From NCBI GenBank assembly GCA_902614355.1, contig CACMKP010000006.1, positions 1 to 64,000 of the forward strand: 64,000 bases of DNA. The letters run 5' to 3'. The position numbers and the translations under genes are program-made. A model generated the notes under the pieces. That model made no database searches, was not told the origin of the DNA, and saw only the letters and a list, made by a program, of their open reading frames with translations. The DNA is from an uncultured Pelagibacteraceae bacterium (GTDB lineage Bacteria > Pseudomonadota > Alphaproteobacteria > Pelagibacterales > Pelagibacteraceae). This document shows positions 1-64,000 of this stretch, piece by piece; the stretch's first letter is position 1; each line of letters opens with the position of its first letter.

Positions 1-2
1 AA

Positions 3-488
3 ATTAAAACCGCGATTGCAACAATTGGAATTCTTTTTGATACTACAGACGAACAAGGTGACACAATTATAAATCATCATGGAAGATTAGAATATGTTGG
101 GGATCTAAGCTCATCTTCTGATTCAGACTTTTATTTTATTAATAATCCAAGCACATCATATAATTACACATCAAATAATAAATCAGAACATAACTACAGA
201 GTTGGATATGGTATTGACACAACTTCAATTTCTGGCTGGTCAACAGTGGTAAATTTTGAAAGATTTGGTGCAAGAGGCAAAGGTTATAGTAATGAACTTT
301 ATTTATCTGTAGGATATGTGCCAATTGATGAAATTAAATATGCATTTAAGATAAATGATTTTAAAAATGCTGGACTAGAATTTACTAAAGAAGTGAATGA
401 CTTAGATTTGAAAATTAGTACAAATTATGATTTTTTAAGTGTTGCACCTAATTACAATGCAAATATTTCAATAAGCAATAGCTTTTAA
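3..488 (+). CDS. C-terminal part of an outer-membrane beta-barrel / autotransporter-like protein (truncated by window start)
   Basis: Open frame continues upstream of the listed 246..488 ORF to the window edge; alternating polar/hydrophobic strands and terminal Phe (..NISISNSF) typical of outer-membrane barrels. Confidence 0.55.
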   Translation: MKTAIATIGILFDTTDEQGDTIINHHGRLEYVGDLSSSSDSDFYFINNPSTSYNYTSNNKSEHNYRVGYGIDTTSISGWSTVVNFERFGARGKGYSNELYLSVGYVPIDEIKYAFKINDFKNAGLEFTKEVNDLDLKISTNYDFLSVAPNYNANISISNSF

Positions 489-546
489 TATTTCTTTAGT
501 GTTTGAAAGAAAAAATAAAAGTAGTATATATCAAAAACAATTTAAC

Positions 547-623
547 GGCGGGGTAGCTCAGTTGGTTAGAGCGCAGGACTCATAAGCCTGAGGTCAGTGG
601 TTCGATCCCACTTCCCGCTACCA
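547..623 (+). tRNA. tRNA-Met, anticodon CAT (elongator-like), CCA encoded
   Basis: GGCGGGGTAGCTCAGTTGGTTAGAGC..CTCATAA..GGTTCGATCCC..CCCGCTACCA cloverleaf; anticodon at 581-583. Confidence 0.95.
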
Positions 624-627
624 TTAA

Positions 628-1665
628 ATGAAAAAAATTCTTTCTGTAATTGGTATATGTTTAACATTTGTTTTGTTGACTGACTTATTATTTGGGGCTT
701 ATTTATTAAAATTTACCCCCAAAAAGATCGATCACACAACTATTCACAATGTTTACGATCATGATTTAAAAAAAAGTTTCAAAGGAAATTTAGAATGGTC
801 TCCCGGTGAAACTTATCTTTTTTGTTCAAATAAAAATTCATTTAGAACTTTTTGTGACAAAATGGATTTTGAGTCAAAAGAATTTGATATAGCATTCATA
901 GGAGACAGTTTTACAGAAGGTGTTGGTCTTGATTACAAAGATACTTTTGTTGGAAGAATTGAAAATAAATTTGACAAGTTAAAGATTGCTAATTTAGGCG
1001 TTGTATCTTACTCGCCATCAATTTATTTTACTAAGTTAAGATATTTATTAGAAAATGGTTACAAATTCAAAAGAGTAATCATTTATTTTGATATTAGCGA
1101 TATACATGACGATAATAGAAAATACAGATTAATAGATAACAAAATAAGTAGAAAAAAATCAGTAATTTTATCTAATATCCAAAGAACCTTGAAATCAACT
1201 TTTCCATTTTTGGCATATTCGTCAAAAGTATTGAAGAATGATGTATTTAATGAAACAGATGTAATAAATAAATGTACTTATCTGGATTTCTGTCATGAAA
1301 AAAGTTCGTGGACTTTTAACAATAAGTTTTTTGGAGATAAAGAAATTAGTAAATCATTAGAATTTATGGAGATGACATATGAACTTTTACAGAAAAATGA
1401 TATTAAAATGTCAGTTGGAATTTATCCTTGGCCAGCTCAAATTTTGTACGATAATAGTCAATCAAAGATTGTTAAATTAATGAATAATTTTTGTGTAAAC
1501 AAATGTGAGTTTTTCTTTAACAATTTTACAGATTTTTTTAATGAAATTACTTTTACTGAAAAAGAAAAAATTATTTCTAAGTATTATATTGAAGGTGATG
1601 TACATTTTAATTCTTTAGGTAATGAAAAAATATTTCAAAATTTTGTAAAGACCTTCAAAAATTAA
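628..1665 (+). CDS. SGNH/GDSL-hydrolase-like protein with N-terminal membrane anchor
   Basis: FIGDSFTEGVG block I motif; hydrophobic N-terminus; late DVHFNSLGN motif. Confidence 0.6.
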   Translation: MKKILSVIGICLTFVLLTDLLFGAYLLKFTPKKIDHTTIHNVYDHDLKKSFKGNLEWSPGETYLFCSNKNSFRTFCDKMDFESKEFDIAFIGDSFTEGVGLDYKDTFVGRIENKFDKLKIANLGVVSYSPSIYFTKLRYLLENGYKFKRVIIYFDISDIHDDNRKYRLIDNKISRKKSVILSNIQRTLKSTFPFLAYSSKVLKNDVFNETDVINKCTYLDFCHEKSSWTFNNKFFGDKEISKSLEFMEMTYELLQKNDIKMSVGIYPWPAQILYDNSQSKIVKLMNNFCVNKCEFFFNNFTDFFNEITFTEKEKIISKYYIEGDVHFNSLGNEKIFQNFVKTFKN

Positions 1666-2189
1666 TGTCCAGGAAATTCTATTAAATTTTCAACTTTAAA
1701 ACCTTTATCTTCAAGCTTTTTGCATCCATCTAAATCAAATAAATTTATAACAAAAATAAATGCTGCAACATTAGCATCTGACATCTTAATTAACTTAGCA
1801 GCAGCTTCAGCCGTTCCCCCAGTAGCAATTAAATCATCAATGATTAAAACATTATCATTTTTCTCAAAAGAGTCCTTATGAACTTCAATTGTAGCTGTTC
1901 CATATTCTAACTCGAAATCAACAGAGTGAACTTCTGCAGGAAGTTTATTTTTTTTCCTAAGCATAATAAAAGGTTTTTTCAAAATAAATGAGACTGCTGA
2001 AGCAAAAACAAATCCTCGAGACTCAATTGCAGCGATCTTATCAAAATCATATTTTTTAGATCTTTCAACTATTTGACTAATTGCTTCAGCGAATGCATCT
2101 TTGTCTTTAATTAGTGTAGTAATATCTCTAAAAAGAATCCCCTTTTTTGGATAGTCTTGAATAGATCTTATAAAATCTTTTAAATTCAT
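1662..2189 (-). CDS. apt: adenine phosphoribosyltransferase
   Basis: FRDITTLIKD, ESRGFVFA, VLIIDDLIATGGTAEAAAKLI PRPP motif. Confidence 0.95.
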   Translation of the reverse strand: MNLKDFIRSIQDYPKKGILFRDITTLIKDKDAFAEAISQIVERSKKYDFDKIAAIESRGFVFASAVSFILKKPFIMLRKKNKLPAEVHSVDFELEYGTATIEVHKDSFEKNDNVLIIDDLIATGGTAEAAAKLIKMSDANVAAFIFVINLFDLDGCKKLEDKGFKVENLIEFPGH

Positions 2190-2230
2190 AATAATTAATT
2201 ATTGCAGTATAAATAATTTATATTTTAAAC

Positions 2231-3103
2231 ATGACAAGAAATAAATTAGCAATAATTGGTGGAAGCGGTCTATATGATGTAGAGGAATTTACTGAAAGGG
2301 AATTAATAAATTTGAATACTCCTTGGGGGGAGCCATCTGATCAAATTTTAAAAACAATTTATAAAAATAAAGAAGTTTATTTCTTACCAAGACATGGAAG
2401 AGGACATTTCATTTCACCCTCAAACATTAACTTTAGAGCTAATATTGATGCACTGAAACAATTAGGGGTTACAGACATCGTATCTGTTTCAGCTGTCGGG
2501 TCATTAAAAGAGGATTTACCTCCCGGAAAGTTTGTAATAGTAGATCAATTTATAGATAGAACTTTCTCTAGGGTAAAAACATTTTTTGACAATGAAATAG
2601 TTGCACATGTTTCTATGGCTCATCCAACATCTAATGGTTTGATGAACGCATGTGAAGAGGCGATTAAAAAAGAAAAAATTGAATATCAAAGAAATGGCAC
2701 ATATGTTGTTATGGAAGGACCTCAATTTTCAACATTAGCAGAGTCAAATTTATATAGATCTTGGAAAGCAGATGTAATTGGAATGACTAATATGCCAGAA
2801 GCGAAATTAGCTAGAGAAGCAGAAATCAGATATGCCTCAGTTTCAATGGTTACAGATTATGATTGTTGGCATCCAGACCATGAAAATGTTGACGTTCAAC
2901 AAGTAATAAAAGTTCTTTTGGGAAATGCCGCAAAAGCAAAAAACATGATTAAAAATTTAATAGAAAATTTTGAAAATCATATTGATCCTAATGATCCAAC
3001 CAATAATTGTTTAGATGTTGCAATAATTACAGCACCTGAAAAAAGAACAAAAAAAACAATAGACAAACTTAAAACTGTTGCTGGTAGAGTTTTAAATCAA
3101 TGA
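2231..3103 (+). CDS. mtnP: S-methyl-5'-thioadenosine phosphorylase
   Basis: IIGGSGLYD, LPRHGRGH, YVVMEGPQFSTLAESNLYRSW, GMTNMPEAKLAREAEI. Confidence 0.93.
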   Translation: MTRNKLAIIGGSGLYDVEEFTERELINLNTPWGEPSDQILKTIYKNKEVYFLPRHGRGHFISPSNINFRANIDALKQLGVTDIVSVSAVGSLKEDLPPGKFVIVDQFIDRTFSRVKTFFDNEIVAHVSMAHPTSNGLMNACEEAIKKEKIEYQRNGTYVVMEGPQFSTLAESNLYRSWKADVIGMTNMPEAKLAREAEIRYASVSMVTDYDCWHPDHENVDVQQVIKVLLGNAAKAKNMIKNLIENFENHIDPNDPTNNCLDVAIITAPEKRTKKTIDKLKTVAGRVLNQ

Positions 3104-4170
3104 GAATAGAAGGAAAAGAATATCGTACTATTTGGTTTGAAAATAATGTTGTAAAAATTATTGATCAAACAAAACTTCCACACCAATTTATTATTAAAGA
3201 CCTTAAAACTGTTAAGGACTCAATAAATGCGATTAAGGTAATGGAGGTAAGAGGCGCACCTCTAATAGGTGCTACAGCAGCTTATGGAATGGTTTTAGCT
3301 ATAATTGAAAGTAATGACCAATCATTTTTAAAAAAATCTGCAAAAGATTTAATTAGTTCAAGACCAACAGCAATAAATTTAAAGTGGGCTGTCGATAGAA
3401 TGATGAATAAATTATCAGGAGTTAATAGTGATAAAATCTTAAAAATAGCCTTGAATGAAGCAAAAGATATATGTGAAGAGGATGTAAAATTTTGTGAAAA
3501 TATAGGATTAAATGGACTAAAGATTATTGAGGAAATCTATAATAAAAAAAAAGATACAGTTAATATATTAACTCATTGTAACGCAGGTTGGCTTGCAACA
3601 ATAAATTGGGGAACCGCAACCTCTCCAATTTATCATGCACATAAAAAAGGGATTCCCGTTCATGTGTGGGCAGATGAAACTAGACCAAGAAATCAAGGAG
3701 CAAATCTTACATCATATGAATTAAATGAAGAAGGAATTAAAAACACAATCATCGCAGATAACACAGGTGGCATATTAATGCAAAGAGGTGAAGTTGATAT
3801 GTGCATTGTTGGAACAGACAGAACTCTAGCTAATGGAGATGTTTGTAATAAAGTTGGAACTTATCTTAAAGCATTAGCAGCTCATGATAACAAGATTCCT
3901 TTTTATGTTGCACTTCCAAGTTCAACAATTGATTGGAATATAAAAGATCATAAAGATATTCCAATAGAAGAGAGAAATTCAGATGAATTATCTCATGTTG
4001 AAGGTTTAGACCAAAAAGGTGACATAAAGAAAATACAAATTTATCCAAAAAAAAGTATAGCCTTGAATTTAGCTTTTGATGTAACTCCAGCAAAATATGT
4101 TACAGGATTAATAACAGAAAAAGGTGTATGTGAAGCATCAGAAAAAGGACTTAAAGAATTATTTAAATGA
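3100..4170 (+). CDS. mtnA: S-methyl-5-thioribose-1-phosphate isomerase
   Basis: VRGAPLIGATAAYG, ILTHCNAGWLAT, VWADETRPRNQGA, VGTDRTLANGDVCNKVGTY. Confidence 0.95.
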   Translation: MRIEGKEYRTIWFENNVVKIIDQTKLPHQFIIKDLKTVKDSINAIKVMEVRGAPLIGATAAYGMVLAIIESNDQSFLKKSAKDLISSRPTAINLKWAVDRMMNKLSGVNSDKILKIALNEAKDICEEDVKFCENIGLNGLKIIEEIYNKKKDTVNILTHCNAGWLATINWGTATSPIYHAHKKGIPVHVWADETRPRNQGANLTSYELNEEGIKNTIIADNTGGILMQRGEVDMCIVGTDRTLANGDVCNKVGTYLKALAAHDNKIPFYVALPSSTIDWNIKDHKDIPIEERNSDELSHVEGLDQKGDIKKIQIYPKKSIALNLAFDVTPAKYVTGLITEKGVCEASEKGLKELFK

Positions 4171-4823
4171 AAAATTTTGATCAAAGAAATCAGATTATTG
4201 AATATTCGTTAAAATTAAATTCTACAAATCTTTCACCTCTTAGATCAGGCAATATATCATTGAGAGGAATAGAGGATGGCATAGAGGGATACTTAATTAC
4301 TCCATCAGGAAAAAAATATGAAACACTTAAACCTGAAGATATTGTTTTTATGGGTTTAAATGAAGGAGAAGAAAAAAACAATTCAACTAACAAACCATCA
4401 TCAGAATGGAGATTTCATAGAGATATTTATACAAATAAAAAAGAAGCACAGGCAATTGTTCATGCTCATTCTCCACACGCAACAGCTGTATCCTCACATG
4501 GAAAATCAGTACCACCATTTCATTATATGATCGCTCTAGCTGGCGGAGATGACATTAAATGTGCAGAATACGCTACTTTTGGAACAGAAGAGTTATCCAA
4601 AAATGTAATTAAAGCTCTAGAGAATAGAAGCGCTTGTTTAATGTCCAATCACGGCCAGGTTGCTTTTGGAAAAAATTTAGAGGATGCATTTGAGCTTGCA
4701 CAAGAGATAGAAAATATTTGTCATCAATACACTATTGCTTTAAAACTAGGACAACCTAAGATACTTTCATTTGAAGAAATGAAAAAAGTTTTAGATAAGG
4801 CTAAAAACTATAAAAAAAGGTAA
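4167..4823 (+). CDS. class II (FucA/Ald2-like) aldolase
   Basis: TPSGKKYETLKPEDIV, PSSEWRFH, VHAHSPHATAVS, HYMIALAGGDDIKCAEYATFGTEELS, SNHGQ; metal-binding His/Glu conserved. Confidence 0.85.
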   Translation: MKNFDQRNQIIEYSLKLNSTNLSPLRSGNISLRGIEDGIEGYLITPSGKKYETLKPEDIVFMGLNEGEEKNNSTNKPSSEWRFHRDIYTNKKEAQAIVHAHSPHATAVSSHGKSVPPFHYMIALAGGDDIKCAEYATFGTEELSKNVIKALENRSACLMSNHGQVAFGKNLEDAFELAQEIENICHQYTIALKLGQPKILSFEEMKKVLDKAKNYKKR

Positions 4824-4824
4824 G

Positions 4825-5865
4825 ATGATTAAAGTTGGGGAGCATATTACTTTAGATATTATAGGTACTACAAAAGAGTACGATTCTTCAGTTTATGAGA
4901 AAGTTATACATAAAATAGCTAAAGCAGCTAATGTAACTATTTTGAATATTTCAAAATATAAATTTGAACCTCAGGGTTTTACTATTTTAGCTTTATTGGC
5001 TGAAAGTCATATTAGTTTTCATACATTTCCAGAAAATGGAATAATTAGTTTTGATTTTTTTACCTGTGGAAAAATAAGTCCATCGGTGGCAATTGATATT
5101 ATAAAAAAAGAATTTGAACATAAACGTATTGTTAAAAAAGAATTTAATAGAGATACTAGATCTCTTTACCACGATATTTATAGTTCACCAGGATTACAAA
5201 AATCATATGTTGTAAATGAAGTTATAGAGGACTTTAAATCAAAAGTTGGTCAACACATTGAAATTTTAGAATTAGAACAATTTGGAAAATCTTTATTTAT
5301 CGATGGTGAAATACAAGTAGCGGCATCAGATGAACATTTATACAGCTCAACTTTTGTTGGGGCTGGGCTTAAGTTGAATAAAAAAAATGAAAGAGCAGCA
5401 ATAATTGGCGGTGGTGATGGTGGTGTTGCAAGAGAATGTATTTCAAAAAAGTTTAACTTTATAGATTGGTATGAATTAGATCCTGAAGTTGTTGAAGTTT
5501 GCAATAAACATCTTGGTGATATTGGAAAAAAAGCTACAGAAAAAAATTCTGTAAAATGTGTCTGGGGAGATGCTTTTGAAAGTATAAAGACAGTGAATGA
5601 AGATACATATGATCATATTTTTGTTGATTTAAATGATGACCAGTTTTGCATAGATCTGGCCGCTAAAAATATGGACTCTTTAGTTAGAATTCTCAAACCT
5701 AAAGGTGTTATTACTGCACAAGTTGGAAGTCAGGATAAAAAACCTCTTCAAGTTGAAAATTGGTTAAATGTATTCAATCATCATTTTGGAAATACTAATT
5801 TATCCAGAGTTTATATACCTAGTTTTGATTGTTCTTGGAATTTTTCTTCATCAATAAACCACTAA
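4825..5865 (+). CDS. fused S-adenosylmethionine decarboxylase (class 1b SpeD) - spermidine synthase (SpeE)
   Basis: N-terminal LAESHISFHTFPENG pyruvoyl-processing motif and FDFFTCG; C-terminal IIGGGDGGVARE and VFVDL-type aminopropyltransferase motifs. Confidence 0.9.
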   Translation: MIKVGEHITLDIIGTTKEYDSSVYEKVIHKIAKAANVTILNISKYKFEPQGFTILALLAESHISFHTFPENGIISFDFFTCGKISPSVAIDIIKKEFEHKRIVKKEFNRDTRSLYHDIYSSPGLQKSYVVNEVIEDFKSKVGQHIEILELEQFGKSLFIDGEIQVAASDEHLYSSTFVGAGLKLNKKNERAAIIGGGDGGVARECISKKFNFIDWYELDPEVVEVCNKHLGDIGKKATEKNSVKCVWGDAFESIKTVNEDTYDHIFVDLNDDQFCIDLAAKNMDSLVRILKPKGVITAQVGSQDKKPLQVENWLNVFNHHFGNTNLSRVYIPSFDCSWNFSSSINH

Positions 5866-5926
5866 TTTTTTCTTTTTAATATCTGTAATCTGTGAAATAA
5901 TATTTTTTTTACTAAAGGAGATAATA

Positions 5927-6754
5927 ATGAATATATTTAAAAAAACTATTTTTTCAGTTTTACTTTCTTTATTGGTAATAGGAAATGTTAATGCTGATAA
6001 AATAAGAATTGGAACAGAGGGTGCCTATCCTCCATGGAATTCAAAAAATGAGGCAGGTAAGTTAATAGGTTTCGAAGTTGAATTAGCTTACACATTATGC
6101 AGATACATAGGTCAACAGTGTGTGATAGTTGAGCAAGATTGGGATGGAATGATTCCAGCTTTAATCATGAGAAAGTTTGATGCAATAATGGCAGGCATGT
6201 CAATTACTGCAGAAAGACAAAAAGCTATTAGCTTTTCTCAAGGATATGCAGATGAAGTTGCATCTTTAGCAGTTATGAAAGGATCTAGCCTAGAAGGTTT
6301 AGATACATCTGCTGGGATAAATCTTACCAAACCAAATGCTGCAGCTAAAAAAGATCTTAAAACTCTTACTGCTGCATTAGCAGGTAAAACTGTTTGTGTA
6401 CAAACTGCTACAATTCATCAAAACTTTTTAGACTCTGGCGATGTGGGAAAAGTAAATGTCAGAACTTATAAGACACAAGATGAGGTTAATTTAGATTTAG
6501 CGTCTGGAAGATGTGATGCTGCCTTAGCTGCTGCAGTAGCATTTAGTGATTATGCAGAAAAATCTGGCAAGCCAGTTGTTTTAACTGGACCAACTTTTTC
6601 AGGCGGTGCTTTTGGAAATGGTGTTGGGGTAGGTATTAGAAAAGATGATACTGAACTTTTAAGAAAGTTTAATGCTGCAATTAATAAAGCAAGAAAGAAC
6701 GGAGATATTAGTAGAATAGCTACTAAATGGTTCGGTTTTGACGCTTCTATGTAA
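5927..6754 (+). CDS. amino-acid (HisJ/ArgT-like) ABC transporter substrate-binding protein
   Basis: Signal peptide; KIRIGTEGAYPPWNSKNEAGKLIGFEVELAYTLC, WDGMIPALIMRKFDAIMAGMSIT. Confidence 0.9.
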   Translation: MNIFKKTIFSVLLSLLVIGNVNADKIRIGTEGAYPPWNSKNEAGKLIGFEVELAYTLCRYIGQQCVIVEQDWDGMIPALIMRKFDAIMAGMSITAERQKAISFSQGYADEVASLAVMKGSSLEGLDTSAGINLTKPNAAAKKDLKTLTAALAGKTVCVQTATIHQNFLDSGDVGKVNVRTYKTQDEVNLDLASGRCDAALAAAVAFSDYAEKSGKPVVLTGPTFSGGAFGNGVGVGIRKDDTELLRKFNAAINKARKNGDISRIATKWFGFDASM

Positions 6755-6767
6755 TTAAATTTTAGGT

Positions 6768-6794
6768 TTGGCGACTATCATGTATAGTCGCCAA
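6768..6794 (+). promoter_or_regulatory. hairpin between SBP gene and first permease gene (stem TTGGCGACTA/TAGTCGCCAA)
   Basis: 10-11 bp perfect inverted repeat, no following U-tract; permease ATG 5 nt downstream at 6800. Confidence 0.85.
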
Positions 6795-6799
6795 TCTAT

Positions 6800-7492
6800 A
6801 TGGAACTTCTAGCTTTTGGAGATACTGGTTGGGGTGATGAGTTATTTCGTGCAACCCTAATGACCATAGCTGTTTCAATAACAGCAATGTTAATCGGTTT
6901 TAGTTTCGCCGCAGTTTTCACTCCTCTAAAACTATCTAAATTTAAATTTCTAAATTTAATTGCCAATATTTACACAACAATTATCAGAGGTGTCCCTGAA
7001 TTATTAGTTATTTACCTTTTCTTTTTTGGTGGGAGTGGAGCGATTATGTTTGTTGCTTCAATGTTTGGATATAACGAATACATTGAGATTAATGCGTTTC
7101 TTACAGGCTCATTTGCTATTGGTATTATATCTGGTGCTTATTCCACTGAAGTTTTTAGAGGGGCAATTCAATCGATTGATAAAGGTCAATTTGAGGCTGC
7201 AAAGGTTTTAGGATTTAGTAAATTTAAACAGTTTTATAAAATTGTTCTTCCGCAAATGCTAAGACTAGCCATACCAAATTTAAGTAACGTTTGGCAAATT
7301 ACTCTAAAAGATACATCTTTAATCTCTGTAACAGGTTTAGTTGAAATAATGAGACAATCTTACATTGCTGCTGGATCTACAAGAGATCCACTATTCTTTT
7401 ATTCATTCGCTGCAGTTTTATATTTATTACTTACTTTTGTAAGCATGAAGTTAATAAATAGATTAGAAGTTAAGTACAGTAGAGGGTATTGA
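6800..7492 (+). CDS. amino-acid ABC transporter permease (HisQ-like)
   Basis: IIRGVPELLVIYLFFFG and EAAKVLGFSKFKQFYKIVLPQMLRLAIP EAA motif. Confidence 0.92.
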   Translation: MELLAFGDTGWGDELFRATLMTIAVSITAMLIGFSFAAVFTPLKLSKFKFLNLIANIYTTIIRGVPELLVIYLFFFGGSGAIMFVASMFGYNEYIEINAFLTGSFAIGIISGAYSTEVFRGAIQSIDKGQFEAAKVLGFSKFKQFYKIVLPQMLRLAIPNLSNVWQITLKDTSLISVTGLVEIMRQSYIAAGSTRDPLFFYSFAAVLYLLLTFVSMKLINRLEVKYSRGY

Positions 7493-8163
7493 TGGATTTT
7501 GAATTAATGATCAATAGTTTTCCGAAACTATTAAATGCTGCAGTAGTAACTTTAAAACTTCTATCAGTTTCTTTAATTGTGGGGTTATTTATTGGATTAT
7601 TATTTGCAATTTTAAGATTAAATAAAAATATTTTTATAAATAAATTTGCGTATGGATATTCATATATATTTAGAGGAACTCCGTTGTTGGTGCAAATATT
7701 TATTATATATTTTGGATTAGGTCAGATAGAGTCTTTAAGGTCTTCTTTTTTGTGGGTTATACTTAAAGAGCCATACTGGTGTGCAATTATTGCTTTTGCG
7801 TTAAACACTGGTGCTTATACTTCTGAAATTTTGAGGTCTGCTTTTCAAACAATTAAACCAGGCATAATTGAAGCTGGAAAAAGTTTAGGTATATCTAATA
7901 AAATTATATTCTACAAAGTTCAAATTCCTATAGCCATTAGACAATCTCTTCCTGCATATGGGAATGAAATAATACTAATGCTCAAAGGTACCTCGTTAGC
8001 AAGCACAGTTACATTGATGGATTTAACGGGCGTAGCAAAATATATAATATCAACTACTTTTAAACCGATTGAAGTATTTATAGTTGCAGGTGGAATTTAT
8101 CTATTTATGACTTTTATAATTCACAACGTAATTAAGTTTTTAGAAAAAAAATATAGCTACTAA
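7489..8163 (+). CDS. amino-acid ABC transporter permease (HisM-like)
   Basis: IFRGTPLLVQIFIIYFG, EAGKSLGISNKIIFYKVQIPIAIRQSLP. Confidence 0.92.
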   Translation: MMDFELMINSFPKLLNAAVVTLKLLSVSLIVGLFIGLLFAILRLNKNIFINKFAYGYSYIFRGTPLLVQIFIIYFGLGQIESLRSSFLWVILKEPYWCAIIAFALNTGAYTSEILRSAFQTIKPGIIEAGKSLGISNKIIFYKVQIPIAIRQSLPAYGNEIILMLKGTSLASTVTLMDLTGVAKYIISTTFKPIEVFIVAGGIYLFMTFIIHNVIKFLEKKYSY

Positions 8164-8549
8164 TATTTTGTATATTCCTTAATTTCTTTGATTTTTGAGC
8201 CAGTATGATTATTGATTTCTAATTTGATCTTTGCACGATCATCATTTAAAAAGTGAACATCTCTTGAAAGTTTAATAAATTTTTCTCCAAAATCCTTTTC
8301 TTTTTCACATAATCTTTTTTCGTCTTCAATTAACCATAGTTTAGAATTTATTTTTTTTAGTGATTGATAAAGCTTATCGAGTTTTTCATCAGACTTTACA
8401 TTTTTCTCTAATTGATCTTTTAAAACAGAATGTTCGTTGTTAATAAATTTTAGCTTTTCAGTGTCTTTAATTTTTTCTTGCTTGATCTCTAAAATTGAAA
8501 CTTTGTCTAAAAGTTCCCCAATTGAAACCTCGACTATAATTTTATTCAT
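8160..8549 (-). CDS. small charged coiled-coil-like protein, probably DUF6165 family
   Basis: IIVEVSIGELLDKVSILEIKQEKI N-terminus; 129 aa. Confidence 0.55.
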   Translation of the reverse strand: MNKIIVEVSIGELLDKVSILEIKQEKIKDTEKLKFINNEHSVLKDQLEKNVKSDEKLDKLYQSLKKINSKLWLIEDEKRLCEKEKDFGEKFIKLSRDVHFLNDDRAKIKLEINNHTGSKIKEIKEYTKY

Positions 8550-8581
8550 AAAATCTAATACTGTGCTATCTTGTTATAAAT

Positions 8582-9523
8582 ATGTCTAATATTTTAATTA
8601 TCAAACACGGATCACTAGGAGATATAGCTCAAGCTAGCGGGGCAATTCAAGATATATCTGAAAATCATAAAAATGATCGAATATATCTACTCACAACAAA
8701 ACCTTATTTTGAACTATTTAAGAAAAATCCTTTTGTAAATGAGGTGATCTTAGACAAAAGACTACCAAAATATAATTTAATTTATCTATATTTTTTAATG
8801 AGAGAAATTAAAAAACATAATTTTTCAAAAGTGTTTGATCTTCAAAATTCATCAAGAACTTCTTTTTATAGAAATATTCTTTTCCCAAAAAGCAATAAAG
8901 ATATTTGGTCTAGCTCAAGAACAACTTTGCCTAAAGACATAACTAAAGAAAAATTTGATAAAAATTCAGTATTAAATAGATTTGATTATCAACTTAAGGA
9001 GACTGGGCTGAATACAATCAATACACTTAAACCTAATTTTAGTTGGGCTTGTTCTGAAATTACTGAAATCAAAAAAAAATATAATTTGCAAAAATATATT
9101 TTATTATTTCCTTTCTGTTCTCCACATCTACCAATAAAAAAATGGCCTTACTACAATGATCTGATTAGATTAATTAAGAGTAAATTTAGTACGGAATATG
9201 AAATTATTACGGCGCCTGGTCCTAATGAAATAGAGGATGCTAAAAAATTTGATACAAAAAATATTCTTGATAATGATAAGGCTTTAAACATTTCTCAGCT
9301 AACAACTCTTATTAGAGATAGTTCATTTATCATTGCTAATGACACTGGCCCAGCACATATAGCAGCAAATGTAGGTGCTAAGGGTTTGACCCTGTTTGGT
9401 AAACACACAACCGCTTATAAAGTGAGCATTGAAAGAGAAAATTTTAAAGTTATTGAAGTGACAGATTTAAATAAACTTAGTGCTGAAAAAGTTTTTGAAA
9501 GGTTAATTAATAATCTAACTTAA
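8582..9523 (+). CDS. glycosyltransferase family 9 (LPS heptosyltransferase-like)
   Basis: ILIIKHGSLGDIAQASGAI; IIANDTGPAHIAANVGAKGLTLFG. Confidence 0.85.
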   Translation: MSNILIIKHGSLGDIAQASGAIQDISENHKNDRIYLLTTKPYFELFKKNPFVNEVILDKRLPKYNLIYLYFLMREIKKHNFSKVFDLQNSSRTSFYRNILFPKSNKDIWSSSRTTLPKDITKEKFDKNSVLNRFDYQLKETGLNTINTLKPNFSWACSEITEIKKKYNLQKYILLFPFCSPHLPIKKWPYYNDLIRLIKSKFSTEYEIITAPGPNEIEDAKKFDTKNILDNDKALNISQLTTLIRDSSFIIANDTGPAHIAANVGAKGLTLFGKHTTAYKVSIERENFKVIEVTDLNKLSAEKVFERLINNLT

Positions 9524-9527
9524 ATTT

Positions 9528-10355
9528 TTATTTTAATTCATAAATATGAAAAATGATATCTTTTGGAAATATTTTTTGTAGATAAAAGAAAATAAATAAA
9601 AGACAGCTTAAAATAAAACAAATGAGTTTATTTTTAATTGTCGAATTTAATCTTTTAAAATTTCCACTTTTACTAACAGTGTTTAAATAATCTATATGAA
9701 CTTGTTGGAAACCATTCTTTTCAAATAATTTCTTTAGATTGTGGTCATTAAAGTAAGACAAATGTGGTGATGATAAATTTTTTTGCCAAACTCTATCGTA
9801 AAAATTTTTTAATCCTATTTTGTATAGAAATTCAGAAAATTTAAAAATAAATCCATTAGATGATGGAATGTTGATTACCACTTTGCCATTTTTTCTTAAA
9901 ATCTTTTTAATATGATCAATTACTAAATTTAAATCATTTAAATGTTCAAACACATCATTAAAAACAATATAATCATACTTTTCTAAATTATTAGGATTTT
10001 CAGTTAATGGAAGGCTTAATTTTTTGATGCTTGAGAATTTACTTTTTAGTTTATTGTATTGATCCTCATCAGCCTCAGAGCCAGTTACATCTAAATTTCT
10101 TTTGATACATTCTTCCAAAAAAAAACCATTTCCAGATCCAATTTCTAAAATTTTAAACTTATTATCTATATTTTGATTTAATAATATTTGAATAATTTTT
10201 TTAAAATTATTTTTTCTTAATTCAGCTATACCCTCAATATCACGACCAAAGCCTGGCTCAAGCACTGACTTATAGAATAAGCACTGATTACATTTAAAAA
10301 CGTAATCATTAATTTTTTTTAAATCAGTGCTGCAAATAATGCATTCTTCTTTCAT
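9528..10355 (-). CDS. class I SAM-dependent methyltransferase
   Basis: ILEIGSGNGFFLEECIKR, YDYIVFNDVFEHLND; N-terminal Cys pairs CIICS/CNQC. Confidence 0.8.
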   Translation of the reverse strand: MKEECIICSTDLKKINDYVFKCNQCLFYKSVLEPGFGRDIEGIAELRKNNFKKIIQILLNQNIDNKFKILEIGSGNGFFLEECIKRNLDVTGSEADEDQYNKLKSKFSSIKKLSLPLTENPNNLEKYDYIVFNDVFEHLNDLNLVIDHIKKILRKNGKVVINIPSSNGFIFKFSEFLYKIGLKNFYDRVWQKNLSSPHLSYFNDHNLKKLFEKNGFQQVHIDYLNTVSKSGNFKRLNSTIKNKLICFILSCLLFIFFYLQKIFPKDIIFHIYELK

Positions 10356-11434
10356 GCTATTATCTTTTTATATTTTAAAAATATTTGTGACCAAAGAAAA
10401 GTTTCAGCATTCATTTTTGCATTTTTTCCTAATTCTAAATATTTTTTATCCTTTATCATTAAATTTAATGATGAATAAATATCTTCTAAATTATTTCCAT
10501 CACAAATTAATCCTGTTTTTTCATGTTGTATCGCATCAGATGCACCGCCATCTATTCCTCCTAGTGAAGTGACACCGTATTGAGCAGCTTCTACATAAGC
10601 TATTCCAAATCCCTCAACAGATTTTTTGTGAATAATTGATGGCATTACAAAGATATTTGACTTTGCTATCAAGGCATTTTTTAAATCTTCACTAATATCT
10701 TTGAAAAACATTACTTGTGAATTTAAATCGAGCTCTTTCACTAAGTCTTTAATATTTTTTTCCTCATCTCCATAACCTATACAAATATAGACTATATCTG
10801 GATAAATTTGTTTTAAGTTTCTTAAAGCCATTAATACTTTTTCATGATTTTTCCTTTTATCAAATCTTGAGACAGTAATTAAGCGTGGTGTTTTTATTTT
10901 GAGTAAACTTTCAACTTTATCTAAAGATTTTTTATTTAAGTCTCTAGGAGGATTTACTCCAGGATTTATTACAACAATTTTTTCAGAATTTAAGCCAATA
11001 CTAATAGCTAGGTTTTTGGTATATTCAGAGTTAGCTATAATTTTTTCGACATTATCAAATACTTTCACAATCCTTTTATTTTGGTAACTATCTTTTGGAT
11101 GATTAATTTCTTTGCCGTGTATCAGACAATATTTCTTTATATTAGATTTAATTAATTCTAAACTTTTCCAATGGTCAGCTATAATTCCTTGAACTTTATT
11201 ATCTTTAAGAAACTCATTAATTAATTGAGCTTTTCTTATCTTCCTTAAAAATTTAATACCACCAATTCTTTCAATAGAAAAATTTAAGTTTTCATCAAAT
11301 TCTTTATGATTTTCATGATAATCGGCAAAGACTTTGATCATGAAGTTTTTTGACATCTCTCGTGCGAGACCCCACATTAAACTCTGCATTCCACCGATTT
11401 CTGGTGGAAAAGATCTTGAAGCGATTAAATACAT
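10352..11434 (-). CDS. glycosyltransferase family 4
   Basis: RSFPPEIGGMQSLMWGLA, VNPGVNP, VSRFDKRKNHEKVLMAL, EGFGIAYVEAAQYG. Confidence 0.85.
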   Translation of the reverse strand: MYLIASRSFPPEIGGMQSLMWGLAREMSKNFMIKVFADYHENHKEFDENLNFSIERIGGIKFLRKIRKAQLINEFLKDNKVQGIIADHWKSLELIKSNIKKYCLIHGKEINHPKDSYQNKRIVKVFDNVEKIIANSEYTKNLAISIGLNSEKIVVINPGVNPPRDLNKKSLDKVESLLKIKTPRLITVSRFDKRKNHEKVLMALRNLKQIYPDIVYICIGYGDEEKNIKDLVKELDLNSQVMFFKDISEDLKNALIAKSNIFVMPSIIHKKSVEGFGIAYVEAAQYGVTSLGGIDGGASDAIQHEKTGLICDGNNLEDIYSSLNLMIKDKKYLELGKNAKMNAETFLWSQIFLKYKKIIA

Positions 11435-11988
11435 TAATTAGTTTTCCACTTAATACCACAACCAGCACTTGGAATTTGACTCTCTGGCCCTTTACCAGTT
11501 TCGGCAATTTGTTTCATAGCTTTTAACAAGTCACTATCGCCATCTCTTACAGGAATTAAGTTTTTTAATTCTCTTAACCTACCTCTATATTGAAGCTCCA
11601 AGTTTTTATTATAACCAAAGAAGTCAGGTGTGCACACTGCATCATAAGTTTTAGCGACCTCTTGTGACTCATCATTTAAATACGGAAAACTAAATTGGTT
11701 TTTTTTGGCAAATTCGATCATATTATCAAATGAATCCTCTGGATAATTTTCCGCATCATTTGCACATATAGCTACTGAATTAATACCTAACTCTTTTAAT
11801 TTATTACAATCATCAACGATATCCTTAGTCACTGCTTTCACGTATGGGCAGTGGTTACAAATAAACATTATTAAAGTTCCATTTTCACCTTTAATGTCAT
11901 TTAGAGAAATAATTTTATTTTCTGTAGATTTTAACCGAAAGTCATGAGCCTTTTGGCCGAAATCACATATTGGAGTTTGTATTGGCAT
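11434..11988 (-). CDS. thioredoxin-fold/peroxiredoxin-like protein
   Basis: DIKGENGTLIMFICNHCPYVKAV (CxxC), TPDFFGYN. Confidence 0.8.
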   Translation of the reverse strand: MPIQTPICDFGQKAHDFRLKSTENKIISLNDIKGENGTLIMFICNHCPYVKAVTKDIVDDCNKLKELGINSVAICANDAENYPEDSFDNMIEFAKKNQFSFPYLNDESQEVAKTYDAVCTPDFFGYNKNLELQYRGRLRELKNLIPVRDGDSDLLKAMKQIAETGKGPESQIPSAGCGIKWKTN

Positions 11989-12008
11989 AATGTAATAATA
12001 TATAAATT

Positions 12009-12521
12009 ATGTTTTACGATTTAAAAGATAAAAAACCAAAAAACTCTGGCGAAAATTGGGTAGCTCCAAATGCTGTAGTCATTGGTGATGTTACTTTAGA
12101 AAAAAATACTAGTGTCTGGTTTAATGCAACCTTAAGAGGCGATATTGAAAATATTCATATAGGTGAGGGATCAAACGTTCAAGATGGATGTGTTTTGCAT
12201 ACTGACCCAGGCTGCCCTTTAAAAGTTGGAAAAGATGTAACCGTTGGACATCTTGTTATGCTTCATGGATGTACAGTAGGAGATAATAGTTTAATAGGCA
12301 TCGGTGCGGTGATTCTAAATAATGCTAAGATCGGTAAAAATTGTATTATTGGTGCAAAGGCTTTGATCACAGAAAACAAAGTAATTCCTGATAATTCACT
12401 AGTTGTTGGTTCACCGGGTAAAGTTGTGAGAGAAGTGACCGAGGAAGAAAAAAAAGCAGTTTGGGAAAATACCAAACATTACCAGGATAATTGGAAAAAA
12501 TATTCTAAATCAATTTTTTAA
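12009..12521 (+). CDS. gamma-carbonic anhydrase family protein
   Basis: Left-handed beta-helix hexapeptides; [44 protein letters not shown]. Confidence 0.88.
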
Positions 12522-12527
12522 TAATTT

Positions 12528-13919
12528 ATGAAAAAATTTACATTGATCTTAATATTACTATTTTTTCAAAAGAATATTGCTTTTGCATCAGATTACTCAA
12601 ACAGCATGTTGAGTTTTAATCTTTGGTTAAAAAATAACGGTTATAGCTATAGAGTGGGATGCGATAATAAAAAGACGCGAAATGTGCTGTGTTATGATGA
12701 GAGTGGAAATCCACTATGGGAAGATAAAGAAAATAATTTGAAAGTTAACGCTTACAAAGGAAGGTGGAGCGTACCTTTTAACAAAAATCCTAACAGAGAT
12801 ACATTAGTATATTACAATTACAAAAATTTATTTAGTCATGAAACGGGTGATGGTAGCACTATGCAATGGAAGAAATATTTAATTCCAGCTTCCAAAGATC
12901 CTTATGAATTTAAATTCAATAAAATAGAAAATGAATTTATAAAAAAACAATTTAAGAAACAAGCCATCCTAAGTTATCTTTATTTTCAAGATGGTCAAAT
13001 TATAATAGATGAATTATCACCGTTTGAACGATTTGGTGAATTTGTAAATAATGATACAAAATTAAGATCAAATTCAATGGGAAAAAGTTTGGCATCGTAT
13101 GTATTGGGCCACGCAATTTGTGCCGGATACATTAAGGATGTAAATCAAAGAATTAGTGATTGGCCTTTAGTAAAAGATACACTTTATCAAGATGAGAAAC
13201 TAATTGATTTGTTAAATATGAATGCTGGTGATCAAAAATATGTTTATGACAGCGTAATTTTAGAAATGGGAGATGTAGAGTACCAAACAGTAGAAGGTGA
13301 GGCGGACACTAATACTATTGCTTTTTACATGGGTAATTATTTTAAAAATAAAAAAAAATCTGATCGCAAATATAATTACAACGTAATTAATACTCACTTA
13401 ATATTTAATTATGCAATGTTTAAATCTGGAGATAATTGGCAAAAACTTTTAAATAATATTTTTCAGGTTAAAGCTAAAGTAAAAAATAGTGTATATTTTT
13501 TTAAGGTTCCTAATAAATTTGCTGAAAATGGTGACGCTCAAAGTATGTTTTATGCAACAAGATATGATTATTTACGAGTAGCTAAGGCAATTATGGATGA
13601 TTGGCAAAATGATACATGTGTCGGAAAATATTTAAAAACTATTTACGATAATAGAATTGAAAAGAAATTAACTAATCCAAAGAGAAGTTTATTTCGTGTT
13701 GAGGAAGCCACATATAGTTATGGAGGTCAATTTCATTTAGATATTAAAGGAATGAAAGATAGAAAAATTCTTGGTATGGGAGGACATGGAGGTCAGCAAA
13801 TTTTGATTGATGTAGAAAATTCAAGGATTGTAGTTTTAAATACAATTCACGTTAATAGAAAAAAGTATAACTATAACTGGAAAAAAATGGTTTATGAGAT
13901 CATTAAAGATGGTGTTTAG
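12528..13919 (+). CDS. secreted serine hydrolase / beta-lactamase-fold protein
   Basis: Signal peptide; SNSMGKSLASYVLGHAI SxxK motif; GMGGHGGQQILID. Confidence 0.65.
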   Translation: MKKFTLILILLFFQKNIAFASDYSNSMLSFNLWLKNNGYSYRVGCDNKKTRNVLCYDESGNPLWEDKENNLKVNAYKGRWSVPFNKNPNRDTLVYYNYKNLFSHETGDGSTMQWKKYLIPASKDPYEFKFNKIENEFIKKQFKKQAILSYLYFQDGQIIIDELSPFERFGEFVNNDTKLRSNSMGKSLASYVLGHAICAGYIKDVNQRISDWPLVKDTLYQDEKLIDLLNMNAGDQKYVYDSVILEMGDVEYQTVEGEADTNTIAFYMGNYFKNKKKSDRKYNYNVINTHLIFNYAMFKSGDNWQKLLNNIFQVKAKVKNSVYFFKVPNKFAENGDAQSMFYATRYDYLRVAKAIMDDWQNDTCVGKYLKTIYDNRIEKKLTNPKRSLFRVEEATYSYGGQFHLDIKGMKDRKILGMGGHGGQQILIDVENSRIVVLNTIHVNRKKYNYNWKKMVYEIIKDGV

Positions 13920-13924
13920 ATTCA

Positions 13925-14524
13925 TTAAGGAACCAACCAATAATTCTTATTAGTTTCTAAATCAAATTTTGCTCTTCTATGCCCCTTAGCCGCAAGATAT
14001 AGCCACTCAATAGATTTAATATTACATTTAATAACTGTAAAGTTTTTATAACCTTCCTCACTTTGTTCCATTGTGTAATCAAAATCTTCTAATTTAGATA
14101 TCATTCCAGAAGTTGGATTTTCTGAAGTAGTTCCAGGAGGGCTATCAGTTAAATAACAACGTCTACTTATATGTTGAGTTTTCTTCCATGACTCTTCAGT
14201 TGTAGAATTTTGAATATTAACTTCACATTCTACTTTTACTCTTAATTGTATCTTTTCTTCTTTATCGTAGAAAACTAGAGAGGCATTTTTATTTTTTTTT
14301 AGAATATCGACTTTAGGGGATCTTAAGTCTGTATGAAATTGTAATAGATTGTTTGCTCTATCTGATTTACGTAAAACAACAATTCTACCATCTACTTCGT
14401 TTTGATGGGCACAAATAAAAACTGGAATTCTAAATGGTGAACCTCTGTTAGTCACAGCATCATCTAACATAGACCAATACTTATTTTGAATTTCTACAAA
14501 ATCTTCATAGTATGCTGGCTGCAT
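13925..14524 (-). CDS. pyridoxamine 5'-phosphate oxidase family protein
   Basis: VVLRKSDRANNLLQFHTDLRSPKVDILKKNKNASLVFYDKEEKIQLRV. Confidence 0.75.
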   Translation of the reverse strand: MQPAYYEDFVEIQNKYWSMLDDAVTNRGSPFRIPVFICAHQNEVDGRIVVLRKSDRANNLLQFHTDLRSPKVDILKKNKNASLVFYDKEEKIQLRVKVECEVNIQNSTTEESWKKTQHISRRCYLTDSPPGTTSENPTSGMISKLEDFDYTMEQSEEGYKNFTVIKCNIKSIEWLYLAAKGHRRAKFDLETNKNYWLVP

Positions 14525-14527
14525 ACT

Positions 14528-15397
14528 TTACTTTCTAAATCTTTTTATTAAGCTTGAAGTATCCCAACGATTGCCGCCCATGCTTTGAACTTCCCCGTAA
14601 TATTTATCTACCAGTTCAGTGACAGGTAATAATGAACCATTATTTTTTGCCTCATCCATTGCAATTTTTAAATCTTTTCTCATCCAATCCACCGCAAAAC
14701 CAAAATCAAACTTATCATCTATCATTGTCTTATATCTATTTTCCATTTGCCATGATTGAGCTGCACCTTTTGAAATAACTTCAATTACATCTTCCATATT
14801 CAGTCCAGCTTTCATACCAAAGTTAATTGCTTCAGATAAACCCTGAACTAAACCAGCAATACAAATTTGATTAACCATTTTGGCAAGTTGTCCATTACCA
14901 GCACTACCCAGTAGCTTCATCTTTTTACTGTAACAATCTATTTTATCTTTTGCTTTATCAAAATCAGCTTGATCACCACCGATCATTACTGTTAGTGCGC
15001 CATTCTCTGCACCAGCTTGCCCTCCAGATACAGGTGCATCTAATGCGCCGAAACCATTTTTTTTTGCGTAATCATAAATCTCTCTTGCAATAGTTGCAGA
15101 TGCAGTAGTGTTATCGATGTAAACAGCTCCTTTTTTAATTGTTTTGAAAGCACCACTTTCACCAAAAGTTACTTCTCTTAAATCATTATCATTTCCAACA
15201 CAGGTAAAAATATATTCTGCATCTTTAGCTGCTTCAGCTGGAGTTTCAGCCATTTTACCTTTGTATTCACTAATCCATTTTTCTGCTTTTGATTTTGTTC
15301 GATTAAAAACAGTTACATTGTGTCCACCTTTTGATATATAACCAGCCATTGGATACCCCATGACACCAAGACCTATGAAAGCAACATTACAACTCAT
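14528..15397 (-). CDS. 3-hydroxyisobutyrate dehydrogenase-family NAD(P)-dependent oxidoreductase
   Basis: VAFIGLGVMGYPMAGYISKGGHNVTVFNRT, DAPVSGGQAGAENGALTVMIGG, GNGQLAKMVNQ. Confidence 0.9.
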   Translation of the reverse strand: MSCNVAFIGLGVMGYPMAGYISKGGHNVTVFNRTKSKAEKWISEYKGKMAETPAEAAKDAEYIFTCVGNDNDLREVTFGESGAFKTIKKGAVYIDNTTASATIAREIYDYAKKNGFGALDAPVSGGQAGAENGALTVMIGGDQADFDKAKDKIDCYSKKMKLLGSAGNGQLAKMVNQICIAGLVQGLSEAINFGMKAGLNMEDVIEVISKGAAQSWQMENRYKTMIDDKFDFGFAVDWMRKDLKIAMDEAKNNGSLLPVTELVDKYYGEVQSMGGNRWDTSSLIKRFRK

Positions 15398-15405
15398 AAT
15401 TTTTT

Positions 15406-16614
15406 ATGTTTAATAGTTTAAGTTTAAAAGTAATCATATTTGGATTTATCTTTACATTTTTTTCTAGTTTTGGACAGAGTTTTTTTTTAGGCCTTTTTAA
15501 TTCCAGTATTAGAGAAACACTTTCTATAACTCACGGACAATTTGGCTCAATATATGCATCAGCTACTTTATTAAGTAGTTTTCTTTTAATTTGGGTTGGA
15601 AAAAAAATTGATGATATCAATATTTTTCAATTTGCATTTTATGTTACTCTACTCTTAGCATTTTCATGTTTCTTTTTTTCAAAAATATCTTCAATTATTT
15701 TTTTATTTATAGCTGTTTTTTTGATGAGATTTTCTGGACAAGGATTAATGTCTCACACTGCAACCACAACAATTACAAGGTATTTTACAAAATCCAGAGG
15801 GAAAGCCTTAAGTGTAGGTTGGTTTGGTCTTTCAACAGCTGAATTTATTTTACCTGTATTAATCGTTTATTTACTTTCAATTACAGCTTGGCAGAATATT
15901 TGGATATCTATTTCGATTTTAGTTTTGATTTTTTTACCTTTGATATCATTTTTTTTAATTAAAAAATTAGATTTTGATACGAGAGAACAAGTAGACCCAA
16001 CTGACTCTGAAACAAAAGAAATTAAACAATGGAAAAGAATTGAGGTTATAAAAGATTACAGATTTTATATCGTATGTTTAAATATGTTAGCAATGCCGTG
16101 GATTGCGACTGGTGTATTTGTTTATCAGTCTTTCATTACTGAAGCTAAAGAATGGGGCTCATTTGTAATTGCTCAATCATTCATGGTTTATTCAATATTA
16201 TCTGTACTCACTTTGTTAGGATCTGGATTTTTAATCGATAAATTTACCAGTAGAAAACTATTAATCTTTATGAATATACCTTTGTTGATTTCTACTATAG
16301 TTTTATTTTATTTTAATAGTCCAATAACATCTTTTATTTTTCTTGGATTAATAGGTATTTCCAATGGTTTAGCCAATGTTTTAGGTTCATCAACATGGGC
16401 TGAAATTTACGGTGTAAAATTTATTGGCTCAATCAAAGCTCTAACTACAGCTTTAATGGTTTTTTCAACTGCTTTTGGAACAGCTTTATTTGGTTTTTTG
16501 ATAGATAGAGGCTTTTCTATTGAACAAATAGCCATGGTTTCATTTGTTTATATTTTAATCTCTTTAATTTTATTATTTTTTGTAAGAAATAAGCTAAATC
16601 CACAATATACATAA
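15406..16614 (+). CDS. MFS transporter
   Basis: About 12 hydrophobic segments; RFSGQGLMSHTATTTITRYFTKSRGKALSVGWFG. Confidence 0.85.
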   Translation: MFNSLSLKVIIFGFIFTFFSSFGQSFFLGLFNSSIRETLSITHGQFGSIYASATLLSSFLLIWVGKKIDDINIFQFAFYVTLLLAFSCFFFSKISSIIFLFIAVFLMRFSGQGLMSHTATTTITRYFTKSRGKALSVGWFGLSTAEFILPVLIVYLLSITAWQNIWISISILVLIFLPLISFFLIKKLDFDTREQVDPTDSETKEIKQWKRIEVIKDYRFYIVCLNMLAMPWIATGVFVYQSFITEAKEWGSFVIAQSFMVYSILSVLTLLGSGFLIDKFTSRKLLIFMNIPLLISTIVLFYFNSPITSFIFLGLIGISNGLANVLGSSTWAEIYGVKFIGSIKALTTALMVFSTAFGTALFGFLIDRGFSIEQIAMVSFVYILISLILLFFVRNKLNPQYT

Positions 16615-16658
16615 AAAATCCCCTTGATTTTTTTTTAGTCACTGTATAGATACTGCGC

Positions 16659-17192
16659 ATGGCTAGAGTTACCGTTGAAGATTGTATCGATAAAGTTGAG
16701 AGTCCCTATGAGCTTGTATTAGTTGCAAAAGAAAGAGCAACTCAATTGAACTCTGGTATTGAGCCAACTTTAGATAGAGATAATGACAAAAATACAGTTA
16801 TTTCACTCAGAGAAATAGCTGAAGAAAATATTAAAGTTTCAGATTTAAGTGAGAGTGCAATCTATAAATTAAGAAAACATGTAGAGCAAGTTGATGATGG
16901 AACAGAAGATGATGAAGAAGTAGGTGATGATTTTGAAAGTTTATATAAAGGCGAAATTTCAAAAAGTGGTGCTCCTATATTACCATCAAAAAGAGCCAGA
17001 AAAGCTCCAGAAAAAATTCAAGTTTCAAAAGATGATTTAGCCGAACTATCTCAAACAGCTAGTCCTGACGTAGACTCTCAACCATCAGAGGAAACGGAGA
17101 GCGACTCTGATGATGTTTCTCTTGATGAAGTTTCAGAAGCAGAGGAACAGGTAAGTCAACAAGATACCGAGTCATCTGAAGAAAATAATTAA
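16659..17192 (+). CDS. rpoZ: DNA-directed RNA polymerase omega subunit with long acidic C-terminal extension
   Basis: [48 protein letters not shown]; followed by about 95 aa Asp/Glu/Ser-rich tail. Confidence 0.92.
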
Positions 17193-18334
17193 TTATTAAA
17201 TTCTTCTAAAATTTTTTGTCGATGCTCATCCAAATCAGGAATATCACCTCTAGTCTTTTCATCCTTATATGATGACATTTTGATTGGGTTTCCAGCTAAT
17301 TTGAAATCCCCCACAACTTTATGAAAAGCTTTTACAATCATGTTTCTTGATTCTATTTGAGGATTTTCGACAGCCTCTTTTATGTTGAAGATTGGACCAC
17401 ATGGAATTTTATCTTTTTCCATTTCTTTAACCCACTCATCTGTATTTTTTATAGATAATTTATCTTCTAAAATTTTTTTAAGCTCATCCATATTTTTAGC
17501 TCTGGATGAATTATTTGAAAATTTTGGATTTTGATTTACTTCACTTATTTTTAAAACATTACATAGTTTTTCAAATAATTTATCGTTACCTGCTGCAATT
17601 ATTATATAACTATCTTTTGTTTTGAAGGCTTCAAATGGAGCAATTGATGGATGACGTGATCCCATTGGTTTTGGAATTTCATTCTTTGAAAGATATCGTG
17701 CAATAGCATTTTCTAGAATAGCTATTTGACAATCAAGCATCGATACATCTATGTACATTCCTTTGCCAGTTTTTTGTCTATCATAAAGAGCAGCATTAAT
17801 TCCAATCGTAGTAAAAAGTCCTGCAGTTATATCTCCTATAGATGTTCCAACTCTTGTAGGTTCAGAATTTGGTTGACCAGTTACACTCATTAATCCCCCC
17901 ATACCCTGAACTACCATATCATAAGCTGGTAACTCTTTAAGGGGACCTGTTTGACCAAATCCTGAAGCTGAAGCATAAATTAGTTTGGGATATTTTTTGG
18001 AAACATCCCTCCATCCATATCCCCATTTTTCTAAAGTTCCTGGTTTAAAATTTTCGACTAAAATATCTGCTTTAGATAAAATTTTGTCAAAAATTTTTTT
18101 ATCTTCTGCATTTTTTAAATTGAGAGCAATACTTTCTTTTCCTCTATTTAAAGACATGAAGTAAGCAGAGTAATCATTTATAAATGGTCCGAAATTTCTT
18201 GAATCATCACCGATTTCTGGGGCTTCAACTTTTATCACCCTCGCACCTAAATCTGATAATATCATTGTGCAATAAGGCCCAACTAATACTCTTGTTAAAT
18301 CAACAACTAAAAGGTTTTTTAAAGGTCCATCCAT
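17189..18334 (-). CDS. CaiB/BaiF family (family III) CoA-transferase
   Basis: [55 protein letters not shown]. Confidence 0.93.
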
Positions 18335-18430
18335 AAATATAGTTTTATATTAAGTGCTTTTACCGACTTGACTCTTATTAATAAGTTCACTTTAATTGAA
18401 TTATTAAAAATAACAATAGAGGGAAAAATA

Positions 18431-19441
18431 ATGTTTAAAAAAATATCTTTATACTTAACTTCATTAGTTTTCGTTTTCACAACTATTGGTTCTGCTTTTG
18501 CTGTAACTCTAAAAGCAAGTCACCAATGGCCGGGAACACCAAGAGCTGATGGATCTTTTGACCCTCGTCATGAAATGGTGCAAATCATTGCAGACGAAGT
18601 CAAAAAAGCAAACGTTGGAATAGATATAAGAATTTATCCAGCTAAATCATTATACAAACCAAAAGAACAGTGGAAACCAATGACAACAGGTCAGTTGGAT
18701 ATTTCTGCTTTTCCATTAGCATATGCATCTAAATTCCATCCAGAATTTGACGCAACTTTAATGCCAGGAACAGTTAAAAATCATGATCATGCATTGAGAT
18801 TTAATAAAGGACCAATGATGACAGAAATTAAAAAAATTATTAATGATGCTGGTGTTGTAGTTTTATCTGATGCTTGGTTGGGGGGTGGTTTTGCTTCAAA
18901 AACAAAATGTATCAAAAACCCTAGTGATGCAAAAGGTCAAGTTATGAGAGCTGCAGGTAAAGCATTTAACCAAATGTTAGAAGCAGCAGGAGCGGGTATA
19001 CAAAGTATGCCATCATCTGAAATTTACACAGGTTTACAAACTGGTGTATTAACAGGTGCTAACACTAGTTCAGGAAGTTTTGTAAGTTATAAAATTTATG
19101 AACAAGTTTCATGTGCAACTCCTCCAGGAAAATTTGGTCTATGGTTTATGTATGAACCAATCTTAATGTCAAAAAAGTCTTATGATGCATTAAGTTCAAA
19201 GCAACAAAAAGCTTTAATGAAAGCTGGTAAAGTTGCTGAGAAATACATGACAGCTCAAGTAGAAAACTTAGATAAAAAGTTTGAAGATGCTTATAAAGCT
19301 GCTGGTGTAAAATTGGTATACATGGATGCAAAAGACCATGCTGCATGGGTAGAGATTGCGAAAAAATCTTCTCATAAAGCATTTGCTGATAAAGTTCCAG
19401 GTGGCGATAAGCTGATGGAAATGGCTTTAGCAGTTAAATAA
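18431..19441 (+). CDS. TRAP transporter substrate-binding protein (DctP family)
   Basis: In-frame ATG at 18431 with AGAGGG Shine-Dalgarno and signal peptide preferred over ORF start 18368; ASHQWPG, YTGLQTGVLTGANT. Confidence 0.88.
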   Translation: MFKKISLYLTSLVFVFTTIGSAFAVTLKASHQWPGTPRADGSFDPRHEMVQIIADEVKKANVGIDIRIYPAKSLYKPKEQWKPMTTGQLDISAFPLAYASKFHPEFDATLMPGTVKNHDHALRFNKGPMMTEIKKIINDAGVVVLSDAWLGGGFASKTKCIKNPSDAKGQVMRAAGKAFNQMLEAAGAGIQSMPSSEIYTGLQTGVLTGANTSSGSFVSYKIYEQVSCATPPGKFGLWFMYEPILMSKKSYDALSSKQQKALMKAGKVAEKYMTAQVENLDKKFEDAYKAAGVKLVYMDAKDHAAWVEIAKKSSHKAFADKVPGGDKLMEMALAVK

Positions 19442-19455
19442 AATAATATATAAAG

Positions 19456-19491
19456 AACCCCTATTTATTCTTATTAAATAGGGGTTTTTTT
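19456..19491 (+). terminator. intrinsic-terminator-like hairpin between TRAP SBP and small permease
   Basis: AACCCCTATTTA / TAAATAGGGGTT 12-bp stem, 7-nt loop, T7 tract ending directly at ATG 19492. Confidence 0.92.
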
Positions 19492-19986
19492 ATGAAAAAA
19501 AAATATCTGCAACTTTGTGACTATATAGCTAAAGCATGTGGTGCTTTCGCTGTATTAGCATTGCTCTTATCAATCTTAGTTATTGTTGAACTTGTTTTTG
19601 AGAGATATTTTTTTCAAAGAGCAATTACATGGCAAACGGAACTTGTAACAATGTTGTTAGTTGCTTCAACTTTTATAGGAAGCGTGTACGTTTTAAGTGA
19701 AAAAGCTCATGTTAGCATGGAATGGATTTACGATTTTTTATCAAAGAAAAATATAATTAGATTAAAAATTTTTACATCATCAATAAGTTTACTTTTTTTC
19801 TTAATTTTGTTTTATTTTGGATTTTTAATGTTTGAGGAAGCATTTACCAAAAATTATTCAACGGGAACTGTTTGGGATCCACCACTATGGATACCATATT
19901 CATCGATGATGTTGGGGGCTTTGTTAATGATATTACAGTATATCGCAGAAATTATAAAATTAACTGACGACAAGGATTTTAAATAA
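19492..19986 (+). CDS. TRAP transporter small permease (DctQ family)
   Basis: Four TM segments, TWQTELVTMLLVASTFIGSVYVLSEKAHVSMEWIYDFL; position between SBP and DctM. Confidence 0.88.
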   Translation: MKKKYLQLCDYIAKACGAFAVLALLLSILVIVELVFERYFFQRAITWQTELVTMLLVASTFIGSVYVLSEKAHVSMEWIYDFLSKKNIIRLKIFTSSISLLFFLILFYFGFLMFEEAFTKNYSTGTVWDPPLWIPYSSMMLGALLMILQYIAEIIKLTDDKDFK

Positions 19987-21318
19987 ATGGATCCATTGAT
20001 TATAGCATTAATTGTTGCGATTTTTACTTTATTGGTACTTTTTTCTGGAATTCCAATTGCTTTTGGTTTGAGTTTTGTTTCGATTGCTTTGTTAGTTACA
20101 TTTGAGGGAGTTCAAATGCTTGACGTATTTGCTGAAACATTTTTTGCAGGATTAAATTCTTTTGTTCTTCTTTCCATACCAATGTTTATTTTAATGGGAA
20201 TGGCTGTTGCCAATTCTCCTGCAGGAAAAGATTTATACACAGGCTTGGATAGATGGCTTTGGAGAGTACCAGGTGGATTAGTAATTTCTAATATTGGTGC
20301 TTGTTCAATTTTTGCCGCTTTAAGTGGATCGAGCCCTGCAACTTGTGCAGCAATTGGAACAATGGGAATACCTGAAATGAGGAAAAGAGGGTACTCCGAC
20401 CAAATCGCAACAGGAACTATTGCAGCTGGAGGAACCTTAGGAGTTTTAATTCCTCCTAGTATTGTTTTAATTGTTTATGGAATTGCAACAGGCACATCAA
20501 TAGGTAGATTATTTTTATGCGGTCTTGTACCTGGATTCATGTTAGCAGGTATGTTTGCGATTTGGGCGCTAATACATAGCTATTTCATTGATAAGGATGC
20601 AGCAAAAGCTTTAAGGAATAGAGTAAGACCAACTTTAAAGGAAAAACTTGAAGTATTACCAAGAATTCTTCCTTTCTTAGCTATTATTGCGGGTGTTTTG
20701 TATGTTCTTTATGGAGGGGTCGCAACACCATCCGAAGCATCTGGAGTAGGGGCATTCTTAGTTTTTGTATTGATTGCGGTAGTTTACAAAATTTATCAAC
20801 CAAGCAAAATATGGAACATTGTTAAAGTTTCAATGAAAGAAAGTGTGATGATAATGTTTATCATTGCTGCATCATATCTTTTTGCTTTTACTCTCTCACA
20901 ACTTTATGTAACTCAATCTTTAGCACAGAGTATGGTTGAATTAAGTTCAAACAAATGGGTTGTGTTCATTTTAATAAATATATTTCTTTTAATAGCTGGT
21001 TTTTTTTTACCACCAGTTGCAGTCATTGTAATGACTTCAGCTATATTATTACCAGTAATTACCACTTTAGGGTTTGATCCATATTGGTTTGCAATAGTAT
21101 TTACAATTAATATGGAGATTGGCTTAATTACACCACCAGTTGGACTAAATCTTTATATTATTAAAGGAATTACCCCAGACGTTAGTTTGTCAGAAATTTT
21201 AAAAGGGTCTATACCATTCATGATAATTATGGCTTTAGCTATAGTAATTTTATGTATTTTTCCTGAGATTGTTACATGGTTACCTGATAAAATAATGGGT
21301 AAAGACCTTGGATTCTAA
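19987..21318 (+). CDS. TRAP transporter large permease (DctM family)
   Basis: FSGIPIAFGLSF, GSSPATCAAIGTMGIPEMRKRGY, AAGGTLGVLIPPSIVLIVYGIATGTSIGRLF, LITPPVGLNLY. Confidence 0.95.
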   Translation: MDPLIIALIVAIFTLLVLFSGIPIAFGLSFVSIALLVTFEGVQMLDVFAETFFAGLNSFVLLSIPMFILMGMAVANSPAGKDLYTGLDRWLWRVPGGLVISNIGACSIFAALSGSSPATCAAIGTMGIPEMRKRGYSDQIATGTIAAGGTLGVLIPPSIVLIVYGIATGTSIGRLFLCGLVPGFMLAGMFAIWALIHSYFIDKDAAKALRNRVRPTLKEKLEVLPRILPFLAIIAGVLYVLYGGVATPSEASGVGAFLVFVLIAVVYKIYQPSKIWNIVKVSMKESVMIMFIIAASYLFAFTLSQLYVTQSLAQSMVELSSNKWVVFILINIFLLIAGFFLPPVAVIVMTSAILLPVITTLGFDPYWFAIVFTINMEIGLITPPVGLNLYIIKGITPDVSLSEILKGSIPFMIIMALAIVILCIFPEIVTWLPDKIMGKDLGF

Positions 21319-22312
21319 AAAAGAAATAAATAGAAAAATATCAGTTGCTCCAATGATGGATTGCACAGATAGGCACGATCGATTCTTCTTAAGATTGATG
21401 AGTAAAAATGTGATGCTCTATACTGAAATGGTAGCAACAAAATCAGCAATTCACGGTGATAGAAAAAAAATTTTGTCTTTCAGTCCCGAGGAAAAACCTC
21501 TTGCCTTACAGGTTGGTGGTTCCAATAAAGATGAACTAGCAGAAGTTGCTAAAATTGGAGAAGACATGGGGTATGATGAAATAAATATTAACCTTGGATG
21601 TCCTAGCAAAAAAGTTCAAAAAAATAAATTTGGTGCATGTTTAATGAAAGAACCAGAGTTAGTAGCTGAGTGTATAAACTCAATGGTAAATACTTGCAAA
21701 ATTCCAGTAACTGCTAAAACACGTATTGGTTTTGATGATGTAGAAGATTTTGATTATCTAAATAATTTTATTAGACAAATGAGAGATGCAGGAACACAGA
21801 CATTTATTTTGCATGCAAGAAAAGCAATGCTAAGTGGATTATCTCCAAAACAAAATTTGAATATTCCAAAGTTAAACTACGATATGGTTTACAAAATTAA
21901 AAAAGAAAATCCAAATTTAGAAATTATAATTAATGGAGGCATAACCAAAGTAAGTGAAATAAAAGATCATTTAAATTATTGTGATGGTGTAATGATTGGT
22001 AGATCTATTTATCAAAATCCATATTCTCTCGTGGAAATAGAAAAAGAAATTTTTAATGTCGTCAATAGCCCCACAAGAGAAGAAGTTGTTCAAAAACTTT
22101 TAGAGTATTTAGATAAAGAAGTTAAAGAGGGTACCAAAGTTAATCACATAATGAGACACACAGTTGGACTATATCATGGTCAAGTTGGATCTAAAGAATG
22201 GAAAAGGTATTTAAGTGATAATATGATGGCAAGAGACTCTGATTTTCAAAAAGCAAAACATATTATGACTATTGTTCAAAATAATGAAAAAGCAAATCAA
22301 ACAAGTCAGTAA
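21308..22312 (+). CDS. dusA: tRNA-dihydrouridine synthase A
   Basis: SVAPMMDCTDRHDRFFLRL, GCPSKKVQKNKFGACLM, RIGFDD, INGGI; apparent TTG start overlapping upstream gene. Confidence 0.92.
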   Translation: MDSKKEINRKISVAPMMDCTDRHDRFFLRLMSKNVMLYTEMVATKSAIHGDRKKILSFSPEEKPLALQVGGSNKDELAEVAKIGEDMGYDEININLGCPSKKVQKNKFGACLMKEPELVAECINSMVNTCKIPVTAKTRIGFDDVEDFDYLNNFIRQMRDAGTQTFILHARKAMLSGLSPKQNLNIPKLNYDMVYKIKKENPNLEIIINGGITKVSEIKDHLNYCDGVMIGRSIYQNPYSLVEIEKEIFNVVNSPTREEVVQKLLEYLDKEVKEGTKVNHIMRHTVGLYHGQVGSKEWKRYLSDNMMARDSDFQKAKHIMTIVQNNEKANQTSQ

Positions 22313-23148
22313 TGGAAATAATTGATTTAGGTGAGTTAATAAACTTATTATTTGTCTTAGGTGTTGCAGCAGCAGTCGCAGGTTTTTTAGCTGGCTTACT
22401 AGGTGTTGGTGGAGGAATAATTATGGTTCCTGCTTTATACTATGCTTTCACAGTTTTAGATTTTGATATTGTAACAAGAATGCATTTGTCAGTTGGTACT
22501 TCTTTAGCAATAATAATTCCAACTTCTATTATTTCTACAAAAACACATATGGAATATGATGCAGTAGATTTTAAAATGGTTAAATCATTTGGTATTTTTA
22601 TTTTATTTGGAGTAATCGCTGGAACTTTCTTAGCTGTGAACTTAAAAACTGCAGCTTTAGTTTTATTCTTTTCTATATTTGCCTTTATTGTAGGTTTATT
22701 TTTTATTTTTTTGAGAGAAAAACTTCTTGAAAATCCAAAAGAGATTTCTGATTTAGTAAAAAATATTTCCGGGATTGTAATAGGCTTCATTTCAGTGCCT
22801 CTTGGAATTGGTGGTGGTTCGTTAATGGTGCCTTTTATGAGAACATTTGGTTATGATATTAGAAAATCCATTGGAACAGCCGCTGCAGTAGGATTTTTGA
22901 TTGCTGTAAGTGGTAGCATAACAATGATTTTAGGGGGTAAAATAATTGATAATGTTAATACTCCTTTTAGTATTGGTTACATAAATTTATTAGGTTTTCT
23001 TGTATTTGTACCAGTAACAACAGTCATGGCTCGTATAGGTGCTAAAGCAGTTTATCGAATTGATAAAAAATTATTGAGTAAAATTTTTGGAACTTTCTTA
23101 ATTATAGTGTCTATTAGATCATTTATTGAGTATCTGAATATCAGTTAA
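22312..23148 (+). CDS. TauE/SafE family sulfite-exporter-like permease
   Basis: GFLAGLLGVGGGIIMVPALYY and internal repeat GIGGGSLMVPFM. Confidence 0.9.
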   Translation: MEIIDLGELINLLFVLGVAAAVAGFLAGLLGVGGGIIMVPALYYAFTVLDFDIVTRMHLSVGTSLAIIIPTSIISTKTHMEYDAVDFKMVKSFGIFILFGVIAGTFLAVNLKTAALVLFFSIFAFIVGLFFIFLREKLLENPKEISDLVKNISGIVIGFISVPLGIGGGSLMVPFMRTFGYDIRKSIGTAAAVGFLIAVSGSITMILGGKIIDNVNTPFSIGYINLLGFLVFVPVTTVMARIGAKAVYRIDKKLLSKIFGTFLIIVSIRSFIEYLNIS

Positions 23149-23357
23149 AATTTATCTTGATCAGTGCCCCATTTAATTTTGTTCCAAATCCTTTCGTGAA
23201 AATAATAGAAAAAAAGTGGTATTATCGATCCAACTCCTAGTATTCCTGCGACTTTGAAAGAACCTGTAAAAATATATCCAAACAGCATCCAGTATACAAA
23301 TATAAGAAATCTCCAAGAAAAAGTTTTTGCTACTGACCTTATTTTTTTGTCTGCCAT
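23145..23357 (-). CDS. DUF2061 family small membrane protein
   Basis: RSVAKTFSWRFLIFVYWMLFGYIFTGSFKVAGILG..YYFHERIWNKIKWG. Confidence 0.8.
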   Translation of the reverse strand: MADKKIRSVAKTFSWRFLIFVYWMLFGYIFTGSFKVAGILGVGSIIPLFFYYFHERIWNKIKWGTDQDKF

Positions 23358-23391
23358 TTAACAGTATTTAATTCTGCTTAAAAGATGGGGT

Positions 23392-23423
23392 AAGGGTGGT
23401 TTCAGTCTCCCTCTGCCACCCTT
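23392..23423 (-). ncRNA. candidate structured 5' leader element upstream of the DUF2061 gene
   Basis: Minus-strand AAGGGUGG-CAG-AGGGAGA-CUG-AAA-CCACCCUU nested stems followed by ACCCCAUC; in a 151-bp gap, long for this window. Confidence 0.35.
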
Positions 23424-23508
23424 GATAAAAATGTATTTGATTCTTAAAAAAACATAAAACTCGTAATAATTGAATTTATTAGTTGTTGATAAATAGATTA
23501 GAGAAAGA

Positions 23509-24963
23509 TTATATTTTTTGGTCGTATTCTCCAATTTTACCAGTTTTTTGTAATAATTTATCAATAAATTCAAATATCTTTTTTTTTCTTTCATCAGAAG
23601 TTGGGCTCTCAGTAACAACCACTAGCGAAGGTTTATTTGATGAAGCTCTAATTAAGCCCCAGGATCCATCATTAAATGAAAATCTTACTCCATTTACAGT
23701 AATAATTTCTGTTATTTCTTGTTGGTCGATTTTAGTTTTATTATTTTTTATATTTTCAATTTCCTTTACAAGTTGATTTACCACCTCATACTTTTCATTA
23801 TCTTTGCAAAACGGCGCCATTGTAGGTGATTGAAATGTTTTTGGTAACTCATCCATTATTTCACTAATTTTTCTATTATCGTTATCAAGTAAGTGACACA
23901 CTTGGATGGCTGAATTGATACCATCATCATATCCATACCCTAGAGGTTGATTAAAAAAGAAATGCCCACTTTTCTCAAAACCGGCTAGCGCTTTTTCATT
24001 ATGAACTTTTCTTTTAATATGGGAATGACCTGTCTTCCAATAAATCGTTTGGCATTGATTATCTTTTAATATTTTGTCGTTAGAATATAAGCCTGTTGAT
24101 TTGACATCTACAATGAATTTAGAATTTTTATGAGTATTAGAAAGATTTCTTGCAATTAAAAGACCAATTTTATCTGAAAATATCTCATTGCCTTTATCAT
24201 CTATCACTCCCAATCTATCACCATCGCCATCAAAACCAAAACCAATATCAGCATTATTTTCTTTTACAAATTTTGATATTTCATGAAGCATTTCTAAATC
24301 TTCTGGATTTGGATTATATTTTGGAAATGTCCAATCTAATTTACAGTCTAATTCAATTACATCACAACCTATTCCCCTTAGAATATCAGGTGCGAAAATA
24401 CCTGCAGTACCATTTCCACAGGCAACAACAGCCTTTATCTTTTTTTTAATTTTATTTTTTTTTATTAAATCGTCTTTATATACTTGTTGAAAATTGCTTA
24501 TTTGTTTTTCACTTCCACTGCCTGTCAAAAAGCTTTTATTTAATGTAATTTCTTTTAACTCTTTCATCTCATCTGGTGCATGGGTTAATCCTTTTTTGAT
24601 GCCCATTTTAACACCAGTCCAACCATTTTCGTTATGGCTGGCAGTTATCATTGCAACTGCATCTGAATTTAAATTAAATTGAGCAAAATAAACCATTGGA
24701 GATAATGACAATCCTACATCTTCGACATTACATCCTGTTAAAATAAGACCCTTCTTAAACGCTTTTTTAATTTCTTCACTGTAAGATCTATAATCATGAC
24801 CCACTATTACTCTCGGATCATTTTTTTTTGTGTGTTTTATAATTTGTGATCCGAATCCTTTCCCTAGACTCGTCATTCCATCCAAATTTATATCTTTCTC
24901 ATACAACCATCTGGCATCATATTCTCTAAAACCGTAGGGACTTATTTTTAAATTTTCAGACAT
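23509..24963 (-). CDS. phosphomannomutase/phosphoglucomutase
   Basis: FREYDARWLYE, ITASHNENGWTGVKMG, GFGFDGDGDRLGVID, KSGHFFF. Confidence 0.92.
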   Translation of the reverse strand: MSENLKISPYGFREYDARWLYEKDINLDGMTSLGKGFGSQIIKHTKKNDPRVIVGHDYRSYSEEIKKAFKKGLILTGCNVEDVGLSLSPMVYFAQFNLNSDAVAMITASHNENGWTGVKMGIKKGLTHAPDEMKELKEITLNKSFLTGSGSEKQISNFQQVYKDDLIKKNKIKKKIKAVVACGNGTAGIFAPDILRGIGCDVIELDCKLDWTFPKYNPNPEDLEMLHEISKFVKENNADIGFGFDGDGDRLGVIDDKGNEIFSDKIGLLIARNLSNTHKNSKFIVDVKSTGLYSNDKILKDNQCQTIYWKTGHSHIKRKVHNEKALAGFEKSGHFFFNQPLGYGYDDGINSAIQVCHLLDNDNRKISEIMDELPKTFQSPTMAPFCKDNEKYEVVNQLVKEIENIKNNKTKIDQQEITEIITVNGVRFSFNDGSWGLIRASSNKPSLVVVTESPTSDERKKKIFEFIDKLLQKTGKIGEYDQKI

Positions 24964-25042
24964 AATTGTTAATTACTTACATTTTTTTAGATTTTTTTAT
25001 TGATAATTTTTTTGCCACGTTCTATAAATGTTCTATTGATTT

Positions 25043-25090
25043 GTTGTTTATATAGTATATTAACACCAAACGCACACAACATATAGTTGT
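25043..25090. promoter_or_regulatory. two NrdR-box-like sites upstream of nrdAB
   Basis: CACAACATATAGTTGT (25075-25090) and a weaker TTTATATAGTAT site; ATATAG cores 31 bp apart, matching three helical turns. Confidence 0.5.
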
Positions 25091-25124
25091 TTTCGTTAAA
25101 ATAACAAATATAATACATTTATTT

Positions 25125-27065
25125 ATGAATAAAATAGTATCGCTAGCAATAAAGAAAGCTGTCTCTGAATATAACCCTAAGGTTGAAAAAGTCGAAAGTG
25201 ATAACAGGCCAGATCTATTCTCACTTAATAACGAAACTGAACTTTTTCAAAATGATAGAGGTATCATAATTAAAATCGACCGATCAAGAGATGCAAATCT
25301 AACTGATTTTGGAAAAGCAACTTTAAAAGATAGATATCTTGGTCACAACGAGTCTTTCCAAGATTTATTTGCAAGAGTTGCTAGCACTTACGCTGATGAT
25401 AATTTACATGCTCAAAGAATTTATAACTACATAAGTAAATTGTGGTTTATGCCAGCAACACCTGTTTTATCAAATGGTGGCACAAAAAGAGGTTTACCTA
25501 TTTCATGTTTTCTTAATGAGGCTTCCGATAGTTTAGGAGGTATACTTGACCTTTGGAGTGAAAATGTTTGGTTAGCTGCAAAAGGTGGTGGTATTGGTAG
25601 TTACTGGGGAAATTTAAGATCTATCGGAGAAAAAATTGGTAAAGTAGGAAAAACTTCTGGAATTATTCCTTTCATAAAAGTTATGGACTCTTTAACTATG
25701 GCAATAAGTCAAGGTTCATTAAGAAGAGGATCAGCAGCTTGTTATCTTCCAATTGATCATCCTGAGATTGAAGAATTTATGGAAATGAGAAGACCAACAG
25801 GTGGTGATCCAAATAGAAAAGCTCTTAATTTACATCATGGTGTTTTAGTTACTGATGCATTTATGAGAGCTGTTGAAAACGATGAAGAATGGGCATTGAA
25901 AAGTCCAGCTGACGGGTCCATTCAACAAACAATTTCTGCAAGAAATTTATGGATAAGATTATTAACAGCTAGAATTGAAACTGGAGAGCCTTATATTATT
26001 TACATCGACACAGTTAACAGACAAATCCCACAACATCATAAACTTGCAAACTTAACGGTTAAAACATCCAATCTTTGTAGTGAAATAACTTTACCCACAG
26101 GAGTGGATAAAGATGGAAGAGACAGAACAGCTGTTTGTTGCTTGTCATCTTTAAATTTAGAAAAATACGATGAGTGGAAAGATGAACCAAACATGATTGC
26201 AGATGTAATGAGATTTTTAGATAATGTTTTATCTGACTTCATTAGTAAAGCTCCTGAACAATTCAAAGATGCCAAGTACTCAGCAGAAAGAGAAAGAAGT
26301 GTAGGTCTTGGTGTAATGGGTTTTCATTCTTTCTTACAAAAAAAGAGAATCCCACTTGAGTCAGTAATGGCAAAATCTTGGAATAAAAAAATATTCAAAC
26401 AAATCGATGAACAAGTTAATAAAGCTTCTAAAGATTTGGCGGAAGAAAGAGGCGCTTGTCCAGATGCAGCTGAGTACGGATACATGGAGAGATTCTCAAA
26501 TAAAACTGCAATAGCTCCAACTGCATCAATTTCAATTATTTGTGGAGGTGCTTCACCAGGCGTTGAACCAATTGCAGCAAACAGTTATACTCACAAAACC
26601 TTGTCAGGGTCTTTTAATGTTAGAAATAGATATCTTGAAGAGATACTCGAAAGTCATGGTAAAAATGATGATGAGACTTGGTCTACAATTACTACAAACC
26701 AAGGTTCAGTTTCCCACTTAGATTTTTTAACTGATCTTGAGAAAGATGTTTTTAAAACTGCATTTGAATTAAATCAAAAATGGATTATTGAACTAAGTGG
26801 AGATCGAACTCCGTATATCTCTCAAGCACAATCAGTTAATTTATTTTTGCCAGCGGATGTTCATAAAAAAGAATTACATAGAATTCATTTCGATGCATGG
26901 AAAAAGGGTCTTAAAAGCCTTTATTACTGTAGATCGAAGTCAATTCAAAGAGCTGAAAATATCAATAATGCTAACTCAACTGATATTACAGCCAATGTAT
27001 ATAAATCAAAAAAAAAACAATCTAACGAACAACCAGAATACGAGGAGTGTTTATCATGTCAGTAG
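25125..27065 (+). CDS. nrdA: class I ribonucleoside-diphosphate reductase, alpha subunit
   Basis: MPATPVLSNGGTKRGLPISCFLN, NLCSEITLPT, SISIICGGASPGVEP, C-terminal CLSC. Confidence 0.95.
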   Translation: MNKIVSLAIKKAVSEYNPKVEKVESDNRPDLFSLNNETELFQNDRGIIIKIDRSRDANLTDFGKATLKDRYLGHNESFQDLFARVASTYADDNLHAQRIYNYISKLWFMPATPVLSNGGTKRGLPISCFLNEASDSLGGILDLWSENVWLAAKGGGIGSYWGNLRSIGEKIGKVGKTSGIIPFIKVMDSLTMAISQGSLRRGSAACYLPIDHPEIEEFMEMRRPTGGDPNRKALNLHHGVLVTDAFMRAVENDEEWALKSPADGSIQQTISARNLWIRLLTARIETGEPYIIYIDTVNRQIPQHHKLANLTVKTSNLCSEITLPTGVDKDGRDRTAVCCLSSLNLEKYDEWKDEPNMIADVMRFLDNVLSDFISKAPEQFKDAKYSAERERSVGLGVMGFHSFLQKKRIPLESVMAKSWNKKIFKQIDEQVNKASKDLAEERGACPDAAEYGYMERFSNKTAIAPTASISIICGGASPGVEPIAANSYTHKTLSGSFNVRNRYLEEILESHGKNDDETWSTITTNQGSVSHLDFLTDLEKDVFKTAFELNQKWIIELSGDRTPYISQAQSVNLFLPADVHKKELHRIHFDAWKKGLKSLYYCRSKSIQRAENINNANSTDITANVYKSKKKQSNEQPEYEECLSCQ

Positions 27066-28072
27066 CAGAAAAAAATAAGGTGGAGAAAAAAGAAATTATA
27101 CAACCAAAAAAAATGGGTTTATTAGTAGAAAACCCCGTATACAAACCATTTAGATATCCATGGTGTTATGATGCATGGTTAACACAACAAAGAATTCACT
27201 GGTTACCAGAAGAAGTACCACTTGGTGATGATGTACGTGATTGGCAAAAAAATTTATCACAACCTGAAAAAAATTTGGTCACTCAAATATTTAGATTTTT
27301 CACTCAAGCAGATGTTGAAGTTAACAACTGTTATTTGAGACACTACACAACGGTATTTAAACCAACAGAAGTATTAATGATGATGACAGCTTTTGCAGCA
27401 ATGGAAACAGTTCACGTAGCTGCATATTCACATTTATTAGACACAATTGGGATGCCTGAGTCAGAGTATTCAGCATTTATGAAATATAAAGAAATGAAAG
27501 ATAAATATGATTACATGCAAGGTTTTAATGTAAACTCAAAAGAAGACATCGCAAAGACAGTTGCAGTTTTTAGTGCTTTTACTGAGGGTCTACAATTATT
27601 TGCTAGTTTCGCAATTCTTTTAAATTTTCCAAGACATAATAAATTAAAAGGAATGGGACAGATAGTAACGTGGTCTGTTAGAGACGAAACTCTTCATTGC
27701 AATTCAATGATTAGAATTTTTAAAGAGTTTATAAAAGAGAATCCAGAAATCTGGACACCAAAGCTAAAAAAAGAACTTTATGAAGCTTGCAGAACAATTG
27801 TTGAGCATGAAGATGCATTTATAGACTTAGCTTTTGAAATGGGTCCAATGGAAGGTTTAACTGCACAAGAGGTTAAAGATTACATAAGATTTATTGGAAA
27901 TAGAAGATTGGTCCAATTAGGTTTAGAACCAATATATGATGTAGAAAAAAATCCACTTGGATGGCTTGACACAATGCTTAATGCCGTTGAGCACATGAAC
28001 TTCTTTGAAGGTCGTGCTACAGAGTATTCTAAAGCATCAACACAAGGAACTTGGGTTGAAGCTTTTAGTTAA
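27056..28072 (+). CDS. nrdB: ribonucleoside-diphosphate reductase, beta subunit
   Basis: TQADVEVNNCYLRHY, ETVHVAAYSHLLDTIGMPE, VRDETLHC; start likely ATG 27056 (ORF listed from 27047). Confidence 0.95.
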   Translation: MSVAEKNKVEKKEIIQPKKMGLLVENPVYKPFRYPWCYDAWLTQQRIHWLPEEVPLGDDVRDWQKNLSQPEKNLVTQIFRFFTQADVEVNNCYLRHYTTVFKPTEVLMMMTAFAAMETVHVAAYSHLLDTIGMPESEYSAFMKYKEMKDKYDYMQGFNVNSKEDIAKTVAVFSAFTEGLQLFASFAILLNFPRHNKLKGMGQIVTWSVRDETLHCNSMIRIFKEFIKENPEIWTPKLKKELYEACRTIVEHEDAFIDLAFEMGPMEGLTAQEVKDYIRFIGNRRLVQLGLEPIYDVEKNPLGWLDTMLNAVEHMNFFEGRATEYSKASTQGTWVEAFS

Positions 28073-28123
28073 TTTTTAAATAAATTACTAGATAGAGGGC
28101 CATAAATTATCTAATATAGTTAG

Positions 28124-28372
28124 ATGATTATCTCACCTTGTATAAGTATTTGTAAAACAGACCCTGTAACGGGTTATTGTTATGGGTGTGGAAGGACTAA
28201 TGAGGAAAAAAAAAATTGGAAACTCAGTGAAACAACTGACGAATGGAAGAAAAAAAATCTTATAGAAATCAAAAGTAGACTTAATGGCTGGCAATTAAAA
28301 AGCTTTGAGGAGTCGTATAAAAATAAAGTTGAAAACGGTATTTCTCTTTTTAAAAAAGAAATGCTTAAATAA
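28124..28372 (+). CDS. DUF1289 domain protein
   Basis: SPCISICKTDPVTGYCYGCGRTNEEKKNW. Confidence 0.85.
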   Translation: MIISPCISICKTDPVTGYCYGCGRTNEEKKNWKLSETTDEWKKKNLIEIKSRLNGWQLKSFEESYKNKVENGISLFKKEMLK

Positions 28373-28419
28373 ATTAATTTTGACCAAATTATACAATTTA
28401 AAAACTAACAAATTTACTA

Positions 28420-29046
28420 ATGAAATATAAGAAATATTTTAGAAAGACAAGCCTTAAGCAAAAAGGCCATGGAGATTTTCTTTTAAACGAGGTTAGAAAA
28501 GAAAAACCAAAAATTTTTTTAGAGATAGGAGTTTTTCATGGAGTTACTGCAAGGAATGTATGTGAACTACTTTATCAAATTAACAAAGATGATTTTAAAT
28601 ATATTGGCCTAGATTTATTTGAAGAAAATAATGAAAATATAAATGAAGTTATTCCAAATAATACATTCACCAATCCTTTTAAGAATATTTACTTTAAGTA
28701 TATAAAAAAACAGAATCCATACAGTTTAGTGTCTGTTAAAGATTTACTTAGAAAATTTGAAGAAAATGTCCACCTGATCAAAGGAAATTCAAATAAAATT
28801 TTAAAAAAAATTAATATGAGCAAAATAGACTATGTATTTTTAGATGGTGGTCACGAATATAATACAGTGAGGAATGATTTAGAAAATTGCATTGATGTTA
28901 TCAATAAAGGTGGAACAGTTTTGTGTGATGACTATAGTTTAGTTACTACTCCAGATGTTAAAAAAGCTGTTGATGAATTTATAAAAGAAAATCAATATAA
29001 TGTTGAAATATTATGTGATAACCGTTTTGCGAAAATTCAAAAATAA
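28420..29046 (+). CDS. class I SAM-dependent methyltransferase (Methyltransf_24-like)
   Basis: IFLEIGVFHGVTARNV, YVFLDGGHEYNTVRNDLENCIDVINKGGTVLCDDY. Confidence 0.75.
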   Translation: MKYKKYFRKTSLKQKGHGDFLLNEVRKEKPKIFLEIGVFHGVTARNVCELLYQINKDDFKYIGLDLFEENNENINEVIPNNTFTNPFKNIYFKYIKKQNPYSLVSVKDLLRKFEENVHLIKGNSNKILKKINMSKIDYVFLDGGHEYNTVRNDLENCIDVINKGGTVLCDDYSLVTTPDVKKAVDEFIKENQYNVEILCDNRFAKIQK

Positions 29047-29050
29047 AAAA

Positions 29051-30175
29051 TTATCTCTGATTTAATTGTAAAACTTTTCTGTGTTTATTACCTTTATAGC
29101 TTGCAAGAGGCCTAATTAACTTATTTGCAGCATGTTGTTCCATAATATGAGCTGACCAACCTGTAATTCTTGAAATTACAAATATTGGTGTAAAAAAATC
29201 TGTATCAAATCCCATTAAGTGGTAAGTAGGTCCTGTAGGATAATCTACATTTGGGTGTATATTTTTTCTATCGATCATAACCTTTTCAACAATATCGTAA
29301 ATTTTTTCAAATTTTTTGTCTTTTTTAATCTTCGCGACTTTGGCAAAGTATTTCCTCATAGTTGGGACTCTTGAGTCGCCAGATTTATAAACTCTATGGC
29401 CAAAACCCATCACAACTTCCTTATTAGCGAGCGCATTATTTATCCACTTTAATGCATTTTTAGGACTTTTAATTTTATTCATCATATGCATAACTTCTTC
29501 ATTAGCTCCACCATGAAGAGGACCTTTTAAACTTGCTATTGCACCAGTTATAGCACCATGAATATCTGATAAACTACTTGTTATAGTTCTCGCTGTAAAT
29601 GTTGAAACATTGAAACTGTGTTCAGCATATAAAATTAAAGATACATCGAAAGCTTTTACAATTTCTTTTTGAGGAACTTTTCCAAAGCACATATGAAAAA
29701 AATTCTCAGACATATTTAAATTTTTTTTAGGTTTGATTATACTTTTACCTTTTCTTATTCTATAAAATGCTGCCAAAGCAGTTGGTGTTTTTGCTAAAAT
29801 TCTTATCGCCTTTCTCATGTTTGCTTCAGGTGAAGAGTCTGTCGTCTCTTTATCCTCTAAACCCATGATACTTACCGCAGTCCTAGCCACATCCATTGGA
29901 TGAGACTTTTTAGGCATTTTTTTAATAAATGAGTATAGATCTTTAGAGAGGTCTCTATTATTTCTCTCCTCTTTTTCAAATTTTTTTAATTGTATTGAGT
30001 TTGGTAAATCTTTATTTAAAATTAAATATGCAACTTCTTCAAATTTACAATATTCGCATAGATCTTGAGCTGCATAACCTCTATATGTAAGAGAATTTAT
30101 TTCAGGCATAACTTTTGAAACTTCTGTCTCATCAACAACTATTCCAAGTAAACCTTTTTTTATGTCGTCACTCAT
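29051..30175 (-). CDS. prpC: 2-methylcitrate synthase / citrate synthase family
   Basis: HSFNVSTFTARTITSSLSDIHGAITGAIASLKGPLHGGANE, GFGHRVYKSGDSR; operon with prpB and prpD. Confidence 0.9.
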   Translation of the reverse strand: MSDDIKKGLLGIVVDETEVSKVMPEINSLTYRGYAAQDLCEYCKFEEVAYLILNKDLPNSIQLKKFEKEERNNRDLSKDLYSFIKKMPKKSHPMDVARTAVSIMGLEDKETTDSSPEANMRKAIRILAKTPTALAAFYRIRKGKSIIKPKKNLNMSENFFHMCFGKVPQKEIVKAFDVSLILYAEHSFNVSTFTARTITSSLSDIHGAITGAIASLKGPLHGGANEEVMHMMNKIKSPKNALKWINNALANKEVVMGFGHRVYKSGDSRVPTMRKYFAKVAKIKKDKKFEKIYDIVEKVMIDRKNIHPNVDYPTGPTYHLMGFDTDFFTPIFVISRITGWSAHIMEQHAANKLIRPLASYKGNKHRKVLQLNQR

Positions 30176-31071
30176 TATTCGTGTCCATCAGTATTAAAAT
30201 TATAAATATTTTCGTCTAAACTATTGTATTTTTCATAATCTACAAGCTCGTATAACCTCTTCCTTGTCTGCATTTTATCAATAATATTATTTTGGTGTCC
30301 ATTTGCATAAATGTCTCTTAATCCATCTTCAACGTTTTTCATTGCCAATCTTTGAGTGGTGACTGGATAAATAACTATATTATAACCAAATTGTTCCAAT
30401 TCTTTAAAATTGAACAACTTAGTTTTTCCAAATTCTGTCATATTTGCTAACAAATAACACGAAAGCTCTTTTCTTACTTTTTCAAAATCTTTTTCATCAT
30501 GAAGAGCTTCTGGAAAAATAATTTCAGCCCCGGCATCAACATAAGCTTTACATCTCCCAATCATCTTGTCTATTCCCTCTACACTTTTTGCATCCGACCT
30601 AGCTATAATCTTAAAATTTTTATCTTTTCTAGCAGAAACACACTCTTTAATTTTTTTAACCATAGCATCAGTAGAAATCAGTTCTTTATTGTCTAAATGA
30701 CCACATCTTTTTCTCTCTATCTGATCCTCAAGATGTACGGCTGAAATTCCAAACTCCTCAAAAGTTTCTATTGTCTCTTTGCATGACTTAAAACCAGTAT
30801 CTATATCAACAATGGTTGGAAGATTTGTAACTCTGGATATTAGATATGATCTTGTACTTACATCTTGCAATGTTGTTAATCCAATATCAGGAAAACCAAG
30901 ATCATTGGCCATAACACCACCCGAAACATAAACTGCATCATACCCAATTTCCTCGATAAGTTTTGCTGTTAAAGGATTATAAGCACCAGGAACTCTTAAA
31001 ATTTTATTTGATCTTAATTTCTTATCTAAATCTTCTCTTTTTTGATTTGGTTCTTTCTCAACAAAATGCAT
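30175..31071 (-). CDS. prpB: methylisocitrate lyase
   Basis: VPGAYNPLTAKLIEEIGYDAVYVSGG, VDIDTGF, HLEDQIERKRCGHLDNKELIS. Confidence 0.93.
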   Translation of the reverse strand: MHFVEKEPNQKREDLDKKLRSNKILRVPGAYNPLTAKLIEEIGYDAVYVSGGVMANDLGFPDIGLTTLQDVSTRSYLISRVTNLPTIVDIDTGFKSCKETIETFEEFGISAVHLEDQIERKRCGHLDNKELISTDAMVKKIKECVSARKDKNFKIIARSDAKSVEGIDKMIGRCKAYVDAGAEIIFPEALHDEKDFEKVRKELSCYLLANMTEFGKTKLFNFKELEQFGYNIVIYPVTTQRLAMKNVEDGLRDIYANGHQNNIIDKMQTRKRLYELVDYEKYNSLDENIYNFNTDGHE

Positions 31072-32573
31072 TAAAAAATTCCTTTTTTTAAGTTTCTCAT
31101 TAGTTTATTTTTTTTCACCTCTATATTCAAATTATCTAATTGACCCGATTTTAATTGTTTCAAATTTTGGACAACTTTTAAAAATCTATCACTCTCTTTT
31201 TTTGTAAGTAAATTTTCAGTTAAAGTTAAAAATTTATTTATATAATTTTCTCTTTTAAAAGGTCGAGATCCATAGGGATGGGCATCAGCTTTATCTTGTT
31301 GCTCTGAAATTTTTTTACCGTTTTTTAAAGTTATAACTACCCTTGCACCGAAAGCTTTCTTTCTAGGGTCTGGATTATGATATTTTTTAGTCCATTTTTT
31401 ATCTTCATGAGTCTTTATAGATTTCCAAATTTTTATTGTGCTTTTTTTCTTAGCCCTAGATTTAGTGTAAGATTTTATGTGGTGCCAATTTCCATCTTCT
31501 AAAGCAACAGCAAAAATATACATTATTGAGTGGTCTAAAGTTTCTCTACTTGCGTTGGGGTCCATTTTTTGAGGATCATTTGCACCAGTTCCAATTACAT
31601 AATGAGTATGATGACTTGTATATATATCAATTTTACTTATTTGATTTAAATCTTGCACTTTCTTTTTTAGCTTTTTTGCTAAATCAATTAATGCTTGTGA
31701 TTGATATTCAGCTGAATATTCTTTTGTATAAGTTTCAAGTATTGCTTTTTTAACTTCCCCTTTTTTTGGAAGTGGCACTTTATATAATGCTTTTTTACCA
31801 TCTAGTATCCTGGCTATCACACTATCTTCACCCTCGTAGATTGGACTTGGAGCACCTTCTCCCCGCATAACTCTATCCACAGCTTCTATTGCTAGTTTAC
31901 CAGCATGAGCTGGTGCATACGCTTTCCAGCTTGAAATCTCACCTTTTCTAGATTGTCTCGTAGAAATAGTGGTATGCAAAGCTTGTTGAATAGCCTGATA
32001 AATTATTTCAGTATTTAACCTGAGCATCGATCCTATTCCTGCGGCAACGCTAGGTCCTAAGTGAGCAATATGATCAACTTTGTGTTTGTGTAAACATATT
32101 CCTTTAACTAAATTAACTTGTACCTCATAAGCTGTAATTATTCCTCTCAGAAGATCTAATCCATTTTTTTTGTTTTGTTGCGCTACACTTATTAATGGAG
32201 GAATATTATCTCCAGGATGACTGTAATCTGCTGCTAAAAAAGTATCGTGGAAATCAAGCTCTCTAACAGCTGTTCCATTTGACCATGCAGCCCATTCACA
32301 ATCAAATTTTAATTTTTTGTTAACGCCAAAGAGTGTGGCTCCACTTTTTCTGGAATGTTTTAAAGCCATTTCTCTAGATGAAACTACAGGTTTTCTGTTT
32401 AGTGATGCGATTGCAACAGATGCGTTGTCAATAATTCTGTTAATCACCATTTCTATAGCATCTTTATTCAATTTTGCATTATCACTAGCTATTTCAGCAA
32501 TTTTCCAAGCAAGTTGTTTTTTTTTAGGTAAGTGAATTTTAGATGGATAAACTTTTACTTTATGTAATATCAA
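31071..32573 (-). CDS. prpD: MmgE/PrpD family 2-methylcitrate dehydratase
   Basis: [47 protein letters not shown]; operon context. Confidence 0.92.
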
Positions 32574-32627
32574 AATAACTCCTAATTATCGAGATTGTTT
32601 GTAATAGTTAAAAAAAAATAATCAATA

Positions 32628-33317
32628 TTAAAGATATTTAGATACTATTTTTTCTATACCTATGAAGTCTTTTACCAAGTGATTGTGGTAAATTTCAGTC
32701 GTATTTTTTTCTGTATAACCATCTTCCATCAAAATAACTGGAATGCCCGCACTTTTCGCTGCATTAGCATCTGTCTCACTATCTCCGATCATTAATGATT
32801 TTTTTAAATTTCCATTAAGAATTTCTATTACAGATGTTAAGTGTCTTGGGTCTGGTTTACAATAATCAAAGGTATTATGCCCTGCTACATATTCAAAAAA
32901 ATCATAAATTCCAATTTTTTTTAATAAATCGACGGCTAAATGTTCTTGTTTATTTGTACAAACCGCCATTGAAATGTCATTTTTTTTTGACCAAATTAAA
33001 AAGTCTTTAACACCATCTATTAAAGTACTTTCATTGACAATATTTTTTCCATAATAGTCTACGAAATCCTTGACCATTTCTTTTTTTATTTTCTCATCCT
33101 GAACTTTTCCAAATTCTTTTTTTGCCTGGCCCCAGATTGATCTTCCAAGCATCGCACCAGCACCTTGTCCAACAAGATTTCTAATTTCCTCAGTTGATTT
33201 TGTTGGGTAACCAAATTTACTCATGACATGATTGTGTGCACGCATTAGATCTGGTGCAGTATCAACTAATGTTCCATCTAAGTCGAAGAGAATTGTAAAT
33301 TTTTCTTTCATAATCAA
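32628..33317 (-). CDS. gph: HAD hydrolase, phosphoglycolate-phosphatase-like
   Basis: FDLDGTLVDTAPDLMRAHN, CKPDPRHL, MIGDSETDANAAKSAGIPVI. Confidence 0.85.
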   Translation of the reverse strand: MIMKEKFTILFDLDGTLVDTAPDLMRAHNHVMSKFGYPTKSTEEIRNLVGQGAGAMLGRSIWGQAKKEFGKVQDEKIKKEMVKDFVDYYGKNIVNESTLIDGVKDFLIWSKKNDISMAVCTNKQEHLAVDLLKKIGIYDFFEYVAGHNTFDYCKPDPRHLTSVIEILNGNLKKSLMIGDSETDANAAKSAGIPVILMEDGYTEKNTTEIYHNHLVKDFIGIEKIVSKYL

Positions 33318-33382
33318 AAGTATTTTTAAGAAATATTTTGTGAATTAAGAAACATATATACATAATATAAAGATTTTCATAG

Positions 33383-34000
33383 ATGAAACAGTTAAATTTA
33401 CAAAAGCAACAGAATAATCTAAGAAATAAATTTTTAAAATCTGGTGTAAAAATGGTTGGTCCAGAAACAATTTACTTTTCAAAAGACACAAAGATTGGAA
33501 AAAATGTTACTATCGAACCATATGTTGTTTTTGGTGCAAAAGTTAGAATAGGCAATAATGTGACTATAAAATCTTTTTCACATTTAGAAGATTGTAAATT
33601 AGAAAATAAAGTTGAAGTAGGACCTTATGCTCGAATTAGACCTGGTTCAGTTTTAAAAGAAAATTCAAAAATCGGTAATTTTGTTGAAGTTAAAAAGAGC
33701 ACAATAGGTAAAAAATCTAAGGTAAATCATCTGACTTATATCGGAGATAGTGAAATAGGTAAATTTGTGAACATTGGAGCAGGAACGATCACTTGTAATT
33801 ATGATGGTATTAAAAAACACAGAACTAAAATAAAAGATAAAGTTTTTGTTGGATCAAATTCATCACTCGTAGCTCCACTAACAATAGAAGAGAATAGTGT
33901 AATTGGTGCTGGATCTGTAATTACAAAAAATGTTAGAAAAAAAAGTTTAGCCTTGACAAGAAGTGTGCAAACTGAGATTAAAAATTATAAAAAGAAATAA
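33383..34000 (+). CDS. stand-alone GlmU-type acetyltransferase (left-handed beta-helix) domain
   Basis: SGVKMVGPETIYFSKDTKIGKNVTIEPYVVFG, NFVEVKKSTIGKKSKVNHLTYIGD, GAGTITCNYDGIKKHRTKI; no N-terminal nucleotidyltransferase domain. Confidence 0.88.
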   Translation: MKQLNLQKQQNNLRNKFLKSGVKMVGPETIYFSKDTKIGKNVTIEPYVVFGAKVRIGNNVTIKSFSHLEDCKLENKVEVGPYARIRPGSVLKENSKIGNFVEVKKSTIGKKSKVNHLTYIGDSEIGKFVNIGAGTITCNYDGIKKHRTKIKDKVFVGSNSSLVAPLTIEENSVIGAGSVITKNVRKKSLALTRSVQTEIKNYKKK

Positions 34001-34002
34001 TT

Positions 34003-35823
34003 ATGTGTGGAATAATAGGTATCAATAGTAATAAATCAGTCTCAGCTACAATTATAAATTCTTTAAAAAAATTAGAATACAGAGGTTATGACTCGTCAGG
34101 TATTGCAACTCTTTCTAATGGTTTGATCAATGAAATTAAGTCTGAAGGTAGAGTAGATAATTTAGAAAAAAATTCTTTGGTGCAGAACATGGAGGGAACA
34201 ATTGGGATTGGTCATGTAAGATGGGCTACTCATGGGTTACCAAATAGTACTAATGCGCATCCACATTCTTCTCAAAACGTATCAGTTGTCCACAATGGGA
34301 TAATTGAAAACTCAACATTGTTAAAAAAATTTTTGTTAGGCAAAGGTCATAAGTTTAAATCTCAAACAGATACTGAGGTCATAGTTCATTTAATTACTGA
34401 AAATTTAAAGACAGAAAATATCATTAACTCAATAAAAAAAACTTTAAAAGCTCTACACGGAAGTTTTGCTTTAGGAATAATATTTAAAGACAAACCAGAC
34501 CTAATTGTTGGTGCAAGAAGAGGCTCTCCTTTAGCTGTTGGTTACGGTCCCAATGAAAATTATTTAGGATCTGACTCTTATGCGCTAAAATCAATGACTA
34601 ACAAAATAACTTATTTAAATGATGGAGAATTTTGTATTATTAAAAAAGACCATGTAGATTTTTTTAGCGAAAATGGAACTAAAATTAACAAAAAAGTTTT
34701 AGAGTTATCAAGCGAAGAGGAAAAATATGATAAAGGAGATTACAAACACTTTATGGCTAAAGAAATTGAAGAACAGCCAACAACATTAAAGAATGGTATT
34801 AAAGAATATATAGACACATCAAACAATGACATAAATATTTATAATATTCCTTGGAAAAAAGATGAAATTTCCTCTATTACTTTAATTGGTTGTGGAACTG
34901 CTTATCATTCCTGCTTGATGGCAAAGTATTGGTTTGAAGAATTAACTTCATTAGATGTAAACGTAGATATTGCGTCAGAATTTAGATATAGAAAAAATAG
35001 ATTTAAAAAAGACTGTTTATATATTTTCGTTTCACAATCAGGAGAAACTGCTGATACCTATGCAGCGCTAGATTTGTGTAATAAAAATGGCATGAAAACT
35101 TGTGCGATAGTAAATGTTATTGAAAGTTCAATAGCAAGAGATTCTAAGTTTGTTCTACCAATTCATTGTGGCACCGAAATTGGAGTCGCATCTACAAAAG
35201 CATTTTTAGGCCAAATTCTTATTTTGTATATTTTAGCGTTAAAATTAGGCTTACAAAGATCTGATTTAAAGAAAAAAATATTTATAGATAAATTAAAAGA
35301 TTTGAAAAATTTACCAAAATTAGTTGAACAAACTTTATTGTTAGATAATAAAATACAAAATATTTCTAATACTTTTAATGAAGCTAAAGGCTCTATGTTT
35401 TTAGGAAGGGGCTTTTCATTTCCTATAGCATTGGAAGGTGCATTAAAATTGAAGGAGTTATCCTATATACATGCTGAAGGTTATCCAGCTGGAGAGATGA
35501 AACACGGACCACTAGCTTTGATTGAAGAGGGTATGCCAGTTGTAGTATTGGCACCAAGAGACAATTATTATAAAAAAACAATTTCAAATATGCAGGAAGT
35601 AATTGCAAGAGGTGCAAAAGTATTATTGATCACTAATAAAAGTTCTGATGAGATATTTTCTGAAAATATATGGGAAACAATAGAGGTTGAAAAGACAAAT
35701 GATGATTTGCTACCGTTTCTTTTGACGATTCCACTTCAAAAACTTGCTTATTATTCAGCATTAAAAAAAGGTTATGATATAGATAAGCCTAGGAATCTCG
35801 CTAAATCAGTTACTGTAGAATAA
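34003..35823 (+). CDS. glmS: glutamine-fructose-6-phosphate aminotransferase (isomerizing)
   Basis: MCGIIGIN, LEYRGYDSSGIAT, SQSGETADTYAAL, ELSYIHAEGYPAGEMKHGPLALI, PRNLAKSVTVE. Confidence 0.97.
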   Translation: MCGIIGINSNKSVSATIINSLKKLEYRGYDSSGIATLSNGLINEIKSEGRVDNLEKNSLVQNMEGTIGIGHVRWATHGLPNSTNAHPHSSQNVSVVHNGIIENSTLLKKFLLGKGHKFKSQTDTEVIVHLITENLKTENIINSIKKTLKALHGSFALGIIFKDKPDLIVGARRGSPLAVGYGPNENYLGSDSYALKSMTNKITYLNDGEFCIIKKDHVDFFSENGTKINKKVLELSSEEEKYDKGDYKHFMAKEIEEQPTTLKNGIKEYIDTSNNDINIYNIPWKKDEISSITLIGCGTAYHSCLMAKYWFEELTSLDVNVDIASEFRYRKNRFKKDCLYIFVSQSGETADTYAALDLCNKNGMKTCAIVNVIESSIARDSKFVLPIHCGTEIGVASTKAFLGQILILYILALKLGLQRSDLKKKIFIDKLKDLKNLPKLVEQTLLLDNKIQNISNTFNEAKGSMFLGRGFSFPIALEGALKLKELSYIHAEGYPAGEMKHGPLALIEEGMPVVVLAPRDNYYKKTISNMQEVIARGAKVLLITNKSSDEIFSENIWETIEVEKTNDDLLPFLLTIPLQKLAYYSALKKGYDIDKPRNLAKSVTVE

Positions 35824-35832
35824 TTTAAAAAA

Positions 35833-36681
35833 ATGTCGAATTTATTTTTTTGTGGCGGGTTACCAAAATCTGGTACTACTCTTCTTCAAAGAATTTTAGA
35901 TTTACATCCTGAGGTAAGTTGTAACTCTGAAGACAATTTAGAATTATTAGCACAAAATTTCCAAGATCTACATAAAAAGTATAATCGTTCGCTTTCATTA
36001 TTTGCATCAAGAACAGGTGCTGAAAAACACAAGGAGGTAGACAGGGAAGTTTTCATAAAAAATTTTTATTATCTAATAAAAGATATTGCCATAAATAGAA
36101 ATGATAAGGTAAAACTTATTGGCATAAGTGATAATAATTTTTTATTAAAAAATTTAGTAAATTTGTCAAAAATTTTTATAAACAGTAAAACAATTATAAT
36201 TTTTAGAAACCCAATAGATATTGCTTTATCAGCCTGGGATCATAATCATCGTTTATTTGAAAAAGAAAAGTTTGATGAGCATTTAAATATTATGAAAGTT
36301 AATGGAGACTTGAATCTAGATAAGTATATTATACATAGATCTAAAGTATGGAATAACCAAGTCAAAAATTTATTTCTACAAATTAATAATATGCCTGAAA
36401 AGTTTTTAGCAATTAATTATGAGGATTTATGCGTCAAAAAAGAAGAAATTATAAAAAAAATATTTCAACACATTGGTTGTAGCCATGAAGAAAAAATTAT
36501 TACAAAAATTGTAGAGGAATCCTCCATTGAAAAAATGAGAAAAACAAGTTCAGATCCAGATTTTTTTAAAAAGGGCAGAATGAATTTTGGAAGTAAAGAG
36601 TTGGACATATCACTAATTAAATCTGCAATTGATTTTTCAAAAGAGGGTCTAAGTTTGACGAAAATAAAACTACCAATATAA
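35833..36681 (+). CDS. sulfotransferase family protein
   Basis: CGGLPKSGTTLLQRILDLHPEV; IIIFRNPIDIALSAW. Confidence 0.85.
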   Translation: MSNLFFCGGLPKSGTTLLQRILDLHPEVSCNSEDNLELLAQNFQDLHKKYNRSLSLFASRTGAEKHKEVDREVFIKNFYYLIKDIAINRNDKVKLIGISDNNFLLKNLVNLSKIFINSKTIIIFRNPIDIALSAWDHNHRLFEKEKFDEHLNIMKVNGDLNLDKYIIHRSKVWNNQVKNLFLQINNMPEKFLAINYEDLCVKKEEIIKKIFQHIGCSHEEKIITKIVEESSIEKMRKTSSDPDFFKKGRMNFGSKELDISLIKSAIDFSKEGLSLTKIKLPI

Positions 36682-36899
36682 AAGCCATACAAAAAATTGG
36701 TACATATTGAGTAGTGTTTACCCATCTGTGTTGATTATTTGATGAAATTAAATAAATATGAAAGAATTTTTAGGGGATTTAACTGTTTTTGATGCCTGGT
36801 ATGTATCTGAAGAAATATTAAAAAATTTAAATTTTTAATATTATTAGATCTTTATTTCTAAGTTGATTACTCACAAAACTCTGATACAACAATTTATAG

Positions 36900-38285
36900 T
36901 TGTATATGAAAAATTGGAAAATTAATAGTTGGAGAAAATATCCGGTAAAACACATTCCGGAATATTCAGATAAAAAAGAATTAGAACAAGTTTTAGGTAA
37001 GATAAAAAACTTTCCACCACTTGTCTTTGCTGGTGAGACGAGACACTTAAAACAACAACTTGCTGAAGTGGTGGATGGTAAAGCTTTTTTACTTCAGGGA
37101 GGAGATTGTGCTGAAAGTTTTGCTGAATTTAATCCAGATAATATTAGAGATACTTTTAAACTAATTTTACAAATGTCATTGGTCTTAACCTATTCAGCAT
37201 CACTGCCAGTAATTAAGCTCGGAAGAATTGCAGGTCAGTTTGCTAAACCAAGAAGTGCACCAACCGAAAAACAAGGGAATTTAGAACTTCCAAGCTACTT
37301 AGGTGACAATGTAAATGGTATAGAATTTAATAAAAAAGCAAGAGAGCACGATCCGAAAAGACTTTTTAGAGCTTACTCACAATCTGCATCAACCTTGAAT
37401 TTGCTAAGAGCATTTTCAAAAGGAGGTTTTGCAGATTTAAATAAAGTTCATTTGTGGAATTTAGACTATATCAAAAAAAGTCCTCAAGCTAAAAAATTTA
37501 AAGATTTAGAGGATAAGATTGCTGATGCTTTAGCATTCATGTCAGCTTGTGGAATTACATCAGATTTTAATAACAGATTATATACAGTCAATTTTTGGAC
37601 ATCACACGAGGCTTTACATTTACCTTTTGAGGAAAGTATGACTAGAATAGATTCTACAACTGGAGAATTTCATGACACATCTGCTCATTTTGTATGGATT
37701 GGTGATAGAACGCGACAACTAGACGGGGGTCACGTTGAATTTTGTAGAGGTATAGAAAATCCAATAGGAATAAAATGTGGACCTACGAGTAAATCTGAGG
37801 AAATAGTAAAAATTTGCAATTTAATAAATCCAAAAAATGAAAAGGGTAAAATTACATTGATTTCAAGATTTGGACATGACTCAGTTGAAAAATTTTTACC
37901 CAAACTTGTAAGAACTATTAAGAGAGAGGGTTTAAACGTAATCTGGTCTTGTGATCCAATGCATGGAAATACGATCAAATCTACTACTGGATTTAAAACT
38001 AGACCATTTAATAGGGTTTTAAAAGAAGTAAGAGATGTATTTGCAGTTCACCAAAGTGAGGGTTCATACGCAGGAGGTTTACACATTGAAATGACTGGTC
38101 AAAATGTGACAGAATGTACTGGAGGTGCAAGAAAAATTTCTGATGCCGATTTGTCAAGCAGATATCACACTCATTGTGATCCTAGGCTAAATGCAGATCA
38201 AGCCTTAGAATTAGCTTTTTTAATATCAGATGAGATCAAAAAGAATAGCAGCTATTCGAAAAATTCTATTCAAGTGGCATCTTGA
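36900..38285 (+). CDS. class II 3-deoxy-7-phosphoheptulonate (DAHP) synthase
   Basis: FLLQGGDCAESFAEF, RIAGQFAKPRS, WSCDPMHGNTI, GGLHIEMTGQNVTECTGG. Confidence 0.95.
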   Translation: MYMKNWKINSWRKYPVKHIPEYSDKKELEQVLGKIKNFPPLVFAGETRHLKQQLAEVVDGKAFLLQGGDCAESFAEFNPDNIRDTFKLILQMSLVLTYSASLPVIKLGRIAGQFAKPRSAPTEKQGNLELPSYLGDNVNGIEFNKKAREHDPKRLFRAYSQSASTLNLLRAFSKGGFADLNKVHLWNLDYIKKSPQAKKFKDLEDKIADALAFMSACGITSDFNNRLYTVNFWTSHEALHLPFEESMTRIDSTTGEFHDTSAHFVWIGDRTRQLDGGHVEFCRGIENPIGIKCGPTSKSEEIVKICNLINPKNEKGKITLISRFGHDSVEKFLPKLVRTIKREGLNVIWSCDPMHGNTIKSTTGFKTRPFNRVLKEVRDVFAVHQSEGSYAGGLHIEMTGQNVTECTGGARKISDADLSSRYHTHCDPRLNADQALELAFLISDEIKKNSSYSKNSIQVAS

Positions 38286-38324
38286 TCTATTGCTTTAAAT
38301 TGTAAGATTGTTAAATATAATTTT

Positions 38325-39062
38325 ATGAATCCTAAAGAAAAAGTAAAATATATTTCAAATTGGATCAAATCATACGTTGATCAAATGCCATCTAAAGCTC
38401 AGGCTTTGGTAATTGGTATATCAGGAGGAATCGACTCATCTGTATCAAGCACACTAAGCGCGATGACAGGTTTAAAAACTATTGTTTTGACTATGCCCAT
38501 TAAGCAAATAGAGAACCAACATGATTTGAGTTTAAAACATCAACAATGGTTAGTAAAAAATTTTAAGAATGTAGAGGCGCATACTATAAGTTTAGATAAA
38601 TTATTTGAGACATTTTCATCAACATTAAATAAATTTGACAACGAACACGGATTTGCAAATTCAAGAGCAAGATTAAGAATGACAACTCTTTACCAAGTAG
38701 CAGCAGCCAATAAAGGAATAGTTGTTGGAACAGGTAATAAAGTAGAGGATTTTGGAGTTGGATTTTATACAAAATATGGAGATGGAGGTGTTGATATTTC
38801 ACCAATAGCAGATTGTAACAAAACTGAAGTTTGGGAAATTGGAAAAGAACTTGGAATATTACAAGAGATTATCGATGCTGCTCCAACAGATGGTCTTTGG
38901 GATGATGGAAGAACTGATGAAGGTCAGTTAGGTTTTGACTATCAAGCTTTAGAAGATGCAATGAAGAATCCTAATTCTCCACATAAAGCAGAATACGAAA
39001 AAATTAGAAAACAAAATATGCATAAAATGGAGCCTATTCCAGTATGCAAAATTCCTAATTAA
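38325..39062 (+). CDS. nadE: NH3-dependent NAD+ synthase
   Basis: VIGISGGIDSSVSSTLS, ANSRARLRMTTLYQVA, GTGNKVEDFGVGFYTKYGDGGVDISPIADCNKTEV. Confidence 0.93.
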   Translation: MNPKEKVKYISNWIKSYVDQMPSKAQALVIGISGGIDSSVSSTLSAMTGLKTIVLTMPIKQIENQHDLSLKHQQWLVKNFKNVEAHTISLDKLFETFSSTLNKFDNEHGFANSRARLRMTTLYQVAAANKGIVVGTGNKVEDFGVGFYTKYGDGGVDISPIADCNKTEVWEIGKELGILQEIIDAAPTDGLWDDGRTDEGQLGFDYQALEDAMKNPNSPHKAEYEKIRKQNMHKMEPIPVCKIPN

Positions 39063-39113
39063 TCAATTAGATTAACAAATCGTCAAATAAGGTATATTTC
39101 TTAATCAATTGAA

Positions 39114-40457
39114 ATGGATATTTTTTTAACAAACAATTTAACAAATAAAAGAGAACAATTCATCCCGATACAAAAAGAAAATATTGGTATGTATGTTTGT
39201 GGACCGACAGTTTATGATGATCCACATATTGGGAATGCAAGACCACTAGTTATTTTTGATATTCTTTATAAGATTTTAAAAAATAATTTTTCAAAAGTCA
39301 CATATGTAAGAAACATCACAGATATTGATGATAAAATTATTTTATCTTCACAAAAACTCAAAATATCAACAAAAGAATTAACTGAAAAAATAACTAAAAG
39401 TTTTTTTGAAGACTGTAAATTTTTAAATTGTGAAGATCCCACTCACCAGCCAAAAGCGACAGAGCATATAGATCTAATGATTCAAATGATTAACCATTTG
39501 ATTAAAAAAGGTTATGCTTATGAGAACAATAAACATGTCTATTTTGAAGTAAAAAAATTTTCTGAGTATGGAAAATTGTCAAATAAAAAGTTAGAGGATT
39601 TAATTGCAGGATCAAGAGTTGAAATAAGTGACAACAAAAGAAACTCTGAGGATTTTGTGTTATGGAAGCCATCAATTAAAGATGAACCTTCTTGGGACTC
39701 TCCTTGGGGACCTGGTAGACCAGGTTGGCATTTAGAATGTTCTGCTATGTCAAAAAAACTTTTAGGTGATAAATTCGATATACATGGTGGTGGTATTGAT
39801 TTAATTTTTCCTCACCACGAAAATGAAATTGCTCAATCTAGATGTGCTAATGACACAGAAGTTTTTGCTAACTTTTGGATTCACAATGCCTTTATAACAA
39901 TGTCGAATGAAAAAATGGCTAAGTCTCAAGGTAACATTTTAAAAATAAAAGATTTTAGAAAAAAAATGAGTGGTCAAATAATCAGGTTAGCACTGATGAG
40001 TGCACATTACAGACAACCCTTAGATTGGAACGATAAATTATTAATTGATTGTGAAAATACTTTAGATAAGTGGTATCGAATAAAATTAGATAATTTCAAA
40101 ACTGTAAAAATCCCTGATGAAATATTGAAACCTTTATATGAAGATTTAAATACTCCAGGTTATATTGCCAATCTTCATGGCTTGTATGAAAAAGCAATTA
40201 AAGACGATAACAAAGATTTATTTATTTCAGCATGCAGATTTATTGGTTTATTAAATGAATCAAGTGAGCAGTGGCATAACTATAAAAAAAATAGAGTTTC
40301 TTTAAGTGAGCCTGAAATTGAAAAAATGTTAATCTTAAGAGATAAAGCTAGAGAAAATAAGGAATATAAAGAGGCAGATCGAATTAGAGATGAACTTTCA
40401 GACAAAGGTGTTTTAATAGAGGACAAAGATGGTAAAACACTGTGGAAATTTAAATGA
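39114..40457 (+). CDS. cysS: cysteinyl-tRNA synthetase
   Basis: MYVCGPTVYDDPHIGNAR, GWHLECSAMS, DIHGGGIDLIFPHHENEIAQS, MAKSQGN. Confidence 0.97.
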   Translation: MDIFLTNNLTNKREQFIPIQKENIGMYVCGPTVYDDPHIGNARPLVIFDILYKILKNNFSKVTYVRNITDIDDKIILSSQKLKISTKELTEKITKSFFEDCKFLNCEDPTHQPKATEHIDLMIQMINHLIKKGYAYENNKHVYFEVKKFSEYGKLSNKKLEDLIAGSRVEISDNKRNSEDFVLWKPSIKDEPSWDSPWGPGRPGWHLECSAMSKKLLGDKFDIHGGGIDLIFPHHENEIAQSRCANDTEVFANFWIHNAFITMSNEKMAKSQGNILKIKDFRKKMSGQIIRLALMSAHYRQPLDWNDKLLIDCENTLDKWYRIKLDNFKTVKIPDEILKPLYEDLNTPGYIANLHGLYEKAIKDDNKDLFISACRFIGLLNESSEQWHNYKKNRVSLSEPEIEKMLILRDKARENKEYKEADRIRDELSDKGVLIEDKDGKTLWKFK

Positions 40458-42055
40458 GTAAAGAAAGATTATACATATTTGATACAACTCTTCGAGATGG
40501 TGCTCAAACCCAAGGTGTGCATTTTTCAATTGATGAAAAAACAAAGATTGCACATGCTTTAGATGATCTTGGTGTAGATTATATTGAAGGAGGTTGGCCA
40601 GGTGCCAACCCGTCTGATACAGAATTTTTTCAGAAAGGTTTAGAATTAAAAAACTCTACCTTTACTGCTTTTGGAATGACAAAAAAAGCAGGACGAAGTG
40701 CTGAAAATGATCCAGGTTTGTCAGCAATTTTAAATTCTAATACTAAATCTGTTTGTTTAGTTGGAAAGTCTTGGGATTTTCATGTTGATGTTGCTTTAGG
40801 AATATCTAAAGAAGAAAATTTAGACAACATTAAAGAAACAACAAAGCATTTTGTAAAAAATAATAAAGAGTTCATGTTTGATGCAGAACATTTCTTTGAT
40901 GGCTATAAGGCAAACCCCTCATATGCTTTAACTTGTATCAAAGCTGCTTATGATAATGGAGCTAAATGGATAGTTTTATGCGATACTAATGGCGGCACAC
41001 TTCCACATGAAGTAACAAAGATAGTAAAAGAAGTTTCAGAACACATACCTGGTGAAAACTTAGGTATTCATGCACATAATGATACTGGTAATGCTGTTGC
41101 AAATTCAATAGCAGCTGTTTTATCAGGAGCGAGACAAATTCAAGGTACTATAAATGGCTTAGGTGAAAGATGTGGTAATGCCAATTTAATGTCTATTATT
41201 CCAACTTTTCATCTTAAGAAAGAGTTATCAGATAAATTTGAAATTAGTATAAAAGAAAAAAATATTAAACATATTACACAGTGTTCTAGGTTGCTTGATG
41301 AGATATTAAATAGAAAACCAAATAAACATTTACCATACGTTGGTGCTGCAGCATTTTCACACAAGGGTGGTTTACATGTATCTGCTGTTCAAAAAGATCC
41401 TAAAACTTATGAGCATATAAATCCTGAAGATGTTGGTAACAACAGAAATATTGTTGTTTCCGATCAGTCAGGTAAATCAAATATCCTGTCAAGACTTAAA
41501 ACAATTGGAATTGATATTAAGGAAAATGATCCTAAAGTAAAAAAACTATTAGAAGAAGTTAAAGATAGAGAATTCATTGGTTATAGTTATGATGGAGCTG
41601 ATGCATCTTTTGAATTATTAGCCAGAAGAGTGTTGGGAGAAATTCCAAGATATATCTCAATTAAGGAATACGACGTTTCAGTCTCGAAAAACAATCAAGA
41701 TAAAATAGTTTCTAGAGCAAAAGCAAAATTAGAAGTTGATGGTGAGCAAATAGTTTGCGAAGGTGAGGGTAATGGACCCGTTCATGCTTTAGATAACGCT
41801 ATAAGAAAAAATATTACTAAGTTAGAAAAATATTCTGAATATTTAAAAGATTTAAAACTAGTTGACTATAAGGTAAGAATTTTAAATACAGGAACTGAAG
41901 CGACCACTAGAGTATCGATAGAAAGCACAGACTCTCAAGGAAAAAATTGGTTTACAATCGGCGTATCACCAAACATAATTGATGCATCATTTAAAGCTCT
42001 TATTGACAGTTTAGATTTTAAATTATTCAAGGACAAAGCTCCTGCAAGTAAATAA
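40454..42055 (+). CDS. cimA: (R)-citramalate synthase
   Basis: IFDTTLRDGAQTQGVHFSIDEK, EGGWPGANPSD, HAHNDTGNAVANS, GLGERCGNANL; LeuA-dimer-like C-terminus. Confidence 0.92.
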   Translation: MSKERLYIFDTTLRDGAQTQGVHFSIDEKTKIAHALDDLGVDYIEGGWPGANPSDTEFFQKGLELKNSTFTAFGMTKKAGRSAENDPGLSAILNSNTKSVCLVGKSWDFHVDVALGISKEENLDNIKETTKHFVKNNKEFMFDAEHFFDGYKANPSYALTCIKAAYDNGAKWIVLCDTNGGTLPHEVTKIVKEVSEHIPGENLGIHAHNDTGNAVANSIAAVLSGARQIQGTINGLGERCGNANLMSIIPTFHLKKELSDKFEISIKEKNIKHITQCSRLLDEILNRKPNKHLPYVGAAAFSHKGGLHVSAVQKDPKTYEHINPEDVGNNRNIVVSDQSGKSNILSRLKTIGIDIKENDPKVKKLLEEVKDREFIGYSYDGADASFELLARRVLGEIPRYISIKEYDVSVSKNNQDKIVSRAKAKLEVDGEQIVCEGEGNGPVHALDNAIRKNITKLEKYSEYLKDLKLVDYKVRILNTGTEATTRVSIESTDSQGKNWFTIGVSPNIIDASFKALIDSLDFKLFKDKAPASK

Positions 42056-42919
42056 ATGAAAATTAAAAAGTTCTCTTTGAAACCTGCTGATATTGAAAGC
42101 AGGGTAGGAGCAGATCCCGTAGTTTGTTACCCAAATGATAATATAAATAATAATCTTGAAAAATTACATGAAGCGAGAAAACATATTAAAAAAATTGATG
42201 AAGTTATAGTCCCTCCAAGAGATGCTAAAACTTTCAATGTTAAATCAGGTAATTTTTTTAGAATTGAAAGTATTGAAGGTCCACAAGTAGGAGATTTAAA
42301 TATATTTCAAGCTGATAATTTAAATGAAAAGTTTTATTCTGGAAAAACTAGAGCTCTCTACGGAACACATATTTCAGTTGGAGACAAAATGTTCAGCAGT
42401 TTCCCATATTTAAGATCATTGGCAACAATTACGTGGGATACGTTAGATTGGTATGGTTATGATAAGGATGGGGGCTCAGTTCATGATGTTATTGGTACTA
42501 GATGTGATCCTTATACTTACAAGCTAACATCAAACAACGATTACCATTATTGTTGTCATTCAAATTTAACTAGAGCTTTAGTTAAGGAAAAGAACATTAA
42601 AATAGATGAGGCAGAAAAAATTGTGCACGATGTATTAAATGTATTTATGCTTACTGGTTTTACCAATGATACCAAGCAATATTTTATGAAATCAAGCCCG
42701 GTAAGACCTGGCGATTATTTAGAATTTTTTGCTGAGACTGATCTATTAGGAGCTTTATCTGCATGTCCCGGTGGTGATTGTGGTTCTGAACATTCATCTG
42801 ATGTAGCAAAATGTTATCCACTAAAAGTTTCTATTTGGGATGTAGATAAAAAATTTTTGGAAGGTATAAAAAATTCTAAGATATCATCTTATAATAGAGA
42901 CCATGGTTTGACTGATTAA
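42056..42919 (+). CDS. urea carboxylase-associated family protein (DUF1989)
   Basis: GDLNIFQADNLNEKFYSGKTRALYGTHISVGDKMFS, CCHSNLTRAL, SACPGGDCG. Confidence 0.85.
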   Translation: MKIKKFSLKPADIESRVGADPVVCYPNDNINNNLEKLHEARKHIKKIDEVIVPPRDAKTFNVKSGNFFRIESIEGPQVGDLNIFQADNLNEKFYSGKTRALYGTHISVGDKMFSSFPYLRSLATITWDTLDWYGYDKDGGSVHDVIGTRCDPYTYKLTSNNDYHYCCHSNLTRALVKEKNIKIDEAEKIVHDVLNVFMLTGFTNDTKQYFMKSSPVRPGDYLEFFAETDLLGALSACPGGDCGSEHSSDVAKCYPLKVSIWDVDKKFLEGIKNSKISSYNRDHGLTD

Positions 42920-42920
42920 C

Positions 42921-43634
42921 ATGTCAAAAAATAATATTTCATTTATTTTACATAAGCCACAGTTGTCAGAAAATATTGGTGCATGTGCAAGAGCAATAAA
43001 AAATTTTAGCTTTAAAAACTTAATTTTAATAAATCCTAAGCCTATTTTTCCAAATGATAAAATTTTTGCTACATCAGTAGGTGCAAAAAATATTATTAAT
43101 CAAAGTAAAGTGTATGAGAATATTGAAAAGGCACTTAAAGATATCGATATTGTAATTGCGACTTCAGCGCGATTTAGAAATAAAAATATAAAACATATAA
43201 ATCTAGACGATTTGAAAAAAATAGATTTTAAAAAAAAAGTCGGTTTTTTATTTGGATCTGAAGCCTCAGGTCTTTCAAATGAAGAGGTGAGTTATGCTAA
43301 TTACACTTTACAAATTCCAACTAATCCAGAATTTAAGTCATTAAATCTTTCTCATAGTTTAATTATTATAGCTCAAGTAGTGTCTAGTATAATTAAAATG
43401 AGAACTAAACCATTTCAAAAATCAAAAAAAGTTAAACCAGCATCAAAAAAAGAAATACAATCAATGATAAACTTGTGTTTAAGTAATTTAGAAGACATCA
43501 ATTTTTTTAAACCAAAGGAAAAGAAACCAGTAATGTTACAGAATTTAAGAAACATTTTTTATAAAATGGAATTATCCGATAAAGAAACACGTATTTTATC
43601 AAGCGTATTCGCAAGTTTGGGTAAAAAACGTTGA
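42921..43634 (+). CDS. trmJ: SPOUT RNA methyltransferase, TrmJ-like
   Basis: LHKPQLSENIGACARAIKNF, VGFLFGSEASGLSNEEVSYANYTLQIPTNPEFKSLNLSHSL. Confidence 0.9.
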   Translation: MSKNNISFILHKPQLSENIGACARAIKNFSFKNLILINPKPIFPNDKIFATSVGAKNIINQSKVYENIEKALKDIDIVIATSARFRNKNIKHINLDDLKKIDFKKKVGFLFGSEASGLSNEEVSYANYTLQIPTNPEFKSLNLSHSLIIIAQVVSSIIKMRTKPFQKSKKVKPASKKEIQSMINLCLSNLEDINFFKPKEKKPVMLQNLRNIFYKMELSDKETRILSSVFASLGKKR

Positions 43635-43662
43635 TTGACAAAATAATGTGTAAGTTTATAAG
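43635..43662 (+). promoter_or_regulatory. sigma70-type promoter for rpsD
   Basis: TTGACA (43635-43640), 16-nt spacer, TATAAG (43657-43662), immediately after the trmJ stop. Confidence 0.7.
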
Positions 43663-43674
43663 ACCCAATATTAA

Positions 43675-44292
43675 ATGACAAAAAGATTAAACTCTAAACA
43701 CAAAGTTGATAGACGATTAAAAGTTAACCTTTGGGGAAGACCAAAAAGTCCTTTTAATACCAGAGCTTACGGACCAGGACAGCACGGTCAAACCAAAACA
43801 TCTAAACCTTCAGACTATGGTATTCAGCTTCAAGCAAAACAAAAATTAAAAGCTTATTATGGTAATATCAACGAAAGACAATTTAGAAATATTTATAAAA
43901 AAGCTAGCATGTTAAAAGGGGATACAAGCGAAAACCTAATTGGTTTGTTAGAAAGAAGATTAGATGCGGTTATATACAGAGCGAAATTTGCAACAACGAT
44001 TTTTTCTGCACGTCAACTTATTAATCATGGTCATGTAAGAGTAAATGGAAAAAAAGTCAACATTTCGAGTTATTCAGTTAAGGAAGAGGATACGATTGAG
44101 ATTAGAGATAAGTCTAAGCAATTAGCAATAGTTGATATAGCTTTAGCAAATAAAGAGAGAGAAACTCCAGAATACATTCAAATGGATGAAAAGAATAAAA
44201 AATTTAAATTCATAAGAGTACCAAAGTTTGAGGAAGTTCCTTATCCAATAGTTATGGAACCAAATTTAGTAATCGAATATTATTCTAGATAG
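43675..44292 (+). CDS. rpsD: 30S ribosomal protein S4
   Basis: [65 protein letters not shown]. Confidence 0.98.
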
Positions 44293-44294
44293 AT

Positions 44295-44627
44295 TTACTT
44301 TTTATATTTTACGCCTTTATCATCAAAGACTTTTTTTAATTCACCATTTTCATACATTTCTTTAACGATATCACAACCACCAACGAATTCTTTTTTAACA
44401 TATAATTGTGGTATTGTTGGCCAGTCACTGAAAGTCTTTATACCCTCTCTTAAAGATTGATCTTCTAAAACATTAACTCCTTTATAATTTACTTCTAAAA
44501 TTTTAAGTAAATTTGCTACTGCCATCGAAAATCCACATTGTGGAGCATCAGGTGTTCCCTTCATGAATAAACAAACATCATTATTATCGATATGATTTTG
44601 AATTAAATTTTTAATTTGATCGTCCAT
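44295..44627 (-). CDS. grxD: Grx4-family monothiol glutaredoxin
   Basis: VCLFMKGTPDAPQCGFSMAV (CGFS), WPTIPQLYVKKEFVGGCDIV. Confidence 0.95.
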   Translation of the reverse strand: MDDQIKNLIQNHIDNNDVCLFMKGTPDAPQCGFSMAVANLLKILEVNYKGVNVLEDQSLREGIKTFSDWPTIPQLYVKKEFVGGCDIVKEMYENGELKKVFDDKGVKYKK

Positions 44628-44863
44628 TATTGCTCCTTTGTTTTTATCGCTAAGGCGTGAAGTTCATTTCCCATTTTACCTTTTAAAGAATTATATACCA
44701 TCTTATGCTGCTCAATTTTACTTTTACCACTAAATTGAGATGAAGTAATAGTCGCAGAATAATGGTTTCCGTCACCAGCTAAATCTTGTATCTCAACTAA
44801 TGCATCCGGTAAAGCTTCTTTTATATGCTTTTCAATCTCTTTTAAATCCATTGCCATAATCAA
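44627..44863 (-). CDS. BolA family protein
   Basis: [49 protein letters not shown]; adjacent to Grx4. Confidence 0.92.
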
Positions 44864-47049
44864 TTCATGTAGTTAGATAACCAATTAGTATTATAAGCTT
44901 TTAATTCGTCAATTGTAACTTTTGTCTTCTCATTGATAATCATATTTTTATCAGTAATTTTACCAAATTTATCAAAGTGAACAGAATTTTTGTTTAAAAT
45001 ACTCTCAACTTTTTTTAAATTTTTAGGCTCGATTTCTATAACATATCTACCTTGATCTTCAGAAAATAAATATTCAATTTCACTCATAAAATATTTAGGT
45101 TTATCAAATTCAATACCTATATTTCCTTTTATACACATTTTACTTACAGCTGTAATTATTCCTCCAATAGATACATCATGAGCACTCCTAATAAGATTAC
45201 TTTTGATAAGTTGGAGAACCGTTTCACCATTATTTTTTTCATTGAAGAGATTTATTTCAGGTGGGGGTCCATTCTTTTCATTTAATATATTTCTTGCAAA
45301 AAGACTTTGATCGATGTGACCTTCAGTTTTACCAATTATTAAAACAAGATTATTAATTTCTTTAAAGTCCATAGTAATCATTAGTTTGTAATCTTTTATC
45401 AGACCCACACCACCAATCGATGGTGTTGGTTTAATCCCAATTTCTTTTGTTTGGTTGTAAAATGATACATTTCCAGAAACGACTGGAAATTTTAAATATT
45501 CGCAAGCTTCACCTATTCCCTGAACACATTCAACAAATTCCCCCATATTTTCTTCTTTCTCTGGACTTCCAAAGTTCAAACAATTTGTTATAGCGATCGG
45601 AGTTGCTCCAACAGAAATAAGATTTCTCCAGCTTTCACAAACAACTTGTTTTCCACCTGTAAGAGGATGCGCCCAACAATAAATAGCTGAAGAGTCAACA
45701 GTTGCAGCTACTGCCTTATCGGTTCCATGAACTCTCACCACGCCAGAGTCCCCACCCGGTTTTTGTATTGTATCACCCATCACGGTGTGATCATATTGTT
45801 GCCAGATCCATTCTTTACTACAAACATTAGGATTTGATAAAATTTTATTTAAAACTTCTTTGATTTTAAATTTTTTAAATTCCTCTTTTTTGATTAAATT
45901 TTTTTTAGGTAGCTTTGTTTTTTTCCATTTTCGATCATACATTGGAGAGTTTTCAACTAAAGTATTAATAGGAATACAGGCTACTTGTTTTTCATCATAA
46001 TATAATTCAATATTTCTTGTATTAGTTGTTTTACCAATGATAGCAAAATCTAAATCCCATTTATCAAATATTTTTTTTGCTATATTTTCTTTTCCATTTT
46101 CTAGCACAATCAACATTCTTTCTTGGCTTTCGGAGAGCATAATTTCGTAAGGTGTCATTTTGCTTTCTCTACATGGGACTTTATTTAGATTTAATTCAAT
46201 TCCCAAATTACCTTTTGACGCCATTTCGATGCTTGAAGATGTAAGACCTGCTGCACCCATGTCTTGTATTGCAATAATTGAGTCTCCAGCCATCAATTCT
46301 AGACAAGCCTCAAGTAAAAGCTTTTCTGTAAAAGGATCTCCAACTTGAACAGTTGGTTTTTTTTCTTCAATTTTTTCATCAAAACTAGCAGACGCCATAC
46401 TTGCTCCATGAATACCATCTCGTCCAGTTTTTGAACCAACGTAAATAACAGGTTTGTTAAGACCAGCAGCTTTTGAATAAAAAATTTTATTTTTCTTAAC
46501 CAATCCAAGAGTCATCGCATTGACTAAAATGTTACCATTGTAAGAACTGTCAAAAGAAGTTTGTCCGGCAATTGTTGGTACACCCATGCAATTTCCATAA
46601 CCCCCAATTCCATGAACAACTCCTCTTAAAAGATTTTTTGTTTTTTTGTGTTGTGAAGATCCAAAATGAATCGAGTTTAAATTTGCAATCGGTCTTGCAC
46701 CCATTGTAAAAACATCCCTCATGATACCACCCACACCAGTAGCTGCTCCTTGATAAGGCTCAATAAAAGAAGGATGATTATGACTTTCAATTTTGAAAAC
46801 GATTGCATCTCCATCCTCAATATCAATCACACCTGCATTTTCTCCTGGTCCTTGAATTACTTTTTTTCCAGACGTTGGTAGTTTTTTTAAATGAAGTCTC
46901 GATGATTTATAGGAACAGTGTTCATTCCACATTGCAGAGAAAATTCCAAGTTCAGTTAAATTGGGAACTCTTTTTAACAGATCACAAATTTTTTTATATT
47001 CATCTTTTTTTAAACCGTGATCTATAGCTATCTGTTCGTTAACTTCCAT
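44860..47049 (-). CDS. purL: phosphoribosylformylglycinamidine synthase subunit PurL
   Basis: [56 protein letters not shown]. Confidence 0.97.
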
Positions 47050-47951
47050 TATTTAATATTGTTAACTTTTAATTTTGTTCTATCTTTATCTATACTGAAC
47101 CCAGCAAAGAATATTGTATGGGATGGAAATTGATATCCTTCAGGATAATTAGCACCGCCGTATTCAGGATGTGAATACGAACCATACTTAATTTCAACAT
47201 GACTATGTTTTGATGTTTGAAAGCCTGTTCTATTTACTTTTAATTCATCATTAACATAAACTTTTACAAAACCATCAATCTTTTTTGAATATCTAACATG
47301 CCATTCAACCTTGTGCCACTTACCTTTTAAGTTCTCTTTATCAATTGCAGGCATTCCTCCAATAGAAAGTTTGCCGTTGTATATAGAAGCAGAAAATTGA
47401 GGTGCATAACCACCTCTATTTTGACCACCCCTTTTATTAGAACCATAAAATTGCGTTATATAAGGTTGCAATAAAGGATCTGTAAAATTATTTGGCGTGT
47501 CAGGCACATAGAAATAATAACCTACCCATAATTCTCTTGCCTTTTTACCTGTTCTAATATCTTTGTTCATAGCAAGTTCGAGTCTTAATCTATTACTATT
47601 ACAATCTGTTGTTCCTCCTCCTATCTTAATTTTGGCTCCTTTCCAAAAATGACCTGCTGTTCCACAAGAACCTTTGATAGGACTAAAATCTTCAATTATA
47701 TTAATAGGCGATGAGCCTGTTGGGTCTTCCTTAATTGTATAATTTGCTAAATGCAATTCATCTTGCATAAAGTTTGCAAGGTGCCATTTATATTTTGTAG
47801 CATAACCCCTATCTAATAAGTTAGGATAACCATAAGAACCTTTGATAGTTCTATCATCACAAGGTACATTTTTAGCATAACAGGCCAATGATACGCCTGA
47901 CATCATAAAAAAAGTTAACAATATATAAAATAGTTTTAATTTAATTTTCAT
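47049..47951 (-). CDS. secreted heparin-lyase/polysaccharide-lyase-like (jelly-roll) protein
   Basis: Signal peptide; [67 protein letters not shown]. Confidence 0.6.
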
Positions 47952-48631
47952 TTAATATTATTTAAAAGATTTTTAAAAAATAGAGATCCATCTTCACCAG
48001 ATAAACTTTTGTCTATCATTCTTTCAGGATGAGGCATCATTCCTAAAACATTTTTTTCCTTATTAAAAATACCAGCAATATTCTTTAATGAACCATTTGG
48101 ATTAAATTTTTCCTCTGTTTTTCCATTATCACTGCAATAATAAATTGCTACCTGATTATTATCCACTATTTCTTTAAGTTGATCATTGGTGCAAAAATAA
48201 TTTCCTTCATTGTGAGCAATATGAAGCTCAAATACCTCTTTATCTAAATTTTTAAAATATGGGTTATCCTTATTATTAATTTTTACAAAAACATTTTTAC
48301 AAATAAATTCTAAATATTTATTTCTCAACAAAATTCCTGGAACCAATCCACTTTCAACCAAAATCTGAAATCCATTACAAATTCCCATTACTAACCCACC
48401 TGATTTTGCAAAATTGATTACTGATTGCATTATCTTTGATTTAGAAGCCATGCTCCCACATCTCAAATAGTCACCATATGAAAATCCTCCTGGAAGTACT
48501 ACCAAATCAGATTTAGGTAATTCATTATCATTATGCCAGACCATTTTATTTTTAAAACCAAACTTATTCAGTGCGACGTGCATATCTCTGTCACAATTTG
48601 AACCTGGAAAAGTAATTACTGCTGATTTCAT
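47948..48631 (-). CDS. purQ: phosphoribosylformylglycinamidine synthase subunit PurQ
   Basis: FPGSNCDRDMHVAL, LPGGFSYGDYLRCGSMA, MGICNGFQIL, MMPHPER. Confidence 0.96.
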   Translation of the reverse strand: MKSAVITFPGSNCDRDMHVALNKFGFKNKMVWHNDNELPKSDLVVLPGGFSYGDYLRCGSMASKSKIMQSVINFAKSGGLVMGICNGFQILVESGLVPGILLRNKYLEFICKNVFVKINNKDNPYFKNLDKEVFELHIAHNEGNYFCTNDQLKEIVDNNQVAIYYCSDNGKTEEKFNPNGSLKNIAGIFNKEKNVLGMMPHPERMIDKSLSGEDGSLFFKNLLNNIK

Positions 48632-48634
48632 TAA

Positions 48635-48877
48635 TTATTGTATCTCAATAATTTTATAATTCTCTATTACAAGATTCGCTAAGAGTTTGTTACACATTTC
48701 TTCAACAATTTTTTGAGCTTTTTGGGGATCGTTTTCTTTTACGTCAATTTCAAAATATTTACCTTGTCTAACCTCATTAACATCTTTAAATCCCATTCCA
48801 TCTAAGGTCTGGTGAATAACTTTTCCTTGCGGATCAAGAACATCTTTTTTTAAAGTGATAATTGCAGAAACCTTCAT
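48635..48877 (-). CDS. purS: phosphoribosylformylglycinamidine synthase subunit PurS
   Basis: [38 protein letters not shown]. Confidence 0.95.
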
Positions 48878-49659
48878 TTACTCTTTTTTTTTACTGAAGA
48901 TAATTTTGTAACATTGACCGCAGTAACATTGGATTGTTCATGTAAAATTCCTAGTCTTTTTGCGACTTCAGTATATGCTGGTATTAAATCTCCTAAATCT
49001 TTTCTGAATCTATCTTTATCTAATTTTTTTTCTGTAACAGAGTCCCATAATCGACAAGTATCTGGACTAATTTCATCAGCTAAAATAACCTCACTCTTAC
49101 CATTTAATTTTATTCTGCCAAATTCAAGTTTAAAGTCTATCAACTTGATACCAACGCCTCTAAACATACCAATCATAAAGTCGTTAATTCTTAAGATCAT
49201 TTTTTTTACTTTTTCAATTTCTTTTTTTGAGGCCCACTCAAAAGCATAGATATGATCTTCTGCTATTAAGGGATCTCCAAGTTCGTCATCCTTTAAACAG
49301 TATTCAATTAGGGGTTCTTTAAGAACCGTTCCATCTTCAATTCCAAGTCTTTTCGTTAAAGAGCCAGTAGCAACATTTCTCACAACAAATTCAATTGGAA
49401 TAATTTCTACTAATTTTATTAATTGTTCTCTCATATTTAATCTTTTTACTAAATGATTTTTAATTCCTATTTGAGACAGATTAGAAAGTATGTGTTCTGA
49501 AATACGATTATTCAATACACCTTTTCCCTCTATAGTGCTTTTTTTTTGATTATTAAAAGCAGTAGCGTCATCTTTAAAATATTGGATAACTAAATTTTTA
49601 TCAGAAGAAGCATAAATAATTTTTGCTTTACCCTCATATAATTTTTTACCTTTTTTCAT
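48874..49659 (-). CDS. purC: SAICAR synthase
   Basis: [48 protein letters not shown]. Confidence 0.97.
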
Positions 49660-50951
49660 TATCTGAATACTCTTTTAAATATTAAGTTCACATTCTTAAA
49701 ATGTTTAGCGTAACTAAAAATTGATTGTAATTTTTTTGTTGAAATCTTACTCATTATGTATCTATCGGTCTGAATAACGCTATACAAGTCTAGATCTTCT
49801 GCAAAACATTTTTTTGCATAATTTTGAATCATTCTATAAGATTTTTCTCTACTTAATCCAGTTTTCGTTAATTCTAACATCAATTCTTGAGAAAAAATCA
49901 ATCCTTTTGTTAAATTTAAATTTTGTAACATTTTTTTTGGATAAACAATCATATTATCCAATATATTAGCCAGTCTTACTAAAGCGAAATCAAGAGTGAT
50001 GTTTGCGTCCGGTCCTATATTTCTCTCTACACTTGAATGTGAAATATCTCTTTCATGCCATAAAGCAATATTTTCTAAAGCAGGCACAACCGCACTTCTT
50101 ACCATTCTTGACAGGCCTGTAAGATTTTCACTTAAGATAGGATTTTTTTTATGTGGCATCGCTGAGGATCCTTTTTGATTTTTTGAAAAGTATTCTTGTA
50201 ACTCATAAACTTCAGTTCTTTGAAGATGTCTTATTTCAGTCGCAACTCTTTCAATGGATCCAGCTATAATACCTAAAACTGAAAAATAAAAAGCATGACG
50301 ATCACGAGGAATTATTTGAGTTGAAATTGGCTCAACTTTTAATCCAAGCCTTTTAGCAACATGTTGTTCGACCTTCGGAGAAATATTTGCAAAAGTCCCA
50401 ACAGCTCCTGATATTGCACATGTAGAGACCTCATCAATTGCATCGATTAATCTCTTTTTATTTCTTTTAAACTCCTCATAAAAAGATGCGAATTTAAGAC
50501 CAAATGTAATTGGTTCAGCATGTATACCGTGACTTCTTCCCATACAAGGAGTAAATTTATATTTACGTGCTTGTTTTTTTAGCACTTTTAAAATTTGATC
50601 TAAATCTTTGACAAGAATTTTTCCCGATTGGACTAATTGAATATTAAAACTTGTATCTAAAACATCAGACGATGTCATCCCTTGATGAAGATACCTTGCT
50701 TTAAGTCCAGCTTTTTCAGTTACAGACGTTAAAAAAGCAATCACATCATGTTTAACCTGACTTTCTATTTGATGAATTCTTTTGACATTAATTCTTGCTT
50801 TTTTTCTAACCGTTGAAGAAACTCCTTTTGGAATTTGGTTTAATTTTTCCATTGCTTGAGCTGCAGCAATTTCTACATCAAGCCAAATCTTATACTTATT
50901 TTCTTCAGACCATATGTCTGTTAATTCTTTACGAGAGTATCTTTTAATCAT
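49659..50951 (-). CDS. purB: adenylosuccinate lyase
   Basis: [50 protein letters not shown]. Confidence 0.97.
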
Positions 50952-51724
50952 TAATTGTATGGTGGTTTAGTATATCCTTTAGCAGATTCTGTAAAGATTT
51001 CATAACCATTTTCAGTTATTCCTATTGTATGCTCGAATTGTGCAGATAAAGATTTATCTTTTGTAACAGCAGTCCAACCATCGTTCAAAACTTTAGTATC
51101 AAATTTTCCAGCATTTATCATTGGCTCTATTGTAAAAGTCATGCCTGGTCTTAATTCCATACCTGTATTTTTGTTACCATAATGTAAAATATTAGGTGCT
51201 TCATGAAACACTGTTCCAATTCCATGACCACAAAAATCTCTTACAACTGAAAAACCTCTTTGTTCGACATAGGATTGAATTTCATGTCCAATATCACCAA
51301 GTTTAATACCTGGTTTAAGAATTTTAATTGCATTCATCATTCCCTCATAAGTAGCATCAATTAAATTATTTAATTTTACTGAGGTTTTGCCAATACAAAA
51401 CATTCTACTAGTATCCCCATAATGATTATCAATGATTGCAGTAACATCTACATTTAAAGCATCGCCATCTTGTAAAATTCTATCGTCCGAGGGTATACCA
51501 TGACAGACAACATGATTTAAAGATGTACATAATGATTTTTCAAAACCTCTGTAAAAAAGTGGAGCAGAGTGACCCCCGTTATCTCTTATAAATTCATAGC
51601 CAAGTTTATCTATGTAGCTTGTTGCAACACCTTCTTTAATATTTTCAGTGAGCATATCTAAAGTTTTTGCAGCAAGGTTTCCTGCAATTCTCATTTTTTC
51701 AAATTTTTCAGAATAATTATTCAT
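50951..51724 (-). CDS. map: methionine aminopeptidase type I
   Basis: LNHVVCHGIPSDDRILQDGDALNVDVTAI, GHGIGTVFHEAPNI, GMTFTIEPMI. Confidence 0.97.
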   Translation of the reverse strand: MNNYSEKFEKMRIAGNLAAKTLDMLTENIKEGVATSYIDKLGYEFIRDNGGHSAPLFYRGFEKSLCTSLNHVVCHGIPSDDRILQDGDALNVDVTAIIDNHYGDTSRMFCIGKTSVKLNNLIDATYEGMMNAIKILKPGIKLGDIGHEIQSYVEQRGFSVVRDFCGHGIGTVFHEAPNILHYGNKNTGMELRPGMTFTIEPMINAGKFDTKVLNDGWTAVTKDKSLSAQFEHTIGITENGYEIFTESAKGYTKPPYN

Positions 51725-52430
51725 TAATAATTCTTAATTTTTTTTCGATCAAAATTTTTTTTGAACTAATTTTACATCTATACGCTAAAAAATTTACTCC
51801 TGCTTTTTTAGCAACCTGATAATTATTATAGTATTCTGGGTCTATGTCTTTTGCTATTTTAAAGTTTTCCATATTTTGTATTTGCACTAGAAAAATTAAG
51901 TACGTTTTATAGCCTTTTTTTATGGCATCAATAAGGGTGAGTAAATGCTTTGATCCTCTTGAGGTAATTGCATCAGGAAATTCAGCAGTCTTCTTATCAC
52001 GAAAAAGCGTTACGTTTTTTACCTCTATAAAGATTTTTTTATTATTTTTTTCAGCTAAAAAGTCGAATCTTGTCTCTTTATTGAAAAACACTTCTGGTTT
52101 AATTGTTTCATTATTCTTTAACTCACCTATAAGGTTTTTCAAAAGACCATTGTGAACAATTTTGTTAGCTAAATGAGTATTTACACCAACAAGATTTCCC
52201 TTAGCTTTTAAAATTTGAAGTGTGTATTTTAACTTCCTCTTTGGATCATCATTTTTTAAAAGATAAGCCTCATTTCCCTCATCTAATAAACCTTTCATAG
52301 ATCCAGTGTTAGGACAATGTGCCGTAACCACTTGATTATCTAATTTAACATCAACAAAAAATCGTTTGTATCTTTTGATTAATTTGCCTTTTATTAAAGA
52401 CTTGGTAAATTCCATTTTCAAATTATACAT
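51717..52430 (-). CDS. sfsA: SfsA family DNA/RNA nuclease-like protein
   Basis: LIKRYKRFFVDVKLDNQVVTAHCPNTGSMKGLL, FIEVKNVTL, FPDAITSRGSKHL; start may be internal Met at about 52415. Confidence 0.92.
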   Translation of the reverse strand: MYNLKMEFTKSLIKGKLIKRYKRFFVDVKLDNQVVTAHCPNTGSMKGLLDEGNEAYLLKNDDPKRKLKYTLQILKAKGNLVGVNTHLANKIVHNGLLKNLIGELKNNETIKPEVFFNKETRFDFLAEKNNKKIFIEVKNVTLFRDKKTAEFPDAITSRGSKHLLTLIDAIKKGYKTYLIFLVQIQNMENFKIAKDIDPEYYNNYQVAKKAGVNFLAYRCKISSKKILIEKKLRIINE

Positions 52431-52436
52431 ATAATA

Positions 52437-53186
52437 ATGAGTAAAAACAAAAAAGTTAACGCTGCAATTTTGATAATTGGTAATGAAATTTTATCAGGGA
52501 GAACTCAGGACACAAATACTAGTACACTAGCTCTTTGGCTTAATTCAATCGGCATAAAAGTGAATGAGGTAAGAGTAATTCCTGATGTAGAGCAAACAAT
52601 CGTCGATACTCTTAACGTTTTAAGAAAATCTAATGATTATGTTTTTACAACTGGGGGCATCGGTCCAACGCATGACGATATTACAGCACAGTCCGTTTCA
52701 AAAGCTTTTAATCAAAAATATAAAATACATAAAGAAGCTTTTAAGATTTTAGATTCTTATTATAAAAAAGGGGAATTCAATGAAGGTAGACAAAGAATGG
52801 CGTGGATGCCAGAAAATGCAGAATTAATTTTAAATCCAACAAGTGGTGCTCCAGGATTTAGTGTTGAAAATGTATTTTGTTTACCAGGTGTACCATCAAT
52901 AATGAAGTCTATGTTAGGAGGATTGAAGAATAAATTAGCTGGCGGAGAACCAATTTTAAGTCATACAATTAATTTAAGAACAGTTGAAAGTGAAATTGCT
53001 AATTCTCTAATGAAAGTCCAAGATCAAAATCAAGATGTTGAAATTGGAAGTTATCCTTTTTTTCATGCTGGTAAGCTAGGTGTATCGATTGTTTTGAGAT
53101 CTGAAAATCAATCTAAAATTGACTACTGCAATACTCAAATTCTAAAATTTATAAAAGAAAAAGATATCGAAATTGTAGAGAGATAA
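52437..53186 (+). CDS. molybdopterin-binding / CinA N-terminal-like protein
   Basis: AAILIIGNEILSGRTQDTNTSTLALWLNSIG, FTTGGIGPTHDDITAQSVSKAF. Confidence 0.9.
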   Translation: MSKNKKVNAAILIIGNEILSGRTQDTNTSTLALWLNSIGIKVNEVRVIPDVEQTIVDTLNVLRKSNDYVFTTGGIGPTHDDITAQSVSKAFNQKYKIHKEAFKILDSYYKKGEFNEGRQRMAWMPENAELILNPTSGAPGFSVENVFCLPGVPSIMKSMLGGLKNKLAGGEPILSHTINLRTVESEIANSLMKVQDQNQDVEIGSYPFFHAGKLGVSIVLRSENQSKIDYCNTQILKFIKEKDIEIVER

Positions 53187-53588
53187 ATGCTTTACTTTGC
53201 TTACGGTAGTAATCTTCATCATGTTCAAATGAAAAGAAGATGTAAGGATAGCATTTTTCTAAAAAAGATAAATTTAAAAGATTTCAGATTAACTTTTCGA
53301 AGTAAATATAGAGCAGCTGACATTGAACCCAAAAAAAATTCAATGGTCCCAGGTGGTTTATTCGAAATATCAAAAAGTGATGAAAAAAAACTAGATGTCT
53401 ATGAAGATTTTCCTATTTTATATAAAAAATATTATTTTTTATATGAAGGAAAAAAAATAATGACTTATACCATGACTAAAAAAACACCTTTTAGATTTCC
53501 AACAGAAAGATATTTAAACGTAGTCAAGCGTGGGTACAAAGATTGTAAACTTGATTTAAAATTTTTGGAAAAAGCACTTATTAAATAA
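53187..53588 (+). CDS. gamma-glutamylcyclotransferase-like (AIG2/GGCT fold) protein
   Basis: YFAYGSNLHHVQMKRRC, VPGGLFEI, LDVYEDFP. Confidence 0.85.
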   Translation: MLYFAYGSNLHHVQMKRRCKDSIFLKKINLKDFRLTFRSKYRAADIEPKKNSMVPGGLFEISKSDEKKLDVYEDFPILYKKYYFLYEGKKIMTYTMTKKTPFRFPTERYLNVVKRGYKDCKLDLKFLEKALIK

Positions 53589-53595
53589 ATATTTT

Positions 53596-55038
53596 TCAAC
53601 CAACAATTAAAGTATCTTTGGATCCGCCACCTTGTGAACTATTTACAATAGTACTACCTTTTCTTAAGGCTACTCTTGTTAGTCCCCCTGAAGTTACATA
53701 ATTTGATTTTCCTGTTAAAACGAATGGTCTTAAATCAACATGTCTCGGCTCGATATTATTATTAGTTATAGTTGGACCAGTTGATAACACTTCTAGTGGT
53801 TGAGCAATAAATTCTCTTGGATTTTTTAAAATTTTCTGTCTTACCTCTTCAATTTCCTTTTTGGGCGCTTTGGGTCCTATCATTAAACCATAGCCACCTG
53901 AGGCATTTGCAGGTTTTACAACTAATTTAGATAGATTTTCTAAGACATATTTTTTTTGATCTTCTTCATGACATAAATATGTTTCTACTTGGTTTAACAA
54001 AGGTTGTTCACCTAGATAATAAGTAATCATTCTATTTACATACGAATAGACAACTTTGTCATCTGCAACCCCAGTTCCTATTGCATTTAAGATACCAACA
54101 TTTTTTTTTAACCAGCATTTAAATAAACCTGGAACTCCAATCAAAGAATCTTTGTTAAATACCTTAGGATCTAGAAAGCTGTCATCAAGTCTTCTATATA
54201 TACAGTCAACTTTAAGAGGACCCTTAACAGTTTTCATATAAACATTATCATTTTCAACAAAAAGGTCTTTACCTTCAACTAAAGCAATTCCCATTTGCTC
54301 TGCTAAGAATGAATGTTCAAAGTAAGCCGAATTATAAATTCCCGGAGTTAAAACGACCATGTGAGGATTAGCTGTCTTTTTTGGAATACACTCAACCATA
54401 CAATTGTATAATTTATTTGTGTACTGGTGAATTGATGAAACTTTATATCTAGAAAATAGTTCTGGAAAAACATCCATCATAACCATTCTATTCTCAAGCA
54501 TATAAGAGACACCTGATGGTACTCTTAAATTATCTTCAAGAACTAAATATTCTCCGTTTTTATTTCTTATTAAATCGATCCCAGATATATTAGACCAAGC
54601 TTTAAACTTTGGTGAAAAACCTTCGCACTGTTTTACATAAAAAGGTGATTTAAGAATTATTTCTTCAGGCACAATTTTATCCTTAAAAATTTTTTTTTGA
54701 TTATAAATATCATCAATAAAAAGATTAAGAGCTCTAGCTCTTTGTTTTAAACCCTTGGAAATTTTGTTCCAAGCAGTTTTAGGAATTATTCTTGGGATGA
54801 TATCTAAAGGCCATTTTTTTTCTTCAGCTCTATTATTTGCTGCGTAAACTCTAAAATTTATTCCTCTTGCACTAATCGTACTTTGACAATTTTTTTCAAT
54901 TTCTTGTAGTCTATTTTTGCCATACTTTTCTAAAATACTTGATATTATTTTTGCATGTTTTCTTAATTTATTGTCCGCTGTAAAATAACCATCATATGCA
55001 TTTTTGGCGTTATAATCTTTCCATAATTTAGAAGCCAT
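53596..55038 (-). CDS. circularly permuted ATP-grasp protein
   Basis: LEDNLRVPSGVSYMLENR, LTPGIYNSAYFEHSFLAEQMG, VDCIYRRLDD, VVKPANASGGYGLMIGP. Confidence 0.9.
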   Translation of the reverse strand: MASKLWKDYNAKNAYDGYFTADNKLRKHAKIISSILEKYGKNRLQEIEKNCQSTISARGINFRVYAANNRAEEKKWPLDIIPRIIPKTAWNKISKGLKQRARALNLFIDDIYNQKKIFKDKIVPEEIILKSPFYVKQCEGFSPKFKAWSNISGIDLIRNKNGEYLVLEDNLRVPSGVSYMLENRMVMMDVFPELFSRYKVSSIHQYTNKLYNCMVECIPKKTANPHMVVLTPGIYNSAYFEHSFLAEQMGIALVEGKDLFVENDNVYMKTVKGPLKVDCIYRRLDDSFLDPKVFNKDSLIGVPGLFKCWLKKNVGILNAIGTGVADDKVVYSYVNRMITYYLGEQPLLNQVETYLCHEEDQKKYVLENLSKLVVKPANASGGYGLMIGPKAPKKEIEEVRQKILKNPREFIAQPLEVLSTGPTITNNNIEPRHVDLRPFVLTGKSNYVTSGGLTRVALRKGSTIVNSSQGGGSKDTLIVG

Positions 55039-55147
55039 GTAATATTCTCAAATTTTAAATCAATTAATTCAATTGTATAATTGTTATACCTGTTATGTAA
55101 GAAATAGATTATACATTATGCAAATTTAAAAATATTGCTTAAAAATA

Positions 55148-55873
55148 ATGACTTATTGTATTGGTATAAAAGCAAATGATGGTCTAGTTTTTGCATCAGA
55201 CTCAAGAACTAATGCAGGATTAGACAATGTAAATATTTATTCTAAAATGTTTACGTATGATGTTGGTGACAGAACAATAGTTATTGTTACATCTGGAAAT
55301 TTAGGCACTTCTCAAGCTGTATATAAGTCTATTGAAAAAGATTTGAAAGACACAACTGGAATAATGAATCTAAATACCTGTAAAGATTTTGATCAAATAG
55401 CCTCTTATGTTGGATCTCTTAATGTTGAGCACTCAATGCCAAAAGGGATAAACACTGATACAGTTTTATTAGGATCAACTTTTATAGTCGGTGGACAAAT
55501 TAAAAATCAACCGATGGAGCTTTATTTGGTTTACCCACAAGGTAATTATATCAAGCCAGCGGATAGTAAACCTTATTTAGTAATTGGTGAGGTAAAATAT
55601 GGTAAACCAATTTTAGATAGAGTTATAAAACCTGATGTATCTATAGGAGATGCTTCTAGATGTGCTTTGATTTCAATCGACTCTACTTTAAAAAGTGATT
55701 TAACTGTTGGGCCACCAATAGATTTCGTGGTTTATAAAAAAGATGGATATAAAATTCTCTCACAAAAATGTTTGAATATTGCTGATGATGAATATTCCAA
55801 AGTATGCAATCAATGGTCAGATGGTATATTTAAAATTTTTAATTCTTTTCCAAGATTTGATTGGGAAAAATAA
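55148..55873 (+). CDS. proteasome-type protease, Anbu-like
   Basis: MTYCIGIKANDGLVFASDSRTNAGLDNV; Thr2 nucleophile after Met removal; context next to ATP-grasp. Confidence 0.85.
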   Translation: MTYCIGIKANDGLVFASDSRTNAGLDNVNIYSKMFTYDVGDRTIVIVTSGNLGTSQAVYKSIEKDLKDTTGIMNLNTCKDFDQIASYVGSLNVEHSMPKGINTDTVLLGSTFIVGGQIKNQPMELYLVYPQGNYIKPADSKPYLVIGEVKYGKPILDRVIKPDVSIGDASRCALISIDSTLKSDLTVGPPIDFVVYKKDGYKILSQKCLNIADDEYSKVCNQWSDGIFKIFNSFPRFDWEK

Positions 55874-55874
55874 T

Positions 55875-57599
55875 TTATCTATTAGATAACCATATAGTTT
55901 GACAAGGATCTAGTTTAATTCTTTTATCAAGTGTAAAAAATATCTTACTCCCTAATAAGTCTTTATATTTTAAAAACTCTTGATTTAACCTAAAATATTG
56001 CATTTTTGATGAGAGATTTGTTATGCAAATTATAGTTTGTTTTTTATCAATACTTTTTCTTTTAAAAGAAAATATTTTTGGTCCAAGATTAATATTATCT
56101 CTACTTGCGTTTGGATGAAATGCTTTTTGTTTTTTTTTGATACTCAGTAGATTGGAAATTTTTTTATAAAAATAATTCTCTTTAGAGTCTTTATTATTAA
56201 GTTTGTTTGAAATATTTTTTAAATTCCATTTATATCTATTAACATCTCGATTATTTCCAGTAATCACAAATTTTGCTTCATCATTAGATGTACCAAACAT
56301 GGAGTTGAAATAAATCGCAGGCACTCCTTCGAACGCAATCATAATTGAATGAGCAGAAATATATCTTTCAAATGCAAACTTGCCATTATCATAATTAGTT
56401 TTTTTTAAAGCATCGAATATCGTTATATTTGCCTCGTAAACCTTTTTTGATTTATTTTGAATTTTTCTATAAGAAAACTTTGATCCATTTTTTTTTAACC
56501 TGTTAAGAAAATCTTTTAAAACTTTGTTGCTTAATAATCCTTCAGTGGGTCTCATTCCAATTCCATCATGAGATGCAATGAAATTTAAATAACAGTTTCC
56601 ATTTTTACTTTTTGGAAGTTTTTTACTCCAACTATAAAGATAAGAGTTGTTTTCAAATAAAAAAGCATGGATTAATAAAGGTGGTAAGGAAAAATTATAT
56701 ATCCAGTTAGCTTCATCATTTTTTCCAAAGTAACTTAAATTTTCTTTTTCAGGCAAGTTTGTTTCTGTAACTATTAAGGTTTGGGTATTAAGTAAGCCAG
56801 AAATCATTCTTAGGAGTTTTATGATTTCATGTGTTTTACTTAAGTTAATACATTTTGTTCCACTTTCTTTCCAAAGATAAGCAATTGCATCTAACCTAAA
56901 AATAGTTATTCCATGATTAATTAGATTAATCATGATCTTTATAAAGCGCAATAACACTGCTGGGTTTTTAAAATTTAAATCTAATTGGTCAGGACTGAAG
57001 GTTCGCCAAAGATAATCAGTTCTGTTAAAAATATTTATTTTTTTTAAAAGTTTATGATCTCTTGGTCTTACAACTTTTGAAGTATTAAATTTTGAGTCTA
57101 CAGTTAAAAAATAATCTTTACCGGGTCTTTTTGCTTTTAAAAAATTTTTAAACCACAAACCTCTTGCAGATGAATGATTTATGACAATATCTGCCATGAC
57201 ATCATTTTTTTTTGAAAAACTTTTTATATCCGACCAATTGCCAAGCTTACCATCTATTTTGTAATGATCTTTTACTGCAAAGCCACTATCACTGCTTGAT
57301 GGATAAAACGGTAAAAAGTGAACAGTGTTAAAATTTTTACTTAATCTTTTTTGAAAGAAGTTTTTAAATACCTTAATTGAATGTTTTTGATTTTGTGCAA
57401 AAATGCTATCACCATAGCATATAAGCATTGAAGTTTTTTCAGATATATTTTTTTTCTTTTTTTTATTTCTTCGGTTGAATTGGTTTAAAAGCTCTACAAT
57501 CTCGCTAGTATAAAAATTAACATCTTCTTTATTGCAGTGTGATTGATAAATATTATTTAGTTTAGAGGAGATCTTTTTTTGGTTTGTTTTGGATAACAT
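55875..57599 (-). CDS. GH13_18 sucrose-phosphorylase-like, possibly glucosylglycerate phosphorylase
   Basis: VHFLPFYPSSSDSGFAVKDHYKID, ADIVINHSS, ITIFRLDAIAYLWKE, VTETNLPEKENLSYFG. Confidence 0.8.
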   Translation of the reverse strand: MLSKTNQKKISSKLNNIYQSHCNKEDVNFYTSEIVELLNQFNRRNKKKKKNISEKTSMLICYGDSIFAQNQKHSIKVFKNFFQKRLSKNFNTVHFLPFYPSSSDSGFAVKDHYKIDGKLGNWSDIKSFSKKNDVMADIVINHSSARGLWFKNFLKAKRPGKDYFLTVDSKFNTSKVVRPRDHKLLKKINIFNRTDYLWRTFSPDQLDLNFKNPAVLLRFIKIMINLINHGITIFRLDAIAYLWKESGTKCINLSKTHEIIKLLRMISGLLNTQTLIVTETNLPEKENLSYFGKNDEANWIYNFSLPPLLIHAFLFENNSYLYSWSKKLPKSKNGNCYLNFIASHDGIGMRPTEGLLSNKVLKDFLNRLKKNGSKFSYRKIQNKSKKVYEANITIFDALKKTNYDNGKFAFERYISAHSIMIAFEGVPAIYFNSMFGTSNDEAKFVITGNNRDVNRYKWNLKNISNKLNNKDSKENYFYKKISNLLSIKKKQKAFHPNASRDNINLGPKIFSFKRKSIDKKQTIICITNLSSKMQYFRLNQEFLKYKDLLGSKIFFTLDKRIKLDPCQTIWLSNR

Positions 57600-58819
57600 T
57601 AACTGTATTTTTTGTTATCCTCATTAACAACTTTTTCTAATCTTCCTAAAAAATCAGGTATCGCGCTTTTAACTCTACTCCATGTAGGTATAAAAGGTGT
57701 ATCCATTGGATTGAGAACAAAGGCTTCTCCAGCTTTCATTATATTTATAGCAAATAATTCAACAGCTTTTTCTTCTGTATGAGAGTCAAATTTTAATCCG
57801 TTCATATATGCATCACTTCGATAAATATCGATTAAATCTAAGGCAGATCTATAATAGGTTGCCTTTAAAGATCTGAATTTTTCTCTACCGAATGTATTTC
57901 CTTGAGTAGCTAATTTTTTAATAAATGTTTTTATTATATCAATGGACATTCTAGATAAACCTTTAGTTTCATCGTCACTAGATAAAACTTGATGTTTATG
58001 ATCATAAGTATCAGCTAAATCAACCTGACAAATATTTTGTGGTGAAAAACTTCTTTGCATTTCAGACAAAATACCAACTTCAATTCCCCAATCAGAAGAT
58101 ATTCTTAATTCTGGTAGAACATTCCGTCTAAAAGAAAACTCACCAGCTAAAGGATATTTAAAAGACTTCATAAATTCTAAATAGCTACTCGGACCAATAG
58201 TTTTCTCAAGCGCAGTTAATAAAGGAAAAACAAGTAATCTTGCAACACGCCCATTCATTTTTCCATTAGCAACTCTTGGATAGTATCCCTTACAAAATTC
58301 AAAGTTAAAAAGAGGGTTCACAACTGGATAAAAAAGTTTAGCCAACATCCTTCTATCGTAAGTTTTGATGTCACAATCATGGAGAGCAACTGATCGCGCG
58401 GTATCTCTTGCAATAGACATTCCAATACAATACCAAACATTTCTGCCTTTACCGAGTTCACTTGGTGCCAGATCTTTTTTTTTTAATTCTTTATCAAGTT
58501 TTTTTAACTCAGGTCCATCATTCCAAAGAAGAGAGAAGGGTGTTTTGAGTTTTTTAAAAAATTTCCAGGCTTTTTTTGCTTGTTTCTCATTGGCTTTATC
58601 AAGACCAACAATAATATGATCTAAATATTTTGTTTTACTAATTTCCTCTACAATATTAGGTAAAGCGTTACCCTCTAGCTCTGAATAAAGACAGGGTAAA
58701 ATTAACTCCATCTTTCTCTCTTTAGAAAATTTTAATAAGTCTTTCTCAATTTCTGTCGTAGATCTTGTCCCAAAATCATGCAAAGTCGAGATTATTCCAT
58801 TTTGAGAAAATTCACTCAT
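57599..58819 (-). CDS. glucosyl-3-phosphoglycerate synthase-like glycosyltransferase (GT81/GpgS-like)
   Basis: LPCLYSELEGNALPNIVEEI, GKGRNVWYCIGMSIARDTARSVALHDCDIKTYDR, GEFSFRRNVL, DWGIEVGILSEM. Confidence 0.8.
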   Translation of the reverse strand: MSEFSQNGIISTLHDFGTRSTTEIEKDLLKFSKERKMELILPCLYSELEGNALPNIVEEISKTKYLDHIIVGLDKANEKQAKKAWKFFKKLKTPFSLLWNDGPELKKLDKELKKKDLAPSELGKGRNVWYCIGMSIARDTARSVALHDCDIKTYDRRMLAKLFYPVVNPLFNFEFCKGYYPRVANGKMNGRVARLLVFPLLTALEKTIGPSSYLEFMKSFKYPLAGEFSFRRNVLPELRISSDWGIEVGILSEMQRSFSPQNICQVDLADTYDHKHQVLSSDDETKGLSRMSIDIIKTFIKKLATQGNTFGREKFRSLKATYYRSALDLIDIYRSDAYMNGLKFDSHTEEKAVELFAINIMKAGEAFVLNPMDTPFIPTWSRVKSAIPDFLGRLEKVVNEDNKKYS

Positions 58820-58827
58820 ATTAAATT

Positions 58828-59634
58828 TTAGACATTATATTTTAATTTATCTAGAGCCTTTTTAATCACATCAGCCCAGCCTTCAGGAGATGGCTTATTA
58901 GAAAATATAAGATTATCAATATTAATTTGGTCAAGTTTAAATTGATCATTAAAAACTAAGCAAGGCACATCACAATTTTTTAACATATCTAGATCATTAT
59001 AATTATCACCAACAGCAATTGTTTTTATTTTGTCTTTGGTTTTTTTTAGAATTCTAATAACTTTATTCATTGATTTCACTTTATTGACGTTATCACAAAG
59101 ATTTGAAACACGTCCACCTTCCTGTAGAGTTAATGAGTTAGAACTTAAAATTTTTAATAATCTATTTTTCTCTTTTTTTTCTCCGCTAAATAAAAATGGT
59201 AAAGTATATTTTCTGTTCAAAACATCCTTAAGTTTAGCATCCTTTTGTCCAAAAATTATTTCCTGTCTTTTTTTATCTAGTTTAGAAATTAAAAGACATT
59301 TATCCCTTATCTTCTCTGGTATTTTTAAATTAAAAATTTTTAACAATTCTTCTTTTTCTCTGCTCAAAATGATTTTGTTCGGAAAATTAGAGTTGATTAA
59401 GTTTAATCCATGTATTGAAGAACCATTCTCTGAAATATAAGGAAGCTCAACACCTAGCTCCTCATTAAATTTTTCAATTTCTTTTTCAGTTTTGCTAGAA
59501 TTTGGAATGATAATTATTTCGTTGTTAATAAGTTCTTTAATATAATCTTTAATTGGATCAAATTTAAATGTTTCTCTGTGTAATAGAGTACCATCAAGAT
59601 CAGTAAAAATTATTAGTGAATTCTTCTTTTTCAA
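58828..59634 (-). CDS. mannosyl/glucosyl-3-phosphoglycerate phosphatase-family HAD hydrolase
   Basis: IFTDLDGTLLHRETF, ISENGSSI, AVGDNYNDLDMLKNCD; neighbour of GpgS-like gene. Confidence 0.8.
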   Translation of the reverse strand: MKKKNSLIIFTDLDGTLLHRETFKFDPIKDYIKELINNEIIIIPNSSKTEKEIEKFNEELGVELPYISENGSSIHGLNLINSNFPNKIILSREKEELLKIFNLKIPEKIRDKCLLISKLDKKRQEIIFGQKDAKLKDVLNRKYTLPFLFSGEKKEKNRLLKILSSNSLTLQEGGRVSNLCDNVNKVKSMNKVIRILKKTKDKIKTIAVGDNYNDLDMLKNCDVPCLVFNDQFKLDQINIDNLIFSNKPSPEGWADVIKKALDKLKYNV

Positions 59635-59639
59635 TGAGA

Positions 59640-60692
59640 CTATCTTATCCTTTTTTTTGATTTATCAAAAAATAATACTTTATCTTTTGAAAAAGAAATT
59701 TTTGATGACTGTCCAGTCACATTTTCTGAAGATTTGATTATGATTTCATTTCCAGAAATTTTTGTATAAATAATTTTTTCAAAACCTAAATTTTCAATTA
59801 AATCTACTTTTACATCTAACTTGATTTCATGATCATTGTTTATGCTTATATTTTCAGGTCTAACTCCTAAATAAATTTCATCTTTAAACTCAAAATTTTC
59901 AAAAGTTATCTTATTTTTAAAGAGTTCTATTGTGTTTGAATTGATAATCTGATCTTTGTTAATTTTGATAATATTCATTTTTGGAGAACCAATAAATTCG
60001 GCTACAAAAATATTATTTGGATCTGAATATATATCATTAGGTGTTCCAAACTGTTCAATAATTCCATTATTAAGAACCACAATTCGGTCAGCTAATGTCA
60101 TCGCCTCTATTTGATCATGAGTTACATAAATAATATTTGACTTTAATTTCTTATGTAATTTAGATATCTCAACTCTCATTTCAGATCTTAAAGCTGCATC
60201 CAAGTTTGATAAGGGCTCATCAAATAAGAATACTTTTGGATTTCTTGTAATTGCTCTTCCAATTGCAACTCTTTGTCTTTGTCCGCCGGAAAGTTGCTTA
60301 GGTTTTCTTTCTAACAAATCTTCTATTTGAAGTGTAGCAGCTGCACTTTTGACTTTATCATGAATTTCATTTTTTGGAATTTTTTCCATTTTTAGTCCAA
60401 AAGACATATTTTCAAAAACATTCATGTGAGGATACAAAGCATATGATTGAAAAACCATTGCAATTTCACGTTTAGAAGGAATTAGATTATTAATTAATTT
60501 TGTATCTAAGTAAATTTCTCCTTGATCAATACTTTCTAATCCTGAAATCATCCTTAATAAAGTTGATTTTCCACAACCTGAAGGACCTACTAAAACAATA
60601 AACTCTCCATCGCCAATGTTTATGTTAAAATTTTTTATAACTTTATTGTTGTTAAAAGATTTTTCGAGATTTTTAATTGTAATTTTAGACAT
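59640..60692 (-). CDS. sugar ABC transporter ATP-binding protein (MalK/UgpC-like)
   Basis: GPSGCGKSTLLRMISGLE, LSGGQRQRVAIGRAI, VFLFDEPLSNLDAALR, YVTHDQIEAMTLADRI. Confidence 0.95.
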   Translation of the reverse strand: MSKITIKNLEKSFNNNKVIKNFNINIGDGEFIVLVGPSGCGKSTLLRMISGLESIDQGEIYLDTKLINNLIPSKREIAMVFQSYALYPHMNVFENMSFGLKMEKIPKNEIHDKVKSAAATLQIEDLLERKPKQLSGGQRQRVAIGRAITRNPKVFLFDEPLSNLDAALRSEMRVEISKLHKKLKSNIIYVTHDQIEAMTLADRIVVLNNGIIEQFGTPNDIYSDPNNIFVAEFIGSPKMNIIKINKDQIINSNTIELFKNKITFENFEFKDEIYLGVRPENISINNDHEIKLDVKVDLIENLGFEKIIYTKISGNEIIIKSSENVTGQSSKISFSKDKVLFFDKSKKRIR

Positions 60693-60814
60693 TTATTAGA
60701 TTTAAGAGGATTTTAACTAACCATTAAATGTTGTTAAAAATTTATTACACTGCTAGATTTATCGCAATGAAAAAATCTCGAGTGTTTGGGGAAATAATAA
60801 AAGAGGGGGTACGA

Positions 60815-62143
60815 ATGATTAAAAAAATCATAATTAATATATCTGTTCTAGTATTTTTAATTTCTAATACTAGTTTTGCAGATATCAAATTTTGGACCAC
60901 AGAGGTTCAACCAGCGAGAATGGCAAAACAAGAGGAAATGGCTAAAGCATTTGAGGCAAAAACTGGAATTAAAGTTGAGGTCATACCTATTGAGGAGAAA
61001 GATCTTGGTACTAGAGCTACTGCAGCAGCAGCAGCTGGAGATCTTCCAGATGTGATTTATCACACATTGCAATATGTTTTACCATGGGCTGAAGCAGGCA
61101 TATTAGATGTTGATGCCAATAACGCTGTAGTTAAGTCTTTAGGCAAGAAAACATTTGCACCAGGCGCATTAAATATGGCCAAGAAAGGTGGAAAAATTGC
61201 AGCTGTTCCAGTTGATGGCTGGACACAAATGGTTGTCTACAGAAAAGACCTATTTGAAAAAGCTGGTTTAGAGGCACCAACTTCTTACGCTAACATAGTT
61301 AAAGCTGTTAACACATTGTCAAGTAATGACATGTTTGGTTTTGTAGCTGCTACGAAAACAGACGAAAATTTTATGAGCCAGGTACTTGAACATGTACTTT
61401 TAGCGAATGGAGTAAATTTTGTTAAGAAAGGTGGAACTAAAAAGCAAGGTAAAGCTTTAAAGAATTCTTTAGAATTTTACAAAGTAATTGCAAAAGCCAG
61501 TCCTCCAGGGGAATTGTTCTGGAAACAATCTAGAGCATTATACTTTGCGGGAAAAACACCAATGATTATTTGGTCACCATTTATTATGGATGAATTAGCA
61601 GGTTTAAGAGACTCTGCTCCACCTACAATAAACAGTGATCCAACATCATCAGAGTTAGCTTCTAAAACAGGTTTCATTACTAATTTTAGTGGACCTAACA
61701 ATAGAAAAGGAGCTGCTTGGGCGGATGTAAGATACTTTGGAATAACTGCGGATGCAGATACTGATGAAGCTAAAAAATTCATAGAGTACTCTATGAGTGA
61801 AGGTTATACGGCTACATTAGGAATCGCTCCGGAAGGAAAATTTCCAGTGAGAAGAGGAAATAAAAGTGATCCTAGTGCTTACACTAAAGCTTGGAGTAAA
61901 TTACCTGTAGGTGTTGATAGAAAAGCTCCTTTAACGGATCTTTATTCTGCAGATGTTATTGATAACATCGTTGCAGGTCTAGATACTGCCAACAGATGGG
62001 GTGTTAAAGAAGGTGAACTATCTCGAGCATCAAAAATCATTAATTCTCAATTCTTAAACAGAATCACTAGAGAATATATTGATGATCAAATCTCAGTTGA
62101 TGAAGCAGTTAAGAAAATTAACGCTGAATTAGCTAAGTTTTAA
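60815..62143 (+). CDS. sugar ABC transporter substrate-binding protein
   Basis: ATG 60815 has Shine-Dalgarno AGAGGGGG and signal peptide (ORF listed from 60728); AFEAKTGIKVEVIPIEEKDLGTRATAAAAAGDLPDV. Confidence 0.9.
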   Translation: MIKKIIINISVLVFLISNTSFADIKFWTTEVQPARMAKQEEMAKAFEAKTGIKVEVIPIEEKDLGTRATAAAAAGDLPDVIYHTLQYVLPWAEAGILDVDANNAVVKSLGKKTFAPGALNMAKKGGKIAAVPVDGWTQMVVYRKDLFEKAGLEAPTSYANIVKAVNTLSSNDMFGFVAATKTDENFMSQVLEHVLLANGVNFVKKGGTKKQGKALKNSLEFYKVIAKASPPGELFWKQSRALYFAGKTPMIIWSPFIMDELAGLRDSAPPTINSDPTSSELASKTGFITNFSGPNNRKGAAWADVRYFGITADADTDEAKKFIEYSMSEGYTATLGIAPEGKFPVRRGNKSDPSAYTKAWSKLPVGVDRKAPLTDLYSADVIDNIVAGLDTANRWGVKEGELSRASKIINSQFLNRITREYIDDQISVDEAVKKINAELAKF

Positions 62144-62156
62144 ATAACAAATTTAT

Positions 62157-62192
62157 AAAGAGCGGATAATATTTTATTATCCGCTTTTTATT
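62157..62192 (+). terminator. intrinsic-terminator-like hairpin between sugar SBP and permease
   Basis: GCGGATAAT / ATTATCCGC core extended by A/T pairs, then TTTTTATT up to ATG 62193. Confidence 0.9.
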
Positions 62193-63452
62193 ATGAGTGA
62201 TTCATTATCAAAATTAGAAAAAAGAACTGCTTACACTTTAGTCTTACCTGCAGTCTTATTAGTTTTTGCCATTGTATTATTTCCTATATTTGCAAATGTC
62301 TGGATTAGTTTTAAAGACATTGAATTAAAAGATATTAGAATTCCAGAACCTAGAGCAAAGAAAATTGTTAAATCAATTTCAGAAAATCAATCAGAATTAA
62401 AAATTATCTATAAATTAAGAAATAGTTCATTAATTCAAGAAATAAGAAATGTTAAGTTTCAAGATAAAGTTCCTACAAATGTTTCACCAATTAATCTTGA
62501 TCCAAGATGTAATTTTCAATCTAAAAAGATTGTTTGTAACTTTGGAAATTGGCAGGCGAAATATAGGGAGAATTTTGAAATAACTGTAGTAAATAACAAA
62601 GGTGAAATAATTGACAAAAAAATAATTAAATCTCAAAAACCAATTTTAAGTGGGAAAGCGGATAATCCACTACTGACTACAAATTTTACTTTAGAAAATT
62701 TTAAAAAAGTTTTTTATGAAAATAATTTTGTTGAATTACTTTTAACAACATTTTACTTCACTTTTTTTGGCACAGTAGGTGCAATTATCTTTGGAATTTT
62801 GGCAGCACAATTAGTTAATCAAAACATTCGAGGTCGAACCTATATGCGAGGTATTTTACTTTTTCCGTATGTGGGCCCTGTAGTTGCTTTAGCTTATACT
62901 TGGACTTTATTATTAGATCCTAATAGTGGAACTTTAAATGCATTATTAATTAATTTTAATATTATTGAACAACCAATAAATTTATTAGGCCAAAAATACA
63001 TAACCATGAGTATTTTAGGATTTGAATTTAAATTAAGGTTGGCTTTAACCACAGTTATCTTTTTTGAAATTTGGCGCTACTTTCCACTCGCTTTTCTTTT
63101 TATTCTAGCAAGATTGCAGGCAATACCACAAAGTTTGTATGAAGCAGCGGAGGTGGATGGAGCAAGCCCAATTCAAAAATTTATCCATATTACTCTGCCT
63201 CAAATTACAGCCATCATTTCAATTTTATTTATGATTAGGTTTATTTGGAACTTTAATAAATTTGAAGATATCTTTTTATTAACGGGTGGGGCATCAGGTA
63301 CAAGAACTTTACCTATCAATGTTTATCAACAAGGCTTTGCAGTATCAGATATTGGGATGGGCTCTGCTGTTTCAATAGTTATTGTGATGTTACTTTTAAG
63401 TTTTATGGTTATTTATTTTAGATTAATTGGAAAGAGGGCTAATGAAGTTTAA
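62193..63452 (+). CDS. sugar ABC transporter permease (MalF/UgpA-like) with large periplasmic insert
   Basis: YEAAEVDGASPIQKFIHITLPQI EAA motif; about 130-aa hydrophilic stretch after TM1. Confidence 0.9.
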   Translation: MSDSLSKLEKRTAYTLVLPAVLLVFAIVLFPIFANVWISFKDIELKDIRIPEPRAKKIVKSISENQSELKIIYKLRNSSLIQEIRNVKFQDKVPTNVSPINLDPRCNFQSKKIVCNFGNWQAKYRENFEITVVNNKGEIIDKKIIKSQKPILSGKADNPLLTTNFTLENFKKVFYENNFVELLLTTFYFTFFGTVGAIIFGILAAQLVNQNIRGRTYMRGILLFPYVGPVVALAYTWTLLLDPNSGTLNALLINFNIIEQPINLLGQKYITMSILGFEFKLRLALTTVIFFEIWRYFPLAFLFILARLQAIPQSLYEAAEVDGASPIQKFIHITLPQITAIISILFMIRFIWNFNKFEDIFLLTGGASGTRTLPINVYQQGFAVSDIGMGSAVSIVIVMLLLSFMVIYFRLIGKRANEV

Positions 63453-64000
63453 GTCTCTTGCAATATTTTTGATTATTTCATCTTTTTTTCTGACATGTAT
63501 TTTGTCAATTTGGAAAATCATGGCTACACTGCAAGGTTTAAGTTTTACCAATTTAAACGTCACTCCTATTTTTTTGATTGGTATTCTATTGTCTTTAGCA
63601 TTTGTCTTAATTGGCAATAAGATTAATCACTTAATAAAGATTTTTTCAATATCATTTATATTTTCATTTTTGTATTTTTACTTAAATGAAGCATCTCCAT
63701 ACTGGTATATTCTTGGAGTTTTCTTAATCACTTTATTTTTTACGAACAAACTCAAAAAATATAGTACGCAATCTTTAAAGGAAGATTTTATATCTGAAAA
63801 AATTATTTTCGATTTTATTACCTTATTTGGCATCGTTTTCTTTGCATTTGTAATCTTATTCCCATTTTACATTATGCTAGTTACCAGTTTTAAAACTCAG
63901 ATCGCTTTATTAGTTAATCCTTTAGATTTTAGTCTAGATTTTACCAAAAGCTTAGCTGAGTTATTTAAATCTTATTTTGTAATCTTTGAAACTTATAATT
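63442..64000 (+). CDS. second sugar ABC transporter permease (MalG-like), truncated by window end
   Basis: Open frame from ATG 63442 to window edge: MKFKSLAIFLIISSFFLTCIL..IVFFAFVILFPFYIMLVTSFKTQIAL; not in supplied ORF list because it has no stop. Confidence 0.8.
   Translation, partial: MKFKSLAIFLIISSFFLTCILSIWKIMATLQGLSFTNLNVTPIFLIGILLSLAFVLIGNKINHLIKIFSISFIFSFLYFYLNEASPYWYILGVFLITLFFTNKLKKYSTQSLKEDFISEKIIFDFITLFGIVFFAFVILFPFYIMLVTSFKTQIALLVNPLDFSLDFTKSLAELFKSYFVIFETYN

Follow-up and report, generated by a model that had tools for sequence, protein, structure and literature searches.

Which reactions does the speD-speE fusion gene of an uncultured Pelagibacteraceae bacterium serve, and what becomes of the 5'-methylthioadenosine (MTA) that its aminopropyltransferase half would release? 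SAR11 bacteria rank with the most abundant cells of the ocean and depend on reduced sulfur; where the methylthio group released in polyamine synthesis ends up is therefore a real question. The window analyzed here is the whole stretch of 64,000 nucleotides at positions 1 to 64,000 of contig CACMKP010000006.1 (assembly GCA_902614355.1). The SAR11 SpeD-SpeE fusion itself is already known: Green et al. 2011 (cited as ref. 69 in PMC8437039) were the first to describe it in Ca. Pelagibacter, and Li et al. 2024 expressed the HTCC1062 and HTCC7211 fusions in E. coli (PMC11107197). According to that report, an E. coli strain deleted for speD regained spermidine with either fusion, which indicates a functional pyruvoyl decarboxylase in these orthologs; the products also included spermine/thermospermine, and norspermidine when diaminopropane was given. 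With the fusion being settled biology, its operon context matters more. The position of the gene in an MTA-disposing operon is less described than the fusion, was absent from an earlier sequence-only reading of this DNA, and renders the fate of the methylthio group testable.

The gene forms one uninterrupted ATG-to-stop frame with both Pfam domain sets (Table 1), and the single-chain SpeD-SpeE fusion proposed in the sequence-only reading was thus confirmed, with support well above any chance level. In the N-terminal part, the AdoMet_dc model matched residues 7-109 with 96.8 bits (cut-off 25 bits), and the NCBIfam model SAM_DCase_Bsu (TIGR03330) scored 98.1 bits, above its cut-off of 75.65 bits; together with the alignment to solved SpeD structures, these scores bear out the earlier assignment to class 1b AdoMet decarboxylases. 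The roles of the processing Ser and of the catalytic His and Cys are established for class 1b SpeD. S61, H66 and C81 of the fusion aligned with these residues in the T. maritima and A. aeolicus enzymes, the corresponding segments of the window protein being AES61HISFH66 and TC81G. The alignment therefore places the autoprocessing Glu-Ser pair at E60-S61, as originally proposed, with AGT at 5005-5007 as the Ser61 codon. The 60-aa beta chain and the pyruvoyl-alpha-SpeE chain predicted from this site likewise hold by alignment and agree with the ortholog rescue (PMC11107197).

Table 1. Coordinates of the features at and around the speD-speE locus; positions refer to the window unless a locus is given.
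Feature	Position	Strand	Evidence and remarks
apt, adenine phosphoribosyltransferase	1662..2189	-	TIGR01090 over cut-off; divergent from the operon
mtnP, 5'-methylthioadenosine phosphorylase	2231..3103	+	NF006492 and TIGR01694 over cut-off
mtnA, methylthioribose-1-phosphate isomerase	3100..4170	+	TIGR00512 420 bits, over cut-off
Class II aldolase, FucA/Ald2/DrdA-like, 218 aa, predicted 5-methylthioribulose-1-phosphate aldolase	4167..4823	+	PF00596 7.5e-52; PDB matches 1fua, 6btd
speD-speE fusion gene	4825..5865	+	uninterrupted ATG-to-stop frame, 346 aa
Class 1b AdoMet decarboxylase domain	4825..5151	+	residues 1-109; PF02675 1.2e-27; TIGR03330 over cut-off; aligns to 2iii, 1tlu, 1vr7
Predicted autoprocessing site, codons E60-S61	5002..5007	+	alignment with T. 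maritima and A. aeolicus SpeD; invariant in 100 sequences
Aminopropyltransferase (SpeE) domain	5179..5862	+	residues 119-346; GGGDGG 195-200, D268xxD271, PSF 332-334
Basic amino acid ABC transporter	5927..8163	+	binding protein 5927-6754, permeases 6800-7492 and 7489-8163; conserved downstream neighbour
MTA-nucleosidase-like protein, 175-177 aa	L149:3253-3780, L085:903-1436, L193-L195		solved MTA/SAH nucleosidases longer, about 230 aa

The C-terminal part matched Spermine_synt_N (residues 119-165, 5.6e-7) and Spermine_synth (PF01564, residues 170-340, 7e-23). It has the features of SpeE membership, namely the Spermine_synth fold domain, the GGG(D/E)G(G/A) motif and the catalytic Asp loop DxxD (D268-L-N-D271); the stretch GGGDGGVARE, which had marked it as an aminopropyltransferase, spans residues 195-204. 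The NCBIfam SpeE equivalog models stayed far below their cut-offs (TIGR00417, 96 versus 249.55 bits; NF002010, 122 versus 260 bits), which indicates that this half is divergent; judged by these scores, it is a divergent superfamily member outside the TIGR00417/NF002010 equivalog groups. It stops 11 residues past PSFD, whereas split and other fused SpeE proteins run approximately 50 residues longer, a full-length C-terminus after the PTYP/PSF motif being usual for SpeE but not strictly defining. The early end is common to the SAR11 homologs and a member of a second genus of the family, and YSS stands where typical SpeE carries YHE across the SAR11 homologs; no mention of either trait was met in the literature searched, which did not include Green et al. 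2011. Given the below-cut-off scores, the YSS motif and the missing C-terminal segment, the preferred SpeE substrate is not readable from the sequence. Structure prediction, suggested earlier as a check, was run with AlphaFold on the fusion with an input of 28 SAR11 sequences, but these were too similar and the model was too poor to use (mean pLDDT 50).

The top named matches to the fusion were all from Pelagibacteraceae (SAR11), with 92-99% identity; entries under the name Ca. P. ubique (L053, L055) show 96% identity with the window protein. A complete fusion frame of 346-349 aa was found in 101 Pelagibacteraceae loci, none interrupted between its two domains by a stop codon or frameshift; locus L084 was not caught by the search pattern, yet has a single open frame. 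E60, S61, H62, H66, C81, GGGDGG and D268-L-N-D271 were invariant among 100 distinct fusion sequences, so that neither an interrupted frame nor a loss of catalytic residues, which the sequence-only reading had named as grounds for giving it up, was observed. Median dN/dS values against 97-99 relatives were 0.068 for the SpeD half and 0.025 for the SpeE half; both halves are under purifying selection. Counting the genome that contains the window, 20 of 25 from this genus have the gene, and the second-genus protein has the same length and 62% identity. In f2 (G025-G040), a sister family within the same order, the fusion was absent from all 16 genomes, most of them >90% complete, with one weak SpeD match.

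The comparison of fused and split genes proposed with the earlier reading was carried out on 289 alphaproteobacterial genomes, 115 of which have a SpeD domain; it considered the longest open frames and left out those well under ~300 aa, which cannot hold the fusion. Further fusions were detected in G048 (L156, 418 aa) and G164 (L159, 450 aa). These likewise have SpeD followed by SpeE in one chain, with AESHIS or SESHVS as processing site, but differ from the window protein in their length, in their full-length SpeE C-terminus and in an identity to it of only ~24-25%. With 56-57% identity, the SpeE part of L156 is much closer to split SpeE of Alphaproteobacteria, which suggests separate fusion events; the low identity of the SAR11 protein to these two fusions agrees with published work that concluded on independent fusions. 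The L159 protein (435-1784, minus strand) has an unusual SpeE motif (IIGSSEGV, MDLPDEQ), and a similar gene at L158 contains an in-frame stop within the SpeD part. In the fusions of G087 and G212, the SpeD partner is degenerate. At L161:741-2003 (minus strand) and L162:4273-5508 (plus strand), ETSNI and AHFAEN replace AESHIS and HTFPE with the Ser, His and Cys positions kept; the genomes of both loci also have a normal SpeD, and a change of function of the degenerate half is possible. A phage-borne fusion was not supported, as a scan of viral contigs gave no relatives.

In the window, the fusion gene is the fourth and last of a tight row mtnP-mtnA-aldolase-speDE, in which mtnA shares 4 bases with mtnP and another 4 with the aldolase gene, and 1 base separates the aldolase gene from speDE. 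In 90 of 97 loci, the gene immediately preceding speDE is that of the aldolase, mtnA lies close upstream in 77 of 78, and the second genus has the same arrangement. The aldolase gave only a partial match to MtnB and scored best with fuculose-phosphate aldolase models, under their cut-offs; the operon context and the similarity to FucA and 6btd suggest that it acts on 5-methylthioribulose-1-phosphate. An MtnP form of the MTA-to-DHAP shunt, composed of MtnP, MtnA and Ald2, has been reported for R. rubrum and R. palustris (PMC10986504). By its gene content, the mtnP-mtnA-aldolase row is this form of the shunt and would consume the SpeE by-product MTA. None of 26 genomes from the genus has ARD, the dioxygenase of classical oxygen-dependent Met salvage.

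Five of 101 genus genomes carry, in place of mtnP-mtnA-aldolase, a gene for a 175-177-aa MTA/SAH-nucleosidase-like protein, and in all five the swap site is identical, exactly between apt and speDE. MtnA was not found genome-wide in the two swap genomes checked, one of which is 100% complete. A replacement by a nucleosidase-like gene at the same place supports the notion that the neighbours of speDE handle the MTA formed by its product. Neither the speDE-shunt arrangement nor the nucleosidase swap in SAR11 was described in the literature searched, most subscription journals lying outside its scope. A different variant is seen in G013, where a 652-aa class II aldolase-like frame on the opposite strand separates mtnA from speDE. 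Frames of this kind (602-652 aa, resembling a class II aldolase fusion) lie between mtnA and speDE, on the strand opposite to them, at L189:3195-5153 (minus strand) and L190:2520-4328 (plus strand); the small aldolase gene is missing next to speDE in these genomes, and the large frame may take over the aldolase step.

From these data, we consider it highly probable that the window gene encodes the SAR11 bifunctional AdoMet decarboxylase-aminopropyltransferase, which would cleave itself at Glu60/Ser61 and whose MTA would be consumed by the same operon. By homology, the single chain is expected to cut itself between Glu60 and Ser61 into the beta chain and an alpha-SpeE chain of 286 residues, the first of which would become the pyruvoyl cofactor. 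The SpeD half would then convert AdoMet to decarboxylated AdoMet, and the SpeE half would transfer the aminopropyl group to putrescine, two steps shown for the orthologs; by analogy with the latter, spermidine or diaminopropane may also serve as acceptors, and the window protein probably makes spermidine as well as spermine/thermospermine. MtnP would split MTA into adenine, to be reclaimed by Apt, and methylthioribose-1-phosphate; MtnA would isomerize the latter, and the class II aldolase would release DHAP and methylthioacetaldehyde. The operon would thereby lead from AdoMet via polyamine back to central metabolism. With about even confidence, we extend this to a wider reading in which the fusion is the production end of an AdoMet-polyamine-DHAP operon, SAR11 sheds MTA without oxygen-dependent Met salvage and perhaps recovers the methylthio sulfur, and in some members a single small MTA nucleosidase gene has taken the place of the three shunt genes.

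The direction of the reaction has been viewed differently by Noell et al. 2021, who propose that SAR11 SpeE also runs in reverse in living cells (PMC8437039). Metabolite changes in polyamine-fed HTCC7211 described there would fit an enzyme that mainly scavenges by breaking down imported spermidine and norspermidine, but this support is indirect. Expression in E. coli demonstrated synthesis (PMC11107197), and both the AdoMet decarboxylase domain and the MTA-disposal operon suit forward synthesis; a mainly reverse function is unlikely. The fusion of two consecutive enzymes could also be taken to mean that decarboxylated AdoMet is channelled between the two active sites, a possibility raised in the sequence-only reading; the AlphaFold model is too poor to judge this, fixed-ratio expression in a streamlined genome accounts for the fusion equally well, and we regard channelling as an unsupported and rather improbable proposal. 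A neofunctionalised SpeD half that decarboxylates arginine or ornithine instead of AdoMet is highly improbable: phages infecting the same host do carry SpeD-derived arginine decarboxylases (PMC9992855), but the SpeD domain of the window protein scores over the TIGR03330 cut-off and is fused to SpeE, and a Ca. Pelagibacter ortholog rescues spermidine in the speD deletion strain (PMC11107197).

Forward synthesis by the bifunctional enzyme calls for an acceptor amine, which the sequence-only reading had expected to come from elsewhere or by uptake. No ornithine decarboxylase or agmatinase gene lies near the fusion gene, and searches of its own genome with both families gave no match within the window. 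Elsewhere in the same genome (assembly 78% complete), an agmatinase-like gene (C2:54932-55750) and a PotA gene over cut-off (C2:62941-63891) were identified, so that the earlier remark on the acceptor amine holds for the window only. Near relatives, including L010/G330 with a 99% identical fusion, have a second gene of the ornithine/arginine-decarboxylase type close to a deoxyhypusine-synthase-type gene, and the G012 cluster combines the decarboxylase with a 1,9-bis(guanidino)-5-azanonane synthase-type protein (over cut-off) and an agmatinase. For the Ca. Pelagibacter representative of this type of decarboxylase, arginine rather than ornithine is the reported substrate (PMC9992855); the gene may be missing from the window's assembly through incompleteness. 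We infer that putrescine obtained via agmatine hydrolysis, together with uptake, is the likeliest supply.

Two further candidates for amine supply were rejected. The ornithine/arginine decarboxylase family match at C1:188258-188986 reads, by sequence and neighbours, as lysA beside an argH-like frame. The PotA-like gene at 59640-60692 of the window is of the UgpC/MalK type and sits with glucosyl-phosphoglycerate genes. The region 55875-60692 (minus strand) contains, beside this ATPase gene, glucosyl-3-phosphoglycerate synthase, mannosyl-3-phosphoglycerate phosphatase-type and sucrose phosphorylase-type genes, and probably represents a gene cluster for glucosylglycerate or a sugar osmolyte. A SAR11 deoxyhypusine-synthase homolog at L146:1904-2944 (minus strand) scored 584 bits with the 1,9-bis(guanidino)-5-azanonane synthase model (cut-off 500 bits), which suggests that it joins two agmatines rather than making homospermidine directly from putrescine.

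Among characterized proteins, the closest counterparts of the window protein are the HTCC1062 (WP_011282223) and HTCC7211 (WP_008544956) fusions, which derive from the same bacterial group and share the domain order, the N-terminal class 1b SpeD and the divergent C-terminal aminopropyltransferase; no functional difference was found in this comparison, which draws on their published description. The operon resembles the shunt of R. rubrum and R. palustris (PMC10986504) in that phosphorylase, isomerase and class II aldolase are encoded in one operon and no ARD dioxygenase takes part. Unlike in that system, the aldolase substrate in SAR11 is a prediction, and the SAR11 operon includes the polyamine enzyme that would itself produce the MTA.
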